DNA of 64,000 nucleotides from Candidatus Cloacimonetes bacterium HGW-Cloacimonetes-3 (GTDB lineage Bacteria > Cloacimonadota > Cloacimonadia > Cloacimonadales > Cloacimonadaceae). The notes under the pieces are model-generated. The model made no database searches, was not told where the DNA came from, and saw only the letters and a list, made by a program, of their open reading frames with translations. The translations under genes and the position numbers were made by a program. Location of the stretch: NCBI GenBank assembly GCA_002840645.1, contig PHBO01000003.1, positions 62,001 to 126,000 on the forward strand, written 5' to 3'. Each line of letters begins with the position of its first letter. Within the stretch, counting starts at the first letter, position 1. This document shows, in pieces, positions 1 through 64,000 of this stretch.

Positions 1-2
1 CC

Positions 3-476
3 GATTGTCTTTTAAGTGATCTCGCCAATAATAGGTCGCTTAGCCAGTATCGCATCTATTTACAGGGGTTTTCCGATTGGGATGCTTGGGATGATTTTGT
101 TGCAATTGGATTATATAGTATCCCGAACAGCATTTATTCGCCTAAGATACATTATACATTGTCTGATGGCACATCAAACAATGACCCAACTATTCCACCA
201 ACCCTACTAACAATATCATGCTATCCTAATCCTTTCTCAGATATAAGCACCATAACTGTTAAAGCATCTGAACCGGGCTATAGTAAGCTAAAAATCTATA
301 ACACTAAAGGGCAGTTAGTTAGAACCTATAGCAATAATGGGGGGAATTCTGGCGAACAAACATTTAACTGGGATGGAAGAGACTATGCAGGCAAACAGGT
401 AAGCGGAGGCATATACTTAGCGGTGGTTGAAGCTGGGAAGAATACGGCAAGAAGTAAGATATTGTATGTGAAATGA
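3..476 (+). CDS. C-terminal part of a sorted surface/secreted protein (partial)
   Basis: The reading frame is open to the left edge, so the gene starts outside the window. The visible 157 residues end in a FlgD-like type A sorting domain: a CYPNPFSD motif followed by short beta strands, LKIYNTKGQLVRTY, a FNWDGRDYAGKQVSGGIYL stretch and a terminal KILYVK. In Bacteroidota and Cloacimonadota this domain directs proteins through the type IX secretion system and is removed at the surface. The part before it (DWDAWDDFVAIGLY) is not recognised, so the function of the mature protein is unknown. Stop is TGA. Confidence 0.8.
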   Translation, partial: DCLLSDLANNRSLSQYRIYLQGFSDWDAWDDFVAIGLYSIPNSIYSPKIHYTLSDGTSNNDPTIPPTLLTISCYPNPFSDISTITVKASEPGYSKLKIYNTKGQLVRTYSNNGGNSGEQTFNWDGRDYAGKQVSGGIYLAVVEAGKNTARSKILYVK

Positions 477-569
477 CAGGGAGTGTTTTGCGATTTCAGC
501 ATCTATGCATAACACTAAGTATTATCATAGCTCTTTCCTCTTTACCTCTTTGTTACAATCAATCCTTTA

Positions 570-593
570 GGGCGTTCAGCCGAACACCCCTAC
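570..593. repeat. Degenerate GGGCGTT palindrome, intergenic copy
   Basis: The sequence GGGCGTTCAGCCGAACACCC is a slightly decayed copy of the palindrome found perfect at 10855-10880, 12587-12610 and 13003-13026 (stem GGGGCGTTC / GAACGCCCC). Flanking CCTAC is also shared. It lies between the sorted protein and kdd. Confidence 0.6.
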
Positions 594-666
594 CGCTAAG
601 CCCTGCTTTTCTCAGTGGTTTTGTAAGAAATCTTCACATTTACCCCAAGTTCTGTAAATAAATCCA

Positions 667-709
667 AAATCTGTCCCAAAATCCCAATTCTGTCCCCCAC
701 ACTACTATG
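667..709 (+). promoter_or_regulatory. Motif shared with the upstream region of family A gene 3
   Basis: AAATCTGTCCCAAAAT, then about 9 variable bases, then TGTCC and CACACTACTATG. The same arrangement occurs on the - strand at about 46750-46794, just before the family A gene starting at 46707. Here no family A gene follows, so it is either a promoter-type element or the relic of a lost copy. Function is inferred only from the repetition. Confidence 0.35.
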
Positions 710-834
710 TAGGCAGGAAAATGCCATATTGCAAAAGCATAAAAGCATTGACATTTATGCCAATCCGAAAATCATGGATAGGCTAAGATAAGTATAAATA
801 CATAAATAAAATAGACACCCTACAGGAGGATCAA

Positions 835-1893
835 ATGAAAGCAAACGGTTGCCGTTACGGAACACATCGGGTTATGGAACCCAAGGGGGTGCTACCCCAA
901 CCTGCAAGAGTGCTGAATAATGACATGAGCGAGATTTGGGATAACGAGCTGTTGCTTGATGTAATCCGTCTGAATGTTGATTCTGCCTCATTTCACCAGA
1001 TAAAGACCAAGCTGAAAGCCCAGGGGCATAGCGATATGGAAAAAGCCTTTGCGGAGCATGCCATAGATCTCACCACCCGCACCGGAAAGCACAAGAACGA
1101 AGATACAGGCTCCGGCGGGATGCTGATTGGCAAAGTTGTTGCTATTGGCGATAAGTTCGAACAAAAGGAAGCTATCAAAGTGGGCGATAAGATTGCCAGT
1201 TTGGTTTCGCTTTCCCTTACTCCCTTGAAGATTAAACAAGTAAAAAGAGTGCTTCTGGATAAAGACCAGGTGGAGATTGAAGGTCAGGCAATTCTTTTCA
1301 GCAGTGGTATATATGCCAAGCTGCCGGATGATATGGACGAGAACCTTGCCCTCTCCGTTTTGGACGTTGCCGGTGCGCCCGCACAGGTGGAACGTCTGGT
1401 GAAACCCGGTGACACAGTGGTTATCATTGGTGCCAACGGTAAAAGCGGTATTCTATGCAACGCTGTGGCTCGCGAAAGAGCCGGAGTTTCGGGCAAAGTG
1501 ATTGGTATCGTGCGCAATGAAAGCTATATCCAAACCTGTAAAGACACGGGCTGTCACGAAGTGATAATCGCCAGTGCCACCGATGCCATTACCATAGAGA
1601 AAGAGGTTTCCCGCCTCACGAATGGCAAGATGGCTGATGTGGTGATAAACGTGGTGAACATAGAAGATACCGAGCTTCCCACCATTATGGCTTGTAAGGA
1701 CAGGGGCTTGGTTTACTACTTCTCCATGGCAACTTCCTTCACGAAGGCTGCTTTAGGTGCGGAAGGCATTGGTGCGGATGTGGATATGATTCTTGGCAAC
1801 GGCTATGCACACCATCACGCTGCCATCTCTATAGATTTGCTACGCAGGAATCCTGTATTAATGAAGCTTTTCAAAGAACGCTACACAGACTAA
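835..1893 (+). CDS. kdd: L-erythro-3,5-diaminohexanoate dehydrogenase
   Basis: Catalyses NAD(P)-dependent oxidative deamination of 3,5-diaminohexanoate to 5-amino-3-oxohexanoate in anaerobic lysine fermentation (EC 1.4.1.11). The 352-residue length fits the family. The N-terminus (GCRYGTHRVMEPKGVLPQPA) and the central glycine-rich nucleotide-binding stretch GANGKSG at residues 199-205 are typical of Kdd, a distant relative of zinc-free medium-chain dehydrogenases. Start ATG has an AGGAGG six bases upstream. It lies 12 bp before kamA, the enzyme that acts two steps earlier, so they are almost certainly one operon. The function of this family was first assigned in Fusobacterium and Cloacimonas, which agrees with the inferred host. 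Confidence 0.92.
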   Translation: MKANGCRYGTHRVMEPKGVLPQPARVLNNDMSEIWDNELLLDVIRLNVDSASFHQIKTKLKAQGHSDMEKAFAEHAIDLTTRTGKHKNEDTGSGGMLIGKVVAIGDKFEQKEAIKVGDKIASLVSLSLTPLKIKQVKRVLLDKDQVEIEGQAILFSSGIYAKLPDDMDENLALSVLDVAGAPAQVERLVKPGDTVVIIGANGKSGILCNAVARERAGVSGKVIGIVRNESYIQTCKDTGCHEVIIASATDAITIEKEVSRLTNGKMADVVINVVNIEDTELPTIMACKDRGLVYYFSMATSFTKAALGAEGIGADVDMILGNGYAHHHAAISIDLLRRNPVLMKLFKERYTD

Positions 1894-1905
1894 GCCGGAG
1901 CTGAA

Positions 1906-3153
1906 ATGGCTAAGATAATTGATATTAAAAGCATTGCCACAGATGAACAGTGGAACGACTGGCATTGGCAGCTGCGGAATCGCATCACCTCTTTTGAGGA
2001 ACTGGCGAAGTATATCGAGCTGCAACCGGATGAGAGGGCTGTGGTAGCCACAAACGCCTTCTCTTTCCGCATGGCGATCACTCCCCACTACCTATCTCTG
2101 ATAGACCACAGCAATCCCTTTGATCCGGTGCGCTTGCAAGCCATTCCCCGCATTGCGGAGAGCGACTTCTCGCTTTCGGATATGGCAGATCCCCTGCACG
2201 AGGATGCCGATGCACCCGTTCCGGGAATGACGCATCGCTACCCGGACCGCGTGCTGCTGCTGTTAACCGACCAATGCGCCATGTATTGCAGGCATTGCAC
2301 CCGCCGCCGTAAAGCCGGTGAGAAAGATGCCCCCATGCCCGGGGAAAACGTGGATAAAGCCATAGAGTACATCCGCGAGCACACCGAAGTGCGCGATGTT
2401 ATCCTTAGTGGCGGTGACCCCTTAACCCTTAGTGATGAGCGCTTAGATGAGGTGCTGCATAAGCTGAGCCAGATTGAGCATGTGGATATTGTAAGGATCG
2501 GCACACGCCTGCCCGTGGTGCTGCCTCAGCGTATCACAGATGGCTTGCTGGCGGTATTGAGGAAGTATAAGTTTGTGTGGATGAACACGCATTACAACCA
2601 CCCCAATGAGCTATGCAGCGATGCAACAGCGGCACTGGCAAAGCTTGCAGAAGCGGGGTTACCTCTGGGCAACCAATCCGTGCTGCTAAAAGGCATCAAC
2701 GATAACGTGGATGTGATGAAAGCTTTGCTACACAAGCTGGTTAAAAACAGGGTTCGCCCATACTATATATACCAATGCGACCTCTCCGAAGGTATTGCGC
2801 ATTTCCGCACTCCCGTGTCCAGAGGGATAGAGATAATAGAATCCCTGCGCGGACATACTTCCGGGCTGTGTATTCCTACCTTTGTGGTGGATGCTCCCGG
2901 TGGCGGTGGTAAGATACCGGTGATGCCGAATTACCTTATTTCCCAGATGCCGGGCAGGATCATCCTGCGTAATTATGAAGGCTTTATAACTGCCTACACA
3001 GAACCGGGCTTTGAACCTATCGATGAAAGCATATATCGTGAACAGTGCCCCGAGGAACGCAAGTCCCAGGAAGGGATAATGTCACTGATGCGGGGCAACC
3101 AAGTTTCCATAGGACCGGCGGAGACAAAGCGCAATTTGCGTAGAAAGCCCTAA
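1906..3153 (+). CDS. kamA: Lysine 2,3-aminomutase (radical SAM, PLP)
   Basis: Converts L-lysine to L-beta-lysine using S-adenosylmethionine, a [4Fe-4S] cluster and pyridoxal phosphate. The radical SAM motif CxxxCxxC is present as C124, C128 and C131 (CAMYCRHCTRRRKAG), followed by the GGDPL motif and the C-terminal DAPGGGGKIP signature of the aminomutase family. Length 415 is normal. It is the first step of the lysine fermentation pathway and sits between kdd and a kamB-like gene. EpmB-type paralogs are shorter and lack this context, so a catabolic KamA is favoured. Confidence 0.95.
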   Translation: MAKIIDIKSIATDEQWNDWHWQLRNRITSFEELAKYIELQPDERAVVATNAFSFRMAITPHYLSLIDHSNPFDPVRLQAIPRIAESDFSLSDMADPLHEDADAPVPGMTHRYPDRVLLLLTDQCAMYCRHCTRRRKAGEKDAPMPGENVDKAIEYIREHTEVRDVILSGGDPLTLSDERLDEVLHKLSQIEHVDIVRIGTRLPVVLPQRITDGLLAVLRKYKFVWMNTHYNHPNELCSDATAALAKLAEAGLPLGNQSVLLKGINDNVDVMKALLHKLVKNRVRPYYIYQCDLSEGIAHFRTPVSRGIEIIESLRGHTSGLCIPTFVVDAPGGGGKIPVMPNYLISQMPGRIILRNYEGFITAYTEPGFEPIDESIYREQCPEERKSQEGIMSLMRGNQVSIGPAETKRNLRRKP

Positions 3154-3162
3154 GGGATGTGA

Positions 3163-4173
3163 ATGTTAATGCCTTGGATAGCCGACGGTTGCCGGAAGAA
3201 ACTGGCAATCGTCGGTATTTGTAAAAATGCCGGGAAAACAACTGCTCTAAACGCTATCATACAACAGCATAGTGCCTTCCGCTGGGGCGTTATGAGCACA
3301 GGTCGTGATGGCGAGGAAGAGGACGTGCTGTACAAAACTCCGAAGCCGCGTGTACACCTTAGCAAGGGGAGCATATTTTGTGCTGATGCCATGTGCATGG
3401 ATGCTCACGGTTCGGCTGTAACGATGCTGAAGAAGTCAGCCTGGCAGAGCGGAGGTAAGGCACTATGGATAGCGGTTGCTGAAACTGATATCAGTACTGA
3501 AATTGGCGGACCGCAGAGTGTTTCGGCACAAATAGCATGCGCTTCGGAACTGCTTAGCCTGGGAGCAGACAAGGTGATTATTGATGGCTCTTTAGATAGA
3601 AAGTCCATCGCCCTCAGCGATAGTCTGGATGCGATAATCCTGGCAGTTGGAGCAAGCTTTGGCAGCACTCGCGACATACAATCTGAACTGATGCGCTTAA
3701 TAACTTTATCGGCTATACCTGTGTTGGATGGGATAAGTATAGGGCAACGGGAACGCTTGCTGGACAGCGAAAACATACACCTGAAACACAAGGGAATCTG
3801 GCACGACACACAGCTAAAAAGCCTGATAGGTGCGGAGAAACAGCTATCTAAATTGTTGTATGATACCGGCAACCCCAGCCATATCTACATCCCCTCAGCT
3901 TACACCAGCAGTATAAACACCCGTCTTGGCAAGTACCTTAACCTGCATATGGTTTTCCGCCATCCCGAATGCTTGAAACTGCCAGCCCCGGAGCTGGAAG
4001 CCTTTATCCAAACCCATAATCCCCAGTGCCTTATTGCATTTAATATCAAAGCCATTACTCTTAATTCCAACGCCGTTGGTGCTTCTCCAATAGATTCTGA
4101 AGAGCTTCGGCAAAGCCTTAGAAAGCACTTTCCCAATCTGGAGCTATTAGACACGATGGAGGCTTGCACATAA
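3163..4173 (+). CDS. kamB: P-loop protein, probable KamB (lysine 5,6-aminomutase reactivase subunit)
   Basis: 336 residues with a P-loop GICKNAGKTT at residues 18-27 near the N-terminus. In lysine-fermenting clusters a P-loop protein of this kind (KamB) works with MutS-like KamC to reactivate the B12-dependent lysine 5,6-aminomutase KamDE. The position 9 bp after kamA supports that role. The rest of the protein has no motif I recognise. KamC, KamD and KamE themselves are not in the window. ATG 3163 follows a weak GGGATGTG Shine-Dalgarno region. The gene overlaps the next one by one base (TAATG). Symbol is from context and the P-loop, not from a search. Confidence 0.6.
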   Translation: MLMPWIADGCRKKLAIVGICKNAGKTTALNAIIQQHSAFRWGVMSTGRDGEEEDVLYKTPKPRVHLSKGSIFCADAMCMDAHGSAVTMLKKSAWQSGGKALWIAVAETDISTEIGGPQSVSAQIACASELLSLGADKVIIDGSLDRKSIALSDSLDAIILAVGASFGSTRDIQSELMRLITLSAIPVLDGISIGQRERLLDSENIHLKHKGIWHDTQLKSLIGAEKQLSKLLYDTGNPSHIYIPSAYTSSINTRLGKYLNLHMVFRHPECLKLPAPELEAFIQTHNPQCLIAFNIKAITLNSNAVGASPIDSEELRQSLRKHFPNLELLDTMEACT

Positions 4174-5114
4174 TGAATGACAGAGATGTAATCACTAACC
4201 TAACAGTGAACCTGGGGCTGTTTACAAACATCGTGCTATCCCTGTTAAAGACTTCAATAGGTATAGTAGGGCACAGCCCTGCTTTGCTTGCAGACGGGAT
4301 AAACTCCTCCTCGGATGTAGTGTATTACATTGCTGTGAAGATATTTATGCATCATGCACGGAAGCCTGCTGATGATGAGCATCCCTACGGTCACAGGCAG
4401 CTGGAATCTATCTCCGCAATAGTGGTTGGAGCTTTCATTTTAACCACCGGTATTGCCATATTTTGGGAATCCATAAATAAGGTTTATGAGATTATCACTA
4501 AAACCGAAATCGGTCAGTCCGCTTCTATCTGGGCGTTAGTAATTGCCCTGTTCACTTTTAGTGTAAAGATATATCTTTACTATTACACCCGCAGGAATGT
4601 GCGCATTACTCACAATCCCACCCTAAAAGCTCTGGCAAATGATCATCTGAATGATATCATGGCGTCAATAGCAGTGGTTGTGGGTGTAATTATGGGCAGG
4701 CTTGGCTATTACTGGATGGATCCTGCTGCGGGTGCTATTGTCGCCATCTACATCATCAAAACCGGGATAGAGATTGTTATGGATTCCTCAGGAGAGCTAA
4801 TGGACAGTGTTCCTGATAATGAATTCAGCAAAGAACTGCAAGCGGAAGCCCTCTGCGTGGAAGGCGTGTTGCGGATAGATGAGCTTGGAGTTCATCGCTT
4901 CGGACCCTACTATACCGTAAACATGACCATCGAAGTGGATGGAGGGATCAGCGTGGATGCAGGACATCAAATATCCCAAGCCGTGGAAGAGAAACTACTG
5001 GAGAAATACAGCAGCGGTCTGCGTAAAGTTTACATTCACTATCACCCTTTGGTGGCTCAAGGAGTAAAAGACCCTTTTCCTGCCCCAACTAACCCTAAAG
5101 GAGATTGCCTATGA
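4173..5114 (+). CDS. Cation diffusion facilitator (CDF) metal efflux transporter
   Basis: Inner-membrane proton-driven efflux of divalent metals such as zinc, cobalt or iron/manganese. About six membrane segments lie in the first 210 residues; the CDF metal-site motifs are visible as HSPALLADGINSSSDV in TM2 and NDHLNDIMASI in TM5, and HPYGHRQLE follows TM2. A cytoplasmic C-terminal domain with VHRFGPYYTVNMTIEVDGGISV follows. The ATG at 4173 shares a base with the preceding stop; a TTG nine bases upstream is in frame but less likely. Why a metal exporter sits in a lysine operon is not clear; the operon may simply continue by translational coupling. Confidence 0.88.
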   Translation: MNDRDVITNLTVNLGLFTNIVLSLLKTSIGIVGHSPALLADGINSSSDVVYYIAVKIFMHHARKPADDEHPYGHRQLESISAIVVGAFILTTGIAIFWESINKVYEIITKTEIGQSASIWALVIALFTFSVKIYLYYYTRRNVRITHNPTLKALANDHLNDIMASIAVVVGVIMGRLGYYWMDPAAGAIVAIYIIKTGIEIVMDSSGELMDSVPDNEFSKELQAEALCVEGVLRIDELGVHRFGPYYTVNMTIEVDGGISVDAGHQISQAVEEKLLEKYSSGLRKVYIHYHPLVAQGVKDPFPAPTNPKGDCL

Positions 5115-6349
5115 ATTGGGGAAAGCAGATACTTTTCTCGCTAATTATCATCCTGCTGGCATGGTTCAGCTTATATAGTCTTCTCAGCCCTACCGGGCAT
5201 ACAAAAAGTGACAGTAACATACCTCCCGCTGATATCAATCCCTGGATAATCGAGACGATACCCTCAGGTGGCAGTATATTCTCTGTGCTGGAGAAACAGG
5301 GCTTACCACTAAAAGAAATAGCACTTTTATCATTCAGCTTCGGGGATTATATTGATGTCACCACCATCCAGCCCGGTGACACCCTAAAGATACTCTTAAC
5401 CGAGGACAAACAGCATATAGACAAGCTGATGTTCGTACAAGAACCCACCTTGCGCCACCACTTCAGCGTGATGGGCGATTCCCTTGCTTACACTCTGGAA
5501 GCTCTGCCGGTAACCAAGCAACAGCGGATTATTGAAGGAGCATTGCAAGGTACGCTGGATGCCACTTTGCTAACAATGGGGCTATCTCCCCGAGACAAGC
5601 AAAATATAAACAATGGCCTTGAAGGTGAGATTAACTTCCAGCGTGACGCCCGCAACGGTGATCGCTTCCGGGTGTTTGTGGAAGAGCGCATCTTTGAAGG
5701 TAAAACTCTTCCCGGTAAAACGATATACTATGTGGAATATAGCGGAGAGCGCACCGGCAAACACGAGCTTTTCCGTTACGAGGATAAGGAAGAGAACTCT
5801 GTGCTGAATGGTCTTTACAATCTGGAAGGCAAGAGTAACAGCACCAGTGGGGTGGGCTATCCGCTTTCTACCATTCATGTGGTATCAAAGTTTGGCAAGC
5901 GGATTGATCCCTTCTATGGACGTTGGGCAAATCATCAGGGGATTGATTACCGTGCCAGAGGTGGCACACCTGTGTATGCCGTTGCCAATGGCTCTGTCAC
6001 CGCAGCCGCATATTGCGGAGGCTGGGGTAATGAAATCAGAATTAAGCATCCCAGTGGCTTATCCTCACAGTATGCGCATCTATCCTCAATATCCGTGCAT
6101 AGGGGACAGACGGTTAAAAAGGGACAGATTATCGGCAGAGTTGGCTCTACAGGAAGATCAACCGGTGCACATCTGCATTTTGGCTTGATATCTGCTAAGG
6201 GTTTTATCAATCCCACAAACTTGAAAATGGTGGGGGCAGAGAAGCTTAGCGATGCCCAGATGGCGGTCTTCAAGCTTCAGCAGAGTAGCATCCGCTCACG
6301 CATGCTGAACTTGAACAAACCCTCGCAGGTAGCATCAGTTAAGCGTTAA
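5111..6349 (+). CDS. M23 family (LytM) peptidoglycan endopeptidase, membrane anchored
   Basis: One N-terminal membrane helix (about residues 6-26), a LysM/OapA-like region (about 45-120) and a C-terminal LytM domain. The zinc ligands and catalytic residues are intact: H275 and D279 in HQGID, and H354 and H356 in HLHFG. It should cut peptide cross-links in the periplasm, for example in cell separation or wall growth, as in MepM-type enzymes. It overlaps the CDF gene by ATGA at 5111-5114, indicating coupled translation. Length 412 fits MepM-like proteins. Confidence 0.9.
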   Translation: MNWGKQILFSLIIILLAWFSLYSLLSPTGHTKSDSNIPPADINPWIIETIPSGGSIFSVLEKQGLPLKEIALLSFSFGDYIDVTTIQPGDTLKILLTEDKQHIDKLMFVQEPTLRHHFSVMGDSLAYTLEALPVTKQQRIIEGALQGTLDATLLTMGLSPRDKQNINNGLEGEINFQRDARNGDRFRVFVEERIFEGKTLPGKTIYYVEYSGERTGKHELFRYEDKEENSVLNGLYNLEGKSNSTSGVGYPLSTIHVVSKFGKRIDPFYGRWANHQGIDYRARGGTPVYAVANGSVTAAAYCGGWGNEIRIKHPSGLSSQYAHLSSISVHRGQTVKKGQIIGRVGSTGRSTGAHLHFGLISAKGFINPTNLKMVGAEKLSDAQMAVFKLQQSSIRSRMLNLNKPSQVASVKR

Positions 6350-6365
6350 CCACGTAAGTAGTAAG

Positions 6366-6863
6366 CTATTCAGTTACTTTAGGTTTGGTTATCTCTGTTT
6401 TGTTTAGATCAAATAAATCGTGGAAATAGGAATCGTAGTACAACACCGTTAAACCACCATCGGTAGCATACATAACATGCACCGTTCTGGTGGTGGACAA
6501 GAACCAGATAAGCTGCTCCGTATCTTCATCGTAATGGTTCTTTTCGCCATGCATTTCGGAAATGGTCTTAATTATATACTGGTCGTTGTCTTCTGTGTTT
6601 TCGGGGTTGTATTTCACGAACCAGCCGATAATGCGCTTGCTCTTAGGCTCTACAAATACGCTTACCGCATCGATAAACTTATTCTTCGTAGGGAAAAAGC
6701 GGACTAAATCCGTCCCGGAATCTTTGGCAAAAAAGCCGTGGGAATTTAGAATGGAATCCGCCTCGGCAAAGGTGAGAGCGTAGGACAGATTGAACAAACC
6801 GGTTTGAGCATACAAGCCCAGCCCGCATGTAATAAGGAATAACAGGATGATTATCTTTTTCAT
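6366..6863 (-). CDS. Small exported protein of unknown function
   Basis: 165 residues starting MKKIIILLFLITCGLGLYAQ, a clear signal peptide with likely cleavage after LYAQ. The start is the ATG at 6863; an upstream in-frame ATG at 6944 would add 27 residues before the signal peptide and is unlikely. The mature part contains ALTFAEADSILNSHGF and FVEPKSKRIIGWFVKY, a pattern seen in small periplasmic proteins of related bacteria, but I do not recognise a named family. It converges with the M23 gene with only 16 bp between the stops. Confidence 0.7.
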   Translation of the reverse strand: MKKIIILLFLITCGLGLYAQTGLFNLSYALTFAEADSILNSHGFFAKDSGTDLVRFFPTKNKFIDAVSVFVEPKSKRIIGWFVKYNPENTEDNDQYIIKTISEMHGEKNHYDEDTEQLIWFLSTTRTVHVMYATDGGLTVLYYDSYFHDLFDLNKTEITKPKVTE

Positions 6864-6951
6864 TTCGTTTCCATATCGCAATAATGGTTCCATTGTGTGG
6901 TGTGCTTGTCCTGCGTCAACCAAAATCGAATAATAACGCTGCATGTTCTTC

Positions 6952-6980
6952 TTGACAAGAATTCCATGTTGAAAAATAGT
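6952..6980 (+). promoter_or_regulatory. Candidate sigma-70-type promoter for the etfA-like gene
   Basis: TTGACA at 6952-6957 and AATAGT at 6975-6980 with a 17-base spacer, 20 bases before the start of the ETF gene. The -35 is a full match, the -10 is weak. The Shine-Dalgarno AGGAG lies at 6988-6992. Confidence 0.35.
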
Positions 6981-6999
6981 TAAATACAGGAGTTTTTAT

Positions 7000-8190
7000 A
7001 TGATTGAAGTGTTAAACGAGAAATGTGTCGGTTGCGGTGCCTGCATACGCGCCTGCGCCTATGATGCGATTAGAATTGAAGATAAACTTGCGATTATTAA
7101 TACCGATAAATGCACTCTCTGCGGTGCATGTGTCCAATCCTGCCCTTTCGAAGCCATTCTCATCCGTAAGCACTCCGAAAAGGGAGTTGATATTGACGAT
7201 TACAGCGGAATCTGGGTTTTTGCCGAACAGAAAGATGGCATCATCGCCCCTGTTTCCTACGAATTACTTGGTAAGGGACACGAGCTTGCCGAAGAGCTTG
7301 GAGCAGAACTGAGCGCAATTGTTTTTGGCAGTGATATTGAAGCTATGGCTTCCGAACTAATCGCCTTTGGTGCTGATCAGGTTATTATAGTGGACGATCC
7401 AGCGCTTAAGCATTTCCGTGATGAACTTTATGGCAAAGCTTTAACCGAACTGGCAACTAAATATAAACCTGCCGTAATTCTGGCAGGGGCAACCGTTACC
7501 GGGCGCAGCTTCATACCCCGTGTTGCCATACACCTGCACACCGGCTTAACTGCCGATTGCACAGGTTTGGCTATCGAAGCAGAAACCGGTAATCTGCTGC
7601 AAACCCGTCCTGCCTTTGGTGGTAACATCATGGCTACTATTGTTACTGCCAATCACCGCCCTCAGATGGCAACTGTGCGCCACAAGGTGATGAATCCCAT
7701 TCCCAGAGACGATACCCGCAGCGGGATTATCATCCAAGAGCAGATTAATTTCGAGCTTGATGACGAGGTAAGCACCTGGCTTGGCTTCGAGAAAGAAAAG
7801 ACGAACCTGATTAACATCACCGAGGCTAACGTTATCGTATCCGGTGGCAGAGGCATAAAGGACGCCAAGAACTTTGCCATGATAGAAGAACTTGCAGAGG
7901 CTTTAGGCGGTGCCGTAGGCGCTTCCCGCGCCGCTGTGGATGCAGAGTGGATTCCATACTCGCATCAGGTGGGGCAAACCGGCAAAACAGTAAAACCGAA
8001 TATCTACATCTCTATCGGCATCAGCGGTGCTATCCAGCATCTTGCCGGCATGTCCAGCGCAGATTACATCATTGCGATAAATAAAGACCCCGATGCACCC
8101 ATCTTCAAAGTAGCCGATCTGGGCATAGTGGGTGATTTGTTTGAAGTATTACCCAAACTTACTAAGAGGATAAAAGAGCTAAGAGTATGA
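7000..8190 (+). CDS. etfA: Electron transfer flavoprotein alpha subunit with N-terminal 2[4Fe-4S] ferredoxin domain
   Basis: Residues 1-60 hold two ferredoxin motifs (C9, C12, C15, C19 and C38, C41, C44, C48). Residues 70-260 are the ETF alpha/beta fold and the C-terminus carries the FAD-binding alpha domain (GRGIKDAKNF, GASRAAVD, HQVGQTGKTV, GISGAIQHLAGM). ETFs with a ferredoxin extension occur in flavin-based electron-bifurcating systems such as caffeyl-CoA reductase, passing electrons between NADH, ferredoxin and acyl-CoA dehydrogenases. The usual partner etfB and an acyl-CoA dehydrogenase are not adjacent, which is odd. The stop overlaps the next gene by ATGA. Confidence 0.92.
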   Translation: MIEVLNEKCVGCGACIRACAYDAIRIEDKLAIINTDKCTLCGACVQSCPFEAILIRKHSEKGVDIDDYSGIWVFAEQKDGIIAPVSYELLGKGHELAEELGAELSAIVFGSDIEAMASELIAFGADQVIIVDDPALKHFRDELYGKALTELATKYKPAVILAGATVTGRSFIPRVAIHLHTGLTADCTGLAIEAETGNLLQTRPAFGGNIMATIVTANHRPQMATVRHKVMNPIPRDDTRSGIIIQEQINFELDDEVSTWLGFEKEKTNLINITEANVIVSGGRGIKDAKNFAMIEELAEALGGAVGASRAAVDAEWIPYSHQVGQTGKTVKPNIYISIGISGAIQHLAGMSSADYIIAINKDPDAPIFKVADLGIVGDLFEVLPKLTKRIKELRV

Positions 8191-9398
8191 TTATCAAGCC
8201 TTCGGTCAGTGTGATCAGCCCTGATCGAGTGGAACAAGGAATTGATTTACATCTTAATTGCTTCCCGGTGGACGCAGGGGACTTGCGGCTTGAATTAGAC
8301 GCATCTGTTGCCTACACGCCTCTGATCAATTCCCATGACCATTTGATCGGCAACTGGGTACCCCGTGCTGGTGACAAGCGCCCCTACGTGAATTCTCACA
8401 TCTGGGTGGAAGATATGAAGAACTCCTTCTCCTTCCACGAGCGTAATATCTTCTGGACTAATGATGGATTATTCAGGCTTTCAGAGCCAAATTCCCTGCT
8501 CTTAGCCAAGCTTGGCGCATACAAAAGCCTGTTCAGCGGCTGTGGCATAGTTCAAGATCATGCCCCCGTGCAAGATGATTTCTATTACAACAGTATGCCC
8601 ATTTATGTTCCCCGCACCTTCAGGCAATGCCATTCCATCACACTTGGCAATTGGTGGGGTGGGGAAAGCCCGGAAGACGAAATGATGCTTGCCCTGGAAA
8701 AGATGCCCTTCATCATCCACCTGGGCGAAGGCACGGATGGCATCACCAAGGCAGAATTTGCTGAGCTACTGCGTCGCGGGTTGCTAAAGGATAACACCCT
8801 GATGATTCATGGTATTGCCTTCAGCGCAGAGGAGATTGCCACTATCGCCATGGTGGGAGCATCGGTGTGTTGGTGCCCCAGCTCAAATTATTACCTGATA
8901 GGCGAAACCTTCAATATAGATGCAGCGCTTAAGTGTAAAGCAAATGTGTGCATCGGAACGGATTCCACTATGTCCGGCGGAGTGAACCTGATCGCCGAGT
9001 TACTTACCATTAAAAAGCACTTTCCCCATATAAACCCCTCTGAGCTTTACCGCATGATAACCCGGAATGCCGTTAAAGCCCTTAAACTCCCCGATATCTA
9101 TGGCACGCTTGATCCTGAGCAGTGTAACAACCTCCTGCTGGTGGACATGGTGGAAAAAGACCCCTTTGAGAACCTGTTTACCATCGAAGCTGCCACGATT
9201 AAGCTGCTGATTGTGGATGGCATCCCGCGCTTTGGCGATAGTATGTGGATGGAAACGCTTAGCCTGAACGAAGATGATTACAGTATCTTCCGCACCGGCA
9301 ACAAGGAGAAGTTTGTGCTTGGCGACCCCATGGATATGAACGACCAAATAGATGCCGTGCTCGGCTACCACAAGGATTTCCCCTATCTGCCCTTTTAA
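8187..9398 (+). CDS. Metal-dependent amidohydrolase/deaminase
   Basis: 403-residue amidohydrolase-superfamily protein. Metal and catalytic positions visible: the N-terminal SHDH motif after a short strand, IIHLGEG (HxxE), MIHGIAF, and the late GTDS aspartate. The HxxE and H-D spacing resembles the cytosine deaminase / S-adenosylhomocysteine deaminase branch. The first motif is HDH rather than the usual HxH preceded by aromatic residues, so the substrate is open. It is translationally coupled to the ETF alpha gene (ATGA), which is an unusual pairing and may mean both serve one amino-acid or purine fermentation route. Confidence 0.8.
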   Translation: MIIKPSVSVISPDRVEQGIDLHLNCFPVDAGDLRLELDASVAYTPLINSHDHLIGNWVPRAGDKRPYVNSHIWVEDMKNSFSFHERNIFWTNDGLFRLSEPNSLLLAKLGAYKSLFSGCGIVQDHAPVQDDFYYNSMPIYVPRTFRQCHSITLGNWWGGESPEDEMMLALEKMPFIIHLGEGTDGITKAEFAELLRRGLLKDNTLMIHGIAFSAEEIATIAMVGASVCWCPSSNYYLIGETFNIDAALKCKANVCIGTDSTMSGGVNLIAELLTIKKHFPHINPSELYRMITRNAVKALKLPDIYGTLDPEQCNNLLLVDMVEKDPFENLFTIEAATIKLLIVDGIPRFGDSMWMETLSLNEDDYSIFRTGNKEKFVLGDPMDMNDQIDAVLGYHKDFPYLPF

Positions 9399-9437
9399 TG
9401 GTTGGGGCAGATCCCTGTGTCTGCCCGTTAACCATCG

Positions 9438-10073
9438 ATGCTAATGGAAAAACACCTAAATATAAACGAGATATTCTATTCCTTACAGGGCGAATCCAGC
9501 TTTGCCGGCTACCCCTGCGTCTTTATCCGCCTTGCCGAATGTAATCTGCGTTGCAGCTATTGCGACACTCAATACGCCTTTGGCAAAGGGAAATCGCAGG
9601 CGATTAGCTCCATTATGGAGCAGGTGAAGGCATATCCCTGCCGGTTAGTGGAAATCACCGGTGGAGAGCCCATGTTGCAGGATGATGTAGCGGAGCTGTT
9701 TCCTGCCTTGCACGTAAGTGGTTATAAGATTCTGCTGGAGACCAATGGCTCTATCTATCTGGGTGATGTTCCGGATTATGTGATAAAAATCGTGGATGTG
9801 AAAACCCCCGGTAGCGGAGTGGGAGAGAGCTTCATGAAATGGAACCTCAAATGCCTGACCCCGCAGGATGAATTGAAGTTTGTTCTCACCGGCTATCACG
9901 ATTACCGCTTTGCACTTGATTTCATTGATGCAAATCTTCCCAAAGTACATGCCATCCACTTCTCACCCGTGCAAAGCCTGCTCCATCCCAACGATCTGGC
10001 TGCATGGATGCTGGAAGACGGCGTTAACGCCAAGCTATCTCTGCAATTACACAAGCTGCTGCAAATCCCCTAA
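9438..10073 (+). CDS. queE: 7-carboxy-7-deazaguanine synthase
   Basis: Radical SAM enzyme that makes 7-carboxy-7-deazaguanine for queuosine in tRNA. 211 residues, with the shortened domain typical of QueE. Motifs: NEIFYSLQGES at the N-terminus, C35, C39 and C42 in CNLRCSYC, then EITGGEPMLQ. Two starts (ATG at 9438 and 9444) are possible and neither has a strong Shine-Dalgarno. No other queuosine gene is adjacent. It borders the accessory island; its stop is only 3 bp from the convergent family A gene. Confidence 0.9.
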   Translation: MLMEKHLNINEIFYSLQGESSFAGYPCVFIRLAECNLRCSYCDTQYAFGKGKSQAISSIMEQVKAYPCRLVEITGGEPMLQDDVAELFPALHVSGYKILLETNGSIYLGDVPDYVIKIVDVKTPGSGVGESFMKWNLKCLTPQDELKFVLTGYHDYRFALDFIDANLPKVHAIHFSPVQSLLHPNDLAAWMLEDGVNAKLSLQLHKLLQIP

Positions 10074-10076
10074 TTT

Positions 10077-10505
10077 CTAAAGCATAGCGCACAAACGCTC
10101 ATAGCCCGTTATCGGCGCAAGTAAGCCTGCTTCTATTGCCGTTTTAACGCTTATACAGGGCAGTTCCTGCGCATATATCTCCGCTCTGGTGATAGTCTGC
10201 AAATTCACCCCCAAACTGCTTGCCATAGCGTGCATCAGCTTCATATACACATTGCGCCAGTTCAGATATTGCCCTTTGCGGCTTACCATTGCCGCGTAAT
10301 ACTTCAAATCTGTGGCATAGCTATCCGAGGGTTTTATCGCCTTTAAGTTATTGGCTATCAAGGTGAAACGCGTATTGCTACCCGATGCCTTGGGTATCGT
10401 GTGCCGCCTACACAGCAACCTATCCAAACCCGGATGATAGTAATATATCAAGCCGTCACACTTGCCAGAATACGCCTTTAGAATGTTCTTTAATACTACT
10501 TGCAT
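10077..10505 (-). CDS. Family A protein, copy 1 (unknown)
   Basis: 142 residues with Shine-Dalgarno GGAGGCAAC before the ATG. It aligns over its whole length with the genes at 15131-15583 and 46264-46707. Shared blocks: AYSGKCDGLIYY near the N-terminus, IPKASGSNTRFTLIANNLK, SYATDLKYYAAM, WRNVYMKLMHAM and a C-terminal SVKTAIEAGLL. No signal peptide, no membrane helix and no catalytic motif are visible. I do not recognise the family; the N-terminal GxxSGxxDxxxY pattern faintly recalls Bacteroidota proteins of the DUF6266 type, which is unverified. It faces outward at the left end of the island. Confidence 0.75.
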   Translation of the reverse strand: MQVVLKNILKAYSGKCDGLIYYYHPGLDRLLCRRHTIPKASGSNTRFTLIANNLKAIKPSDSYATDLKYYAAMVSRKGQYLNWRNVYMKLMHAMASSLGVNLQTITRAEIYAQELPCISVKTAIEAGLLAPITGYERLCAML

Positions 10506-10518
10506 GTTGCCTCCATTT

Positions 10519-10568
10519 TTTATTACTTCATCACTTCATCACTTCATCACATCATTACTTCATCACTG
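10519..10568. repeat. 8-base tandem repeat TTCATCAC
   Basis: Five to six imperfect units of TTCATCAC / ATCATTAC between the start of family A copy 1 and its upstream box. Similar units occur as GAAGTGAT inside the gene at 14240-14809 (about 14468-14495) and near 15041. All lie in the island. Confidence 0.7.
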
Positions 10569-10591
10569 TCTATATATATACGGGCTACGCG
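10569..10591 (-). promoter_or_regulatory. Family A upstream box, copy 1
   Basis: Read on the - strand this is CGCGTAGCCCGTATATATA plus one TA unit and GA. The same box, one TA shorter, is at 15068-15088 before family A copy 2. It ends 63 bases before the start codon here and 42 bases in copy 2. The TATATA part may be a -10 element; the CGCGTAGCCCG part may be an operator. The two boxes are inverted relative to each other and enclose the replication module. Confidence 0.55.
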
Positions 10592-10592
10592 T

Positions 10593-10662
10593 ATCTTGGA
10601 GTTCAAAGCGCCTCTGCTAATTACATATTTACAATATACTTAGGGCGCTTCGGACTTCAAGA
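10593..10662 (+). repeat. TTGGAGTTCAAA hairpin element, copy 1
   Basis: Arms 10593-10612 and 10643-10662 pair 19 of 20 positions on the + strand as RNA, including two G-U pairs and one A-C mismatch. The loop starts TCTGCTAATTACA. The outer arm TTGGAGTTCAAAGCGCC and the loop start are shared with copies at 10886-10952 and 14166-14240. Confidence 0.8.
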
Positions 10663-10678
10663 TAACCACCCAGACGCC

Positions 10679-10746
10679 TTTGAAGTCCGAACCGGCTTCA
10701 AGTTAAGTAATAATTGCGAACCATGACAGCCGGTTTGAACTCCAAA
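10679..10746 (-). repeat. TTGGAGTTCAAA hairpin element, variant with CCGG inner stem
   Basis: Read on the - strand, the left arm TTTGGAGTTCAAACCGGC (10729-10746) pairs with the right arm (10679-10696) at 17 of 18 positions with two G-U pairs. The outer arm is the same as in the other copies while the inner stem is CCGGC instead of GCGCC. Confidence 0.75.
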
Positions 10747-10854
10747 CGCTCTCCCTTTCTTTCATGGTTTACTGTTAGGTTGGGTCCCACAAGGACATCG
10801 CTTACGGCACAGGCGAAGCTCAGCACAGAGGGGGATGATGCGCAAATAGTTGTT

Positions 10855-10880
10855 GTAGGGGCGTTCGGCTGAACGCCCAA
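10855..10880. repeat. GGGCGTT palindrome, intergenic copy
   Basis: GGGGCGTTCGGCTGAACGCCC, with stem GGGGCGTTC / GAACGCCC(C) and loop GGCT. Identical in sequence to the copies that lie in frame inside the helicase and primase genes. Read on the - strand it would encode the same LGVQPNAPT peptide but no gene is supported here. Confidence 0.85.
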
Positions 10881-10885
10881 CCACA

Positions 10886-10952
10886 CTTGGAGTTCAAAGC
10901 GCCTCTGCTATTTGCAAATATACGAGAATCTTAGGGCGCTTTGGACTTCAAG
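10886..10952 (+). repeat. TTGGAGTTCAAA hairpin element, copy 2
   Basis: Arms 10886-10903 and 10935-10952 pair at all 18 positions in + strand RNA, two of them G-U. Same TCTGCTA loop start as copies 1 and 3. Confidence 0.8.
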
Positions 10953-10982
10953 GGTGACATGGTTCGCAGGCTGGAATCCAGT

Positions 10983-11105
10983 TCTTTTCCCTCTTTCCCT
11001 CTTTTCCTCTATGTTAGCCTTCTCTTCCCTCTTTTCCTCTATGTTAGCCTTCTTTTCCCTCTTTGTTAGCCTTCTCTTTCCTCTTTTCCTCTTTGTTAAT
11101 TCTTC
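10983..11105. repeat. Pyrimidine-rich tandem repeat, about 30-base unit
   Basis: Units of the type CTCTTTTCCTCTATGTTAGC followed by CTTCTCTTCC are repeated about four times with decay towards the right. The opposite strand is purine-rich and gives an apparent lysine/arginine/glutamate-rich reading frame, which I do not accept as a gene. Confidence 0.75.
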
Positions 11106-11124
11106 TTTTTTAATCCACCGCACA

Positions 11125-11223
11125 GGGTTAACAGGGTTAACGAGGTTAACCAGTTTCCTTATATATTATGCTCACTTTAATCTGAGAGCAATATATATAG
11201 ATTCTCGTTAACCACGTTAACCC
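11125..11223. repeat. Inverted repeat with arms made of tandem GGTTAAC units
   Basis: Left arm 11125-11144 and right arm 11204-11223 match at 18 of 20 positions; each arm contains two GGTTAAC units and a third follows the left arm. Inside lies a second AT-rich inverted pair (TATATATTATGCTC and GAGAGCAATATATATA). It lies just after the stop of the helicase gene on its strand and could end its transcript, although no U-run follows. Confidence 0.65.
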
Positions 11224-11241
11224 ATACCTATTTGATAGGTG

Positions 11242-12678
11242 TTATTCAATTAATCCTAAGCCTTTAATATTGCGTGCATTACCATGTCCAACCGCAATTT
11301 CATACCCCTCCGCTCTCAGTTCACTTGCCAAAGTTCTGGCATTACTGCTACGAAAGTTGTTTTCCTTACACCAGGTGTTGTAATTGGCAGTGAAGTCTTT
11401 CAAGGCAGTAGTGGCGTAATCAGCGATAATATACCGTTCCTCTATGAATTGCTTCAGGGAATCGCACTCATGCGCATACTCGTTCAGAGCGGTTTTCATG
11501 GATTCCGGTAGCAGCTTCATGCCTTCTTTCTGGTATAGCTTCCAGCCGTCCACAATCCATTTCAGGATGCCTGCCTTTTCACGTATTAACGTATCCTCAA
11601 AGCGTTCTATGCGTTCACTTTCCGGCACTTTATAGGCAAATGGCACCAGGCAGATACGGCGCATCATGCCGCCATCGTGCACATTGAAGAGAGGCTTGTG
11701 ATTGCTTCGTATCCACAGCTTGTGAGTGGGCATAAAGGGCGTAACGCTCTTGAAAACCACCTTGGCGGCTATCATATCACGGCTGCATAGTTGCTTGATA
11801 ATCATATCGTTATAGGTGGCACGCTCGGGGATTTCGTTGGAAGTGGCGAAGCGGATTCCGCGTAGATTTGCCATGTTTTCCAGTGCTAACCTCTGGTCTT
11901 GCACCTTGCTTTTTATCAGGATGGTGGAATCTATCTCTTGGTGGAAGCTGCCAAAGATGCGGTTCAGCACCTCAAAGAAGGTGGTTTTGCCGTTGGCACC
12001 GCTGCCATAAGCGAAGAACAGCTTTTCCTCCAATACCTTACCGCTAAGACTAAGCCCCACAGCCTTTTGCACAAAGCGAATAAGCTCCTCATCCGCGCAG
12101 AATATCTGGCGGAGGAAGGCTTCCCAGCTCGGGCAAGTCGCATCAGGGCTGTAAGCCACAGGGAAACGGCGGGTTAGGAACAGCGGACGGATGCGCACGG
12201 GGTCGTAAACAAGCTGGTTGGTATCGGTGTTGTAAACCGCATTCTCCAAGGCGCAGAGATGCTCGTGGCTGTCGCAATCATAGCTAAGCAAACTAAGCTC
12301 GTTTCGGCTTTCAAGGTGTTTCTTTATCTGGCTTAAAGACCGCTGATTGGCAAGCTTTTTGGCAATCTCTTTCAGATGGTAGTTGGATTGATTGGCGATT
12401 AGCTTGTTTCGCATATCTTCCAGCGCATCAGATAGTTGTTGCGCCTTGATGTCCGTGTTCCAATGCCTGCCGTCCCAGTGTAGCCAACGCTCTTCATCGC
12501 GTATGTAGCGGTGATTATCGCCGTAGTTGGCTATGAATATCGCGCTGGTGGTGGCATCAAAGCTGTCGTTGATATGCGCCGGCAAGGTAGGGGCGTTCGG
12601 CTGAACGCCCAATGTGGTAACGGGAGGGGGCGTTATGCCTAACGCCCCTACATTATTATCAATATTCATGTTACTCAT
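11242..12678 (-). CDS. P4-type phage/plasmid primase-helicase (D5 N-terminal plus SF3 helicase)
   Basis: 478 residues. Residues about 45-200 match the D5_N-type region of phage/plasmid replication proteins; the SF3 helicase follows with Walker A GSGANGKTT at 225-233 and later GIRFATSNEIPE, KQLCSRDMIAAK and PTHKLWIRSNHKP motifs. It should unwind DNA at a replication origin together with the primase encoded upstream, which it overlaps by ATGA. Oddity: residues 10-17 (VGALGITP) and 24-31 (GVQPNAPT) are encoded by two palindromic repeats inserted in frame. The start is the coupled ATG at 12678. No integrase is seen nearby. Confidence 0.9.
   Translation of the reverse strand: MSNMNIDNNVGALGITPPPVTTLGVQPNAPTLPAHINDSFDATTSAIFIANYGDNHRYIRDEERWLHWDGRHWNTDIKAQQLSDALEDMRNKLIANQSNYHLKEIAKKLANQRSLSQIKKHLESRNELSLLSYDCDSHEHLCALENAVYNTDTNQLVYDPVRIRPLFLTRRFPVAYSPDATCPSWEAFLRQIFCADEELIRFVQKAVGLSLSGKVLEEKLFFAYGSGANGKTTFFEVLNRIFGSFHQEIDSTILIKSKVQDQRLALENMANLRGIRFATSNEIPERATYNDMIIKQLCSRDMIAAKVVFKSVTPFMPTHKLWIRSNHKPLFNVHDGGMMRRICLVPFAYKVPESERIERFEDTLIREKAGILKWIVDGWKLYQKEGMKLLPESMKTALNEYAHECDSLKQFIEERYIIADYATTALKDFTANYNTWCKENNFRSSNARTLASELRAEGYEIAVGHGNARNIKGLGLIE
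12587..12610. repeat. GGGCGTT palindrome inside helicase gene (GVQPNAPT)
   Basis: Perfect stem GGGGCGTTC / GAACGCCC with loop GGCT. On the coding (-) strand it is read as GVQPNAPT, helicase residues 24-31. Identical to intergenic copy 10855-10880. Confidence 0.9.
12626..12651. repeat. GGGCGTT palindrome, loop variant, inside helicase gene (VGALGITP)
   Basis: Stem GGGGCGTTA / TAACGCCCC with loop TGCC. On the coding strand it gives VGALGITP, helicase residues 10-17. The same element is at 12952-12976 in the neighbouring gene, in the same frame. Confidence 0.9.
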
Positions 12679-12951
12679 ACTTTAACTCCATACTGCTCTG
12701 CTACATAGAACAATGAACCCAGCTTGATGGAACGGACGCTGTGGAAACTGCGCCAGTGCGCATCAAGGCTTCTTTGCGTGTCGTGGTAATTGGGATTGTT
12801 TAAGAACATATCCCACAAGGCTTTGCCCTGTTCGCCAAAACCGGCGTAGAGGGCTTGCCCTATCTTTATCCAATCACGGTAAACGATTGGGATTTTGGAC
12901 ATTGTAGATATAATTGCCTCCGCTTTGGCGTAGTCGTCCGTGGCGGAAGGA

Positions 12952-12976
12952 GAGGGCGTTATGCCTAACGCCCCTA
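12952..12976. repeat. GGGCGTT palindrome, loop variant, inside primase linker (VGALGITP)
   Basis: Stem GGGCGTTA / TAACGCCC with loop TGCC, read in frame on the - strand as VGALGITP. It matches 12626-12651 almost base for base. Confidence 0.9.
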
Positions 12977-13002
12977 CGGATGTGTTTTTAGGGTTGTTTA
13001 CG

Positions 13003-13026
13003 GTAGGGGCGTTCGGCTGAACGCCC
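13003..13026. repeat. GGGCGTT palindrome inside primase linker (GVQPNAPT)
   Basis: Stem GGGGCGTTC / GAACGCCC with loop GGCT, read on the - strand as GVQPNAPT. Same sequence and same frame as 12587-12610. Confidence 0.9.
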
Positions 13027-13205
13027 GATGTAGCAACGGGTTTGAGGTGATTGGTTTCGCGCGGAAAGGGAATCTCCATCACGCTGACCGCCTGTTTGTA
13101 GGTGACTGTTGCATCCAAAGGATGGCAATTCGGATTGATGAGCAAATTGGGGTCGTAAGTCATAAAACACGCCCTTGCCCAGTCCGATGTGGTATCGCAG
13201 ATGTG

Positions 13206-13772
13206 CTATAGCGCGTACTCTATCTGTAAGGCAAGGAAGGTGTAAACCCGCCTGTAGATTGCTTCGTCCACGATGGGCTTGGTGAACCTGGCTATCAGCT
13301 TCACGCCATCCACAGCGCTAAGAAACGCATAATGGATGTAAGGCATCTTACTGATGGCAAGCTCTTTAAGCGCTTCCGGATTGGGAACATGATCCAGATC
13401 AAAGATTTGGAACTGCGCTTTTTCCACATTCAGGTTGTTACGCTTCTTGTGCATCAGAGAACCGCTGAACCAGGGCAAAGAGGTTTTGGCGTTACGCTGT
13501 GCGTCCTTATCCGTCATTTTGCGCAGATTGGTGATGGCGCGTTTGAGGTCATAGCCCTCGTAATCGCCTTTGCGCATACAGTCTGCTACATATCCGATGT
13601 CTCTCACGGTGATGCTTTCGGGGTGTCGCACGCTACGCCCAACCGTGACGGGGTAGCGCATTATGTCGTATTGAAGGGGGTCTTCGGGGCAGGGAAGCTC
13701 CGAAGCGTTGTTGCAATAGGCGGAGGTATCATCCGACCGCGGACAATTGGTAGCTAAAGATATCATGGTCAA
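13206..13772 (-). pseudogene. N-terminal part of primase (BT4734/VirE-N-like), ended by in-frame TAG
   Basis: 188 residues up to a TAG codon. The conserved FQIFDLDH stretch and VDGVKLIARF correspond to the catalytic core of BT4734-type primase/virulence-associated E N-terminal domains found beside D5/P4 helicases. The domain is cut before its end; the missing part follows directly in the same frame after the stop, so a full protein of about 365 residues existed or is still made by read-through. The stop is one base change from CAG or TGG. The start ATG at 13772 lacks an obvious strong Shine-Dalgarno (a TTGACC precedes it). Confidence 0.75.
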
Positions 13773-14165
13773 TCCCTTAGGCGGTCTGCCTATCTAAATC
13801 GTTATTCCCACAAATGCCAGCCTAACTGACGCTAATACATAGTGTTAACACAAGGGAAAGGGAAAGCCCCAGCCCTATGGTGCAAAGATAGGAGGAATAG
13901 GTATTATGTCCAGTAGAATATGAGGTATTTTTGATGTTTTTGTAGCTTGTTTTTGTAGCTTGTTGTGGCAGTGAGAGTAAAAGATATGTGTGTATTATAG
14001 CATGTGTTTATGAAACTTATCTGCGCTTAGAAACATGATAGGTGAAGCCATCCTATTGCTTTGCACTTACTTGAAACTTTGAGCAATTGGAGTTCAATTT
14101 GGCTGTTTTATTTTGCGATTATTTCCTAATTTTTAGCCGGATTGGATTTCAATGGCGTGCGTGGG
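13773..14165. other. Island intergenic region between primase and unknown gene
   Basis: No gene is seen. It is AT-rich and contains a hairpin related to the TTGGAGTTCAAA elements at 14086-14153 and a short duplication TTTTTGTAGCTTGT (about 13932-13964). Promoters for the - strand primase operon should lie here but none is clear. Confidence 0.5.
14086..14153 (+). repeat. TTGGAGTTCAA hairpin element, diverged copy
   Basis: Arms 14086-14104 and 14135-14153. As + strand RNA all 19 positions pair, five of them as G-U or U-G; the opposite strand would have five A-C mismatches. The start ATTGGAGTTCAA links it to the other copies but the inner stem (TTTGGCT) differs. Confidence 0.75.
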
Positions 14166-14240
14166 GATTCTTGAAGTCCAAAGCGCCATAAGTAATTTGT
14201 ATATGTGTAATTAGCAGAGGCGCTTTGAACTCCAAGAATC
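14166..14240 (-). repeat. TTGGAGTTCAAA hairpin element, copy 3, at the end of the unknown gene
   Basis: On the - strand the arms (14219-14240 and 14166-14187) pair at all 22 positions with two G-U pairs; the loop start TCTGCTAATTACA equals copy 1. Its first base is the last base of the stop codon of the gene at 14240-14809, so it would form a hairpin at the 3' end of that mRNA. No U-run follows, so it may protect or mark the 3' end rather than terminate. Confidence 0.8.
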
Positions 14241-14809
14241 TATTGCTCCCAGCGCATTTGTTTCCCCTGAAAGAGATGGTGTTTTATGTAGGCTACCGCT
14301 TCGTGATGTCCATCCTTTTCGGCTTGGGCAAGCAGACGGCGGATAGCAGCGGATTGGCGGCGATAGGCAGCGCGGTCTTCATCGTGGAAGCATTTTATCC
14401 CACCGGTGGGGAGGGTAGTTTCTTTGATGTATTGGGTTAGGGATTGGATTTCATCTTCGATGGGGTTATGAAGTGATGAAGTGACGGAGTGATGATGAGA
14501 AGGGGTATTGGCTTTTTGGGCGATTAGCTGGTTAAGGCGTTTCTTCACGGCTTTCAGGGTGGCTTCATCGGTCATTTTTACGGGTGCAAGGTGGTAGATG
14601 GTTGCCATCGCTTCGGGCAAGGGAATAATCATCTGTAAGGCGGTTTCGAGCACGCTGCTATAGATGGGGGTGTTGGGGTATTGCATCAGGATGTTTAGTA
14701 GCTTTGTGCCTTCCCAATCGGGGTAGTTGTTTAGCAATTCTAATGCATTATTCGCAGACGAGACGTCTGCAACTCCGGGGTAGTTATTTAGCAATTCTGT
14801 AGCTGTCAT
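14240..14809 (-). CDS. Island protein of unknown function with an internal palindrome-flanked duplication
   Basis: 189 residues, start ATG at 14809 preceded by GGAGGAAGACA. No domain is recognised. The N-terminus contains ELLNNYP twice with GVADVSSANNAL between: a 22-base direct repeat with one mismatch flanks a palindrome (GCAGACG TCT CGTCTGC). The middle (SHHHSVTSSLHN) is coded by the same 8-base repeat seen near 10519. The C-terminus has a charged helix (RAAYRRQSAAIRRLLAQAEK) that looks like a coiled or DNA/RNA-binding helix. It is on the same strand as the primase-helicase operon and upstream of it; a role in that module is inferred from position only. Confidence 0.65.
   Translation of the reverse strand: MTATELLNNYPGVADVSSANNALELLNNYPDWEGTKLLNILMQYPNTPIYSSVLETALQMIIPLPEAMATIYHLAPVKMTDEATLKAVKKRLNQLIAQKANTPSHHHSVTSSLHNPIEDEIQSLTQYIKETTLPTGGIKCFHDEDRAAYRRQSAAIRRLLAQAEKDGHHEAVAYIKHHLFQGKQMRWEQ
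14728..14789. repeat. 22-base direct repeat flanking a GCAGACG palindrome
   Basis: On the coding (-) strand GAATTGCTAAATAACTACCC and GAATTGCTAAACAACTACCC (plus CG) enclose a short segment with the palindrome GCAGACG-TCT-CGTCTGC. The layout is that of a small palindromic element with a duplicated target, or of a tandem duplication with an insert. It stays in frame. Confidence 0.7.
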
Positions 14810-14880
14810 TGTCTTCCTCCAAGATAGGCTAAGTTATTGGGGACATAATGGCATAGTGGCATATATTGTCAAGAGATATT

Positions 14881-15036
14881 AGTGGAAAAGTGGAAGGGTG
14901 AAAGAGTGAAACAAGTGGAGAATTTCAGTTGCAGGGTAATAGATTATGGAATGATATATCACCTTTACAAAGCCTAAAAACAGGCAGTCAAACCATAAAT
15001 CGGGTTTCACTTTTCCACTCTTCCACTTTTCCACTT
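14881..15036. repeat. Inverted repeat with arms made of tandem GTGGAAA-type units
   Basis: Left arm 14881-14912 (units AGTGGAAA, AGTGGAAG, GGTGAAAG, AGTGAAAC) and right arm 15004-15036 are reverse complements apart from one gap and about two changes. The spacer of about 90 bases has no coding potential that I can support. Confidence 0.75.
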
Positions 15037-15067
15037 CTGTTCTTCATCACTTCTTTACCCCCCAATC

Positions 15068-15088
15068 CGCGTAGCCCGTATATATAGA
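15068..15088 (+). promoter_or_regulatory. Family A upstream box, copy 2
   Basis: CGCGTAGCCCGTATATATAG plus A, 42 bases before the ATG of family A copy 2. Same box on the opposite strand at 10569-10591. Possible -10 TATATA at 15079-15084 with a weak TTTACC -35 at 15054-15059 (19-base spacer). Confidence 0.55.
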
Positions 15089-15130
15089 GAGGGCATTCCT
15101 CTACTACTATCATGTCTATAGGAGGACAAA

Positions 15131-15583
15131 ATGAAAGTAAGATTTAAGTATGGCATCAGGACCTACAGCGGGACTCTGGATGAGATGACATTCGGCAGCT
15201 ACCTGAAGGGTAAGCTGTGCATCGGGCGGGAGTATGTGATCCCCAAACTTACCGCTAACAACACTTTGATGGGGGCTGTGTGCAAGAATCTGGCAGAGGT
15301 GTATGGCGACTGCAGTACGGGCTACAAGGCAGATCTGAAGACCTACGCCGGGCTGAACGCGGTGAACATTCCCAAAGGCAAGCTTCCGCCTACTTCCTTC
15401 GCTATCTTCATGAAGATGATGTATCTGTTTTCGGAGCTGGACGAGGGGCATATCGACCTGTCAACCGTTACCCTTACCGACCTTCAGACCCTGGGCGGGG
15501 ACATTGCTTCCGTAGCGGACGCAGTGGAGAACGGCTATCTGAAATCCGTGGATGGCGCAGACGAGCTTACGGCTAATATGTAA
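15131..15583 (+). CDS. Family A protein, copy 2 (unknown)
   Basis: 150 residues with Shine-Dalgarno GGAGGACAAA directly before ATG. Blocks shared with copies 1 and 3: MKVRFK at the start, TYSGTLDE, REYVIPKLTANNT, AVCKNLAEVY, YKADLKTYAGL, FAIFMKMMYLF and the C-terminal SVADAVENGYL. No signal peptide or membrane helix. It is the most diverged of the three and the only one with a partner gene: a 56-residue ORF follows with the same Shine-Dalgarno, and a terminator closes the pair. Function unknown. Confidence 0.8.
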   Translation: MKVRFKYGIRTYSGTLDEMTFGSYLKGKLCIGREYVIPKLTANNTLMGAVCKNLAEVYGDCSTGYKADLKTYAGLNAVNIPKGKLPPTSFAIFMKMMYLFSELDEGHIDLSTVTLTDLQTLGGDIASVADAVENGYLKSVDGADELTANM

Positions 15584-15602
15584 GGTGTTAACGGAGGACA
15601 AA

Positions 15603-15773
15603 ATGAACACAGACTTAATCAAACCGTTAGCCAAAGAACTGGCGACTCAGCTAAACAAGCTGGTGAACATTCCCCTGGTATCAGAAGAGGACGAGCAAGC
15701 CTTCTTCGAGATGGTGGTGAAACTGGTGATAGAGCTGATCCTAAAGCAGTTTGGTAAGCAAATTGCAAAGTAA
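15603..15773 (+). CDS. Small helical protein in operon with family A copy 2
   Basis: 56 residues (starts MNTDLIKPLAKEL) with Shine-Dalgarno GGAGGACAAA identical to that of the gene before it, 19 bp downstream. It reads as two amphipathic helices; the second (FFEMVVKLVIELILKQF) is strongly hydrophobic on one face. No family is recognised. The shared ribosome-binding context and the terminator after it make a real gene likely. Confidence 0.7.
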   Translation: MNTDLIKPLAKELATQLNKLVNIPLVSEEDEQAFFEMVVKLVIELILKQFGKQIAK

Positions 15774-15828
15774 GAAAGATGCTCGGTAGCATATTGTAGC
15801 TACTAATGAACTGACCTAAACCTCGGTT

Positions 15829-15856
15829 AAGCCCGCCTGATAAGCGGGCTTTTCTT
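15829..15856 (+). terminator. Rho-independent terminator of family A copy 2 operon
   Basis: Stem AAGCCCGC / GCGGGCTT with a 7-base loop followed by TTCTT. It lies 56 bp after the small gene. Confidence 0.8.
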
Positions 15857-15933
15857 GCTTACTAAGCTTAGAGAGCAAAAAGTTAAAGGCAAGGAGCAAA
15901 GTCCCTGCCTTTAAAACTGATGAAGTGCTTTTA

Positions 15934-17451
15934 TCAAGCAAATTTAGAAGTGATGTCCTCCAGCGCAGGCAAACGGTAAACCTTGAATTGGTCTATCCTT
16001 ATGGCTGGATCGGAGACGAACTCAATCTGATCTTTATAGGAAACAAAATCCTCATTATGCTGACGGATGTGGCTAAGCAGATCGGGATTAACGGCAATGC
16101 GTAGGGTTTTATCTTTGATAAAGTACTCACTGCGTCCCAGCCAGCGGTAAATCCGCATGGTAACTGCGTCTTTGCTTATCACCCGCCCGCTGCCATTGCA
16201 GAAGGGACAAGGATCGGAGAAGTTGGCGATAAGGGTGCTACGCATGCGCTTGCGGGTAACTTCCACCAAGCCAAGCTCGGTGAAGGAATACACCTTATTC
16301 TTGGCACGATCTCGGCGTAAACCCTTTTTGAGGGTTTCCAGCACTTCGGTCTTGTGTTTTTCATCCACCATGTCGATAAAATCTATGATAATAACCCCGG
16401 AAAGGTCACGCAGCCTAATCTGGCGGGCAACTTCGGCAGCAGCCTCCACATTGGTTTTGCGCACGGTTTCGTCGTAGTGGGTTTTGCCCGTAAAGCTGCC
16501 GGTATTGATATCTATGGCGACCAAGGCTTCTGTCTGTTCTATTTTAAGGTTACCACCGCTTGGCAGGTAGATACGGCTGTGCAGAGTGGTCTCAATCTTT
16601 TTCTCTATCGCCCAGGCATCAAAAATGGGTGAATCCTCTTTGTAAATCTCCACATTCTCTATCAGATCGGGGGAGATATCTTCAAGCTGGGAGATGATGC
16701 TCTTGGCGAAGGCTTTATCGTCTATAACCAGGCGGTCAACATGCTCTCCAAACAGGTCGCGGATCAGGTAGTTCTCCAGAGCGTTTTCTTCAAACACACA
16801 CACGGGAGCTTTGGCAAACTTTAGCTGCTTGTCTATTAAGCGCCAGGTCTTAGCCAATGCCTTGTACTCGTTGCGGAAATCATCTTCGTCACAGCCCTCT
16901 GCTTCGGTGCGGACAATAAGTCCGTAGGTGGGGTCTTTGATTTCAGAGAGGATATTGCGGATCCGGGTGCGCTCCGATTGGGAGTATATCTTGCGGGATA
17001 TGGCGATTTTATTCTTGTTAGGGAAAAGCACCAAGTATTTGCCGGGGATGGAGATTTGTCCTGTGAGGCGGGCACCTTTGGAGCCTATAGGACCTTTGTG
17101 CACCTGCACTATTATCTCCTGCTGGGGTTTAAGCAGTTTGCTTATCTGGGAGGAATCGGCGGGATTGGTTCTGGCTCGGGGTTTATCGTTTTCGAACACA
17201 TCCAGGAAATCCATAACGATGTCGCTGTAATGCAGGAAGGCGGTACGTTCCAAGCCAATTTCAATAAATGCAGCACCCATGCCGGGAAGCACGTCTTTCA
17301 CGATTCCCTTGTAGATGTTGCCAACGGGGTTTTGTTTGTCACGGCGCTCTACAAAGAGCTCCACGAGGCGGTTATCTTCGAGGACTGCGACCCGCTTTTC
17401 CAGGGGGTGCACGTTCACGATGATTTCGGTATTAAAACTATCTTTTTTCAT
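15934..17451 (-). CDS. rng: Ribonuclease G/E family endoribonuclease
   Basis: 505 residues, length of RNase G. The S1 region is near residues 45-130 (GNIYKGIVKDVLPGMGAAFI). Catalytic metal aspartates are D314 in DINTGSF and D357 in IIDFIDM. The zinc-link CPFC is at 415-418, followed by GSGR. It processes 16S rRNA 5' ends and takes part in mRNA decay in the cytoplasm. It lies one base after sppA on the same strand, so both are probably cotranscribed. Confidence 0.95.
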   Translation of the reverse strand: MKKDSFNTEIIVNVHPLEKRVAVLEDNRLVELFVERRDKQNPVGNIYKGIVKDVLPGMGAAFIEIGLERTAFLHYSDIVMDFLDVFENDKPRARTNPADSSQISKLLKPQQEIIVQVHKGPIGSKGARLTGQISIPGKYLVLFPNKNKIAISRKIYSQSERTRIRNILSEIKDPTYGLIVRTEAEGCDEDDFRNEYKALAKTWRLIDKQLKFAKAPVCVFEENALENYLIRDLFGEHVDRLVIDDKAFAKSIISQLEDISPDLIENVEIYKEDSPIFDAWAIEKKIETTLHSRIYLPSGGNLKIEQTEALVAIDINTGSFTGKTHYDETVRKTNVEAAAEVARQIRLRDLSGVIIIDFIDMVDEKHKTEVLETLKKGLRRDRAKNKVYSFTELGLVEVTRKRMRSTLIANFSDPCPFCNGSGRVISKDAVTMRIYRWLGRSEYFIKDKTLRIAVNPDLLSHIRQHNEDFVSYKDQIEFVSDPAIRIDQFKVYRLPALEDITSKFA

Positions 17452-17452
17452 A

Positions 17453-19174
17453 TTAATCCAGTTTGTATGGTAACAAGTATTGCCACTCTCCGGTGGCGGG
17501 TATTTGGCGCAAAGTGCGCTCTAACTCTGCAGCAGGATCAGTTGCCAGGCGCATAGCCTGCCTCATTTTCATGATGTCGGAGTTCTTCAAGGCTTCCAGA
17601 ATGGTAGTCTTGGTAGGGAAGTTTATGGCACTATAATTCTTAGTGTTAGCGAGGTTGGCAGCTTTGGCAATGGCTGTTTCAAGGGTGCCGATTTCGTCTA
17701 TCAAGCGTAGTTTCTTTGCGGCTGCGGCACTAAACACTCTGCCTTCTGCCACGGAATCAATAGTGCCCGGCTGATACTTACGGGCAGAGATAACACGGGC
17801 TTTAAACTCGTCGTAGGTAGCTGTGGAGCTTCTACGCAGCGAAGCAAGCACCACAGGATCGTAGGTTTGGAAAAGGTTAAATGCTCCGGCAAACTTGCCG
17901 TGCTTCAGGGTCTGGGTGCTTAGCCCAAGTTTCTTGCCTAAGCCCACAGTTTCCGGCACCATCATAATCACGCCGATAGAGCCGGTGATGGTGGCTTCAT
18001 CCGCCATGATATAATCTGAAGCGCAGGAAATGTAGTAACCGCCGGAAGCAGCCACGCCCCCCATAGATACCACGATAGGCATGTCTGACTTTAGTTTCAG
18101 CAATTGCTGGTAAATCTTCTCGGATTCCAGCGCACTGCCGCCGGGGCTGTTGATGCGCAGTACAACGGCTTTCACGCCTTTGTCCTTGCGGATGTCCTCT
18201 ATTATCTTCTTTACCTTGGCAGCACTAATCATGCTGTTACCGGTAAATTCGCCACCAACTTGGGGGCTGATCTGACCATTCAGGTAAACCACAGCAATCT
18301 TGTCCGGTGCCTGCTTGGGTTGGCTGGAACTGTAATCGGAGATATTCACAAAGCTATCTTCATCCAGATTAAGCTTTGTTAGCATGGCATCGCGTCCCAT
18401 AGGGTGATCTATCAGCTTGAGGTCTTTGGCGGTATTGGCATGCAGGAAGTAGTCCTCACGCGTTTCGAATACCTTGGTGATGTCTTCGATACTAAGCTTG
18501 CGTCTGGAAGCTATATCCTTTAGCAGCAGGGTGTAACGGTCTTTTAGCACGGCATCGATATTATCCCTGGTACCGGGGCTTAGCGAGGTTTGGGAATAAG
18601 GCTCGCCTGCGCCTTTGAATTCACCGGATTGCAGGATATGCATCTTGATGCCAAGTTTGTCGAACAGCTCTTTGTAGAACATCAGATTGGTGGATACGCC
18701 TTCAAGGATTAGTCCTGCAGAAGCGGAGGGCTCCATGTATATCTCGTTTGCAAAGGTAGCAAGAAGGTAATCGCCTTGGGAGAAATAGTCTCCATAGGCT
18801 GCTACAGGCTTTCCTGATTTCTTGAAATCTGCAATAGCAAGACCGATCTCGGCAAGCGCAGGGTAATTGGTCTGGATAAAGCTTGGTTCCAGCAGCATGC
18901 CTTTTATGCGCGAATCGCCTGCTGCGGCACGTATCTTACGCGCCATGTCTTCGGCACTGTTGCCGGAATCGCCTAACCACTTGATGGGCTGCATTTCGCT
19001 ATAGTCGGAAATCACGGCACTGGGGTTCACCCGCAGCCATGCGTTGCTTGGAATCTTGGTCTTAGATAAGTTGCCACCACTTCCGATGGTACTAATAAAC
19101 CCGATGAAAAAGCCTACTATAAGGATGAGAGGGAAGATGATGCAACCAATGAGGATAGGTTTGCTTTTTATCAT
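17453..19174 (-). CDS. sppA: Signal peptide peptidase SppA, long (67K) form
   Basis: Inner-membrane serine protease that degrades cleaved signal peptides. An N-terminal membrane helix (residues 7-30) is followed by two tandem S49 domains, as in the E. coli type. The Ser/Lys dyad is visible: K187 in GEFKGAGEPY and S377 in AASGGYY. Length 573 is normal. The Shine-Dalgarno is GGAGATTCTC before ATG at 19174. It precedes rng with one base between. Confidence 0.94.
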   Translation of the reverse strand: MIKSKPILIGCIIFPLILIVGFFIGFISTIGSGGNLSKTKIPSNAWLRVNPSAVISDYSEMQPIKWLGDSGNSAEDMARKIRAAAGDSRIKGMLLEPSFIQTNYPALAEIGLAIADFKKSGKPVAAYGDYFSQGDYLLATFANEIYMEPSASAGLILEGVSTNLMFYKELFDKLGIKMHILQSGEFKGAGEPYSQTSLSPGTRDNIDAVLKDRYTLLLKDIASRRKLSIEDITKVFETREDYFLHANTAKDLKLIDHPMGRDAMLTKLNLDEDSFVNISDYSSSQPKQAPDKIAVVYLNGQISPQVGGEFTGNSMISAAKVKKIIEDIRKDKGVKAVVLRINSPGGSALESEKIYQQLLKLKSDMPIVVSMGGVAASGGYYISCASDYIMADEATITGSIGVIMMVPETVGLGKKLGLSTQTLKHGKFAGAFNLFQTYDPVVLASLRRSSTATYDEFKARVISARKYQPGTIDSVAEGRVFSAAAAKKLRLIDEIGTLETAIAKAANLANTKNYSAINFPTKTTILEALKNSDIMKMRQAMRLATDPAAELERTLRQIPATGEWQYLLPYKLD

Positions 19175-19222
19175 GAGAATCTCCTTAATTTATACAAAAG
19201 AGAGCCTCGGGAAGGATCTAAA

Positions 19223-19316
19223 TGGCGGAGATGTAGGGATTCGAACCCTAGATACGCGTTTTGCACATATACACGATTTCCAATCGTGCTCCTTCAACCA
19301 GCTCGGACACATCTCC
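19223..19316 (-). tRNA. tRNA-Ser (anticodon GGA)
   Basis: Cloverleaf on the - strand: acceptor GGAGATG (19316-19310) pairs with CATCTCC, the anticodon loop TTGGAAA lies in the stem ACGA/TCGT, a long class II variable arm follows, then the T arm with GGTTCGAATCC, discriminator G and an encoded CCA (19225-19223). The long variable arm and GGA anticodon identify serine, reading UCC/UCU. Confidence 0.96.
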
Positions 19317-19364
19317 GCGTTAGTTTTGACCATCTTTCTGAGGACTGCTTTTCTGTCAAACATT

Positions 19365-20912
19365 TTAGTGACGGAAATGTCTATAACCTGTAAATACCAT
19401 CGTGATACCCAGTTCGTTGCAGGCTTTGATGCAATCTTCATCTCCCTTGGAACCCCCGGGCTGAATGATTGCTTTTATGCCGTGTTTATGAAGTTCATCT
19501 ATAGAATCACGGTAGGGGAAAAAGCCGTCTGAGGCACATGTAGCATTGCTAAGCTCATGCCCAAACTTTTGTGCTTTCCAGATTGCTATAGAGGTGGAAT
19601 CTATACGGGAAGTTTGCCCTATGCCAAAGCCAATAACCATATCTTCAGTTGCCAGCACAATGCCATTGGACTTAATCACGGACACCGCCTTCCAACTGAA
19701 GCTCATAGCCTTCCATTCCCTTAGAGACGGTTGTCTTTCTGTAACTACCTGCCATGTTTCGTTGGGTTCGTTCACCAAGTCCCACTCCTGCGCCAGATAG
19801 CCCCAGGTAAGGGTTTTGATTTCCAGAGGATTAACAGGAGTTTCCAGCATCACAGGTTCATAGCTGATGAGGCGTCTGTCTTTCTTCTTTCGTAGCATAT
19901 CCAACACTTCCGGTTCGAACCCGGGAGCAATGATAATCTCGGTAAAGATGCGGTTTATCTGCTTAGCTGTTTCCATATCCAGGCTACGGTTCACTACCAC
20001 GATGCCCCCGAAAGGCGACAGGGTATCTGTAGCAAAGGCTTTCTCATAAGCTTCTGCCAGGCTTGCTCCGCTGCCTATACCGCAAGGATTGGCATGCTTG
20101 ATTATCACCACTGTTGGCGGGTCGAACAGCCTGATAGCACGAAAAGATGCATCGATATCCACATAATTATTGAAGGACAGCTCTTTGCCATGCAGAATGC
20201 TGAAACCCTGGCTTATTTCAGAATAGAAACCGGCTTGCTGATGCGGATTCTCCCCGTAGCGGAGTGCACTGAACAGCTTGCAAGACACATCCACACAAGG
20301 CGGAATAGGGCTAATAGCAGGAGTCTCTTCAACAAGCTGCAGGAAGTAGTCCGCTATATCGGCATCGTAGCGGCTAACCATGGCAAAAGCTTTCTGTGCC
20401 AGATAACCGCTCCAGCTTTCCGGTACGCGCTGTTCCTGCTTAAGATGCTCCACAGTAGCAGGATAATCCAAGGGGTCTGTCAATACACAAACATGTGTAT
20501 AATTCTTTGCTGCTGCGCGGATGAGGCTTGGTCCGCCAATATCTATGTTTTCCACTATCTCGCTATGGCTGGAGCCTGGCTTATTACGCACAGTGGAAAA
20601 AGGATACAGGTTCACCGCCACGATATCTATGCAATCAATAGCATGTTCTTCCATCGTGCGCATATGCGTGGCATCATTGCGCTTTGCCAGTATTCCTGCA
20701 TGAATGGTGGGATGCAAGGTCTTCACCCGTCCATCCAGTATTTCAGGGAAGCCGGTAAGCTCCGAAACCTGCACTAAGGAAGGGCAAAACTGCTTAAGAT
20801 ACTTGGCGGTATTGGAGGTGGACAGAATAGTATAACCAAGGCTTTCCAGCTGCATGGCAAGCGTCTCTATTCCTGTTTTGTCGCTAACGCTTATCAGCGC
20901 ATATTTCTTCAT
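19365..20912 (-). CDS. purH: Bifunctional AICAR formyltransferase / IMP cyclohydrolase
   Basis: Last two steps of purine synthesis: formyl transfer from 10-formyl-THF to AICAR and ring closure to IMP. 515 residues: N-terminal MGS-like cyclohydrolase domain (LISVSDKTGI at the start, LDGRVKTLHPTIHAGIL) and C-terminal transformylase (LRYGENPHQQAGFY, IVVIKHANPCGIG, SDGFFPYRDSID). All typical motifs are seen. It overlaps yihY by ATGA and is therefore translationally coupled to it. Confidence 0.97.
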   Translation of the reverse strand: MKKYALISVSDKTGIETLAMQLESLGYTILSTSNTAKYLKQFCPSLVQVSELTGFPEILDGRVKTLHPTIHAGILAKRNDATHMRTMEEHAIDCIDIVAVNLYPFSTVRNKPGSSHSEIVENIDIGGPSLIRAAAKNYTHVCVLTDPLDYPATVEHLKQEQRVPESWSGYLAQKAFAMVSRYDADIADYFLQLVEETPAISPIPPCVDVSCKLFSALRYGENPHQQAGFYSEISQGFSILHGKELSFNNYVDIDASFRAIRLFDPPTVVIIKHANPCGIGSGASLAEAYEKAFATDTLSPFGGIVVVNRSLDMETAKQINRIFTEIIIAPGFEPEVLDMLRKKKDRRLISYEPVMLETPVNPLEIKTLTWGYLAQEWDLVNEPNETWQVVTERQPSLREWKAMSFSWKAVSVIKSNGIVLATEDMVIGFGIGQTSRIDSTSIAIWKAQKFGHELSNATCASDGFFPYRDSIDELHKHGIKAIIQPGGSKGDEDCIKACNELGITMVFTGYRHFRH

Positions 20913-21991
20913 ACATCTCCTTCCTCTTCGATAGCTTCAATAAACTTCTTAAGATCCTTCTTGGAAATATCACCTTTTAGGCGTTCATTAAGCTTCTGAT
21001 TGGAAAACATTTCCAAGGTTACACGCACCACCCTATGCGGCTCTTTGCGTAGCAAATCATCCGTATCGGGATTATCTATCATGCTCACTAACACAATTCC
21101 ACCCAGGATTATAACCCAGTTTACATATATCCACAGCAGGAATATAGGCAGTGCAGCCATAACTCCATAAATTGCCTGAACACTGGTTAGATTATAGATA
21201 TAGAAGTCGAAAAGTGATTTTGCCAACACCCAGATAACGGTAGTCCAAAAAGCTCCCCTGAACAGCGATGACCGCTTTATCCTTACCGAGGGCAGCAGCA
21301 TATACATGAACATCAAGCCCAGGAATTGCAGCACAAACGGCACTATATACAGCAGCCAACGCAGCAACGGCACTCTTAGTAAACGGGAAATCAAAGGGAC
21401 AGAAGAGCTGGAAAACAGCACTATCATTATTATCAACCCAAACACAATCGTTCCGAAGAACTTCACCACCTGGGTAAGCAAATCCTGCTTCACGCTTAGC
21501 TCCATACTGAGGATACGATCAAAAGTATCGCGAATAACCCTGAATAAGGAATAGGAAGACACAAGTAAAATCACAAAATTAAAGATATTAAAGCCTATAC
21601 GGCGTCTGATCAGCATCTCATCCATGAAGTTCATAATAGCTTCTGCCGAGCCGGGAATAAAGTTTTTCCCTACTATATCTTTGAATTTCTCGCTTAGGTT
21701 CAGAAAGGGTAAATCCGGGGCTATCATCACTAAAAACGTAAAAAAAGGCACAAAGCCAAGCAGCGAGATATATGTTAAACTACCGGATTCCTTAAGGATG
21801 CGTTCCGAAGTGATCCGGCTGTGCAGCTTCTTCAAGAAGTTACCTACATCGTGCATCATGTTCCTGCGGCGTTTGGGTATTGTAATATAAAGGTACAATT
21901 TGTACATATCGATTATTGCTACCCGCAGGTATGAAGTCAGCCACATAAAGATTTGATGCGCCATACCGGTATTTTGTTTCTGTTTACCCAT
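20909..21991 (-). CDS. YihY/UPF0761 family membrane protein
   Basis: About six membrane helices with the family signatures SLTYISLLGFVPFF, FRVIRDTFDRIL and LPIFLLWIYVNWVIILGG. Once misnamed ribonuclease BN; the true role is unknown, and a transport or envelope function is assumed. 360 residues with about 45 extra N-terminal residues; starts at 21961 or at a later ATG (21856 or 21853, before HDVGNFLKKL) are also possible. It overlaps the permease stop by one base (TAATG) and purH by ATGA, so five genes from the ABC pair to purH form a dense - strand run. Confidence 0.85.
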   Translation of the reverse strand: MGKQKQNTGMAHQIFMWLTSYLRVAIIDMYKLYLYITIPKRRRNMMHDVGNFLKKLHSRITSERILKESGSLTYISLLGFVPFFTFLVMIAPDLPFLNLSEKFKDIVGKNFIPGSAEAIMNFMDEMLIRRRIGFNIFNFVILLVSSYSLFRVIRDTFDRILSMELSVKQDLLTQVVKFFGTIVFGLIIMIVLFSSSSVPLISRLLRVPLLRWLLYIVPFVLQFLGLMFMYMLLPSVRIKRSSLFRGAFWTTVIWVLAKSLFDFYIYNLTSVQAIYGVMAALPIFLLWIYVNWVIILGGIVLVSMIDNPDTDDLLRKEPHRVVRVTLEMFSNQKLNERLKGDISKKDLKKFIEAIEEEGDV

Positions 21992-23226
21992 TATTCTTCC
22001 CTTAACGCTATCACAGGGTCTAACCGCGAAGCCCGAACTGCGGGCAGAACCCCAAAGATTAAGCCAACCCCCACAGATACACTTAAGGCAGCCCAGATCA
22101 TTTGCACTGACGCCACCACGTTTATTTCCAAAAACTTGCTCACTTGCCCCAGTATGCCATATCCTAAAAGGATGCCAAGCACACCACCCATAGATGTTAT
22201 CAACACGGTTTGCACCAGAAACTGCAAGAATATATCTCTGCCTCTGGCACCAATGGCAAGGCGAACTCCTATCTCTCGTGTTCTTTCTTTGATAGCTGCC
22301 AGCATGATATTCATTATCACTATTCCCCCCACCAACAACGATATAACCGCTATCAGGACAAAGATTACGCTGAATATCATGTTGTTCTTTTTCATCGATT
22401 CCATTTGTTCTTTGGCGGAGTTTACCTGAAACACCCGTTTCCCGTGTTTCAGGTTCAATACTGTGTTTTCCACTTTCTTTCTCAGTACTGCTGCGGCAGC
22501 AGGATTTGCTGCACGGATGTCGAGATTAGCGATTTTAGTACCGGGATTTATTTTGCTAAGCATGGTGGATAGTGGGACAAAGCTGCGTTGGTTTAGATAG
22601 TCCAGATAGTTTTCGCTAAAAGCTGCTCCTCCACCCTGAGGCTTCATATATCTATACTTCATTATCCCCACCACCATCAGCTTGGTATCGTCCAGAGTGA
22701 TGGTATTGCCAATGGGATTACGGTTGCCAAACAGGTCTTGGGCAACTTCCGAGCCGAGGACAATTACATTGCTGTTATTCTGCACATCTATGTCCTTAAC
22801 AAATCTGCCTTTATCCACATCCCATTCATCCACGATGGTCATATCCGGCATCACTCCGCCTACCCAACCGCTGAATCTTTTATCTCCGTTAGTTAAAGTG
22901 GAATTCCATTTACTTATCGTTGGGTTAAAAGCAGTTGCTTCGGGGATTTGGGATTCTATGAAGCGGATTTCTTTCAGGGTGAAGCTTGGATCACCTCCCT
23001 TAGAGAAGTCGTAATTCCAATTTGCCTGAACCTCAATTTTGTTCAAGCCACCGCGTTCCTGCATCCATGCCATGGTGCTTTTGTTCATGCCGTTTACAAT
23101 TGCCAGCACCACCATGATGCACATCACGCCAAGCACGATGCCGATCACGGTAACCACACTGCGCACCTTGCGCATCAGGATATCTGCAAGCCCGATTCTA
23201 ATGGATTCAGCTAAGGGGATTGCCAT
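21991..23226 (-). CDS. MacB/FtsX-type ABC transporter permease
   Basis: 411 residues: one N-terminal membrane helix (about 20-45), a large periplasmic MacB core domain (about 50-275) and three C-terminal helices of the FtsX domain with the motif [21 protein letters not shown]. In this class the periplasmic domain works mechanically on lipoproteins or exported peptides rather than moving substrates through a channel. It overlaps its ATPase by 20 bases. No adaptor protein (MacA) is adjacent, so a LolCDE-like or antimicrobial-efflux role is equally possible. Confidence 0.9.
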
Positions 23227-23890
23227 CGAAGATTTTACCGTCCATGATGCGAATTATGCGATCAGCTCTGTCTGCCACAGCCTGATCGTGAGTTACCATA
23301 ATTACTGTGTTACCGGCTTTGTGCAGGTCTTCAAAAATCTGCAGGATGTCTCCTCCGGCTTGTGAATCCAGGTTCCCTGTAGGCTCATCTGCCAAGAGAA
23401 TAGAGGGATTGTTCACTATTGCCCGTGCAATCGCCACTCTTTGCCTCTGCCCGCCGGATAGCTCGGTTGGTTTATGCTTCAATCTATCATCCAAGCCAAC
23501 CCCTTCCAGGATTTCCCGTGCCCGGATATTGCGTTTACGGGCGTTCATCCCTCCATACATCAGGGGAAGTTCCACGTTTTTCAGCACATTCAGGTGGGGT
23601 AACAGATTAAAGGACTGGAATACAAAGCCAATCTTATGATTACGGACAGTTGCCAGAGCAGATTTTGGCATGGCACTTACCAGCACGTCGTCCAGATAAT
23701 ACTCTCCCTCGGTGGGGCGGTCTAAACATCCAATGATGTGCATCAAGGTGCTTTTCCCGGAACCCGAAGGCCCCATGATGGCAACAAATTCACCTTGCTT
23801 TATACAGATATCTATCCCAATGAGAGCGTGTACCTTAACCTTGCCCATGTGGTATTCTTTGCTTAGATTATGTGTTCTGATAATATCCAT
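23207..23890 (-). CDS. ABC transporter ATP-binding protein, MacB/LolD type
   Basis: 227 residues with Walker [11 protein letters not shown]-loop [13 protein letters not shown], signature [15 protein letters not shown], Walker [13 protein letters not shown] and the H-loop VTHD. These are the LolD/MacB/FtsE subgroup signatures. It powers the permease encoded directly downstream. The coding end overlaps the permease start by 20 bases. A Shine-Dalgarno AGGTAAAG lies before the ATG at 23890. Confidence 0.94.
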
Positions 23891-24702
23891 CTTTACCTGT
23901 TTATCCTATTTCATTCCATGTCTGTTTACGGTGCCAATATGTCAATAAAAAACTGCTCCGCTATGTTTCCGAGTTTCACCCCTAAGATGTCGCATTGTAA
24001 GCAAGGCAAATAGTAACACGGATTTAGCGGATGAAACCGATCATCACGGATTGTCGGATTCCAGTAAGATATCATAAACGTTGCTTCTCTTGTTAGAAAG
24101 CGCATAAACTACTGAGGTAGAGTATTTAACCAAAACATACCTATAACTACTTTAACCCGCAAATCGGCTATAATCCTTACAAAATCCGTTCAAAATCCGT
24201 TCTCATATCTCTCTTTTCCCTCTTTAAGCTCCATCTCTATTACACGCAGAAAACCAAATACCACCCTGCCACAATCCTGCCACGACCCTGCCGCAATGCG
24301 GCAGGGTCGTGGCAGGATCACCTATGTGTGGTATGCGAATTTCTGCGTGTAATAGAAATGGAGCAGAGGGGGCAGAAAAATGTGATATCAACGGATATAT
24401 CCGTGGAAAATGAGATCTATCAAAGTGGCTCGCCCTGTGTATGAGGATGGAATGAACTATTCTGATGAATTTGCTTTTGGATTTGTGTATTGCATTTGGA
24501 AGAGCAGTTTGCGATAAATTCATGGAGTTAAAATAACATTTCACCCGTTGCTCCAGAGTCCATTAATTAATGATACGCCCTTCCAAAGCATAAAACATTT
24601 TGCCTTAGCAACCGGTAACACCTCAAAATAATCTTAGTATTGCACCGCAAATTGCAACGTTTAACATCTCAATAGAAAATATGTGTCGATATAGGAGATT
24701 TC
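23891..24702. other. Long divergent intergenic region with a large hairpin element
   Basis: No gene is seen in 812 bases. The main structure is the nested inverted repeat at 24229-24363. A short duplication AAAATCCGTTC occurs at about 24180-24202. The region should contain promoters for the ABC operon on the left and the C25 protein on the right; none stands out. A Shine-Dalgarno TAGGAG lies just before 24703. Confidence 0.5.
24229..24363. repeat. Nested 135-base hairpin element with tandem-repeat arms
   Basis: Outer arms 24229-24252 and 24340-24363 match at 23 of 24 positions. A middle pair ATACCAC / GTGGTAT (24258-24264 and 24328-24334) and a perfect 21-bp inner stem (24274-24294 and 24298-24318, loop AAT) lie inside. 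The inner arms consist of repeated CCTGCCAC units. The whole piece can fold into one long hairpin and looks like a non-autonomous mobile element. Confidence 0.85.
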
Positions 24703-27700
24703 ATGCGTAACTACTTTATAATTGTAGTGTTGTTGGTGGCAAGTATTTTGTCAGCCAGCACCGGCAATGTTTCAACTCAGGCTGTAAACTCGGCTTTTAG
24801 AGTAAACAGCAAAAGCAATAATTCTCTCACTCTCAGTTTTCAGCTTCCTTCCTACGAATTTGCCACGGAGAAGCTTGACGGCAAGTCCTATTCCCGGATA
24901 AAACTTGCCGACAGTGGCTTTACCAGAGATATCGGGATGCCGGAGCTTCCGGTGCTAAGCACTATGATAGCCATTCCCGCAACGGGAAATGTGCAGATAG
25001 AAGCCCTGAATGTACAGCAAAGTAAGATAACAGGTTTTGATGCTTATCCGTTTCAGGAAGACAACGAATCCGGCGGACCGAAAGCACTTAATATAGATAG
25101 AGACTATTACCTGCGCGGTAGCAGCTATCCCGAAACCGTGGTTCGTTATGGCGATCCGCAGATCATAAGAGGGATGCGCGTAATTACATTGCAAGTATCG
25201 CCCTTTAGTTACAATCCCGTAACCAAGGAACTGGAAGTACGCAGCTCCATAGAGCTGAAAGTGAACTTCACGGGTGGAAGAGGCGAAAACGAATTGAGCG
25301 CAGAGCCACAGCAGATATCTTCCGTATTTGCTCCCATTTTGGCAGCCCGTATAGTGAACTTTGAAGACTACCGTGGCGCAGTGTTAGCCAATACCCCTCC
25401 CCGTATTCTTATTATTCACGGGACATATACAGATACAGATTTTACCAGTGCTCTGGATGAATTTGTAAAATGGAAGAGACAGAAGGGTGCGGAAGTGGAA
25501 GTGCTTAGCTTAACCTCCGCTACAACCAGCACAGTGAAGACAGCAATCCAAACCCGATACGATAATGTAAACACCAGACCCGATTATGTGATTATTATCG
25601 GTGATACAAACGGTAGTTTCCCTATACCTACATATACAGAAACTTACTCAACTTATGGTGGCGAAGGGGATTATCCTTATACCCATCTGGATGGGACAGA
25701 CACACTGGGAGATTGCTTTATCGGTAGAATATCTGCGGAAACCACCGTTCAATTTAGAAATCTTGTATATAAGACCTTGCTATACGAACGTGATATTAAT
25801 ATCGCTAACGCAGCCTGGTTGAACCGGATGCTATTGGTGGGAGATTGGGATCCATCAGGTATCTCGACAATATACATAAACAAGTATATTAAAGAGTATG
25901 CGCTTGAGGTAAATCCTGCTTACACCTTTACCGAGCTTTATGGTTCACAGCCAAGCGCAACAAGCATGAATACCGCCCTTAGTATGGGTGTAGGTATCTT
26001 TAACTATCGTGGCTGGCTGGGTATGAGTGGATGGTCTCCATCAACCAGTATTACAAATAGTTACCGGGTTCCACATACGGTGAATATCACTTGTGGAACT
26101 GGTACATTTGAAAACTCAACCTCTACTTCTGAAGCATTTACCCGCCTGGGAACTGAAAGTGCCCCTGCCGGTGCGGTTACTACGATTGGTATGGCTACCA
26201 CAGGAACCCATACAGGCTATAACAACACCCTTGATGGAGGTATCTTTGCGGGGATATTAACCCAAGGGATGCGTACCATGGGTGAAGCCCTGCTGCATGG
26301 CAAACTGTATCTTTTTGAAACTTACGGTCTTACCCATACAGCCGGAGCAAATTACTCCGCTCACTGGTGTAACCTGATAGGTGACCCAAGTATGGAAGTA
26401 TTTATTGGTATTCCTTCTACTTACCAGATTGTTGCTCCCACGTCTATTCCGGTGGGCTATAGTTTGCTGGATGTAGTGGTTAAAGACGCCAATGGCGTTG
26501 CAGTGGAAGGGCAATGTGTAACATTGTCCTATGGCAGCACTATCCTTGCGCGTGCCTATAGTGATGAATACGGACTGGCTGTGCTTAGCTTGCCCTCCCC
26601 CTTAAGCGAAGGTACTGGAGTGATTACTGTATCCGGGCATAACTTTAAGCCCTTGCAACAAAATCTATCTATCGTTGCCGGCGGAATAATCCCCGGAGTT
26701 ATTGCGATTAGTGACGATAACATCGGTTCTTCCATAGGTAATGGCGATGGCTTAGTTAATGCAGGAGAGCGCATAGAGCTTACTTTCCCCTTACAAAATA
26801 GCGGCACTACCCATATCCGTGGTGTATCGGGTACTATCACTTGTGGAAGCCCCTACATCGCCATCCAGAATTCATCAATTACATATGGGGACATCCTGAC
26901 CGGCAGTACCGTGAGTAATGCAAGCCCGGTGATAGTGGATATCGATGCCTCTTGTCCGAATGGAACCAGCATTCGCCTTGTTTTATCCTTAACAAGCTCG
27001 ATTGGAACACCGTATTCTATTTCAGAGCATTTGCTTATCTACAATGGAAAGATATCCCTTGTTTCACAAACGATTATTGATGGTGAGGATGCTGCTCTTG
27101 ATCCTGATGAATCAGCTGCAATCAGATTTGTGCTTAGCAATTCCGGTACGGCTACTCTTAGCGGTTTATCTGCCGAGCTTGTAAGCGCAAGTGAGTATAT
27201 TACGATTACTCCGCAAGTAGTTACCTATGGTACAGCAACCTCAGGGCAGACAGTTCAACCTTCGGGTAATTTCTCTGTGTATGTGAATGCACTGTGCTTG
27301 CCCGGGATGGTTATTCCGGCAGACCTTTGGGTTTACAATAGTGCAGGTTTTGAGCAGTATATACCCTTAAGTTTGACTGTGGGTAATGTAACCGTTAACG
27401 ATCCTCTTGGTCCTGATTCCTATGGATATGTTATCTACGACACAGGTGATTATAGTTACGCGGACAGACCTGTTTACAATTGGGTAGAGATTGCCCCCGG
27501 AAATGGAGGTAGCGGAACTCTACTATCGATTAATGATGTTTATAACAGTGGAAATGAAGGAGATCAGATTAGTTCTTCATACACTGCTCAGTCTCTGGCA
27601 GTTGTAACCTTGCCATTCAATTTCAGTTTCTATGGCACTCAATATTCCCAGATAACTGTATGCAGTAACGGCTTTATTGCTATGGGTGTAACCGCAAATG

Positions 27701-30700
27701 GTGAATTTAGGAACTTCAGGCTTCCGGGGGCAATGGGACCCAGCCCGATGATAGCCGGTTTCTGGGATGATCTTGCCACAGGTACGAACAGCCAGGTTTG
27801 CACTTATTATGACTCGGCTAACAATCGCTTTATCGTTGAATGGTATCGGATGCTAAACGGGTATAATGGAACCAGCGAAGAGACATTCCAGATTATCCTT
27901 TATGATCACCGTTATGTTTCCACAAGCACGGGTGATGGTCCCATCCTAATACAGTATAACACCGTTAACAATATAGATTCTGCCGGTGCACCTAACCATG
28001 GTAGTTATGCCACAGTTGGTATCCAGAATTACAACCAAACTGTAGGCTTGGAGTACACTTTCAACAACCTTTATCCTACAGCGGCAGCCGTGTTAAACAA
28101 CAACAGTGCGCTATATATTACCACTGTACCGTTAGTAGAGCCGGGTCCTAATATGACCATCATGGATATAGTGCATAATGATACAAATAGCAATGGTCAG
28201 ATAGAGCCCGGGGAAACGGACTACGTTACCGTTTCGCTGAAAAATGTGGGAGATGCATCAGCAACAAGCGTTAGTGCAACTCTAAGCACCTCTGATCCAT
28301 ATGTAACAATTGTAAACTCCACCGTAAGTTATGGAACGATAGCAGCCCTATCTGTGGCGAATGGCACAGGTCAGTACCGCTACAGTGTTTCCGGTTCATG
28401 TCCTGCGGGGCACACTATTCAATTTGCTTTAACAGTTACCGGAAGTGGCGACACATGGAATCTAAGCTTCCCCGTTACTGTTTACAGCCCCATACTTGGT
28501 TTTGGCAGCCTTATTGTCACAGATACTACCGGAGATCATGATGGTAATCTGGATCCCGGCGAAACAGCCACCATCACGATTTCACTGAACAATACAGGTG
28601 GGGCAAATAGTTCTGCGGGTGCAGCCACTATGAGCTGTGCTACAACCGGAATCACCGTTATAAATGGTAATGCAGTGTTTCCCGCAATAGCAGCTAATAG
28701 CAGCGTCAACCTTAATTTCAGTTTAAGTGCTTCGTCATCACTACCCATAGGCACTCTGGCTAATCTGCTGTTTAATGCTACTGCCGGACTATTTGGTGCA
28801 ACTGCAAGCAAATCACTTGAGATTGGAGCACCAACAGAGGTAATCATTGGTACCGGTACTGCTACACAAGCATATCCCTTGGACAGATACTACAATTACT
28901 CTGCCCATGAAGCCATTTATCTGGCTTCAGAGCTGGGAGTAGCGGGAGCAATCAAAGCAATTGCCTTTAACAAAGCGAGCGGAACTGATGTTTCCGGTAT
29001 CGAAGCAGTATCAATATACATGAAGAATACTTCAGAAAGCACGCTTGCTACCGGTAACTATAGCCTGGATGGTTATACCCTTGTTTACAACGGAATATAC
29101 ACCAACTCCGCTGATACTGGATGGATGGAAGTAAACCTGAATACGATGTTTGATTATTTAGGGCAAAATCTGGCTATCCTCACTGTGAAGGGATATCAAG
29201 CTTATGTTAGTAACTATCCACATTGGTACAATTCAGTTACCTCCACAAGCCGTGCCAGACAAAATCATAGTGATACTACCGCTCCCATTAGCCTTTCTGC
29301 AAGCACCAGTCTGCCCAACATCAGAATTAAGTTATTCCCGGATACCAGTATTCTGTTTCCACCAATAAACCTTACCGCCCAGGGCAGCAACAGAACAGTA
29401 GCCCTTACCTGGCAGGCTCCTATATCCGGCTTGCCATCCGGCTATAACATCTATAGAAACAGCACACTACTGGATAACGTGACTGTGCTTAGCTATTACG
29501 ATATTGCCGTTACTAATGGTACTACCTACAGCTATTTTGTAAAAGCCCTTTATGATACAGAGGAATCCTCTGCTACCGCTACCGTGCAGGCAACTCCACA
29601 AAGTTCTTCGGCTGCATCTGCCATTATTGGTAGTGGTACTGCAGTTTCCGATAACAACAGTGCTTCCCCTGTCAATCTAACTTATAAGAGCTCACACGGG
29701 CAGTCTGTATATACACAGGCAGAGTTAAATGCAGCGGGTATATATGGGCCAATTAACATTACTCAGTTGGGATTCTACATTGTCTCTACGCCAGAATTGC
29801 CACTTAATAACTATGTTATTCGCATGAAACACACCAGCTCTACTAACGTGCAATCCTGGCAGACGGCACAGAGCATGCTAACAGTATATAGCAATGGAGC
29901 TTATGTTCCTGTTGCCGGCGGTTATGACATGCTGGTTCTATCCTCACCCTTTACGTGGAATGGAGTGGATAACATTGTTGTAGACACGGCTTTTGGCTTA
30001 GTAGCTGAATGGTCTCATAGCGGTACTATCCAATACTCGGATGTTACTTATGGATACCGGTATACATGGAATGATAACAGTGATCAAACTAATGTGTATA
30101 GCGGTGGGAGCAGTGTTAACCGACGTCCCAATATAAAGATAACTGTTCCTTCCGGCGTGCAGGGTGCTGTTATCTCCATGCCTGTAACTCCGCTTAGCTT
30201 CGGTGCCTTGGTGCAGGGAACTACATCCACACAGCAAATCACTATCCAGAATACCGGTACTCAGGTGCTTGCAGGTTACATCACCTGTCCCAATGCTTAT
30301 AGTATTGAAGCGGTTCGTTCTGCAAATTCCAGAGACGGTGATATTGTAGAGCCTGAAAGAGATAGGCTTGGTTATCGCATTGACGTTCAACCGGCAGGTA
30401 GCAAGGTATTTACGCTTACATTTGCGCCAGTGACAGTTGGTACATATAGTGGGAATGTGGTGGTAACTACGAACTCCACTACCAATTCTGTGCTCAATTT
30501 ACCCGTGAGTGGAAGTGCAATTCCTGCAACGCTGGCTACACCCGTTGTTTCAATAATGGATACAGGGGCATCAGTTATGGTGCAGTGGAATGCAATTCCT
30601 AACGCCAATCAATATAAGGTTTACAGAAGTGATAGTCCTGAGGGTCCCTTCACTTTGCTGGGAACCACCACTTCGCTTCAATATACTGACGCTACAAGCG

Positions 30701-30750
30701 ACAGAGGATTCTATTACGTAAAGGCATTCCAGAACGCGCCTGCTAAGTAA
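24703..30750 (+). CDS. Giant secreted C25 (gingipain-like) family protein, possibly inactive
   Basis: 2015 residues. Signal peptide at 1-20, gingipain-type propeptide up to about 215 (MPELPVLSTMIAIP), C25-like domain about 225-570 (PRILIIHGTYTDTDFTSALDEF in parts, PDYVIIIGDTNGSFPIP), then several Ig-like and lamin-type repeats, two related domains starting IIGTGTATQAYP and IIGSGTAVSDNN, a fibronectin type III module, an abnormal-spindle-like Ig domain (about 1830-1930) and a final fibronectin III. The candidate nucleophile C464 (NITCGTG) is present, but where gingipains have GHGS this protein has NYRGWLG (434-440) with no histidine. It also lacks the C-terminal sorting motif. Hydrolysis of proteins outside the cell is the family role; activity here is uncertain. 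Confidence 0.85.
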   Translation: MRNYFIIVVLLVASILSASTGNVSTQAVNSAFRVNSKSNNSLTLSFQLPSYEFATEKLDGKSYSRIKLADSGFTRDIGMPELPVLSTMIAIPATGNVQIEALNVQQSKITGFDAYPFQEDNESGGPKALNIDRDYYLRGSSYPETVVRYGDPQIIRGMRVITLQVSPFSYNPVTKELEVRSSIELKVNFTGGRGENELSAEPQQISSVFAPILAARIVNFEDYRGAVLANTPPRILIIHGTYTDTDFTSALDEFVKWKRQKGAEVEVLSLTSATTSTVKTAIQTRYDNVNTRPDYVIIIGDTNGSFPIPTYTETYSTYGGEGDYPYTHLDGTDTLGDCFIGRISAETTVQFRNLVYKTLLYERDINIANAAWLNRMLLVGDWDPSGISTIYINKYIKEYALEVNPAYTFTELYGSQPSATSMNTALSMGVGIFNYRGWLGMSGWSPSTSITNSYRVPHTVNITCGTGTFENSTSTSEAFTRLGTESAPAGAVTTIGMATTGTHTGYNNTLDGGIFAGILTQGMRTMGEALLHGKLYLFETYGLTHTAGANYSAHWCNLIGDPSMEVFIGIPSTYQIVAPTSIPVGYSLLDVVVKDANGVAVEGQCVTLSYGSTILARAYSDEYGLAVLSLPSPLSEGTGVITVSGHNFKPLQQNLSIVAGGIIPGVIAISDDNIGSSIGNGDGLVNAGERIELTFPLQNSGTTHIRGVSGTITCGSPYIAIQNSSITYGDILTGSTVSNASPVIVDIDASCPNGTSIRLVLSLTSSIGTPYSISEHLLIYNGKISLVSQTIIDGEDAALDPDESAAIRFVLSNSGTATLSGLSAELVSASEYITITPQVVTYGTATSGQTVQPSGNFSVYVNALCLPGMVIPADLWVYNSAGFEQYIPLSLTVGNVTVNDPLGPDSYGYVIYDTGDYSYADRPVYNWVEIAPGNGGSGTLLSINDVYNSGNEGDQISSSYTAQSLAVVTLPFNFSFYGTQYSQITVCSNGFIAMGVTANGEFRNFRLPGAMGPSPMIAGFWDDLATGTNSQVCTYYDSANNRFIVEWYRMLNGYNGTSEETFQIILYDHRYVSTSTGDGPILIQYNTVNNIDSAGAPNHGSYATVGIQNYNQTVGLEYTFNNLYPTAAAVLNNNSALYITTVPLVEPGPNMTIMDIVHNDTNSNGQIEPGETDYVTVSLKNVGDASATSVSATLSTSDPYVTIVNSTVSYGTIAALSVANGTGQYRYSVSGSCPAGHTIQFALTVTGSGDTWNLSFPVTVYSPILGFGSLIVTDTTGDHDGNLDPGETATITISLNNTGGANSSAGAATMSCATTGITVINGNAVFPAIAANSSVNLNFSLSASSSLPIGTLANLLFNATAGLFGATASKSLEIGAPTEVIIGTGTATQAYPLDRYYNYSAHEAIYLASELGVAGAIKAIAFNKASGTDVSGIEAVSIYMKNTSESTLATGNYSLDGYTLVYNGIYTNSADTGWMEVNLNTMFDYLGQNLAILTVKGYQAYVSNYPHWYNSVTSTSRARQNHSDTTAPISLSASTSLPNIRIKLFPDTSILFPPINLTAQGSNRTVALTWQAPISGLPSGYNIYRNSTLLDNVTVLSYYDIAVTNGTTYSYFVKALYDTEESSATATVQATPQSSSAASAIIGSGTAVSDNNSASPVNLTYKSSHGQSVYTQAELNAAGIYGPINITQLGFYIVSTPELPLNNYVIRMKHTSSTNVQSWQTAQSMLTVYSNGAYVPVAGGYDMLVLSSPFTWNGVDNIVVDTAFGLVAEWSHSGTIQYSDVTYGYRYTWNDNSDQTNVYSGGSSVNRRPNIKITVPSGVQGAVISMPVTPLSFGALVQGTTSTQQITIQNTGTQVLAGYITCPNAYSIEAVRSANSRDGDIVEPERDRLGYRIDVQPAGSKVFTLTFAPVTVGTYSGNVVVTTNSTTNSVLNLPVSGSAIPATLATPVVSIMDTGASVMVQWNAIPNANQYKVYRSDSPEGPFTLLGTTTSLQYTDATSDRGFYYVKAFQNAPAK

Positions 30751-30775
30751 GCACGATAAACAATAACTGATAAGC

Positions 30776-30818
30776 AAACTGGTTCTGCTTTCGACTGAAG
30801 GTGGAACCAGTTTCTATA
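30776..30818 (+). terminator. Probable terminator after the C25-family gene
   Basis: A 10-bp stem AAACTGGTTC / GAACCAGTTT encloses a 17- to 18-base loop and is followed by CTATATATATA. The tail is AT-rich rather than a clean U-run. Confidence 0.5.
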
Positions 30819-30885
30819 TATATAGACGATTTTACAGAATTGCAGGGGTATAGATGAAACAGACGGCTAATGAATGTTGCACAGG

Positions 30886-30993
30886 TTCCCTTCACTGTCT
30901 TGCCAGCGGAGGCTGGCATCCTTCCATGAGAGCTTGGAATTGTCCAGACCACAAGATTTCCCTTCACTGTCTTGCCAGCGGAGGCTGGCATCC
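30886..30993. repeat. 36-base direct repeat, two copies 72 bases apart, with TGCCAGC palindrome
   Basis: Copies at 30886-30921 and 30958-30993 are identical. Each contains TGCCAGC-GGAG-GCTGGCA. On the - strand they read GGATGCCAGCCTCCGCTGGC, the widespread DASLRW-type intergenic repeat of many bacteria. No coding role is supported. Confidence 0.85.
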
Positions 30994-31213
30994 AGACCGA
31001 TGCCTCACGAGGTTCCTTGCGTGTAGTTAAAGTAGTTAATCAATTCTTATACAACATAATCAGCCGGATACCTGCGTAAGACAAGGGGTGTAGCGCATGT
31101 GCGATCGTCTTTTCCATTACAGTATCATTACAGATTTATTGCAGATTTTGTGGGGATTGAATCTGCAATGATACTGCAATAGAAGCAGGGAAGGTTTAAA
31201 TTACTCACAAAAG

Positions 31214-31246
31214 TGAGGGAGGCATCTTCCTCAGATGTCTCCCTCA
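31214..31246 (-). terminator. Hairpin downstream of the barrel gene
   Basis: Stem TGAGGGAGRCATCT type: 31214-31227 pairs with 31233-31246 with a single mismatch. It lies 42 bp after the stop of the - strand gene 31289-32029. The following - strand bases are CTTTTG, a poor U-run, so termination is probable but not certain. Confidence 0.5.
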
Positions 31247-31288
31247 ATTGTTGTATTGCATCCCATTATCACAATGGGTTATAGTTAG

Positions 31289-32029
31289 TTACAGCCTTAC
31301 CTGAAATCCCAACAAAGCATAATGCACCGCAGCAAAGGTAAGAACTTCTTCATTATCTGCCCCGCCCTCCAGGATGCGGTATCCGGCTTTAATTTTCAGG
31401 CGTTTGTGGACGTCATAAAATGCACCTACAAACACATCTTCAGCTCTGCCATAGGGAGATGCCAAGCCCTCGGCTTCCAGCACTAAATCCAGTTCGTTAT
31501 TTATTCTGTAGCCTGCATTAATGCTTAGCAGGGGGACAAAGCCGGTGTTGGTTTTACTGGATTTATTACTGGAGGATTCCAGTAATATCTCGGCATCACG
31601 CATTTTAATTGATGCACCCACGGTGCGGATTCCTACAAACTCCCTGGGCAGATAGTAGCGATACTGCAGGCGGTAGGAATCAAAACGGTATTCTGTTTTC
31701 ACAAGGTCGTTTCTCCAGAAGTGTTTGCCTTGATAAACCACATCTTTGGTGAGTTTCTCCTCGGCTTTTAGGGTTAAGGGTGCCGCCATCAGCGATATCT
31801 GATGCCGGGGAGTGATGCGGTAATGAACGCTTAAACGTGTACTTAGGGCAGATTGTAGCCCAAGATCATTCTTCAGGGAGAACATAGTATTGTTTCCGCT
31901 ATTGGGTATGCGAACGTCATTATAGCCGGAAACAGCAATACCTGTCTCTGCCTCAATGCGGATATCAGGTAATGCTCTTAAAGCAATGGTACTCATCAAG
32001 ATCAGAGTAATAAGCAGTATCTTTTTCAT
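31289..32029 (-). CDS. Probable outer-membrane beta-barrel protein
   Basis: 246 residues. The signal peptide ends near LRALPD. The mature part alternates polar and hydrophobic residues in many short strands (RLSVHYRITPRHQISLMAAP, YRFDSYRLQYRYYLP, ELDLVLEAEGLASP, KRLKIKAGYRI) and ends in GFQVRL, as outer-membrane barrels do with a terminal aromatic/hydrophobic strand. The pattern resembles porin-like proteins of about 10-12 strands. No specific substrate or family is recognised. Confidence 0.65.
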   Translation of the reverse strand: MKKILLITLILMSTIALRALPDIRIEAETGIAVSGYNDVRIPNSGNNTMFSLKNDLGLQSALSTRLSVHYRITPRHQISLMAAPLTLKAEEKLTKDVVYQGKHFWRNDLVKTEYRFDSYRLQYRYYLPREFVGIRTVGASIKMRDAEILLESSSNKSSKTNTGFVPLLSINAGYRINNELDLVLEAEGLASPYGRAEDVFVGAFYDVHKRLKIKAGYRILEGGADNEEVLTFAAVHYALLGFQVRL

Positions 32030-32104
32030 ATAGAACCTCTTTGTATAATTTTGCTACATAGCTTGAAGGGTTTATTGATAAAGTATTGCAGGAGGGAGAT
32101 TGAG

Positions 32105-32189
32105 CAAAGAAAAAAAAGAAAAGAGTGATGCAATTGCAACCGCTGCTATAGCTCTTGTCTGCTGTAGCAGGAGAAGTATTGCATCACTC
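32105..32189 (-). terminator. Terminator of the M14 carboxypeptidase gene
   Basis: On the - strand a 12-bp stem GAGTGATGCAAT / ATTGCATCACTC (32178-32189 and 32123-32134) with an inner CTGCTRYAG stem is followed by TTTTCTTTTTTTTC. It begins 8 bases after the stop codon of the gene. Confidence 0.85.
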
Positions 32190-32196
32190 CAAAGGA

Positions 32197-34500
32197 CTAT
32201 TTCATCAGTACCATTTTCATACTGCGGGTGTAATCGCCTGCTTCCAGACGGTAGAGATAAACTCCGCTACCGACAGGCAGACCTTTGTCATCAAATCCGT
32301 TCCAAACTATCTTATGATCGCCCTTGGGCATCTCGTTGCTAACTAAGTTGCGCACAAGCTGTCCTTTCAGGTTATAAATCCTCAGCTTGGTGGGCATTGG
32401 CTTTGCCAGGCTGAAACTAATAGTGGTCTCGGGGTTAAAGGGATTGGGGTAATTAGGGTACAGGGCACTAACCGGTACCATGGGGCTAAGATCATCTGCA
32501 GAAGGGCTGGAAGTGCCGGTGATTATGGCAATGTTGTCTATCGTCCATCCCGGATCGGTAAGCTCCAAGTGCGTGGAGGAATCGGTAAGGCGGAAGCGCA
32601 GATATATGCTCTGTCCTGCATATTGGGTTAAGGACACAAACTCCTTACGCCAGATGTCCCACCTGCCGGATTTTTCCCACAATACCTGCCAATCCGTGCC
32701 ATCCACGGACACAGCAACAGTTACGGGATCATAAGTCCATTCGGTGTATAGATGGGAATCGAAAACCAGATATGCTTGGGTACTCGCAGGAATACTGATG
32801 GGGTTAATACTCTTTATCCACACGTCGCAGTTTTGTAAGTACAAGCCTTTGCCGCCCCAGCTATCGGTGAGGGCATATCCGGAAGCCGAAAGCACGTTTT
32901 GGCGCACCCATGGTCCCTCGATCTCCCATGCTGAAGTCCCTGTTTCCCAGGATTCGGAGAAGATAGTTTCGGCAGGGCTAAGCTGATAGAGGTTGGAATT
33001 ATCCCCCGCAGTCAGGCTGATCGTGCCAATGAAAGGATAATAGCCCTCCGCATATATCTCGATGGGGTACTCTCCCTCAAAGCCGCTATAGATAAAATCT
33101 CCGTTCACATACAATGTATCAGGCTGGTAACTGCCAATTATTACTCTTGCAGAGATGTCCTGAGTGCCGTTGCGGACAGAGGCACTAAATATGGCAGGTT
33201 GTTTAGGCTGCATAGTAAAGTCGCGCATTGTCCAATTGCCGTTATAAACTAACACACTGGGGACAATCGTATCAAAATAACCTTTTTTGCGAAACTGAAG
33301 CGTGTAGCTGCCCGTAGCAAGTGGACGATAAAATCTGCCAGTGGATGCTTTGGTGGTGCGAGGCTTAAACCACGGTGCATGATGTTGCTGGATTATTACT
33401 TCCGCTTCCAGAGGCAGACTGGTAACAGCATCGGTGACTTTTCCGGTAAGCATAGAGCTGGAACTAACATTTGTGGAAAACAACATTGCCCGGTTTAACA
33501 GCCAGCGAACTCCAAGTTTGCAACGCTGGATGGTATTTTCCATAAGGAGGGAATCTGGCTGAATGTTCCGTGTGCCACATTCTATTAATAATTGAATTGT
33601 GCCATATTGCTGGTACATCCAGTCATGAAAAGCACCCTTACGGCTTAGGTTGGGATAAACTTCATAGGTGCCACCTCCGGCTTCTTTTTCTATTTGAGAG
33701 CCTACACCATTGGCTATAGATGCTATAAAGCTAAGATCAGGACTTGGGCGAACCTCTTTCCAATTGAAAGAGTAATATAGCTTCTCGGAGAAGTTGCCGG
33801 TGCGGGAGCTGTGCCAAACAATGGAATACACAAATTTCTTCTGATCCGCTAACGCCTTAATCGCATGGTTTTCAGATTCGCTCAAAGGGGCTGGACCACC
33901 ATAATAATCATACACTTCCAAACCACCGGGCTGCATAAGTGTGTCGCCATGAACCCAATTGTAATCGAAGTTACGGTTGAAATCCACACCATCTATGTCA
34001 TAACCGGGCTGAGAAGTGTCATAATCAAAGATGCCATTAAGATTATTATCCCGCTTGTTCTTACGGTAAGTTACGTCCGTGTTGGAAGTAACCACGTTGT
34101 GCCCTTCGGGATTGGCGGTGGGAACGAACCACATTTCAAACTGGTTGATCCACTGAACGTATGGTATTTGCTGACTGTTGTTTAAGATTTCAGCAATGTT
34201 GTTAAGCGTAATCTGTACGCCCAGAACTTCCTCGGCATGCACTTGCCCCACGAATAACATGGCTGGTTCGTCTTCGTCCTGCAATACATTATCCGATATT
34301 TGTATGGCATAGATCGGGATATGCTCTTGCTGAGAATAACCGATTATATGCACTTTGGCGATATCGGGATGGCTTTGTTCAAAGCCCTGCAGCATGGCTG
34401 TTATCTGGGCATAGGTGTTATAGCAAGTAGGTAAGGTTGCTCCCAAGAGCAATGGTAAAAGCATTGCCAGGAAGAAGCTAAGCCTAATGATGTACTTCAT
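32197..34500 (-). CDS. Secreted M14 zinc carboxypeptidase with C-terminal sorting domain
   Basis: 767 residues from the ATG at 34500, which has GGAGAAACA before it; the upstream ATG at 34518 is less likely. Signal peptide 1-20. M14 domain about 25-330 with zinc ligands H88 and E91 (HAEE) and H230 (IVWHSS), DFNRNFDYNW for the substrate carboxylate, and catalytic E307 (LLIECGT). Next come a carboxypeptidase regulatory-like fold (about 350-430), a second beta domain, a MAM/jelly-roll-like domain (SWETGTSAWEIEGPW) and a type A sorting domain beginning YPNYPNPFNPETTISF. It should trim C-terminal amino acids from peptides outside the cell, feeding amino-acid fermentation. Confidence 0.92.
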   Translation of the reverse strand: MKYIIRLSFFLAMLLPLLLGATLPTCYNTYAQITAMLQGFEQSHPDIAKVHIIGYSQQEHIPIYAIQISDNVLQDEDEPAMLFVGQVHAEEVLGVQITLNNIAEILNNSQQIPYVQWINQFEMWFVPTANPEGHNVVTSNTDVTYRKNKRDNNLNGIFDYDTSQPGYDIDGVDFNRNFDYNWVHGDTLMQPGGLEVYDYYGGPAPLSESENHAIKALADQKKFVYSIVWHSSRTGNFSEKLYYSFNWKEVRPSPDLSFIASIANGVGSQIEKEAGGGTYEVYPNLSRKGAFHDWMYQQYGTIQLLIECGTRNIQPDSLLMENTIQRCKLGVRWLLNRAMLFSTNVSSSSMLTGKVTDAVTSLPLEAEVIIQQHHAPWFKPRTTKASTGRFYRPLATGSYTLQFRKKGYFDTIVPSVLVYNGNWTMRDFTMQPKQPAIFSASVRNGTQDISARVIIGSYQPDTLYVNGDFIYSGFEGEYPIEIYAEGYYPFIGTISLTAGDNSNLYQLSPAETIFSESWETGTSAWEIEGPWVRQNVLSASGYALTDSWGGKGLYLQNCDVWIKSINPISIPASTQAYLVFDSHLYTEWTYDPVTVAVSVDGTDWQVLWEKSGRWDIWRKEFVSLTQYAGQSIYLRFRLTDSSTHLELTDPGWTIDNIAIITGTSSPSADDLSPMVPVSALYPNYPNPFNPETTISFSLAKPMPTKLRIYNLKGQLVRNLVSNEMPKGDHKIVWNGFDDKGLPVGSGVYLYRLEAGDYTRSMKMVLMK

Positions 34501-34630
34501 TGTTTCTCCAGAAATCATATCTATAGCTCATATTCATGCAAATTTCGCACCAATCCCTCAGTTATTAGATGCAAATACCGGAGGAGGAACTGATTCAGAT
34601 AGCTGAACTTGCATTGCTCCCCTTTTTTAG

Positions 34631-34659
34631 TTGACACATAGCCTGCATTCAGATTCTTT
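34631..34659 (+). promoter_or_regulatory. Candidate promoter of rpmE
   Basis: TTGACA at 34631-34636 and TTCTTT at 34654-34659 with a 17-base spacer, about 40 bases before rpmE. The -35 is perfect, the -10 poor; the similar TTGACA-17-TCTTAT before the S10 leader supports the pattern. Confidence 0.35.
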
Positions 34660-34700
34660 GTCCCAAACCCCAGTGAATTTACACAAGGAGCAATAGATAC

Positions 34701-34919
34701 ATGAAACAGGGAATTCATCCTAAGTACGAAATAGCCACTGTGACTTGCGCATGTGGCAGCGTGTTCGAAACCCGCAGCACTAAAGGCAATATGCAGGTAG
34801 ATATCTGCAACGTTTGCCATCCTTTCTACACAGGCAAACAAAAGATTATCGACACCGCCGGACGCGTAGAGAAATTTAACAAGAAATACGGCGTTCCAGT
34901 TACTAAAACCGAGAATTAG
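34701..34919 (+). CDS. rpmE: Ribosomal protein L31 (zinc form)
   Basis: 72 residues with the MKQGIHPKY start and zinc cysteines in CACG and [10 protein letters not shown], so this is the zinc-binding C+ form (type A). Part of the large subunit near the central protuberance. Shine-Dalgarno AAGGAG lies before the ATG. A terminator follows immediately, then a DUF1385 gene and prfA, a neighbourhood seen in many bacteria. Confidence 0.97.
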
Positions 34920-34936
34920 AAAGCACGTTTATTATC

Positions 34937-34983
34937 ACGCCATTGATACCGTCGGCTTGTACTGCGGTTAATGGCGTTTTTCT
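34937..34983 (+). terminator. Terminator after rpmE
   Basis: ACGCCATT pairs with AATGGCGT, with further internal pairing (ACCG/CGGT), followed by TTTTTCTTT. It lies 18 bp after the rpmE stop. Confidence 0.8.
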
Positions 34984-35028
34984 TTACATGGCGAAAAATG
35001 AGGCTTGCTACACAGCAACAGGAAAATT

Positions 35029-36009
35029 ATGACAGCTAAAAAAGAAATCAGCGTAGGCGGACAAGCAGTAATAGAAGGCGTTATGATGCGCGGACCGGAA
35101 GCCTTGGCAACAGCCATCCGGCGCAAAGATGGCAGCATAGAGCTTCTGAAACAGCCATTTGTTAGCCTCACCAAGAAACATAAGGTGCTTGGTTTCCCCA
35201 TTATCCGTGGCTTTGTATCTCTGGTTGAGATGATGATTATCGGGATCAAGACCCTTACTTTCTCTGCCAATCGCTTCGAGCTGGATCTGATAGCGGAAGA
35301 CGAAGCCAAGGGCAAGATTACCAAACAAAAAAGCAAGGGTGCTGCCAAGATAGAAGAATTGTTAAGCTATGCATTTGCTTTTGGGCTGGCATTTTTGCTG
35401 TTCGGGCTGCTGCCTTATAAGCTTTCGGACTGGATGCAGCTATCCAAGCAGGATTTCTATTTCAACCTTTTTGCAGGCGGGGTTCGCATTGTGTTCTTCG
35501 TGCTGTATATTTACCTTATTTCGCTGATGAAGGATGTAAAACGCTTGTTTCAGTATCACGGGGCAGAGCACAAGAATGTTAATGCTTACGAGCATGAAAC
35601 ACCTCTGCAAATAAGCAAGATACAGGAGTGGACTACTATTCACCCACGCTGCGGAACCAGCTTCATGTTCTTCGTGTTACTTACGGGGATACTGATCTTT
35701 TCCATCACCGATACCCTTGTTTCCGCTTTCATTCTGCACAAACCTGTACCTGTCTTCCTGCGCCTGGGCTACCATTTCCTGATGATACCAATTATATCGG
35801 GAGTTTCCTACGAAGTACTGAAGTTCTCCGGTAAGAACCTGAAGCATCCGCTGGTTAAACTGATGACCGTGCCTGGAATGGCATTGCAGCGCATCACCAC
35901 TCAGCCTCCGGACGACAGCATGGTGGAGACGGCATTAGTTGCCATGAAAGCCGCTTTGGACATGGACATCAGCGAATACAACGTTACCATTATAGAGGAT
36001 AAAGCTTGA
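35029..36009 (+). CDS. DUF1385 family membrane protein
   Basis: 326 residues from ATG 35029 (AGGAAAATT before it); a TTG at 35005 is in frame but less likely. The N-terminus VGGQAVIEGVMMRGP is the family signature, followed by three to four membrane helices (about 115-140, 155-175, 210-235, 245-265) and the loop QYHGAEHKNVNAYE. The HGAEHK motif suggests a metal or catalytic site, but no function is known. The family often sits between rpmE and prfA, as here, and overlaps prfA by four bases. Confidence 0.9.
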   Translation: MTAKKEISVGGQAVIEGVMMRGPEALATAIRRKDGSIELLKQPFVSLTKKHKVLGFPIIRGFVSLVEMMIIGIKTLTFSANRFELDLIAEDEAKGKITKQKSKGAAKIEELLSYAFAFGLAFLLFGLLPYKLSDWMQLSKQDFYFNLFAGGVRIVFFVLYIYLISLMKDVKRLFQYHGAEHKNVNAYEHETPLQISKIQEWTTIHPRCGTSFMFFVLLTGILIFSITDTLVSAFILHKPVPVFLRLGYHFLMIPIISGVSYEVLKFSGKNLKHPLVKLMTVPGMALQRITTQPPDDSMVETALVAMKAALDMDISEYNVTIIEDKA

Positions 36010-37073
36010 TACCAAGAGATAAACTAAACCAACTGGAAGAAGAGCTTCACGAAACCCAGGAGCTGATCAGCGATCCAGCTATCATCACCGATGCTAAAAG
36101 GTATCGGGACTGCCTGCGCAGGTTCAAGGAACTGGGCGAAATTAACCAGGCTTGGAAGCAGTATCAATTGCTGGAAACCCATATAGCGGAAGTGAAAGTA
36201 CTGCTGGATAGCGAAAGCGATCCCGATATGACAGCGCTCATCAAAGAGGAAGCTGTAAGCCTGGAAGCACAGTTAGAGCAGGCAGAATTGAAGATGCGCG
36301 ATTTGCTTATCCCCAGTGACCCGAATGATGCCAAAAATGCCATCATTGAAATCCGTGCCGGTACCGGTGGGGAAGAGGCTGCCCTCTTTGTAGCCGATTT
36401 ATATCGCATGTACAGCTATTATGCTCTTTCCAAGAACTGGAAGCTTAGCCTGTTGGATACTAATGAAACAGGTTTGGGTGGGTACAAAGAAGTTATCATG
36501 CAACTTAACGGAGATAGTGTTTATGGGCTGATGCGTTTCGAAAGCGGTGTCCACCGTGTACAGCGCATTCCCGTAACAGAATCCGGCGGCAGGATTCATA
36601 CCTCAGCCGTAAGCGTAGCGGTGCTACCCGAAGCAGAGGATATAGATATCGAAGTGCATGATAATGATCTGCGCATAGATGTTTACCGCAGTTCCGGTAA
36701 TGGCGGGCAAAGTGTTAATACTACCGATTCTGCCGTTCGTGTCACCCATATACCTACCGGGATAGTGGTAACCTGTCAGGACGAGAAGTCTCAGATAAAA
36801 AATAAAGCCAAAGCCATGAAGGTGCTACGCAGCCGTTTACTGGATGCAGAGATCAGCCGTCAGGAACAGGAAATAGCCCGCTCCAGGCGCGCTCAAGTGT
36901 CCACCGGAGACCGCAGTGCCAAGATTCGCACCTATAATTTTCCCCAATCCAGAGTAACCGACCATAGAATAAGCTTGACAAGCTATAACCTTGATTCATT
37001 CTTGGCAGGAAATATTGATGAGTTTATTCAGGCTTTACGAATTGCCTGGAGAAACGAGAAGGTAAACGAATAA
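36006..37073 (+). CDS. prfA: Peptide chain release factor 1
   Basis: 355 residues. Reads UAA and UAG stop codons and releases the peptide. The GGQ loop is in SSGNGGQSVN and domain 1 and 2 motifs (IEIRAGTGGEEAALFVADLYRMY in parts, VHRVQRIPVTESGGR) are normal. It starts with TTG, overlapping the preceding stop (TTGA). prmC, the methylase for the GGQ glutamine that often follows, is absent here. The presence of RF1 matters for the amber codon in the island primase: UAG should act as a stop in this host. Confidence 0.97.
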   Translation: MIPRDKLNQLEEELHETQELISDPAIITDAKRYRDCLRRFKELGEINQAWKQYQLLETHIAEVKVLLDSESDPDMTALIKEEAVSLEAQLEQAELKMRDLLIPSDPNDAKNAIIEIRAGTGGEEAALFVADLYRMYSYYALSKNWKLSLLDTNETGLGGYKEVIMQLNGDSVYGLMRFESGVHRVQRIPVTESGGRIHTSAVSVAVLPEAEDIDIEVHDNDLRIDVYRSSGNGGQSVNTTDSAVRVTHIPTGIVVTCQDEKSQIKNKAKAMKVLRSRLLDAEISRQEQEIARSRRAQVSTGDRSAKIRTYNFPQSRVTDHRISLTSYNLDSFLAGNIDEFIQALRIAWRNEKVNE

Positions 37074-38327
37074 ATGGCTTTAGTTCAGATACTTCTGACT
37101 CTATTAGTTCTACTCTTTTTTCTCTTTCTATCCTTCCTGTTTTCGGGGCTCGAAACAGGGCTGCTGTCCATTGATCAAATAGCCTTGGAGTACTCTGCCA
37201 AACGTAACAAATCCCGTGCTGCCTTGTTACGTTTTGTGCGCCAACCCGATAAGTTTCTGGGTACAACCCTTATTGGAAATAACATTGCCAATGTACTGCT
37301 GGCTTCGCTTTCCACCCTGTTGGTAAGCCAGCTTAATTTTGCCTTTGATCCCCGCTGGACGGCTTTACTAATTGGTACCATTGTGCTACTTTTCGCGGAG
37401 ATTGTCCCCAAAGCTATCTTCAGAGACCATGCCGATACTTTCGTACCGCGTCTTTTCCCGCTTATACAGTTAGTTTACTATGTTCTAAGGCCTTTTATCG
37501 CTATAGTTACATGGATGAACAAATCACTGCGCAAGATGCTTAACCTTACAGAAGGCAATCAATACGACTATTTAACCAAGGACGATCTTACTTTCCTGCT
37601 TTCACAAGCTTCAACAGACAGCATCAGTGCTCCTCAGATGGAAATGATTGAAGATGCCCTGGATTTTACCGAGCTGGAAGCCCGCAACGTTATGGTGCCC
37701 CGCACGGACATTGTGGCGGTGCAGAAGAACACCCTTATCCCGGAGGTAATAGAGCTTGCCCGGGAAGAGGGCTTCACCCGCTATCCGGTGTATCGGAACA
37801 ACATAGACGACATTGTAGGCGTGCTGATTATCTATGATGTGCTAAAGCGTGATTGCACTGACGACATGTGCGCTGGCGACATCATGCACGAGCCCCTCTT
37901 TGCCCCGGAGAATACAGATTTGGATATTCTGCTGCGCGATATGCAGAAAAAGCAGCGCAGCATGGCGATTATCGTCGATTCCTTCGGTGGAACGGCGGGT
38001 ATTGTTACCATGGAAGATATCCTGGAAGAGATTGTGGGCGATATAGACGACGAATATGACGATGATGAAGAAGATAACGATGTGGAGCAGGTTAGCCCCA
38101 ATACCTGGCTGGCACAGGCAGATGTGGAAATAGACCGTCTTGCGGACGACCACGGTATTAAGCTTCCCGAAGGTGATTACGAAACCATTGCCGGGCTTAT
38201 CTTAGACCATCTGGAGCGTATCCCGCATCAGGGACAGGTGATTACCATCGAGCCCTATCGCATTCAGGTGCTGCAAGCCACATCCAAGAAGATCATAAAA
38301 GTTAAGATACATAAAATAAGCAAATAG
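37074..38327 (+). CDS. CNNM/CorC-type membrane protein with CBS domains
   Basis: 417 residues: DUF21 membrane domain (about 1-190, four helices), a CBS pair (MVPRTDIVAVQ at about 205 and a second near 270-320), an acidic linker (DDEYDDDEEDNDVEQ) and a C-terminal CorC/HlyC transporter-associated domain. Often labelled hemolysin, but the family is better linked to magnesium or cobalt transport. It starts directly after the prfA stop (ATG at 37074). Confidence 0.9.
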   Translation: MALVQILLTLLVLLFFLFLSFLFSGLETGLLSIDQIALEYSAKRNKSRAALLRFVRQPDKFLGTTLIGNNIANVLLASLSTLLVSQLNFAFDPRWTALLIGTIVLLFAEIVPKAIFRDHADTFVPRLFPLIQLVYYVLRPFIAIVTWMNKSLRKMLNLTEGNQYDYLTKDDLTFLLSQASTDSISAPQMEMIEDALDFTELEARNVMVPRTDIVAVQKNTLIPEVIELAREEGFTRYPVYRNNIDDIVGVLIIYDVLKRDCTDDMCAGDIMHEPLFAPENTDLDILLRDMQKKQRSMAIIVDSFGGTAGIVTMEDILEEIVGDIDDEYDDDEEDNDVEQVSPNTWLAQADVEIDRLADDHGIKLPEGDYETIAGLILDHLERIPHQGQVITIEPYRIQVLQATSKKIIKVKIHKISK

Positions 38328-38338
38328 AGGTATAGAGT

Positions 38339-40006
38339 ATGAAGCTGATGGAATGCGTCCCCAACTTTAGCGAAGGCAGAGACCATGCGGTTCTCGATGC
38401 CATTGCGAACGTGATTAAAGGTGTAAACGGCGTTGTGCTGTTGGATATGGATCCCGGTGCCGATACTAACCGAACCGTATTTACCATTGCAGGCGAGCCT
38501 GATAACGTGGTGGAAGCTGCTTTTGTTGCTATCAAGAAAGCTTCCGAGCTTATCGATATGAGCAAGCACCATGGTGCACATCCGCGCATGGGTGCTACCG
38601 ATGTTTGTCCCTTTATTCCTATCTCCGGCATGACCATGGAAGAGTGTACCGGCTACGCCCGCAAGCTTGGCAAGCGCGTGGGTGAGGAGCTCGGCATACC
38701 TGTTTATTTATATGAAAACGCAGCCAGCAAAGAAGAATGGCGCAATCTGGCAACCGTGCGCAGCGGTGAATATGAAGCCCTTGCCACCAAAGCCAAAGAC
38801 CCTGCCTGGGCACCGGACTTCGGTCCTCATGTGTTCAACGCCAAAAGCGGCACTACTGCCATCAGTGCCCGTGAATTCCTGATTGCTTACAATATTAACC
38901 TTAATACCCGCGATAAAAAGAAAGCCCACGATATCGCCCTCTCCATCCGTGAAAGCGGCAAACCTGCCCGCGATGCGGACGGGAAGCTGATGAAGGATGC
39001 CAACGGCAATAAGATTAACAACCCTGGTCTTTTCACCCATTGCAAGGCGGTGGGCTGGTTCATCGATGCCTACGACCGCGCTCAGATTAGCATTAACCTT
39101 ACCAACTATAAAGTTACCCCGCCCTATGCCGTGCTGGATAAAGTGCGCGAACTGGCTACCGAAATGGGCATTCAAGTTACCGGCAGCGAACTGGTGGGGC
39201 TTATCCCCAAAGCGGCTCTGGTAGAGGCAGGAAAGTATTACCTTGCCAAGATGAACGAAAGCACCGGCATACCGGAAAAGATGATCATGGAAACCGCCAT
39301 CCAGTCCATGGGCTTAAGCGAACTGGGCGAGTTCGATCTGGATAAAAAGGTGATAGAGTATGCCATCGCCCGGCACGACAGCTTAGTTAGCATGAAGCTG
39401 GATGCTTTCTGCGACCTGCTTTCCACCGATGCCCCCGCTCCCGGCGGAGGTAGTGTGGCAGCCCTTTGCACAGCCATGAGCGGTGCGCTATCTGCCATGG
39501 TGGCAAACCTTACCATCGGCAAAAAGGGCTATGAGAAGGTTCAGGACGAAGCCTATGCCATTGCCCCCATTGGACAGGATATAAAGCTGAAAGCCCTGGA
39601 ATGCATAGACCGCGACACCGATGCCTTCTATGCCATGATGGACGCCATGCGCCTGCCCAAAAAGACGGATGAAGAGATTAAACTGCGCAACACAATGATG
39701 GAGCAAAGCACCCAAGCCGCCATCAATGCCCCGCTTGCCACTTTGAAGCTTTCTCTGGAGGCATTGCATCTATCCGCCCGCATCGCCAAAATTGGCAATA
39801 CCAACGCCCTCTCCGATGCAGGTGTGGCTGCCTTAACCGCCCTCTGCGCCGCCAAAGCCGCCAACTATAACATCCTTATCAACATTGCCGGCATCACCGA
39901 TGAGCACTTCAAAACCACCGTGCTTGCCGAAGCAGAAAGCCTTATTGAACAGTGCAACAGCATTGCAGCGCAAGTGGAGCAAGCGGTAACCGCAAGTTTA
40001 AATTAA
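38339..40006 (+). CDS. ftcD: Bifunctional glutamate formimidoyltransferase / formimidoyl-THF cyclodeaminase
   Basis: 555 residues. Residues 1-330 are the formiminotransferase (MKLMECVPNFSEGRD, ISMSKHHGAHPRMGATDV type region), and residues about 345-550 the cyclodeaminase (LDAFCDLLSTDAPAPGGGSV). It moves the formimino group of formiminoglutamate to THF and converts it to methenyl-THF with release of ammonia, in histidine or purine fermentation. The fused, animal-like order is common in anaerobes. No hut genes are adjacent. Shine-Dalgarno GAGGTATAGAGT precedes the ATG; a terminator follows. Confidence 0.93.
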   Translation: MKLMECVPNFSEGRDHAVLDAIANVIKGVNGVVLLDMDPGADTNRTVFTIAGEPDNVVEAAFVAIKKASELIDMSKHHGAHPRMGATDVCPFIPISGMTMEECTGYARKLGKRVGEELGIPVYLYENAASKEEWRNLATVRSGEYEALATKAKDPAWAPDFGPHVFNAKSGTTAISAREFLIAYNINLNTRDKKKAHDIALSIRESGKPARDADGKLMKDANGNKINNPGLFTHCKAVGWFIDAYDRAQISINLTNYKVTPPYAVLDKVRELATEMGIQVTGSELVGLIPKAALVEAGKYYLAKMNESTGIPEKMIMETAIQSMGLSELGEFDLDKKVIEYAIARHDSLVSMKLDAFCDLLSTDAPAPGGGSVAALCTAMSGALSAMVANLTIGKKGYEKVQDEAYAIAPIGQDIKLKALECIDRDTDAFYAMMDAMRLPKKTDEEIKLRNTMMEQSTQAAINAPLATLKLSLEALHLSARIAKIGNTNALSDAGVAALTALCAAKAANYNILINIAGITDEHFKTTVLAEAESLIEQCNSIAAQVEQAVTASLN

Positions 40007-40032
40007 GCCCATACGGGTCAATAAACCATAAA

Positions 40033-40060
40033 AGAGCAGGCACAAGCCTGCTCTATTTTT
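40033..40060 (+). terminator. Terminator of ftcD
   Basis: Stem AGAGCAGGC / GCCTGCTCT with loop ACAA, followed by ATTTTT. A textbook intrinsic terminator 26 bp after the stop. Confidence 0.92.
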
Positions 40061-40116
40061 ATAAGTATCATCCATATCCCTGCCTTTCCCACCCAATAAC
40101 TGTTACTTGTTCCCTT

Positions 40117-40169
40117 CGTGCAGCTACCGTGTATCTTTCGTGATACGCATGATACACGGTAGCTGCACG
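40117..40169. repeat. Inverted repeat with perfect 19-bp arms
   Basis: Arms CGTGCAGCTACCGTGTATC (40117-40135) and its exact reverse complement (40151-40169) around a 15-base loop that contains a second GATAC, so an alternative shorter hairpin is possible. No U-run follows on either strand. Confidence 0.85.
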
Positions 40170-40492
40170 GTGGTTGGGAGCAGCGTTAACTGGGTGTGTA
40201 ACCGGGTTAACAGGCTTTTTTCCGACATTGCCTGTGTAAGTACCATGTCCCGATTTCCCCGATTCATCCATTTTTTGTCCTTGCTGCCATGTATGAATGA
40301 TAAGTGTATAACCTATATATCAACCGTATATTAAATACGTATGATAAATGGAAGAAACACATGTGCAGGCAAGGTCGGAAAATGGACTTTCCTGATTTTA
40401 GCTGACTGCCAAAAGGTTGGTGTTAGATTTCTGCTTGACGCAAATTAAAGGAAGAATGAAAGGTATCGCAAAGATTAGTAATGGAGATCATC

Positions 40493-40933
40493 ATGTTAAA
40501 CAAAGAAGATTTTATACTCGTCTCACCTTGCGGGATATACTGCGGAGAATGCTCTGCCTACAAAGCGAAAGATAATCCGGAATTGATAAATATGCTGGTA
40601 CAGCATGGCATGAAGGAAGAAAGCCTCCCCTGCCCGGGTTGCCGTGCCGTGGATGGCAATTGTCCTCATTTGGAGAGCCGCTGTGAGAACTATATCTGTG
40701 CAGAAAAGCAGGGAGTTACCATGTGTTTTGAGTGTGAGGATTTCCCATGCAATAAGCTGCATCCGGCAGCGGACAGAGCAAATGTGCTGCCGCATAACAT
40801 GAAGATATTCTCCCAGCTTTACATCAAAAAGCATGGGGTGGAAGCATGGAAGAAGCACTTGCCGGAAATACGCAGACGCTACTTCACCGGGAAGATAAGC
40901 TATGGGAAGGGTCCTTTGTTAGCAGACGCATAG
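40493..40933 (+). CDS. DUF3795 cysteine-rich protein
   Basis: 146 residues from the ATG at 40493, which has GGAG six bases upstream; an ATG at 40481 is in frame but would bury that Shine-Dalgarno. Cysteine pairs in SPCGIYCGECSAY, PCPGCRAVDGNC, CENYICAEKQG and CFECEDFPC suggest zinc or iron-sulfur binding. The family is widespread in anaerobes and has no known function. Confidence 0.85.
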   Translation: MLNKEDFILVSPCGIYCGECSAYKAKDNPELINMLVQHGMKEESLPCPGCRAVDGNCPHLESRCENYICAEKQGVTMCFECEDFPCNKLHPAADRANVLPHNMKIFSQLYIKKHGVEAWKKHLPEIRRRYFTGKISYGKGPLLADA

Positions 40934-41079
40934 CATAAGCATCAGTCCCAGTGTAATATAATGTCCAGATAGAAAGAGAGCCGTTAAAATTCTGTAATAA
41001 CAGTCGCCTCCGGCTGTTAGCACACGAGGTGTGTGCGGTTACGCTTACACAGTTTTATCCCGGCATGAGATACTTGCCC

Positions 41080-41859
41080 TTATCTTTCCAACACTTCGCC
41101 AGAGGTGGTAGAGAACTTACGCTTTTGGACTTTAGAGCTAATCATATTGATATCTCCTGATACGGAAGAACCCTGCATGTCGTTTATAGCACTCTCTTTC
41201 ACCACAATATCCCCGGAAACAGTATCAGCGCTAAGTTGTTGTGCTTCGCAGCCGTGTAGCTTCACATTCCCGCTTGTGGTATTAAAGGTTATTGCGTCAG
41301 TTACTTTTAAGCCTGTGGATTGGATATCCCCTGAGACAGTTGTGGCATTAGTGTTACCGGTGTTGCAATTTGTTATGGCGATATCACCGCTGGTGCTTTC
41401 GATAATAATTTTTGCAGGGGGAGAGAAGTTGCTGATCCTGATGTCTCCGCTGGTGGAAAGTAAATCCAGATTTATGCCCTTGGGAAGCGTCCCCTCAATT
41501 TTGGTGATGAGAGCAGGTTTGCCGGATTTGGTCTGGATTGTAAGAGACGAACTACTGATCTGCACTGTCGCATCACCCGGTTTGTACTCACTGTAAAAAA
41601 CTACCAGGTATGCTTCGTTAGTATCTCCTCCGCTGAGGATAATATCCGCATTGGGTTCGTTTAAGCTAAATTCCCCCATGGAGAAGCTTACCTTCAGGGT
41701 GTCTGTGGCAGAGTACTTTAATACCGTGCCATTTACAGTGGTGGATTTACTGGTTTTACTGAAGAAGTTCACAATGTCCCGTGTTTCCTTTTTAAACTCT
41801 TCACAGCCTGTGATAAGAATTATAGATATCAGGCAGCACGATAATAGTACAACTTTCAT
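41080..41859 (-). CDS. DUF4097-type lipoprotein with beta-solenoid repeats
   Basis: 259 residues. A lipoprotein signal peptide ends in LITGC (lipobox, residues 16-20). The rest is a right-handed beta repeat with recurring TTSGD/TVSGD/SVSGD turns about 20 residues apart (STSGDIRISNF, TVSGDIQSTGL, TVSGDIVVKES, SVSGDINMISS). Such DUF4097/DUF2807 proteins are envelope proteins, sometimes paired with anti-sigma systems; no such partner is adjacent. Single gene, Shine-Dalgarno AGGAG before ATG at 41859. Confidence 0.85.
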   Translation of the reverse strand: MKVVLLSCCLISIILITGCEEFKKETRDIVNFFSKTSKSTTVNGTVLKYSATDTLKVSFSMGEFSLNEPNADIILSGGDTNEAYLVVFYSEYKPGDATVQISSSSLTIQTKSGKPALITKIEGTLPKGINLDLLSTSGDIRISNFSPPAKIIIESTSGDIAITNCNTGNTNATTVSGDIQSTGLKVTDAITFNTTSGNVKLHGCEAQQLSADTVSGDIVVKESAINDMQGSSVSGDINMISSKVQKRKFSTTSGEVLER

Positions 41860-42005
41860 TATTACTCCTATAACACTTTTGCTAATATGTTGTTAGCATT
41901 TTCATTACAAGTTCCATACAGCGTAAATATGTCAAGCAAGATATGCGAAGCAAGAAGATGGGCTGCGGCTTCTAAAGCTAATGAAGAGGGATGCTTAGAT
42001 ACTCC

Positions 42006-43982
42006 TTACTTCAATATCATTGCCTTGTGATTAAGAACATCGGTGCCGGTGTTCAAGCGAAGCAGATACACTCCATTGGAGTAGCCGGAAGCATTCCAAA
42101 GGGTTTCATTCCAGCTGTCTTTAGTAGTTTGGATGATTCTGCTTTCCAGCTTTTGTCCCTTCATATTGTAAACCGTAAGCACCGCCGATGCTGCTTTGCT
42201 GCTGAACCACTTGACCGCAGTAGAGTTGTTTAGCGGGTTGGGATAAATCCGTATATTTTCGGTTATGGCAGGCACCACTTCATCTTCATTAGCAACGATG
42301 CTTACCGTAACCGTATTAGATGGCGCAGAATCACTTCCGTCCATATATCGTGCCGTCACATAGAAGCTGCCGCTTTGGGGAGTCCAATCCGTGAAAGTCC
42401 AGCTTGTACTCAGCTCCGGGTTATCGGGCAGCTGAGAATCGTTATAGTATATGTAATAACGCAGCAGAGGCATATCTGTATCGGGAGGCTGCCATGTTAA
42501 GGTGATATCATTACCAATCACTTCTGCGCTAAGGTTTTGGGGAGGTGCATAGAACACTCCCAGGCTACCATCGCTATTCATCCGCATGGCGTAGGTGTCG
42601 TAATCGGCAGTTCCTTGTTCCCAGATACCCGCAAACCACTCTGAACTGAAGCTATCAAAATCATAGTGGAGCTTAGCAGAGCTGTTCGATGCAAGATAGT
42701 GATAATCATCCTCCCACGCATTTAATCCTTGCGGGTTAAAACAACGCACTCTCAACGTAGTGGTAATGTCGCTGGACGGGACATCCCCTCTTTGATATAC
42801 GCAAATTACTCCCGCATCTGAAACAAAGGCATATTGTGGCATGATAACATTAAGACTCATGTGTTCAGGTAGAATACCCGTATTCCCCCATTGACGTTCC
42901 CCCGTGAAATTAAGTTGCTGTGCTCCCAGAGCATTGTTATTTTGACCTGCATCCGTTAACTTGTAAAACACATATACTTTTTGCAGGACGGGATCCACCG
43001 CAAGCTGTGGGTTATATTGCTGATTACCGGTATCTGTGGTTACCAGACTGCCGTTAGTTTCCATGGTTACAACACCTTGGGAAGTAATCCGGTTAACATA
43101 TACCTCGTTTATGTTGTCACCATTTCTATCGTCATACCATGCCAGCACCGCACCCCCGGAACCATCCTGCCGGAAGCCGATGATCTGGTTCCACGCACTT
43201 ATCCCCCCCGCCGTTGAAACAGGGTTGTTCCACACAATCTGCCCGGCAGAATTGATCCTTGCAACATATATGTGCCGGGTGGGAGCCCAGAAAGGACCAC
43301 TATCCACGTAGTATTTCATCAGGATATCCCCATTATCCGTTTCCAGCATTTGAGGCCAGGTGCAGCTTGCAGAAGGATTGGCGACTGTTAACCCTCCGGT
43401 AGCCCACTCTATCTGTCCCGATGGATTTATTTTTTGAATTCTTATATCTCCATTCCCTGTCCCGTTATGCATCCAAGCTACATAGGTGTTGTTTAGGCTG
43501 CTATTCAGTATTTTGGGAGAGTTGTTGGCACTATTTGTGTCAGTATCGTTAGAAAGTGAGATGCCATCGGCACCCCAAAGCTGTGCGAACTCTGCTCCGA
43601 TCTTGTACACAACAACGTTATTGGTTACATTTCGGATGTCCTGAAAGGTTACCAGAGCGTTGTCCTCCTGATCCACCGTTAAATCGTAGTCCGTTAGCCA
43701 TGTATCGCAGGGATGTTGGCTTACGGGATACCCCGTTGGCGGATTAAACAAAGGGATTCCTGCTGGGCTGAATTTCATAATCCAGACCTGATATCCCCCG
43801 CTGGAGTTGTCAAATTGGGTAACAAAGCTGTTTCCAGAAGAATCGATGGCTATTTTGGGCATAACCTGTGCGCCATTTCCGGTGGAAACAATTGTTGGAG
43901 ATGATGGGTCTGTGCTCCATCCCTGAGCAGACAAACAAAAGCTGATAACAATCAGCAAAGTTGTGATAATCAATGCTTTCAT
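42006..43982 (-). CDS. Sorted surface protein, propeller-like, with fibronectin III and C-terminal sorting domain
   Basis: 658 residues. Signal peptide ends at SAQG. Residues about 25-490 contain repeated WSTD/YNPQLAVD/VWIMKFSPAG-type blades with many tryptophans and DGSGGA motifs, consistent with a beta-propeller of sialidase-like or BNR type. Then a fibronectin III (PPQNLSAEVIGNDITLTWQP) and a type A sorting domain (IRIYPNPLNNSTAVKWF to HKAMILK). No catalytic residues are recognised; adhesion or binding is likely. Shine-Dalgarno AAGGAAGGAT precedes the ATG at 43982. Confidence 0.85.
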   Translation of the reverse strand: MKALIITTLLIVISFCLSAQGWSTDPSSPTIVSTGNGAQVMPKIAIDSSGNSFVTQFDNSSGGYQVWIMKFSPAGIPLFNPPTGYPVSQHPCDTWLTDYDLTVDQEDNALVTFQDIRNVTNNVVVYKIGAEFAQLWGADGISLSNDTDTNSANNSPKILNSSLNNTYVAWMHNGTGNGDIRIQKINPSGQIEWATGGLTVANPSASCTWPQMLETDNGDILMKYYVDSGPFWAPTRHIYVARINSAGQIVWNNPVSTAGGISAWNQIIGFRQDGSGGAVLAWYDDRNGDNINEVYVNRITSQGVVTMETNGSLVTTDTGNQQYNPQLAVDPVLQKVYVFYKLTDAGQNNNALGAQQLNFTGERQWGNTGILPEHMSLNVIMPQYAFVSDAGVICVYQRGDVPSSDITTTLRVRCFNPQGLNAWEDDYHYLASNSSAKLHYDFDSFSSEWFAGIWEQGTADYDTYAMRMNSDGSLGVFYAPPQNLSAEVIGNDITLTWQPPDTDMPLLRYYIYYNDSQLPDNPELSTSWTFTDWTPQSGSFYVTARYMDGSDSAPSNTVTVSIVANEDEVVPAITENIRIYPNPLNNSTAVKWFSSKAASAVLTVYNMKGQKLESRIIQTTKDSWNETLWNASGYSNGVYLLRLNTGTDVLNHKAMILK

Positions 43983-44015
43983 AATATCCTTCCTTATTTA
44001 GAAATAAGTTTCAAG

Positions 44016-46049
44016 CTATAACTCCAAACGCAGATACTTGCAGATGAAGCAGTAGATATCAGCTATCAGCTCCAGCCCCTTGGTCATACTGCTGGCACCG
44101 TGAGCAGATTGAATCTGAGTATATAGCAACAGCGGCAAATCCTGATCTGCATTCTCCTGAAGCGTGGCGGCAAACTTGAAGGAATGCCCCGGGATAACAC
44201 GATCGTCATGATCGGCAGTGGTAACCATAGTGGCAGGATATTTAACGCCGGGCTTAATGTTATGCAAAGGCGAATATTTTAACAGGTTATGGAATTGCTG
44301 TTCTTCCTCCGGATTGCCATATTCCACCATCCAGCCCCAGCCGCAGGTGAACTTGTGATAGCGCAGCATATCCAAAACGCCCATGGAGGGAACCGCAACT
44401 TTGAACAATTCCGGTCTTTGCGTTAGGCATGCTCCAACCAGTAAGCCTCCATTGGAACCGCCATTTATGGCTATTTTATCGGGGTTAGTATAGCCTTCTG
44501 CAATCAGGTATTCGGCAGCAGCGATAAAATCATCGAAAACAGTCTGCTTATTCAGCAGCATACCCTGTTCATGCCAGTTTTCGCCGTATTCACTGCCTCC
44601 GCGCAGGTTTACCACCACGCTGATAACGCCCTTTTCCAACAGTGCCATGCGATTGGTATTGAACGATGGCATCAAGGGGATATTAAACCCGCCATAACCA
44701 TAGAGGAACAGCGGATTATTGCCGTTTTTCTCCATCCCGCGCCGGTAAACCAAGGTCATGGGCACCTTTGTGCCATCTTTTGAGGCAAAGAACACTTGCT
44801 CGGAAACCAAATCCTGCACCTCTGCCTTTACAGGATCGCGATGATAGAAACTGAGCTGGTTATCAGGAATATTGTAATGATAGCTCTCATCGGGGCGGAT
44901 GTAGGAGGAGAAATAGAAATAAGCTTCCTCGTCTTCCTTTTCGCTATACACACATTCCGCCGTCCCCTGATAAGGCATCTCTATGGGGTACAAATAGTTA
45001 CCATTTGTGTCCATTACTTCTATCTTAGTTTGCACGTCCCTGGTGAACATGGCAATAAGCTTGTTTCCTACAACGTTTACTCTATTCATCAGATATTCTC
45101 TCTCCGGGATTATCTCCACCCATTTGTCCTCAGCGGGTTCTGCCAGAGAAACCTTCATCAGCCGGTAGTTTTTGGCGTTTTTATTGGTGAACAGATAAAC
45201 CCAGCCTTCTTCATAGGCATCTGTGGGATAGCCACTAAACTCAAAGCCCTCAAACAGACACTTGAAGGGTGCTTGTTCATCGTCTATGGGTCTATAAAGC
45301 ACGCTGTTGCCGGAGGTTCCCTGTGATACGATAATAAAAAGGGTTTTCTGATCATCAGAGACGATCGGATGGTTGAACCGCAAAGGGTGTTCGGTATCCT
45401 CGTATATCAGCTTATCCTGTTCCTGGGAATCGCCAAGTTTGTGATAATATATCTTCTGCTCTATATCCTGCTGCTGGTAATCCTGTTGGGTATCATAGCG
45501 GCTGTAGAAATAGCCATCCTTGTACCAAGCCGCCCCGGAATGACGCATATTCAGCAGTTTATCGGGCAGAAAGGTCTTTGTTTCGGTGTCCATAACCCAA
45601 AATTCGCCGGCATCTGCTCCGGCACGGGATATCTGATACGCAAAATACCTGCGATCTTTGGAACTACCTACCGAGTGGGCTGTGGTTGTGCCATCTTCGG
45701 ATAAGCTGTTGGGATCGAAAAACAGCTCTTCTTCACCGGCATCCTTATTTTTCTTGCGATAGGTTAGCCATTGGTTTTGTAAGCCGTCATTCTTAGCGTA
45801 ATAATACCAGTCCCCGCGTTTAATTGGACAGCTTTGTTTGGGGTAATCGTTCAGCTCCTGCAATCGTTTCAGCATGCTTATGCGGTGGGGGTATTCGTTC
45901 AGATTGGCTTCGGTAACCTTCTGTTGCTCTTTCACCCAGGCAAGGGTATCTGCAGAATTATCATCTTCCAGCCAGCGGTAAGGATCGGCGATCTTTACAC
46001 CAAAGAATTCCTCTGTGCTTGGGTCTTTACGTGTTTTGGGGTACTTCAT
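44016..46049 (-). CDS. Prolyl oligopeptidase family serine peptidase (S9A)
   Basis: 677 residues: N-terminal PKTRKDPSTEEFFGVKIADPYRWLE type motif, seven-bladed propeller (about 75-400) and C-terminal alpha/beta hydrolase. The catalytic triad is visible: S532 in GGSNGG, D in TADHDDRV and H in SAHGAS. No signal peptide, so it is cytoplasmic or periplasm-exported by another path. It cuts short peptides after proline, fitting with the secreted proteases in the window as a source of amino acids. The usual name would be pop/pep, not assigned. Confidence 0.95.
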   Translation of the reverse strand: MKYPKTRKDPSTEEFFGVKIADPYRWLEDDNSADTLAWVKEQQKVTEANLNEYPHRISMLKRLQELNDYPKQSCPIKRGDWYYYAKNDGLQNQWLTYRKKNKDAGEEELFFDPNSLSEDGTTTAHSVGSSKDRRYFAYQISRAGADAGEFWVMDTETKTFLPDKLLNMRHSGAAWYKDGYFYSRYDTQQDYQQQDIEQKIYYHKLGDSQEQDKLIYEDTEHPLRFNHPIVSDDQKTLFIIVSQGTSGNSVLYRPIDDEQAPFKCLFEGFEFSGYPTDAYEEGWVYLFTNKNAKNYRLMKVSLAEPAEDKWVEIIPEREYLMNRVNVVGNKLIAMFTRDVQTKIEVMDTNGNYLYPIEMPYQGTAECVYSEKEDEEAYFYFSSYIRPDESYHYNIPDNQLSFYHRDPVKAEVQDLVSEQVFFASKDGTKVPMTLVYRRGMEKNGNNPLFLYGYGGFNIPLMPSFNTNRMALLEKGVISVVVNLRGGSEYGENWHEQGMLLNKQTVFDDFIAAAEYLIAEGYTNPDKIAINGGSNGGLLVGACLTQRPELFKVAVPSMGVLDMLRYHKFTCGWGWMVEYGNPEEEQQFHNLLKYSPLHNIKPGVKYPATMVTTADHDDRVIPGHSFKFAATLQENADQDLPLLLYTQIQSAHGASSMTKGLELIADIYCFICKYLRLEL

Positions 46050-46263
46050 ACGATGCTCCTTTTGCTAATAGCTTCGTGACTAAAACCTACTGAATCTCAT
46101 AATCCTTCGCAATGGAATATTAGTCAAGTAGTTTCCATCGCTTTTGGGGTAAAGCCCGTTTGAGTCTGGAGTAGATCCGGCGTTGCTAAACTGTGTACTT
46201 ATTGCCTTTATACATCAGCTAAATCCGTGTTCCTATTCTCCGAGCGGGGCGACTGTAACTATT

Positions 46264-46707
46264 CTACATCAGCGCATCAAACCCTTCCCAGCCCGCCACT
46301 TTCGGCAGCAATCCCGCTTCCACCGCTGCTTTAACCGACCTGCAGGGCAGGTTGTTATCACTTATCTGCTGCCGGGTGATTACCGCCAATTCTATACCGC
46401 AGATCCACTGCATGCTCCACATCATTTTTACCCACAAGTTGTTCCACACCGGCAGGGGAGCTTCCCGATGTGCGGGCAGCCGGTTGTAAAGCTTCAAATA
46501 TGCCTTGAAATCATTAATATACCCCTCCGATGGGCAAAGTTGCTTCAGGTTTTGGGCAACAGCGCTGAACTTGCTATTCCCACTATGGTTTTTGTGCCTC
46601 GGCTTGCGGCGCACGATGTAACGGTTCAGACCCGGGTTAAAGTAAATCACGCTATCATCCGCTGTGCCCGTGTAACCGCCGATCAGGTTCTTAAAACGTA
46701 CTTTCAT
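46264..46707 (-). CDS. Family A protein, copy 3 (unknown)
   Basis: 147 residues starting at ATG 46707 (GGAGAAAAC before it); the frame stays open upstream to 46797 but those codons do not match the other copies. Shared blocks: MKVRFK, GYTGTADDSVIYF, FSAVAQNLKQLCPS, YINDFKAYLKLY, WVKMMWSMQW and SVKAAVEAGLL. It is 31 kb from the island, so the family is dispersed. It lacks the CGCGTAGCCCG box but has a different motif shared with 667-709. No domain known. Confidence 0.75.
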   Translation of the reverse strand: MKVRFKNLIGGYTGTADDSVIYFNPGLNRYIVRRKPRHKNHSGNSKFSAVAQNLKQLCPSEGYINDFKAYLKLYNRLPAHREAPLPVWNNLWVKMMWSMQWICGIELAVITRQQISDNNLPCRSVKAAVEAGLLPKVAGWEGFDALM

Positions 46708-46749
46708 GTTTTCTCCTTTGTTTGTTGCTGCGGGGAGAAATTGCTCCCT

Positions 46750-46794
46750 CATAGTAGTGTGTAGGACAAAAACCATATTTTGGGACAGATTTGG
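46750..46794 (-). promoter_or_regulatory. Upstream motif of family A copy 3
   Basis: On the - strand: AAATCTGTCCCAAAAT, 8 variable bases, TTGTCC and CACACTACTATG. It ends about 40 bases before the ATG at 46707 and recurs at 667-709. CTACTAT may be the -10; copy 2 also has CTACTACTATCATG before its start. Confidence 0.4.
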
Positions 46795-46839
46795 CATTTA
46801 TTTTTGCTTTTCTGCATTTTCCTTGCTTTTCGCTACCGA

Positions 46840-46909
46840 ATCGCACCAAAGTTCATCGGGCATTGAACGGGCTAAAGCCCGATGAACACCCGATGAACCC
46901 CGGTGCGAT
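46840..46909. repeat. Inverted repeat with tandem CCCGATGAAC units
   Basis: Arms 46840-46860 and 46889-46909 match at 18 of 21 positions; the three differing positions pair as U-G on the - strand RNA. Inside, GTTCATCGGGC and GCCCGATGAAC form a shorter perfect 11-bp stem, because the right arm carries the unit CCCGATGAAC twice. Confidence 0.75.
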
Positions 46910-47096
46910 CTGCCTTCGGACAGCATGGAAGGAGAGCGTAGCATTCCATGTAGCGCAGCATGCCAATGCTGCGAAAGGAAGAGGCGATCAAGATGAAAGA
47001 AGAGGATAGTTGTTTGGCTTTATACATGTCGCTCTAATAGCTCCGCATATCCCCCAAGCTAATCCGCGACATATTTATAGTTAATCAACGGTCTGA

Positions 47097-47161
47097 ACCC
47101 GGAGGGTGACAGATGCATAGCCCAGGGTGAAGCGATAGCGAAACCCCGGGTAACACGGCAA
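47097..47161. repeat. Common intergenic repeat (CCCAGGGTGAAGCGATAGCG type)
   Basis: ACCCGGAGGGTGACAGATGC, then AGCCCAGGGTGAAGCGATAGC and CCCCGGGT. Its ends are complementary. Repeats of this type are scattered through many environmental genomes. A related sequence in the other orientation lies at about 47265-47310. Confidence 0.5.
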
Positions 47162-47387
47162 CAACACCAAACCCCTTGGGGGTGACAAGGAGGTAATACT
47201 ATTAGCCAATTTTATGATATCGCCCACGAGAGGCTGATCCGTTTTGTTTACTTTCCCTGGGGTTTACGCCTCATGCTATTAGCTGTCGCACTTTCATGGC
47301 TAAACTGTTGACGAAGCCCGCCACCAAACCATAATTCCAAGAAAAGAGTTCAGGATTTTCCGGATAAATTGCCAACATCAAAACCCT

Positions 47388-48422
47388 CTACTTCTCAGCA
47401 ATCTCAGCATAGAAATATACTTTACTGCCGTCCCATGTGGGTGCCAGCATATGAAAGCAATAAACAAACCTGTCACCATTCCCTTGAAAGAGAATAGTAT
47501 TTGTTGCAGTATCAAGATTATATACACATAAAGTATTATCGGGTTTAACGTAGAATACACGCTTAGAATCAGGGTTTAATTTTGCTATTGGATTTGCCAT
47601 GTTGTTGATAGCCACAGGATATTCATTTGCTATGCTATCTTCGAGCCGAAACACTCTTATCCGGGAATTGGGGTAGCTTGACCACCGCAGCACTTGATGT
47701 CTATCCGTAGAAAATGAAAATATGGCATTGGGATCCCCACCAAGCCCATTATTGTCTACCATCTCGTATTCTGTACCATCCAATCTTGATTTCTTAAGAC
47801 CCAATCTTTCATAATAAACATACCCTGTATCTTCAATGTACATCCCATTTGCAACAACACTATCTTCCGTAGGTACAATGGTGGATATTCCAGTTTGCAG
47901 ATTCATGCAATACAGGTATTCGGTTTCCTTTGTTGGATATCCAAAGCCATTGGAAGAATAAGTAATATAATTACCCAAATTAGATACTATCGGGTTTCTT
48001 AGCCATCTGGTGGATTGATTGGTTAACTGGGTAAGCTGATAGTCGGGATAACTAAGCTGGTAGATGTTCTTATCAGCCGCAAAGAAAAGCTTATTGCCGT
48101 CCGTTGTTTGAGATACCCGTGGAGGTAGATTCGTAAGCGTTAAGTTATCCGGCGTTATTTGTTCTACCCTGATTGTATCCGTATCCGATATCCACAGCTT
48201 TTCCCCATAGAAGATTATCCTATTGTCTTTGGTCATGTAGATATCAACAAGCCCTGGTGTATTAAATGGAGACTTCTTTATCTTTCTGAATCCAGTTCCA
48301 TCGGCATTGATGCTGCAAAGCCAGGGTTCTACTGGAGGATAGGATGGCTCGGAAGGAAAGAAGCAGGAGTTTAGTGCAAGCAGTATCGTGATGAGGGCAA
48401 GGAAATATAATATAACTTTCAT
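47388..48422 (-). CDS. Lipoprotein with TolB/DUF5050-like propeller
   Basis: 344 residues. Lipoprotein signal peptide with LALNSC (cysteine at residue 20). The rest has repeated short blades of the kind WICSINADGTGFRKI, KLFFAADKNIYQLSYPDYQLTQLT, YLYCMNLQTGISTI, as in TolB-like and DUF5050 propellers. An envelope sensor or binding role is possible; no enzyme motif is present. Shine-Dalgarno AGGAG lies before the ATG at 48422. Confidence 0.75.
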   Translation of the reverse strand: MKVILYFLALITILLALNSCFFPSEPSYPPVEPWLCSINADGTGFRKIKKSPFNTPGLVDIYMTKDNRIIFYGEKLWISDTDTIRVEQITPDNLTLTNLPPRVSQTTDGNKLFFAADKNIYQLSYPDYQLTQLTNQSTRWLRNPIVSNLGNYITYSSNGFGYPTKETEYLYCMNLQTGISTIVPTEDSVVANGMYIEDTGYVYYERLGLKKSRLDGTEYEMVDNNGLGGDPNAIFSFSTDRHQVLRWSSYPNSRIRVFRLEDSIANEYPVAINNMANPIAKLNPDSKRVFYVKPDNTLCVYNLDTATNTILFQGNGDRFVYCFHMLAPTWDGSKVYFYAEIAEK

Positions 48423-48834
48423 AGAATCTCCTAATGCTCAGCTTTTGCGTAGCTGCGTAATTGAAAACGGTTTTGTTTCACCAAAGCCTTATCTACAAAG
48501 TAAGTTTTACAGTAAAAGGCAATCTTTACGAAACAAGCTAACAGAAGCATTCTACGGCTTTTTGTCATCTTCCAACTCCCACTATTTCTACTAGGATGTA
48601 TGTAATTAATAACCAGCATGTATGTCAAGAACTTGCTTCCGAAGGTATAGGCAAGCAAGATTCTTGTGTTGCAATGGAAGTCTGTGTCGCCCGCAAGGGG
48701 CTAATCTGGGTGGTTACGCGAAACGAGGGGTTCCGCTAGCGCTGCACACCCTCGCTATGGTGTTTCGCCCTGCGGGCTGGTGTTACTCCGGAAGCAATAC
48801 TCGGCGTTGGCACACCATTTTATTTAAAAACCAT
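48423..48834. other. Divergent intergenic region with a palindromic repeat
   Basis: No gene is seen. 48689-48777 is a nested palindrome: GCCCGCAAGGGG with CCCTGCGGGC outside, GCGAAAC with GTTTCGC and GAGGG with CCCTC inside. Such a sequence can be transcribed and fold, but it resembles a common genomic repeat. Confidence 0.5.
48689..48777. repeat. Nested palindromic repeat upstream of the S10 cluster
   Basis: Outer arms GCCCGCAAGGGG (48689-48700) and CCCTGCGGGC (48768-48777), inner pairs GCGAAAC / GTTTCGC and GAGGG / CCCTC. It lies 58 bases before the TTGACA of the S10 promoter. Confidence 0.6.
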
Positions 48835-48863
48835 TTGACAAAATCGGGGAGTTAAATTCTTAT
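48835..48863 (+). promoter_or_regulatory. Candidate promoter of the S10-spc-alpha supercluster
   Basis: TTGACA at 48835-48840 and TCTTAT at 48858-48863, 17-base spacer. The -35 is a full match, the -10 matches 4 of 6. It is the only good promoter sequence before rpsJ and would give a leader of about 250 bases. Confidence 0.55.
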
Positions 48864-48869
48864 GACCCA

Positions 48870-49119
48870 ACGATGTAAATACGTCTTGTACGTATAGCAC
48901 AAGCTCCATATTTTGCAGGAGCTTATAGTTCTTTAGGAGGAACAATGTTATCCTTTAACCGGGATACTCGTTTTGAGTATCACTGTGGTTTGGGACATGT
49001 CCCAGTCCGCAAATTTCAACAAACTTACAGCAGTTTGATATCCTGCCTGGGTGGCGGAGCTCTATGCTTCCGCAGTTACCCTTTTGGAGCGCAAATTGCC
49101 ACAACAAGTGGAGGTTCCA
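48870..49119 (+). ncRNA. Structured mRNA leader of rpsJ
   Basis: Successive hairpins: AAGCTCC / GGAGCTT (48901-48923), GATACTC-GTTTT-GAGTATC (48963-48981), TGGGA-CATG-TCCCA (48990-49004) and GGGT-GCGGA / TCCGC-ACCC (49049-49081). No standard riboswitch is recognised. By position this could be the autoregulatory leader of the S10 operon, which in gamma-proteobacteria binds L4, but the structure is not the known one. Confidence 0.45.
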
Positions 49120-49127
49120 GTGAGTAA
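48945..49127 (+). CDS. Upstream ORF in the rpsJ leader, overlapping rpsJ
   Basis: 60 codons starting [14 protein letters not shown] with a perfect AGGAGG four bases before ATG. Its stop TAA (49125-49127) lies 8 bases inside rpsJ, so ribosomes ending here would be placed over the GTG start of rpsJ. The peptide has no recognised similarity and a composition unlike a ribosomal protein. Two of the leader hairpins are inside it. It may act by being translated, not by its product. The alternative is that the AGGAGG is chance, but such a perfect match beside the cluster is notable. Confidence 0.4.
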
Positions 49128-49446
49128 CCACGACAATCGTATCCGGATCAAGCTGAAAGCATACGACCATCGTCTCTTGGATCAATCTGTAGAGGAGATC
49201 GTGAAATCTACCCGTAACACCGGTGCCAAAGTTATAGGTCCTATTCCTTTGCCCACCGATCGTACCTTTTATACCATTTTGCGTTCACCCCATGCAGACA
49301 AAAAGAGTCAGGATCAATTTCAGATGCTGGTTCATAAGCGTTTAATTGATATCGTGAATCCCACCCAGCAGACCACTAATGCCCTCAAAAAGCTTAGTCT
49401 TCCTGCCGGTGTGCACGTAGAGATTAAGGCGAACACGAGGAGCTAA
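49120..49446 (+). CDS. rpsJ: Ribosomal protein S10
   Basis: 108 residues from GTG 49120 (GGAGG at 49110-49114). The conserved [20 protein letters not shown] begins at residue 8, and the [19 protein letters not shown] segment is normal. An in-frame ATG at 49051 would add 23 residues absent from the family, so the GTG is preferred. First gene of the cluster; also serves with NusB in antitermination. Confidence 0.96.
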
Positions 49447-49448
49447 GC

Positions 49449-50081
49449 ATGATCGGATTAATCGGAAAGAAAATAGGCATGACGCAGATATTTGACAGCA
49501 GCGGCAGAGTTATCCCCGTTACGGTTATCAAAGCCGGACCCTGCAAAGTAATCTGCAAGCGCACTGAAGCCGAAAATGGTTACGAAGCCCTGCAACTGGG
49601 TTATGAAGAAATCCCGGAACGCAAGGTAACCAAACCTTTATTAGGTCATTTTAAGAAATACAATAGCGGGCTTTACCGTTATGTAAGAGAATTTCGCCCT
49701 TCCTATGGACAAGAGATTACCGAAATTAACATTGGCGACGTACTTAACGCCGATTTCTTTGAGGAAAACGATCCCGTTAGCGTCTCTTCCAAATCCAAAG
49801 GCAGAGGTTTCACTGGTGTGATGAAGCGTCACGGTTTTGCCGGTTTCATCTCATCTCACGGCAGCCACGAATCCTTTCGTGGTGGTGGCTCTATCGGGCA
49901 ATGCGCTCAACCGTCCCGCGTTTTCAAAGGCGTGAAGATGGCTGGTCAGCATGGTAACACCCGAGTTACAGTGCGTCACCTTGTCGTGGTGAAAGTGGAT
50001 TCCGAAAACGGACTGATCATGGTTAAAGGTGCAATACCCGGTCACCGCAATTCCCTGGTCACCATTCATAAGGAACAATAG
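49449..50081 (+). CDS. rplC: Ribosomal protein L3
   Basis: 210 residues. [13 protein letters not shown] at the start and the central loop [22 protein letters not shown] reaching to the peptidyl transferase centre. The normal GQRTDPGRV-type segment is here replaced by [11 protein letters not shown], within family variation. Two bases after rpsJ; ATG with AGGAG before it. Stop is TAG. Confidence 0.97.
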
Positions 50082-50092
50082 GTGGTAGTACG

Positions 50093-50728
50093 ATGGTAAC
50101 AGCTAAAAAATATAATGCCAATGGCGAACTGATCGGCGATGTTAATCTTCCCGCCAGCGTGTTCGATGTTGACGTAAATTCACCCAAGGTACTGCTGCAC
50201 GAAGTAATCACCATGTATATGGGCAACCAACGCCAGGGTAACGTGCAAAAGAAGAACCGCAGCATGACCGCCGGTAGCACCAAGAAGCTTTTCAAGCAGA
50301 AGGGAACCGGTAATGCACGTGTGGGTACCCGCAGATCCCCAATCCGTGTTCATGGTGGTAAAGCCTTTGCGATCTATCCAAAGGATTGGTATAAAACTAT
50401 CCCTCACACCAAGAAACGTATGGCACTTAAAGTTGCCTTAACAGACCGTGCCCGGGATGGCAGAATCTTTATCGTGGATAGCCTTGTAATGGACAAACCT
50501 GATACCAAGTTTGCCAAAGACCTGTTGGGCAAGATAGTTCCTGAAAGGGGACGTAAGCTTGTGGTAACAGACGGACACCATCTTCCCACGGTGAAAAGCT
50601 TCACCAACCTTCCCGACGTGATGACCGACCGTGCCGACAGCCTCTTCGCATACGAAGTACTGAAAAGCAGCTACATCATCATGACCGGCGATGCCCTGAA
50701 AAAAGTGGAGGAGGTATTCAGCTCATGA
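50093..50728 (+). CDS. rplD: Ribosomal protein L4
   Basis: 211 residues. The MYMGNQRQGNVQKKNRSMTAG part and the extended exit-tunnel loop KLFKQKGTGNARVGTRRSPI are typical. L4 is the autoregulator of the S10 operon in E. coli, which makes the leader upstream of rpsJ relevant. Overlaps rplW by ATGA. Confidence 0.97.
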   Translation: MVTAKKYNANGELIGDVNLPASVFDVDVNSPKVLLHEVITMYMGNQRQGNVQKKNRSMTAGSTKKLFKQKGTGNARVGTRRSPIRVHGGKAFAIYPKDWYKTIPHTKKRMALKVALTDRARDGRIFIVDSLVMDKPDTKFAKDLLGKIVPERGRKLVVTDGHHLPTVKSFTNLPDVMTDRADSLFAYEVLKSSYIIMTGDALKKVEEVFSS

Positions 50729-51012
50729 TACACCCGCGTAATATCTTAATAAGCCCGATAATCACCGAAAAAAGCGGTACTCAGGTTCAGACTTTGAACA
50801 CTTACAGCTTCAAGGTGAGCATCAATGCCAATAAAATCGAGATCAAACACGCTATCGAACATATCTTTGCCGTTAAGGTTCTTTCGGTTAACACCATTCG
50901 TATGATGGGTAAACCAAAGCGCTTAGGCAAATACAGCGGTAAGCGTCCCGATTGGAAAAAGGCTATAGTCACACTTCGTACCGGCGATAAGATTGCCGAT
51001 TTCGACGTATAA
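50725..51012 (+). CDS. rplW: Ribosomal protein L23
   Basis: 95 residues. ILISPIITEKS at the start and the RMMGKPKRLGKYSGKRPDWKKA tail are normal. It forms the docking site for trigger factor and SRP at the tunnel exit. Start is coupled to rplD through ATGA. Confidence 0.97.
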   Translation: MIHPRNILISPIITEKSGTQVQTLNTYSFKVSINANKIEIKHAIEHIFAVKVLSVNTIRMMGKPKRLGKYSGKRPDWKKAIVTLRTGDKIADFDV

Positions 51013-51023
51013 AGAGGTGAAGA

Positions 51024-51854
51024 ATGGGAATAAAGAAATATAAACCAACCACCCCGTCCATGCGCTTCCGCTCTGGTTATACCTTTGATGAGATCACTAC
51101 TTCCAGTCCGGAGAAGTCACTGCTGGCACCCTTACATAAAACCGGTGGCCGCAACAACAATGGCAGAATCACCTGCCGTCATCGCGGCGGTGGACATCGT
51201 CGCCATTACCGTATCATAGATTTCAAGCGCGACAAAGCCGGCATCCCGGCAAAAGTTGCCTCTATTGAATATGATCCCAACCGCACAGCCCGCATCGCAT
51301 TGCTTCATTATGTAGATGGAGAAAAACGCTATATTATAGCTCCAGACGGACTTGCAGTTGGTGCCAAAGTGATGAGCGGTCCTGATGCAGAAATCGCAAT
51401 CGGAAACGCCATTCCATTGGAAAAGATTCCTTTGGGTAGCGTTGTGCACAACATTGAGCTGAAGAAAGGTCGCGGTGGTCAGATTGCCCGTAGCGCCGGA
51501 ACTTATGCTCAGGTTGTAGCGAAAGACGGTGATTATGTTCATGTTAAAATGCCATCCAATGATGTGCATTTGATTCGTAAAGAATGCTTAGCAACGATGG
51601 GTCAGGTTAGTAATCCGGATCACTCGCTGGTTCAGATTGGTAAAGCAGGACGTAACCGCTGGAAAGGTATCCGCCCCACAGTTCGTGGTGTGGCTATGAA
51701 TCCTGTTGATCACCCCATGGGTGGTGGAGAAGGTAAAACCTCCGGTGGCGGACATCCTGTATCGCCTTGGGGAAAACCTGCCAAGGGTGGCAAGACCCGT
51801 AAAACCCGCAAGTATTCCGATAAGTATATCGTGAAAGCGGTTAAAAAGAGATAG
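51024..51854 (+). CDS. rplB: Ribosomal protein L2
   Basis: 276 residues with [10 protein letters not shown] at the start, [19 protein letters not shown] and the conserved [16 protein letters not shown] needed for peptidyl transferase assembly. Shine-Dalgarno AGAGGTGAAG before ATG. Stop is TAG. Confidence 0.98.
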
Positions 51855-51870
51855 TGTGAGGATATAGATA

Positions 51871-52146
51871 ATGGCACGTTCGATTAAAAAAGGTCCCTTT
51901 GTTGACGCTCACCTGATGAAGAAAGTGGTAGTGCTGGATACCGAAAGCAAGAAAAGTGTAATTAAAACCTGGTCTCGCCGTTCGGTAATCACCCCCACCT
52001 TTATCGGGCACACCTTCTCGGTTCACAATGGACACAAGTTTGTTCCTGTGTATGTAACCGAAAACATGGTGGGACACAAGCTTGGTGAGTTTTCACCCAC
52101 ACGTACCTACCGTGGACACAAAGAGAAGAAGAAAAAGGGTAAATAG
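51871..52146 (+). CDS. rpsS: Ribosomal protein S19
   Basis: 91 residues. [19 protein letters not shown] at the start, [19 protein letters not shown] in the middle and [14 protein letters not shown] near the end. Binds 16S rRNA in the head with S13. Stop is TAG. Confidence 0.98.
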
Positions 52147-52160
52147 GAGAGAGAAGAATA

Positions 52161-52499
52161 ATGGAAGCAACCGCTAAACTTCGCTTCGCCCGTGGTTCCG
52201 CCCGCAAAGCCCGTCTGGTGCTGGATACAATTCGCTACAAAAAAGTAGTGGAAGCCCAGCATCTGTTAAAGTTTTCGCGCCGCAGAGCAGCAGGACACAT
52301 ATATAAATTATTGTCATCCGCAATCGCCAACGTTCAGGTTAAGGATCCCAAGATTGATCTCAATCAGGTTTTCGTAACCCAAGCCATGGCTGATGAGGGC
52401 CCACAGATGAAACGTTTCATGCCCCGAGCTCAGGGAAGAGCCTTTATGATAAGAAAACAGACTTGTCATATTTCCCTTGAGATTCAAACCATAGAGTAG
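52161..52499 (+). CDS. rplV: Ribosomal protein L22
   Basis: 112 residues with RFARGSARKARLVLDTIRYK and the tunnel hairpin loop KRFMPRAQGRAFMIRKQTCH. Standard length. Macrolide-contact loop appears unmodified. Stop is TAG. Confidence 0.97.
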   Translation: MEATAKLRFARGSARKARLVLDTIRYKKVVEAQHLLKFSRRRAAGHIYKLLSSAIANVQVKDPKIDLNQVFVTQAMADEGPQMKRFMPRAQGRAFMIRKQTCHISLEIQTIE

Positions 52500-52508
52500 G
52501 AGGAGAAC

Positions 52509-53159
52509 TTGGGACAAAAAATTCACCCCGTCCTATACCGTCTCGGTGTAAATAAAGACACCGATTCCATCTGGTTTGCTCAAGGAACGTCTTATGTGGA
52601 TTATCTCCAGGAAGATATTAAAGTCCGGAGTTACATCCATAAAAGACTTTCAGCCAAGATGGTTTCTAAAGTAAAGATATCCCGTAAGACAAACTCGATC
52701 GTAATCGACATCCACACTGCCCGTCCCGGTCTGGTGATCGGCAAGAAAGGTGAGGATATCGATAAGCTGCGCAACGAGCTGAATGTTCTTATCAACAAGA
52801 ACCGCCCAAATCCGATCGTAGTGTCAATTAACATTGAACAGATCGATAAGATGTGGCTGGATGCACGCTTAGTTGGGCTGGAAATCGGCCGTCAACTTGA
52901 AGAACGTGTGAGCTTCCGCCGCGCCATGAAGATGGCAATCCGCAACGTGATGAAAGAAGGCGCTCAGGGCGTCAAAGTTCAGGTTTCAGGTCGCTTAGGC
53001 GGAGCAGAAATTGCACGTTCAGAACGCTACAAACAAGGTAGAACCCCCCTTCATACCCTTCGTGCTGATATAGATTACTCCAATGTAGAAGCTAATACAA
53101 CCTATGGTGTAATCGGTATCAAAGTATGGGTATATAAGGGTGATATCTTAGGACATTAG
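52509..53159 (+). CDS. rpsC: Ribosomal protein S3
   Basis: 216 residues, starting with TTG ([14 protein letters not shown]) after GGAGGAGAAC. KH domain with [17 protein letters not shown] and C-terminal domain with [19 protein letters not shown]. It lines the mRNA entry channel and has helicase activity. The first TTG start in the cluster. Confidence 0.97.
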
Positions 53160-53170
53160 GAGATAGAGGA

Positions 53171-53590
53171 ATGTTAGCCCCTAAAAAAGTAAGACATCGC
53201 AAGATGATGAAGGGCAGAAGAACCGGACTGTCTTGGACAGGATGTAACGTTTCCTTCGGTGATTATGGTCTAATCGCCCTTGAGGATGCCTTCATCTCCA
53301 GTCGTCAGATAGAAGCTGCCCGTATTGCCATTACCCGTCATATGAAACGTTTGGGAAAAGTATGGATTCGTATCTTCCCGGATAAGCCTATCACTTCAAA
53401 ACCTGCCGAAACCCGTATGGGAAAAGGCAAGGGTGCTCCTGAATACTGGGTTGCCGTGGTTCGTCCCGGTCGCGTCCTCTTCGAAATAGAGGGTGTGGAT
53501 ATCAAGATAGCCAAAGAAGCCATGCGTTTAGCATCTCATAAATTGCCTATTCTGACCCGTATGATTGCCCGTGAAGGAGTGGAATTATGA
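53171..53590 (+). CDS. rplP: Ribosomal protein L16
   Basis: 139 residues. [19 protein letters not shown] at the start, [18 protein letters not shown] and [19 protein letters not shown] in the middle. Organises the A-site tRNA region of the large subunit. Overlaps rpmC by ATGA. Confidence 0.98.
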
Positions 53591-53781
53591 AGAATGATGA
53601 ATTACGCGAATTAAGCATTCCCGAGCTGCATGCAAAGATGGAAGAACTTCGCATCGAGCTTTTCAACCTTCGCTTTCAAAAAGCTAAGAACTTGCTCGAC
53701 CGCCCAGATCGCATCCGCATCGTCCGGCGCAGTATTGCCCGGATTATAACCATCATCAAAGAAAAAGAGCAAAAGGCTTGA
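53587..53781 (+). CDS. rpmC: Ribosomal protein L29
   Basis: 64 residues: two helices, with [20 protein letters not shown] as the core of the first and [18 protein letters not shown] as the second. Lies at the tunnel exit beside L23. Start coupled to rplP. Confidence 0.96.
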
Positions 53782-53789
53782 GGTGAAAA

Positions 53790-54044
53790 GTGGCTATTAC
53801 TCATAAAATGATAAAACAGGGAGTTGTGGTTAGCGATAAAAGCGATAAGACTATCGTGGTTCGCGTGCAACGACAATTCATACATCCGTTATACAAAAAG
53901 ACAGTCCGTCGCCATAAGAAATTTATGGCTCATGACGAACTGAACGATGCTCATGAAGGCGATGTGGTAGAAATAGTTGAATCCCGCCCCATGAGTGCTC
54001 GTAAACGTTGGTCTCTACACAAAATTGTAGAAAGAAGTAAGTAA
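53790..54044 (+). CDS. rpsQ: Ribosomal protein S17
   Basis: 84 residues from GTG with AGGTGAAAA before it. OB-fold motifs [17 protein letters not shown] and [19 protein letters not shown]. Binds the 5' domain of 16S rRNA early in assembly. Confidence 0.97.
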
Positions 54045-54055
54045 GGGGTTTTGGA

Positions 54056-54424
54056 ATGATTCAAGTTCAAACCGTGTTGAATATCGCCGATAACTCCGGC
54101 GCAAAAAAGGCTATGTGCATCAAGGTTCTTGGTGGTTCAAAGCGTAAGTATGCGTCGATTGGAGACATCATAGTTGTCGCGATAAAATCCGCCTCTCCGG
54201 GCGGTAAAGTAAAAAAAGGTACCGTCGAGAAAGCCGTGATAGTCCGCACTGCGAAAGAAGTGCGACGTCCGGATGGCTCTTATATCCGGTTTGCGGATAA
54301 CGCAGCTGTTATTATCGACGAAAAGCTGGAACCCAAAGGCACCCGCATCTTCGGTCCTGTTGCCCGTGAACTTCGCGAGCATCACTATATGAAGATAGTG
54401 TCCTTGGCTCCGGAAGTATTGTAG
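54056..54424 (+). CDS. rplN: Ribosomal protein L14
   Basis: 122 residues, [19 protein letters not shown] at the start, [20 protein letters not shown] and the C-terminal [19 protein letters not shown]. Forms a bridge to the small subunit and is the binding site of RsfS. Confidence 0.98.
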
Positions 54425-54432
54425 GAGGAATC

Positions 54433-54753
54433 GTGGCAGAAAAAAAGATTAACTTGAAAAAAGGTGATCTCGTGGTAGTGATTTCCGGTGAAGATAAAGG
54501 CAAGAAAGGACACGTCCTGAAGGCTTTTCCCAAAACCGGACGCGTTATTGTCGAGAAAGTTCACATGATCAAAAAGCATGCCAAACCCTCACAACGTAAT
54601 CCACAGGGTGGCATCATCACCATGGAAGCTCCTATCCAGGCTTCAAACGTGATGCTCTTCAACGAAAAACTGAATGCCGTGTCAAAACCGGTAATCCAGA
54701 TTCGTGAAGGCAACCGTGTGCGCGTATGCAAGAAATCTGGCGACGAGCTGTAA
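54433..54753 (+). CDS. rplX: Ribosomal protein L24
   Basis: 106 residues from GTG with GGAGGAATC before it. KOW motif KGDLVVVISGEDKGKKGHVL, then VNMIKKHAKPSQ-type segment (here VHMIKKHAKPSQRN PQGG). Early assembly protein of the large subunit. Confidence 0.97.
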   Translation: MAEKKINLKKGDLVVVISGEDKGKKGHVLKAFPKTGRVIVEKVHMIKKHAKPSQRNPQGGIITMEAPIQASNVMLFNEKLNAVSKPVIQIREGNRVRVCKKSGDEL

Positions 54754-54767
54754 GAGGAGATGATTAA

Positions 54768-55313
54768 ATGAACCGCTTGAAAGAACATTATAAGACCCAG
54801 GTTGTTGAAGCACTCACAAAGCGCTTTAGCTACAAGAACCCCCATCAGGTACCTAAGCTGGATAAGATTATTCTTAGCATGGGCGTAGGTCACGCAACCC
54901 AAAACAAAGCTCTCCTGGATAATGCAGTAAAGGATATGGAGCAGATCTGCGGACGTAAGGTAGTAGTTACCCGTGCCCGTAAATCGATCTCTAATTTCAA
55001 GCTGCGCCAGGGAATGCCGATTGGGTGCAAAGTTACCCTGAGAGATGAAGTGATGTACGAATTTTATGATCGCCTCACCTCCATAGTTATTCCCCGTATT
55101 CGTGATTTCCGTGGTATCCCGGCAAACTCCTTCGATGGCAGAGGCAATTTCTCCTTTGGTCTGAAGGAACAAACCGTGTTCCCAGAAATTGAATACGATA
55201 AAATCGATGCCATCCGCGGAATGAATATCACGATCGTAACCACTGCTCACACTGATGAAGAAAGCCGTGAGCTTTTACGCGAACTTGGTATGCCTTTCCA
55301 GAAGAATCAGTAA
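54768..55313 (+). CDS. rplE: Ribosomal protein L5
   Basis: 181 residues. [16 protein letters not shown] at the start, [14 protein letters not shown] and [20 protein letters not shown] type segments, ending in [10 protein letters not shown]. Carries 5S rRNA and contacts the P-site tRNA. Confidence 0.97.
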
Positions 55314-55324
55314 GGAGATAGCAA

Positions 55325-55510
55325 GTGGCAAAGAAATCACTCATCATAAAACAACAAAGAACTCCTAAGTTCAAAGTTAGAAAGTATAACCGCTGCATGA
55401 TTTGCGGGCGTCCACGCGCCTATATGCGCGATTTCGGCATGTGCCGTCTCTGCTTCCGCAAATATGCTTCGCTGGGACATATCCCCGGCATCACCAGAAG
55501 TAGCTGGTAA
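55325..55510 (+). CDS. rpsN: Ribosomal protein S14, zinc (short) form
   Basis: 61 residues from GTG. Zinc ligands are intact: CMICG and CRLC, ending [11 protein letters not shown]. This is the 61-residue type Z paralog found in Gram-positives and several other phyla, not the long zinc-free form. Confidence 0.97.
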
Positions 55511-55526
55511 ATAATGGAGGAATATA

Positions 55527-55940
55527 ATGAGCGTTAGTGATCCGATAGCTGATGCATTGACCAAAATCCGCAATGCATATCGTGCCGGACATACGCAAGT
55601 GATCGTGAACCATAACAAGCTTGTACAAGCCTTGGTGAACATCCTTGCTGAAGAGAACTTCGTGAACAACGTCCAAGTTCTTGATAAAGATCCGGAGCAC
55701 AAATTCAACTATAAGCGTATATTAGTGATCCTTAGATACACCAATGCCGGTGCGCCGGTAATGCAAGGATTAGTGAGAGTTTCCAAACCCGGTAGACGTG
55801 TTTACGTCAAAGCCGACAATTTGCCCAGCGTGTACAATAATACCGGTTGTGCGATTATCTCCACCAGCAATGGTGTGATGGTGGATCGTGACGCCCGCAT
55901 TAAGCGCGTTGGTGGCGAATATGTCTGCAGAGTTTGGTAG
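55527..55940 (+). CDS. rpsH: Ribosomal protein S8
   Basis: 137 residues; MSVSDPIADALTKIRNAY at the start, a mid-protein RVSKPGRRVYVKADNLPSV and the C-terminal VGGEYVCRVW. In E. coli S8 is the autoregulator of the spc operon. Confidence 0.97.
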   Translation: MSVSDPIADALTKIRNAYRAGHTQVIVNHNKLVQALVNILAEENFVNNVQVLDKDPEHKFNYKRILVILRYTNAGAPVMQGLVRVSKPGRRVYVKADNLPSVYNNTGCAIISTSNGVMVDRDARIKRVGGEYVCRVW

Positions 55941-55949
55941 GAGGATTCG

Positions 55950-56522
55950 ATGTCACGTATTGGTAAAGCCCCTATCAAATTAAGCTCCGATCTTCAAGTA
56001 AAAGTAACCGGCGACGTTATAAACGTCAAAGGTAAACTGGGCGAATTGAGCTATACGCTCCTTTCAGGAATCACGGTTCAAATCGAAGATAACGTTCTTC
56101 ACGTGCTCCGTGCAGAAGAGACCAAAACCCTCCGTGCGTACCATGGTTTATCCCGTGCCTTAATACAAAACATGGTTACCGGTGTGAGCGAAGGTTTCAA
56201 GAAGACTCTGCACATATATGGAACAGGTTATTCTTCCGAAGTATTGGGTCCATGGTTAAAGCTTATTCTTGGTTTTTCACACGATATTATGTTGCAAATC
56301 CCAAACGGATTGAATGTGGATGCTCAAGGTGTAGCTCGTTCCAAAGGAACCAGATCTGATTTTCAGAGTATAATCAACATAAGTGGTATTGACAAACAGC
56401 TTGTTGGTCAATTCGCTGCTGAAGTGCGTGGCTGCCGTCCTCCCGAGAACTACAAAGGGAAAGGCGTGCGCTATTCTGATGAGCACGTCACCATCAAAGC
56501 CGGTAAAGCCGGTTCCAAATAA
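55950..56522 (+). CDS. rplF: Ribosomal protein L6
   Basis: 190 residues, MSRIGKAPIKLSSDLQVKV, two alpha/beta domains, and the C-terminal GCRPPENYKGKGVRYSDEHV. Located near the sarcin-ricin loop. The C-terminal tail is slightly longer than usual. Confidence 0.97.
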   Translation: MSRIGKAPIKLSSDLQVKVTGDVINVKGKLGELSYTLLSGITVQIEDNVLHVLRAEETKTLRAYHGLSRALIQNMVTGVSEGFKKTLHIYGTGYSSEVLGPWLKLILGFSHDIMLQIPNGLNVDAQGVARSKGTRSDFQSIINISGIDKQLVGQFAAEVRGCRPPENYKGKGVRYSDEHVTIKAGKAGSK

Positions 56523-56537
56523 ATGAGGTGATGAGAA

Positions 56538-56909
56538 ATGATAAAATCTACATGTATAACCAAAACTGCCCTCCGCGCTCGTCGCAGAGCTGCGATCCGG
56601 AAACGCCTAAGTGGTACGGTTGATCGACCTCGCTTGGTGGTATTCCGCTCGCTTAAAAACATCTATGCTCAGATTATTGACGACACACGTGGCTTAACCC
56701 TTGTTTCCATGTCCACCATTGCCAAGGACACCAGCCTTACTGAAGGAAGCAAGAAAACCGCTCAGAGCTTTGAAGTTGGTATGAAGCTTGGTGAGAAAGC
56801 TTTGGCAGCCGGAATCACCAAAATAGCTTTTGACCGCGCCGGATATAAGTATCATGGCCGGGTGAAAGCCCTTGCCGATGGCGCCCGAAAAGCCGGGCTC
56901 GTTTTCTAA
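56538..56909 (+). CDS. rplR: Ribosomal protein L18
   Basis: 123 residues. [37 protein letters not shown] and the C-terminal [20 protein letters not shown]. Binds 5S rRNA with L5. Confidence 0.97.
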
Positions 56910-56918
56910 GGAGGAAGC

Positions 56919-57437
56919 TTGAATTACGAACAACACCATCTCGAAGAAGAGAAATTAGTAGAAAAAATAGTTGAGACTAAGCGCGTGGCTAAGGTTGTGA
57001 AGGGTGGAAGAAATTTCAGCTTTTCTGCCATAGTCGTAGTCGGTGACCGTAAAGGGAACGTTGGCGTGGGAAGCGGAAAGGCAAACGAAATAGTGGATGC
57101 TATCCGTAAAGCGAAAGAGAAAGCTGTGAAAAGCATGTTTAAGGTACCCATTGTTAAAGGAACAGTCCCACATGAGATCGTGGCTCGCTTTGGCGCATCC
57201 AGAGTGATGATCAAACCTGCTTCGGCTGGTACGGGAATCATTGCCGGAGGTACTACACGTGCTATCTTTGAAGCTGCAGGTATAGAAAATATCCTTTGCA
57301 AATCCTTGGGTTCTAACACACCCACAAACGTGGTAAAAGCCACTGTAAACGGATTAAAATCCATGCGTACCCTCTCCGATATCGCCCGCTTGCGTAATAA
57401 AACAATAGCTCAGATCACCGGACAGGAGGAGAAATGA
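56919..57437 (+). CDS. rpsE: Ribosomal protein S5
   Basis: 172 residues, starting TTG (MNYEQHHLEEEKLVEKIV) after AAGGAGG. Double-stranded RNA-binding motif with VVKGGRNFSFSAIVVVGD and C-terminal domain PASAGTGIIAGGTTRAIFEA. Overlaps rpmD by ATGA. Confidence 0.97.
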   Translation: MNYEQHHLEEEKLVEKIVETKRVAKVVKGGRNFSFSAIVVVGDRKGNVGVGSGKANEIVDAIRKAKEKAVKSMFKVPIVKGTVPHEIVARFGASRVMIKPASAGTGIIAGGTTRAIFEAAGIENILCKSLGSNTPTNVVKATVNGLKSMRTLSDIARLRNKTIAQITGQEEK

Positions 57438-57619
57438 AGCTTAAAGTTACCCAAATCCGCAGCACAATAAATCGTATTGAAGACCACAAACGGGTTATCA
57501 AGTCCTTAGGTCTGGGAGGAATCGGTAAAAGCCGTATTCATGATGATAATCCATGTATCAGAGGGATGATCAACAAAGTTGGTTATCTCCTTAAAGTTGA
57601 AGAAGTGCAGGGAGAATAG
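57434..57619 (+). CDS. rpmD: Ribosomal protein L30
   Basis: 61 residues, MKLKVTQIRSTINRIEDHK, SLGLGGIGKSRIHDD and a standard C-terminus. Start coupled to rpsE. Confidence 0.96.
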   Translation: MKLKVTQIRSTINRIEDHKRVIKSLGLGGIGKSRIHDDNPCIRGMINKVGYLLKVEEVQGE

Positions 57620-57621
57620 CG

Positions 57622-58077
57622 ATGTTGACCTTAACAAATCTTGGAAAACCTGCCGGACGAAAAAATAAGAAACGCCTGGGTAAAGGGCAAGGTTCTGGTA
57701 CAGGCAAACAAGCCGGCCGTGGACATAAAGGTAAGAAAGCCCGTGCCGGTGGAAATGTATCCCCTGCTTTTGAGGGTGGACAAATGCCTATACATCGCCG
57801 GTTACCCAAACGCGGGTTCAAAAACATCTTCCGTGTCGGTTACAGAGCATTAAATCTGAACCGTTTGCAAAACCTGGAAGAGACTGAGTTTGATGTTGCT
57901 ATGCTGGAAAAAATGGGGCTTGTTCCTTCCAAGGGAAAGAAATCCCACGCTCCGGTGAAAGTACTCGCCAGTGTCCAGGTTGAATTCACCAAAGCCGTTA
58001 CTATCAAAGCTCATGCTTTCTCCAAGAGAGCTAAAGAGATTATTGAGAAATGCGGTGGCAAGGCGGAGGTAGTGTAA
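57622..58077 (+). CDS. rplO: Ribosomal protein L15
   Basis: 151 residues. Glycine-rich N-terminus with RLGKGQGSGTGKQAGRGHKG and GFEGGQMP-type motif (AFEGGQMPIHRRLPKRGF). Two bases after rpmD. Followed directly by secY. Confidence 0.97.
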   Translation: MLTLTNLGKPAGRKNKKRLGKGQGSGTGKQAGRGHKGKKARAGGNVSPAFEGGQMPIHRRLPKRGFKNIFRVGYRALNLNRLQNLEETEFDVAMLEKMGLVPSKGKKSHAPVKVLASVQVEFTKAVTIKAHAFSKRAKEIIEKCGGKAEVV

Positions 58078-58078
58078 C

Positions 58079-59392
58079 TTGTTCAAGACTATGAGCAACA
58101 TGTTCCGGATTCCGGACTTGAAGAAGAAGATATTATTTACCGCACTGTTCTTAGTGCTGTACCGTATGGGTAGTTTTGTACCCATTCCCGGCGTTGATGC
58201 CACTTCATTAAGAGCATTCTTTGAGGGAGCTAAAGAAGGTGGTAACACTCTCTTTGGTCTTTTGGATCTCTTTGTTGGTGGTAATTTCGAACGGGCATCG
58301 GTATTTGCACTTGGAATCATGCCATACATCACAGCATCAATCGTGATCCAGCTTTTAGGAAGCATTATTCCCTATTTTGAAAAGCTGCGTAAAGAGGGTG
58401 CGGATGGACAGAAGAAACTGAATCAGATTACCCGCTACGGCACAGTTGGTTTGGCTGCATTTAACGCAGTTACGATCACCATGTGGCTCACCAACCTTTC
58501 TGGTGGTGTTGTCCCCAGCCCGGGATTTCTGTTTCATATTACCGGTATTGTAACCCTTATTACCGGTACAATGATAGTAATGTGGATCGGTGAGCAAATC
58601 ACTGAGCACGGCATTGGAAACGGGATCTCGCTGATTATCTTCGCCGGTATTATTGCCAGATATCCCGAAGGCTTCATACGCATGTTCCAAAAAGTTGCTT
58701 CCGAGCCGAGTTATGCATGGAAGGCAATTGTAGCCATGGCACTAATGCTGGTGGTTACCGCAGCGGTTATTTTCGTTACAGAAGCTATCCGTAAAATACC
58801 AGTGCAGTATGCAAAACGTATTGTTGGACGTCGTGTTTATGGTGGTCAAAGCACATACATACCTTTAAGGGTTAACACAGCCGGTGTGATACCAATTATC
58901 TTTGCACAAAGCATCCTGATGTTCCCTGCCACGATCGCTGCATTTTTCGGGCGCAGTGGCGGATTCTGGATAACATTGCAGCGTTGGTTATCGCCTGGTG
59001 CGCTTCTCTACACGGTTCTGTATGTATCATTCATAATCTTCTTCGCCTATTTCTATACCGCAATAGTGTTAAATCCAACTGAAATGGCTGAAAACATGGT
59101 GAAGTACGGTGGACATATTCCCGGTAAGAAACCAGGTAAGAAGACTGCTGAATACATCAATAGTGTATTAGTTCGCATCACTCTTCCAGGTGCTGTGTTC
59201 TTCGCATTTGTAGCTTTACTTCCAGAGATTATGAGCCATCGCTTTGATCTTCCCTTCTACTTTGGTGGAACGGGACTTATCATTGTGGTTGGTGTAGCTT
59301 TGGATACATTGCAACAAATCGAATCTCACTTGGTGATGCGCCATTATGATGGTTTCATGAAGAAAGGCAAACTCCGCGGACGCTCGAGCTAA
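58079..59392 (+). CDS. secY: Preprotein translocase subunit SecY
   Basis: 437 residues with ten membrane helices. Starts with TTG (MFKTMSNMFRIPDLKKKI) after GGAGG nine bases upstream; an ATG at 58091 is possible. FVPIPGVD, GIMPYITASIVIQLL and GQSTYIPLRVNTAGVIPIIF are standard signatures. It forms the inner-membrane channel used by all signal-peptide proteins in the window. The usual adk is absent between secY and map. Confidence 0.97.
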   Translation: MFKTMSNMFRIPDLKKKILFTALFLVLYRMGSFVPIPGVDATSLRAFFEGAKEGGNTLFGLLDLFVGGNFERASVFALGIMPYITASIVIQLLGSIIPYFEKLRKEGADGQKKLNQITRYGTVGLAAFNAVTITMWLTNLSGGVVPSPGFLFHITGIVTLITGTMIVMWIGEQITEHGIGNGISLIIFAGIIARYPEGFIRMFQKVASEPSYAWKAIVAMALMLVVTAAVIFVTEAIRKIPVQYAKRIVGRRVYGGQSTYIPLRVNTAGVIPIIFAQSILMFPATIAAFFGRSGGFWITLQRWLSPGALLYTVLYVSFIIFFAYFYTAIVLNPTEMAENMVKYGGHIPGKKPGKKTAEYINSVLVRITLPGAVFFAFVALLPEIMSHRFDLPFYFGGTGLIIVVGVALDTLQQIESHLVMRHYDGFMKKGKLRGRSS

Positions 59393-59394
59393 GT

Positions 59395-60153
59395 ATGATA
59401 CACCTCAAAACACCTTCTGAGATTGTTAAAATGCGCAAGAGTTGCCAGATTATCGGCAGTCTGCTGGATTCACTTGAAGGAATTATCCGTCCCGGGGTTA
59501 ACACCCTGGAATTGGATAGGTATGCTGAGGATTTCATCCGTAGTCACGGTGGGAATCCATCCTTCAAAGGCTATCAGATTCCTGGATTAAAACCTTTTCC
59601 GGGCTCTATCTGTGCTTCTGTGAATTCCGCAATTGTGCATGGTATTCCCCGCAGCAATCTCATACTTAAAGAAGGTGATATAATCGGTATCGACGTCGGT
59701 GTTGAACTGGATGGATACCATGGTGATGCAGCCAGAACTTATAGAGTAGGGAAGGTTAGCACAGCTGCAGAAATGCTGTTGACTGCTACCTATGAATCTT
59801 TGTTCTTAGGTATTGCTGCGGCTAAAGCAGGTAACCGCGTGGGCGATATTTCCCATGCTATTGGTGCATACGTTGCGTCCAAGGGCTTCTTTGTGGCAGA
59901 TAACCTAACCGGTCATGGCATCGGCAGAAACCTTCATGAAGAGCCTCAAATCCCCAATTCCGGCTCAGCCGGGAGGGGACCAAGGATTGCAGCAGGTATG
60001 ACGTTTGCCATAGAGCCTATGGTGAACATCGGCACAAACGGCGTCAAAGAAAAAGGCTGGGAGTTCCACGTGGCGGACGATTCGCTATCTGCACACTATG
60101 AACACACCATACTGGTTACTGATGGTGAGCCCGAGATTCTAACGATTGCATGA
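59395..60153 (+). CDS. map: Methionine aminopeptidase, type I
   Basis: 252 residues. The metal ligands are in IIGIDVGVELDGYHGDAART (two aspartates), GHGIGRNLHEEPQIPN (histidine), MTFAIEPM and HYEHTILV (glutamates). Removes the starting methionine from new proteins. Two bases after secY; no zinc-finger extension. Confidence 0.96.
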   Translation: MIHLKTPSEIVKMRKSCQIIGSLLDSLEGIIRPGVNTLELDRYAEDFIRSHGGNPSFKGYQIPGLKPFPGSICASVNSAIVHGIPRSNLILKEGDIIGIDVGVELDGYHGDAARTYRVGKVSTAAEMLLTATYESLFLGIAAAKAGNRVGDISHAIGAYVASKGFFVADNLTGHGIGRNLHEEPQIPNSGSAGRGPRIAAGMTFAIEPMVNIGTNGVKEKGWEFHVADDSLSAHYEHTILVTDGEPEILTIA

Positions 60154-60165
60154 GGAGTCGTATTT

Positions 60166-60384
60166 ATGAGTAAATCTGGTGTTATAGAAGTGGAAGGAAT
60201 CGTTACTGATGCTCTTCCTAATACTACCTTTCGCGTAGAACTGGAAAACGGGCATGGGATACTTGCTCATTCTTCCGGTAAGATGCGCATGAATTATATC
60301 AGAATCCTGCCCGGAGACAAAGTTAAAGTAGAGCTTTCGCCCTACGACTTATCACGCGGCAGAATTACATACCGCTATAAATAA
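60166..60384 (+). CDS. infA: Translation initiation factor IF-1
   Basis: 72 residues with [20 protein letters not shown], the OB-fold [19 protein letters not shown] and the C-terminal [16 protein letters not shown]. Shine-Dalgarno GAGGAG lies before the ATG. Confidence 0.97.
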
Positions 60385-60426
60385 AGATTGCATGATGCTT
60401 ACTAAGCTATTTGCAAGGAGATAACA

Positions 60427-60543
60427 ATGAAAGTGAAAGCTTCCGTTAAAATAATCTGCAAAGATTGTAGGATAATCAAACGCTACGGCGTTATACGAGT
60501 TATCTGCAGCTCTAACCCAAAACACAAACAGAGACAGGGTTAA
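60427..60543 (+). CDS. rpmJ: Ribosomal protein L36
   Basis: 38 residues, [20 protein letters not shown] and a C-terminal [12 protein letters not shown]. The zinc ligands C11, C14, C27 and H33 are present. Shine-Dalgarno AAGGAG at 60415-60420. Confidence 0.95.
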
Positions 60544-60554
60544 GGAGGATAAAC

Positions 60555-60923
60555 TTGGCACACATTGCAGGTATTGAACTTCCCAGAACTAAAAGACTGT
60601 TCATCGGACTTACTTATATCTATGGTATCGGTCGCACCCATGCCAAAGATATTTGCAAGAAAGCTAACATCGACGAAATGAAGAAGGTTGCAGACCTTAG
60701 CCTTGATGAAGAAAAACTTATTCGCGATATCATCCAAAATGATTATATCGTGGAAGGTAGCCTCAGAACTCAAGTTGCCATGAACATAAAGCGCCTCATG
60801 GAAATTGGCTGCTATCGCGGGATGCGTCACAAACGCGGACTTCCCGTGCGTGGACAAAGAACCCACACCAATGCCAGAACCCGTAAGGGTCCACGTGGCA
60901 GTGCAATCAAGAAGAAGAAATAG
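60555..60923 (+). CDS. rpsM: Ribosomal protein S13
   Basis: 122 residues starting with TTG ([15 protein letters not shown]) after [28 protein letters not shown] and [20 protein letters not shown] are typical. Contacts both the large subunit and tRNAs from the head. Confidence 0.97.
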
Positions 60924-60932
60924 GAGTGCAAC

Positions 60933-61322
60933 ATGGCTAAGAAAACAAGAGTTAAGAAAAAACGTGTCCGTCTTGCCTTTGACGAAGGCTTGGTCTTCGT
61001 GCATTCCAGCTTCAATAATACAATTATTTCTCTCACGGATCGTGCAGGAAACGTTCTTGCCTGGTCCAGTGGTGGAAAAGTTGGCAACAAGGGCTCACGT
61101 AAGAGCACACCCTTTGCCGCCCAGATGGCTGCTGCTGAAGTAGCTAAAGTTGGTGCGGAAATGGGAATCCAGAAAGTGGGTGTAATAGTTAAGGGTCCTG
61201 GTGGCGGTAGAGAATCTGCCATACGTGCGGTAAACGCAGCCGGTATCAAAGTCACCATGATTAAGGACGAAACCCCCATCCCTCATAATGGTTGCCGTCC
61301 ACCCAAAACCAGAAGGATATAA
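60933..61322 (+). CDS. rpsK: Ribosomal protein S11
   Basis: 129 residues. [36 protein letters not shown], the [19 protein letters not shown] segment and the C-terminal [13 protein letters not shown]. Platform protein near the E site. Confidence 0.98.
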
Positions 61323-61333
61323 GGAGAGGAATA

Positions 61334-61951
61334 ATGGCAAGATATACAGGACCTAAAGCAAGATTATGCCGCAAATTCGGCGAGAACATATTTGGTACAG
61401 CCAAATACGATAAGATTCTCGGCAAACGTAAATATCCTCCGGGACAGCACGGTAAGAATATGCGCCGCAAGCTTAGCGACTATGGTGTTCACCTTCGCGA
61501 AAAGCAAAAACTACGCTCTACTTATTGCCTGATGGAGAAACAGTTCAAGAACTACTTTTTGAAAGCTGCAAAAGCCACCGGAGTTACCGGTGATAACTTA
61601 ATGCAACTGCTTGAACGTCGTCTTGATAATGTGGTTTACCGCCTTGGATTCGCCGTCACTCGTATGCAATCCCGTCAGTTTGTTACTCACGGGCATTTCA
61701 TGGTTAACGGCAGAAAAGTAGATATCCCATCCTTCCTTGTTAAAGCAGGTGATATTATCGAAGTGCGTCCCAAAAGCAGAGGCATGAAGCTTCTTGTTGA
61801 CGCTATCGAAAGAACCGAAGTAAGCTCACCCTTTTCATGGCTGAGTGTTGATAAAGAGAATTTCCGCGGTCAATTCATCGCAATTCCCGCAGCTGGCGAG
61901 ATTCCGGTCACTGTTGACCTTCGTCTCATCGTTGAGTTCTATTCCAAATAA
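61334..61951 (+). CDS. rpsD: Ribosomal protein S4
   Basis: 205 residues from ATG 61334 (GGAGAGGAATA before it). [20 protein letters not shown]4 RNA-binding domain [20 protein letters not shown] and [19 protein letters not shown]. In E. coli S4 regulates the alpha operon. The N-terminal zinc-finger cysteines are mostly lost (single C12). Confidence 0.97.
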
Positions 61952-61973
61952 TGCTCATCAGCAAGGAGCAGCT

Positions 61974-63140
61974 ATGATGTATCTTGAACCTTTACAAATG
62001 CCGGAGAATGTCGATTTTGACAAAGCGTCCTATTCACGCAACTACGGCAAATTTGAAATCGGTCCTCTGGAACCGGGATTTGGTACCACGCTGGGTAACA
62101 CTCTGCGCAGGGTACTGCTATCCTCCATCCAGGGTGCTGCGGTTCGTTTCATTCGGATTGAAGGACTGCATCACGAATTCTTGCCTATCCCGGGTACAAA
62201 CTCAGATTATATTGATCTGATCTTGCGGATAAAGCAACTTGTGATTCTCTCCAATTCTGTGGAAGAAATCCCTATCGTTCTGGAACACAAGGGTAAAGGT
62301 TTAATCACCGCATCCCTGATCCAGGAAAACGCCAACATCAAAATCATCAATAAAGACCTTTACCTCCTTGAGGTGGTGGAAGATATTGATTTTAAGATCG
62401 AAATGATTGTTGGCATTGGTAGAGGCTATGTGTCCTCAGACCGTCAGAATCCAGAAGGTAAAGCTGTCGGCTTTATTCCTATCGATTCCATATATTCGCC
62501 CATTCTGAAGGTTAACTTTAGTGTTACCCATCAACGGGTGAAAGAAAGAATGAACTTCGACCGCCTAATCCTGGAAATCCATTCCAATGGTGCGATTGAG
62601 CCACAAATTGCCTTGTTCTTGGCTGCTAAGATTCTCAAAGATATGGCAGCAAAGATATCCTTGTTCGAAACAGAACCGGAATATATACGCGATATTGAGC
62701 TTGATCCGGACTTGGAAGAAAAGGAACGCATTCTCCGCATGAGTGTTCGCGAGATCGAACTTACAGTTCGTGCCGCAAATTGTCTCTCCGGAGCGAAAAT
62801 TGAAACAATAGGCGAACTCGTATCCAAATCCGAGGCAGAAATGCTGAAGTTCAGAAACTTCGGTAAGAAATCCCTCGAAGAGATCGTCCTTAAACTAAAA
62901 AAATATGATCTGGATCTTGGTATGGATGTAGAAGGTATCTACCGGAAGATCAGAGAAGCCAGAAGCCGTGGGGTTCTTCCTCCTGAAGACAAGGCAGCAC
63001 CTGCACCTGAAAAGGTGAAAGCTGTTGCACAGGAAGCCGCTCCTATGGAAACTGAAGATTCTGAGCCGGTTGCCACATCCACACCCCGTAAACCCATTCC
63101 AGCCCCTAAAAAGAAGGTGAAAAATGCGACACAGACTTGA
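61974..63140 (+). CDS. rpoA: RNA polymerase alpha subunit with C-terminal extension
   Basis: 388 residues from ATG 61974; AAGGAG lies five bases upstream and the open frame further upstream overlaps rpsD and is not expected to be used. The N-terminal dimerisation domain (GPLEPGFGTTLGNTLRRVLL) and alpha-CTD (ELTVRAANCLSGAKIETIGE, FGKKSLEEIVLKL) are intact. After the CTD (about residue 335) come about 50 residues rich in alanine, proline, glutamate and lysine, which are not part of the usual protein. Its end overlaps rplQ by 17 bases. Confidence 0.96.
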   Translation: MMYLEPLQMPENVDFDKASYSRNYGKFEIGPLEPGFGTTLGNTLRRVLLSSIQGAAVRFIRIEGLHHEFLPIPGTNSDYIDLILRIKQLVILSNSVEEIPIVLEHKGKGLITASLIQENANIKIINKDLYLLEVVEDIDFKIEMIVGIGRGYVSSDRQNPEGKAVGFIPIDSIYSPILKVNFSVTHQRVKERMNFDRLILEIHSNGAIEPQIALFLAAKILKDMAAKISLFETEPEYIRDIELDPDLEEKERILRMSVREIELTVRAANCLSGAKIETIGELVSKSEAEMLKFRNFGKKSLEEIVLKLKKYDLDLGMDVEGIYRKIREARSRGVLPPEDKAAPAPEKVKAVAQEAAPMETEDSEPVATSTPRKPIPAPKKKVKNATQT

Positions 63141-63531
63141 AGGTAGAAAATTCGGCCGTGAAATGGATGCCAGACGCCTGATGATGAGAAACCTCGTCAA
63201 ATCTATGGTAGAACACGGACAGCTTAACACAACCCTTGCCAAAGCCAAAGAAATGAGAGGACATGTTGATCGTGTTATCACTTATGGAAAGGCTAACACT
63301 GTCCATGCCAGAAGATTAGCATATAGTGTGCTTGGCGATCGCGCCTTGGTTAAGAAGCTGTTTGATGAAATTGCCCCGGCATTCCAGGGACGTAACGGTG
63401 GTTACACCCGTGTACTGAAAGCCGGTTTCCGTAAAGGCGATTCCGCTCCTATGGCAATTATCCAGTTCGTGGAAGAATCTACGATTAAACCCAAAAAAGA
63501 CGCCATAAAAGCGAAAGACCTGAATAAGTAA
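63124..63531 (+). CDS. rplQ: Ribosomal protein L17
   Basis: 135 residues, MRHRLEGRKFGREMDARRLM, TTLAKAKEMRGHVDRVITYG and the C-terminal KPKKDAIKAKDLNK. Final gene of the supercluster; starts 17 bases inside rpoA, with AAGAAGGTGAAAA as a weak Shine-Dalgarno. Confidence 0.97.
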   Translation: MRHRLEGRKFGREMDARRLMMRNLVKSMVEHGQLNTTLAKAKEMRGHVDRVITYGKANTVHARRLAYSVLGDRALVKKLFDEIAPAFQGRNGGYTRVLKAGFRKGDSAPMAIIQFVEESTIKPKKDAIKAKDLNK

Positions 63532-63550
63532 ATCTATCGCTTCATATAGT

Positions 63551-63582
63551 AAAAGCGGGAAGACATCTTCCCGCTTTTTTAC
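63551..63582 (+). terminator. Terminator of the S10-spc-alpha supercluster
   Basis: Stem AAAAGCGGGAAG / CTTCCCGCTTTT with loop ACAT, followed by TT. Twenty bases after the rplQ stop. The A-rich side also makes it work for the - strand mltG gene. Confidence 0.93.
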
Positions 63583-63754
63583 ATGCATTCAATAAACGTG
63601 GGTATTCCTGTACTTGCAAAACAGATTTCTGGTCTGTTGAGCCTCTCCTGCCATCCTGGTAAGTACCATGCAACCATTACAGTAACAGCATTTCAGAAAT
63701 CCTTAACATCCCTGTTGGCACCAAACTTCAACCATGCTGCTATCTTTAGTCTAG

Positions 63755-63815
63755 CCATAACAATTCCCTAACGATTCCCTAACGCCGTTAGGGAATCGTT
63801 AGGGAATTGTTATGG
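63755..63815. repeat. 61-base perfect palindrome with tandem ATTCCCTAACG arms
   Basis: Arms 63755-63784 and 63786-63815 are exact reverse complements, 30 bases each, around a single C. Each arm contains ATTCCCTAACG twice. No target duplication is visible. Such a perfect palindrome is normally unstable, so it is recent or selected. Confidence 0.93.
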
Positions 63816-63879
63816 AAGTATTAGAGAAACAAGCAAGGGCAGTGTGGGATCTAAGAAGGTGGGAGTGAGGTGATGATTC

Positions 63880-64000
63880 TTAATTGATGTGTTTTAGATA
63901 TTGCCTTTGCTTTCGTAGATGCTCTTCGTAACTGCGGGAGAAGATGTTCTTCCCTTTGCGGTCGGCAAAGAAATACAGGTAAGAGCTATACTCCGGGTTC
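63880..64000 (-). CDS. mltG: C-terminus of endolytic murein transglycosylase MltG (partial)
   Basis: 39 residues to a TAA at 63880-63882, open to the right edge on the - strand. The sequence NPEYSSYLYFFADRKGKNIF followed by SRSYEEHLRK matches the YlYFVAdgkGgHvFs..yeeH end of MltG (YceG). MltG cuts new glycan strands at the inner membrane. Only this tail is visible, hence moderate certainty. Confidence 0.75.
   Translation of the reverse strand, partial: NPEYSSYLYFFADRKGKNIFSRSYEEHLRKQRQYLKHIN

Follow-up and report, generated by a model that had tools for sequence, protein, structure and literature searches.

The window analysed here, a stretch of DNA of 64,000 nt, carries two adjacent replication genes with four short palindromes that are read in frame within them, as reported by the first-pass annotation; we have refined their coordinates within two bases. 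Each of the two ORFs concerned contains the peptides GVQPNAPT and VGALGITP once and in opposite order, just as the annotation had described. The genes and the copies of the palindrome, which we refer to as REPs, are the following:

11242-12678, minus strand: D5/P4-type primase-helicase gene (PF08706, D5_N, residues 47-194; TIGR01613), host to one REP dimer
12675-13163, minus strand: primase C-terminal ORF (PF08707, PriCT_2, residues 93-155), host to one REP dimer
13206-13772, minus strand: primase N-terminal ORF, in the same frame as 12675-13163, ending at an in-frame TAG
570-593, minus strand: REP copy with one mismatch, GTAGGGGTGTTCGGCTGAACGCCC, not covered by a long ORF
10855-10878, plus strand: intact REP copy, intergenic
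12587-12610, plus strand: REP copy GTAGGGGCGTTCGGCTGAACGCCC, antisense in the helicase gene, read as GVQPNAPT (residues 24-31)
12628-12651, minus strand: REP copy GTAGGGGCGTTAGGCATAACGCCC, sense in the helicase gene, read as VGALGITP (residues 10-17)
12954-12977, minus strand: REP copy, sense in the primase C-terminal ORF, read as VGALGITP (residues 63-70)
13003-13026, plus strand: REP copy, antisense in the primase C-terminal ORF, read as GVQPNAPT (residues 47-54)

An intact copy measures 24 nt and consists of GTAG, a perfect 8-bp stem and a short loop of 4 nt; both forms of the repeat fold computationally as ....((((((((....)))))))), and the GTAG stands unpaired at the foot of the hairpin in all intact copies. 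The two loop types had been taken to suggest two subfamilies, but they are stem and loop variants of a single 24-nt family that differ by one loop base and at the innermost stem pair, where a compensatory change replaces C-G by A-T. The REP pattern is matched 12 times in the window, both strands counted, against 0.08 matches expected from dinucleotide shuffles, and chance can hence be excluded; a search of Rfam with positions 9000-15000 returned no match. The pair in the helicase gene (12587-12610 / 12628-12651) is an inverted dimer with its GTAG ends pointing outward and a 17-nt spacer, folding as single-stranded DNA at -22.6 kcal/mol, whereas the GTAG ends of the inverted dimer in the primase (12954-12977 / 13003-13026) point inward across a spacer of 25 nt. 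As to the two non-coding copies that had been listed, the one at 10855-10878 is indeed intact, and that at 570-593 departs from the family by a single mismatch.

The window also harbors a second palindromic repeat family of about 67 bp (CTTGGAGTTCAAAGCGCC...GGCGCTTTGGACTTCAAG; positions 10595-10661, 10886-10952 and 14170-14236), for which nine places in the genome lie within three mismatches of one arm. A different Y1 transposase gene (C12:14889-15137, locus L007) lies between two of these places, much as in the transposases with flanking TIRs described by Di Nocera et al. (2013; PMC3733652).

That the palindrome is a dispersed element supplying genes with extra peptides is borne out by the genome at large (2.68 Mb searched, 97.5% complete), in which GTAGGGGCG..CGCCC has 16 exact matches on 8 contigs and its reversed control none. 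The host is a member of Cloacimonadota; G010, from the same family, matches Candidatus Cloacimonadota bacterium SM3-B16.2 at 100% identity across 3,489 bases. The core GTTNGG is present in 13 of these 16, and the window copy at 570-593, with its one mismatch, is a further member of the family beyond them. The copies are dispersed singly and as inverted dimers (the latter on contigs C24 and C28); several are identical in sequence, and their spacers and flanks show no sequence relation to each other. Eight of the 16 exact matches lie in frame within long ORFs of four genes, namely two each in the helicase gene, the primase C-terminal ORF, a type ISP restriction-modification (R-M) gene and the ORF of a candidate REP-associated tyrosine transposase (RAYT). 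The insert sites fall outside or between the recognised domains in all four: the helicase pair precedes the D5_N domain, the primase pair precedes PriCT_2, and the R-M pair is situated between the methylase and Type_ISP_C domains. Every antisense in-frame copy in this genome reads GVQPNAPT (5/5) and every sense copy VGAxGxxP (3/3), counts that are not independent since the helicase and R-M dimers agree both in orientation and in having a spacer of 17 nt.

The first-pass annotation treated the primase as one gene; its two palindromes are present in the C-terminal ORF, but an in-frame TAG at 13206-13208 separates the primase into two ORFs. The nearest homologue, from a genome of the same genus (G005), has a lysine at this position, and the TAG may reflect a pseudogene, a sequence error or readthrough. 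As the primase is perhaps a pseudogene, its two REP copies say little on the tolerance of such inserts. The helicase of G005 starts in the same manner, with an ATG overlapping the primase stop, so that the helicase REP pair is truly coding, provided that the gene is expressed. A fragment of a second helicase C-terminus, 75% identical, is found elsewhere in the same genome (G000:C16:282-449, L083) and suggests another copy of the replication element. The closest helicase and primase, both from G005 and 71% and 62% identical, respectively, lack the REPs and the peptides alike, in keeping with the earlier view that the peptides are additions. Homologues of the R-M protein possess a length-variable loop without a REP at the insertion point, which in G045 and G047 comprises only about nine residues. 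The linkers are too diverged for a base-exact empty site to be obtained in the helicase and primase comparison with G005 or in that of the R-M homologues.

Four REP copies cluster at G000:C15:131042-131502, and it was this list of copies, not the Y1_Tnp profile, that led to the candidate RAYT, an ORF of 184 aa at G000:C15:131162-131713 with two REPs just upstream and two in frame inside. GVQPNAPT consequently occurs twice in its translation, near the N-terminus (residues 13-20) and between the HUH and Tyr motifs (residues 107-114); should translation begin at a more downstream position, the N-terminal copy could fall outside the gene. The protein carries the motifs NHFH, WQ and YIIHNP and aligns with the NCBIfam REP-associated tyrosine transposase NF047646 at an E-value of 4e-18, a score under the curated cut-off, and with E. 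coli TnpA_REP (4ER8) at an E-value of 0.002; the PF01797 profile gave no match to it. A Pfam Y1_Tnp search of the genome missed this RAYT and recovered six other transposase genes, none of which stands beside these REPs, and these were rejected as partners of the repeat.

Among 110 RAYT homologues spanning many phyla, 72 have a GTAG hairpin in the linker between HUH and WQ, compared with 6 in the reversed-sequence control, a count that ignores shared ancestry. Hairpin calls numbered 130 in 19.8 kb of linker vs. 177 in 419 kb of flanks, both figures being affected by hairpins tagged at both ends, which can be called on both strands. Many of the linkers (L084-L193) in fact contain such "double foot" hairpins with GTAG at either end, which makes a single palindrome readable on both strands. 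In RAYT linkers, antisense copies with a single foot are read as ...PT in 15 of 22 cases, as ...PL in 6 and as ...PY in 1, numbers that likewise disregard common descent.

In the relatives G010, G015 and G045, RAYT genes are adjoined by REP variants of their own. Hairpins of the GTAGGGGCG type occur in 38 of the 98 genomes searched, often with genome-specific stems and in up to 94 copies, and in-gene REPs of other genomes use other frames. In some relatives with many related hairpins, no homologue of the cognate RAYT was detected; G009 (L259-L278) is such a genome, in which the GTAG hairpin pattern is matched 94 times, mostly by a 25-nt form, with some of the matches arranged in tandem at a spacing of 66 or 45 nt. 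The view that units of 24 nt are preferred within genes for keeping the frame found no support, as 13 of 28 25-nt copies of G009 reside within long ORFs, which were called mechanically.

We consider it highly probable (roughly 0.87) that the palindromes are GTAG-tagged REPs, presumably moved by a subclass 2.4-type RAYT of the same genome and inserted both into intergenic DNA and into genes. This reading builds on the anatomy of the repeat, its copy number, its co-location with the RAYT gene, the in-frame copies in four genes and the peptide-free homologues; against it count the NF047646 score under the cut-off and the missing PF01797 match, the failure to obtain a base-exact empty site, the hairpin-rich relatives in which no homologue of this RAYT was detected, and the lack of a REP directly downstream of the RAYT gene. 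The REPs would then be non-autonomous 24-nt units composed of a GTAG guide, an 8-bp stem and a 4-nt loop, whose single-stranded hairpins are presumably copied or moved by the cognate RAYT through HUH/Tyr single-strand cleavage. Monomers and inverted dimers would thereby be inserted into intergenic DNA and genes, and insertions of the latter kind would survive if the frame is kept and the site lies in linkers or flexible ends, adding peptides such as VGALGITP or GVQPNAPT to the protein. We infer that purifying selection filters the insertions and that the peptides are nearly neutral.

Selection might, however, have retained the in-gene REPs for a function, either as a gene-regulating DNA or mRNA hairpin or as a useful linker peptide, instead of merely tolerating them. 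The tagged hairpin in the same linker of most RAYT homologues speaks for such a role, as does the frame bias, with ...PT prevailing over ...PY in the linkers and GVQPNAPT being read from every antisense in-frame copy of the genome studied here. Yet the host genes are unrelated, their insertion points differ, close homologues lack the inserts, dimer partners and related RAYTs are non-independent samples, and the frames change in other genomes; we therefore regard a selected function as rather unlikely. A narrower version confined to the RAYT linker is doubtful as well, and we offer it as a conjecture: the REP there would not be passive, in that the transposase gene would need a copy that can be translated, be it as source, as regulator or as specificity determinant. 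This demand would hold the whole REP family to a preferred, readable frame and make it unusually apt to spread through coding genes.

That recombination or gene conversion among copies already present, and not RAYT-driven transposition, is the main route by which the REPs spread might be read from the matching orientation and spacer length of the helicase and R-M dimers and from the sequence identity of several copies. We judge this improbable, as the RAYT gene lies together with REPs both here and in relatives, and the unrelated spacers and flanks leave no homology beyond the REP itself to guide an exchange. A family of the Rickettsia palindromic element type, as favoured by the first-pass annotation, or some other MITE unrelated to RAYTs would behave in the same way, giving genes short peptides through in-frame palindromes; with a tag that is GTAG and not CGTC, and with a RAYT gene at the repeat cluster of the same genome, this assignment is very improbable and we have abandoned it. 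Nothing beyond the fact that the positions are translated speaks for the peptides as native, conserved residues with coincidental palindromes. This view is refuted, for practical purposes, by their absence from homologues, by the same DNA between genes and in unrelated genes, and by the chance expectation given above.

REPs in genes are not without precedent. Intragenic GTAG REPs, many of them in DNA synthesis and repair genes, were reported together with the definition of this class (Di Nocera et al., 2013; PMC3733652), and transposase genes of subclass 2.4 carry in-frame REPs, generally between HUH and Tyr (Quentin et al., 2018; PMC6006769). Both phenomena had thus already been published for other phyla; what is new are the occurrence of such a family in Cloacimonadota, three host genes newly seen to carry REPs and a preference of reading frame that recurs. 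Our full-text literature search, of incomplete coverage, turned up no earlier description of REPs for Cloacimonadota. A coding-tolerated, transposase-linked REP family can now be placed in this phylum, and the fact that most of the homologues surveyed hold a REP within the transposase gene itself poses the testable question whether translatable REPs are selected or merely tolerated.

The family shares with the GTAG-tagged REPs (PMC3733652) the GTAG end tag, a small loop, a stem within the 6-13 bp of the class, compensatory stem variants, inverted dimers with GTAG outward or inward, copies in genes and the association with a RAYT (REPtron). It differs in that half of the exact matches lie in genes and in its copy number (16), which is low for the class; moreover, Cloacimonadota was not noticed among the phyla that the article names. 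Judged from its motifs and the placement of its REPs, the RAYT resembles TnpA_REP of subclass 2.4 (PMC6006769), whose consensus comprises the HUH motif NH[IFV]H, WQ and the Tyr motif YIxNNP: NHFH and WQ are present, the REP stem begins with three G-C pairs, and REPs stand beside the transposase gene and in frame between the HUH and Tyr motifs, whereas YIIHNP deviates from the consensus at one position. The likeness to RPE-4 and RPE-6, members of the CGTC-tagged superfamily without a dedicated transposase (Di Nocera et al., 2013; PMC3733652), consists in the in-frame palindromes by which peptides are added to genes; the GTAG tag and the RAYT set the present family apart. Hence, the Rickettsia-like addition of peptides by palindromes has its origin here in a different REP superfamily.

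Follow-up and report, generated by a model that had tools for sequence, protein, structure and literature searches.

How a long perfect palindrome persists between two bacterial genes, and whether it serves a function there, is the question raised by the end of the window, i.e., the analysed stretch of 64,000 nucleotides from Candidatus Cloacimonetes bacterium HGW-Cloacimonetes-3. A sequence-only reading had described a perfect 61-base palindrome at this place, and this holds, as the two 30-nt arms are exact complements around C63785; the persistence of a long perfect palindrome at 63755-63815 is likewise confirmed. The features of the locus are as follows.

63755..63815, no strand: perfect palindrome core with 30-bp arms around C63785
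63722..63848 (centre ±63), no strand: whole element of ~127 bp, delimited by column conservation among 28 copies
63729..63783, minus strand: left arm, the same type of 11-bp units in inverted order (our interpretation)
63787..63841, plus strand: right arm, 11-bp units GTTAGGGAATC, GTTAGGGAATT, GTTATGGAAGT, ATTAGAGAAAC and AAGCAAGGGCA
63843..63851, plus strand: TGTGGGATC, located at +58 from the centre and identical with the initial 9 nt of the left end of an insertion sequence (IS)
63124..63531, plus strand: left neighbour rplQ (PF01196), profile match
63880..64875, minus strand, reaching beyond the window end: right neighbour, a YceG-like gene (PF02618), profile match

The right arm was divided into five units whose likeness decreases outward, with the division being our interpretation. 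Outside the core, the symmetry of column conservation among the 28 copies extends to about ±63, C/G maxima occur at ±41, ±52 and ±63, and a further C/G maximum at 74 is strong on the right (17/23) and weak on the left side (13/26); within the core, positions ±8 and ±19 are invariant C/G across copies and ±30 is mostly C/G. From the centre outward the consensus right arm consists of GTTAGGGAATY, GTTAGGGAATT, GTTATGGAAGC, ATTAGAGAAAC and AAGCAAGGGCA, which we read as one degenerate 11-bp unit that is inverted in the left arm, so that two head-to-head arrays would result. In a gapless alignment of 27 rows (27 of the 28 full copies, with L025 excluded), changes on both sides were identified in 9 of 29 arm pairs, and arm covariation amounted to 0.144 as compared to 0.095 after shuffling, whereby none of 500 shuffles was as high; as the alignment rows are related, this documents joint change of the arms but not its cause. 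Among the arm mismatches, 16 G·T stand against 10 A·C for distances of 3-27 from the centre, and 3 G·T against 9 A·C at distance 2, with no clear G·U or RNA-strand bias. Covariation of the arms lacking a clear G·U bias points to DNA rather than RNA as the level at which the element matters.

The search of the source genome (2.675 Mb, 32 contigs) with an 81-nt query yielded 62 match rows over the two strands; their reduction left 30 element sites and two chance places of 14-16 nt. Twenty-eight sites are full and two are truncated by contig ends (L022 and L023, the end of G000:C31 and the start of G000:C3); here the contigs stop inside the element within an expanded 11-mer run, hence longer arrays may exist that the assembly did not close. 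At none of the 30 sites was an ORF called across the element core, and at three (L002, L023, L037) a called ORF enters one outer arm by ~30 nt. The palindrome belongs to a dispersed intergenic DNA element in which a degenerate 11-bp unit is repeated in two head-to-head arrays. A 22-nt pattern of the family gave no match among the GTDB contigs, a set from which the source genome itself is possibly absent. The occurrence of the same element at 30 sites excludes a chance origin of the palindrome, and an assembly artefact is very unlikely, as copies with different yet matching arms are present elsewhere in the genome and related palindromes in other genomes. The explanation by a perfect palindrome that arose by chance or recently, or by an assembly artefact, and that is kept owing to missing SbcCD, finds support in SbcD being undetected in the source genome, but the 30 sites, the covarying arms and the relatives in other species refute it as the main explanation and leave it next to no probability. 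The recent origin that had been proposed for the palindrome is not supported either, as the class occurs widely in the genus and also outside it, in further genera.

A function at the RNA level, i.e., a hairpin serving as terminator or mRNA stabiliser at gene ends, was considered next to the DNA-level reading. As single-stranded DNA the 127-nt element was computed to fold with -36.5 kcal/mol (shuffles -10.7 ± 2.7, z = -9.6, 0/200 equal), and a fold of such stability, albeit computed as DNA, would suit this explanation, as would the terminator-like stem at 63764-63806 that a lax scan identified on both strands (2 found, 0.5 expected), the true terminators adjoined by distant relatives of the IS, and the lean of the whole class to convergent sites (25 convergent, 14 divergent, 40 codirectional). 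Opposed to this, a real T-run is absent after the full stem, rplQ possesses a terminator-like hairpin of its own ahead of the element (at about 63552-63580, by eye), the mismatches lack a clear G·U preference, and none of 13 weak Rfam matches within 62000-64000 reaches the gathering score. Moreover, for the 21 copies of the 63785-type family with both neighbours called, neighbour orientation is as random (5 convergent, 5 divergent, 11 codirectional). We hence regard an RNA-level hairpin as improbable, and assignment to the intrinsic terminators was rejected given the absent T-run and this neighbour orientation. The same counts bear on the suggested function between two convergent operons: rplQ and the YceG-like gene are indeed convergent at the window copy, but convergent neighbours do not prevail in the family, and a function specific to convergent genes is not supported. 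In the 11 codirectional copies, the orientation of the element relative to transcription was observed to be split 10 to 1.

The lack of SbcCD, which had been offered as a further reason for persistence, stands in part. No match to SbcD (TIGR00619) was obtained in the source genome at E ≤ 0.001, with the control search giving matches in 13 of 14 genomes, above cut-off in 8. Among 60 genomes (the source genome included) SbcD is above cut-off in 10, none of them among the eight of the genus, while any match at E ≤ 0.001 was found in 42 of 60 overall and 3 of 8 in the genus, these being mostly weak and partial. SbcC is represented in the source genome by one weak partial match far under the cut-off, which only one of 14 controls passed. 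According to the accessible part of PMC4245961, the lower limit for hairpin cleavage by SbcCD in vitro is a palindrome of 20-36 bp, hence the 61-bp palindrome could be a substrate. However, three family members (G016, G027, G033) possess SbcD above cut-off and nevertheless matches to the covariance model of the element, whereas in G018 and G030 SbcD is present and model matches are absent. A link between SbcD loss and element presence is therefore not clean across genomes and was rejected; given the elements in the three SbcD-bearing family members, loss of SbcD may allow perfect arms to exist yet does not account for the class.

With the covariance model, matches were obtained in 7 of 8 genomes of the genus, the source genome included (E ≤ 1), and under stricter filters in 18 of 49 genomes of the family (E ≤ 0.001). 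The congener G007 gave at least 79 model matches, corresponding to at least 44 sites (150 of 1468 candidates scored), most of them ~107 or ~118 long, a difference of one unit. Among 40 loci of G007 and G002 most are inverted 11-mer arrays with less perfect arms, and at a few of these loci the script picked another hairpin instead. Repeat families of the source contig and of G007 correspond by eye, e.g., GTTAGGGAATT with GTTACGGAAGT and TTAATCAAGCG in both, next to others. A model-free scan, scoring palindromic matches within ±60 plus half of the lag-11 identities, gave at threshold 50 four matches in 100 kb of G010, one in 40 kb of G025 and 18 in 180 kb of G015, and no element in 80 kb of the family member G017; pieces of five order-level outgroup genomes (333.5 kb) gave 13 matches as compared to 4 in the controls, none of the 13 being a clear 11-mer array by eye. 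Elements picked by symmetry alone showed a lag-11 identity of 0.41-0.54 and a lag-22 identity of 0.32-0.45, with 0.19-0.32 at the other lags tested; as these elements retain the lag-11 signal, the 11-bp period is not produced by the scan score. Purines make up more than half of the right arm in 72 of 80 elements, hence a pyrimidine-centre-purine polarity is common to most groups.

Placement of the elements along the chromosome was examined with the scan in contiguous stretches, namely the 324-kb source contig C28 that contains the window, two stretches of G007 with 400 kb each and 180 kb of G015, which represents another genus; matches within 500 bp of each other were merged into one element, and thresholds were picked after the controls had been seen. 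In the window itself, the spaced set includes four further palindromes.

24256..24336 (centre 24296 ±40), no strand: palindrome with perfect 22-bp arms at 24274-24318
31108..31188 (centre 31148 ±40), no strand: palindrome from the scan
40103..40183 (centre 40143 ±40), no strand: palindrome from the scan
46834..46914 (centre 46874 ±40), no strand: palindrome from the scan

A weak AT-rich palindrome at 40326 lies 183 bp from the strong one at 40143 and was counted together with it as one. Other inverted repeats, of the TTGGAGTTCAAAGCGCC and GGGCGTTATGCCTAACGCCC types, were seen at 10500-15100 of the window, which falls into a 25-kb gap without a called 11-bp-lattice palindrome.

At score ≥50, C28 yielded 28 matches and its Markov control none. 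At threshold 52, 24 elements were identified in the source contig, 18 and 22 in the G007 stretches and 16 in G015, of which 76 of 80 are intergenic; first-order Markov controls gave zero in all four stretches (three replicates each). The smallest gaps at this threshold are 5220 bp in the source contig, 10,554 and 1532 bp in G007 and 5198 bp in G015. For the source contig, no gap below 4 kb was observed at threshold 50 (27 elements, minimum gap 5220 bp, 7.4 expected) or at threshold 48 (30 elements, minimum gap 4985 bp, 9.1 expected), the deficit at threshold 48 being matched by none of 5000 simulations, and at threshold 46 six such gaps stand against 12.9 expected; nulls restricted to intergenic positions agree with this deficit. 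For the 16 elements of G015 at threshold 52, an intergenic null expects 5.3 gaps below 5 kb and none was found. When elements were placed at random intergenic positions, a coefficient of variation (CV) of the gaps as low as observed occurred in 0.00015 (source contig), 0.062 and 0.00005 (G007) and 0.0034 (G015) of the simulations, and a count of gaps below 5 kb as low as observed in 0, 0.0045 and 0.0018, and 0.00005 of 20,000 simulations, respectively.

The signal in G007 is of a more mixed nature. No two of its at least 44 covariance-model sites are closer than 11.7 kb, but the gap CV of the 44 sites is not significant (1.11 versus 0.97, with 0.15 of the simulations as high), and the spacing claim rests on the minimum-gap and cross-group tests, not on this CV. 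The most regular piece (283.8-388.9 kb), the final element of which is doubtful, shows gaps of 12.1, 11.7, 13.4, 13.3, 13.9, 16.1, 13.9 and 10.6 kb; gaps in the rest of the first stretch reach 62.7 kb, and the second stretch includes one pair 1.5 kb apart. Gaps below 4 kb in the two stretches were as few in 0.037 and 0.041 (threshold 52), 0.069 and 0.047 (threshold 50) and 0.22 and 0.095 (threshold 54) of the simulations, and at thresholds 46-48, where control matches are frequent, the second stretch showed no short-gap deficit. Across thresholds 46-54 the spacing signal is hence strong in the source contig and G015 and weaker in G007.

Core clustering on C28 gave about 10 groups, three of which are single elements and one of which fuses two kinds separated by eye. 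When each group was shifted independently, the source contig was found to hold no cross-group pair below 5 kb where 9.3 are expected (0/5000 shifts as low), the two G007 stretches 0 versus 2.6 (0.046) and 2 versus 5.1 (0.071, the count including one probably false match), and the three stretches taken together 2 versus 17.0 (0/5000). In the stretches examined, the elements therefore stay kilobases apart irrespective of their sequence group, and the same class with similar spacing is present in stretches of the congener, for which some tests give a weaker signal, and in a stretch of a second genus of the family.

One way to obtain such a pattern is selection that removes closely placed palindromes, e.g., owing to replication block or deletions, without any mechanism of placement. 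The few or absent short gaps in all four stretches at thresholds 50-52, independent of group, are in line with this explanation. Problems caused by hairpins are, however, usually local, in the range of tens to hundreds of bases, which makes a reach of 5-10 kb hard to explain, and in G007 and G015 many gap lengths concentrate near a single value, which goes beyond mere avoidance of short gaps; removal by selection is thus judged unlikely.

A stronger alternative concerns mobile elements, and element positions were compared between species. Among 63 ortholog-like genes shared by the source contig and 800 kb of G007, 12 adjoin an element of the source contig, and 2 of these 12 also adjoin an element of G007 as compared to 5 of the 51 others (p = 0.40), hence orthologous positions are not supported by this comparison; an earlier small comparison of 30 source loci with 40 loci of G007 and G002 had revealed, by reading, two cases of same-side neighbours, L004/L186 and L009/L155. 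Positions therefore change whereas the spacing is kept. Such behaviour is expected of mobile elements and speaks against a chromosome-architecture role, so that selfish palindromic miniature elements, of several families, spread in trans and excluding each other's insertion across families, with the spacing as a trace thereof, account for the data nearly as well as the architecture role does; we hold this to be a serious possibility, though one somewhat short of even. The dispersed, multi-copy and intergenic occurrence, the unconserved positions, the families common to species (by eye) and the whole-unit length variation (~107 versus 118) are in line with it. On the other side, no transposase was found beside the 63785-type family, no target duplication or empty site was found, and exclusion across unlike 11-mers requires a common machinery.

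Known systems were compared in this regard. According to the accessible parts of the sources, REPs are palindromes of 20-40 bp that often carry a GTAG or CGTC tag (PMC3733652), and serve as landing sites for the IS3-family elements IS1397, ISKpn1 and ISPsy8 (PMC1525189). The palindromes studied here resemble REPs, PUs and BIMEs in being intergenic, multi-copy and used as IS landing sites, but differ in a size of ~127 bp, the iterated 11-bp units and a kilobase spacing across unlike groups. Neither GTAG nor CGTC is present in the element consensus of the 27-copy alignment, and none of the six Y1_Tnp matches of the source genome (2.6-3.3 kb inspected at each) shows a palindrome of the 63785-type family, so membership in the REP/REPIN/RAYT systems was rejected: a repeated intergenic palindrome is present, whereas size, tag and Y1 transposase do not agree. 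At two of the six Y1-transposase-like matches (L122, L123), palindromes of other groups occur within ~0.7 kb, which chance could explain given the density of palindromes. MITEs are short, dispersed, symmetric, non-coding inverted-repeat elements, and the element is likewise short, dispersed, symmetric and without coding capacity. Its boundaries are symmetric as well, but the symmetry peaks at the centre and declines towards the ends, and no matching transposon ends, target duplications or empty sites were seen.

Independent information on how the palindrome may be perceived in the cell came from the IS. The same left end is present at 8 contig ends of the source genome, and the right end at nine of the 40 contig ends examined out of 64. 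The coding part of the IS copy of the source genome is unassembled, and a whole relative in G007 encodes OrfA and OrfB of IS3 type, with rve above its cut-off and the HTH_Tnp_1 match of OrfA slightly under its cut-off; the IS is assigned to the IS3 family, which is defined by OrfA/OrfB with an rve core, imperfect terminal inverted repeats and a 3-4 bp target duplication. Three nucleotides are common to the left flank and one of the nine right flanks for 6 of 8 left flanks (~1.1 expected, an estimate). In 8 of 8 cases the left end faces a palindrome, seven of the 63785-type family and one of another group, with the first IS base at +58 (5 copies), +47 (2) or +69 (1) from the palindrome centre, i.e., all offsets are 3 mod 11 and thus follow the 11-bp lattice; several of the +58 sites have flanking sequence in common and are hence not fully independent. 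A relative in G001 is likewise located at +58, and that in G007 at +45.5, out of this phase. The nine right-end flanks (~220 nt each) contain no 11-bp-lattice element, and one of them holds a terminator-like hairpin with 17-bp arms ~115 nt away. At +58, the place occupied by the IS in five other copies, the window copy has TGTGGGATC, which is also found there in L005 and L024 and in partial form in L012; TGTGGGATC at 63843..63851 may have been left as a footprint by an IS since lost, or may reflect a target preference.

Among named relatives of the IS, the nearest is in a Cloacimonetes assembly. Distant relatives were looked at in eight of 12 loci and in 10 of the 40 records listed out of 810 matching plasmid records, and the left end could be placed in 17 of them, L315 not being judgeable. 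In 13 of the 17 (L200-L205, L314, L316, L318, L319, L320, L322, L323) the left end directly follows an intrinsic-terminator hairpin, as judged by reading; in L199, L206, L317 and L321 no terminator hairpin precedes it. The end was placed by script in 13 loci, while four (L318, L320-L322) were judged by eye, and in L200, which has two left-end motifs, the outer one was used. Of the script-placed ends, 8 fall into the most stable 2% and 9 into the most stable 5% of windows of their own locus, whereby L199 belongs to these nine yet is not counted as a terminator, and L200 and L319, both counted as terminators, lie at 9% and 11%. The hosts include Vibrio, Alteromonas, Nitrincola, Pontibacter, Marinobacter, Comamonas and Flavobacterium, among others, with the left end inward. 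As the Cloacimonas palindrome has a hairpin but no sequence in common with a Vibrio terminator, the palindrome is likely, though not certainly, seen as a hairpin in the cell. Like IS1397, ISKpn1 and ISPsy8, this IS3-family element selects palindromic repeats; ISPsy8, according to the accessible part of PMC1525189, inserts at the symmetry axis of the predicted REP hairpin, whereas the IS studied here lands outside the core stem (+47, +58, +69) with its left end inward, and its distant relatives beside terminators land likewise outside the stem.

Taken together, the many long intergenic palindromes of 11-base units suggest a DNA element that either acts at the scale of the chromosome or spreads in an unusual manner. 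We infer that the element acts as DNA, via a helix face or a hairpin. The 11-bp step would place all units on about the same helix face, and the inverted arrangement would create a two-fold-symmetric site able to extrude as hairpin or cruciform, although strong cruciform extrusion cannot be general, as the copies of the congener are less symmetric. The candidate role favoured for the spaced palindromes, plausible from their sequence and placement if not yet probable, is that of a DNA-level chromosome-architecture site occurring roughly once per 5-15 kb, for example as a supercoil sink, as a pin for plectonemes or as an array where a structural protein docks, whereby the unlike sequence groups speak against a single sequence-specific binding protein. 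Arm identity would be preserved by arm-to-arm copying or by selection, loss of SbcCD would allow perfect copies to persist, and the IS3-family element would use the palindrome sites as a safe landing place. More tentatively, the evenly placed 11-bp-lattice palindromes may form a ruler whose sequences are replaced by several families while its spacing is kept at a value particular to the species (typically about 6-8 kb in one genus and 10-17 kb in another species), each palindrome marking one putative topological or structural unit and the IS3 element reading the lattice or the hairpin to locate a safe landing place.

Chromosome-organising repeats such as matS, Chi and gyrase-binding BIMEs are, like the palindromes, chromosome-wide DNA sites, but we know of none in which long palindromes of several families form one set with a kilobase minimum spacing. 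Within the open-access literature no report was found of the element repeat, its 11-bp head-to-head lattice, its spacing and cross-group exclusion, the phase-locked IS, or a terminator-directed IS of such kind. Dispersed intergenic palindromes (REP, BIME) and their use by IS elements are already known, as the accessible part of PMC1525189 documents. A functional spacing would make chromosome domains of a little-studied bacterial phylum visible in the sequence, and the determinants of domain size would become testable by sequence; if it is only the trace of insertion exclusion, it would still document exclusion between unlike repeat groups. A separate gain is a lineage of the IS3 family that seems to target a hairpin or helical lattice, not a sequence.
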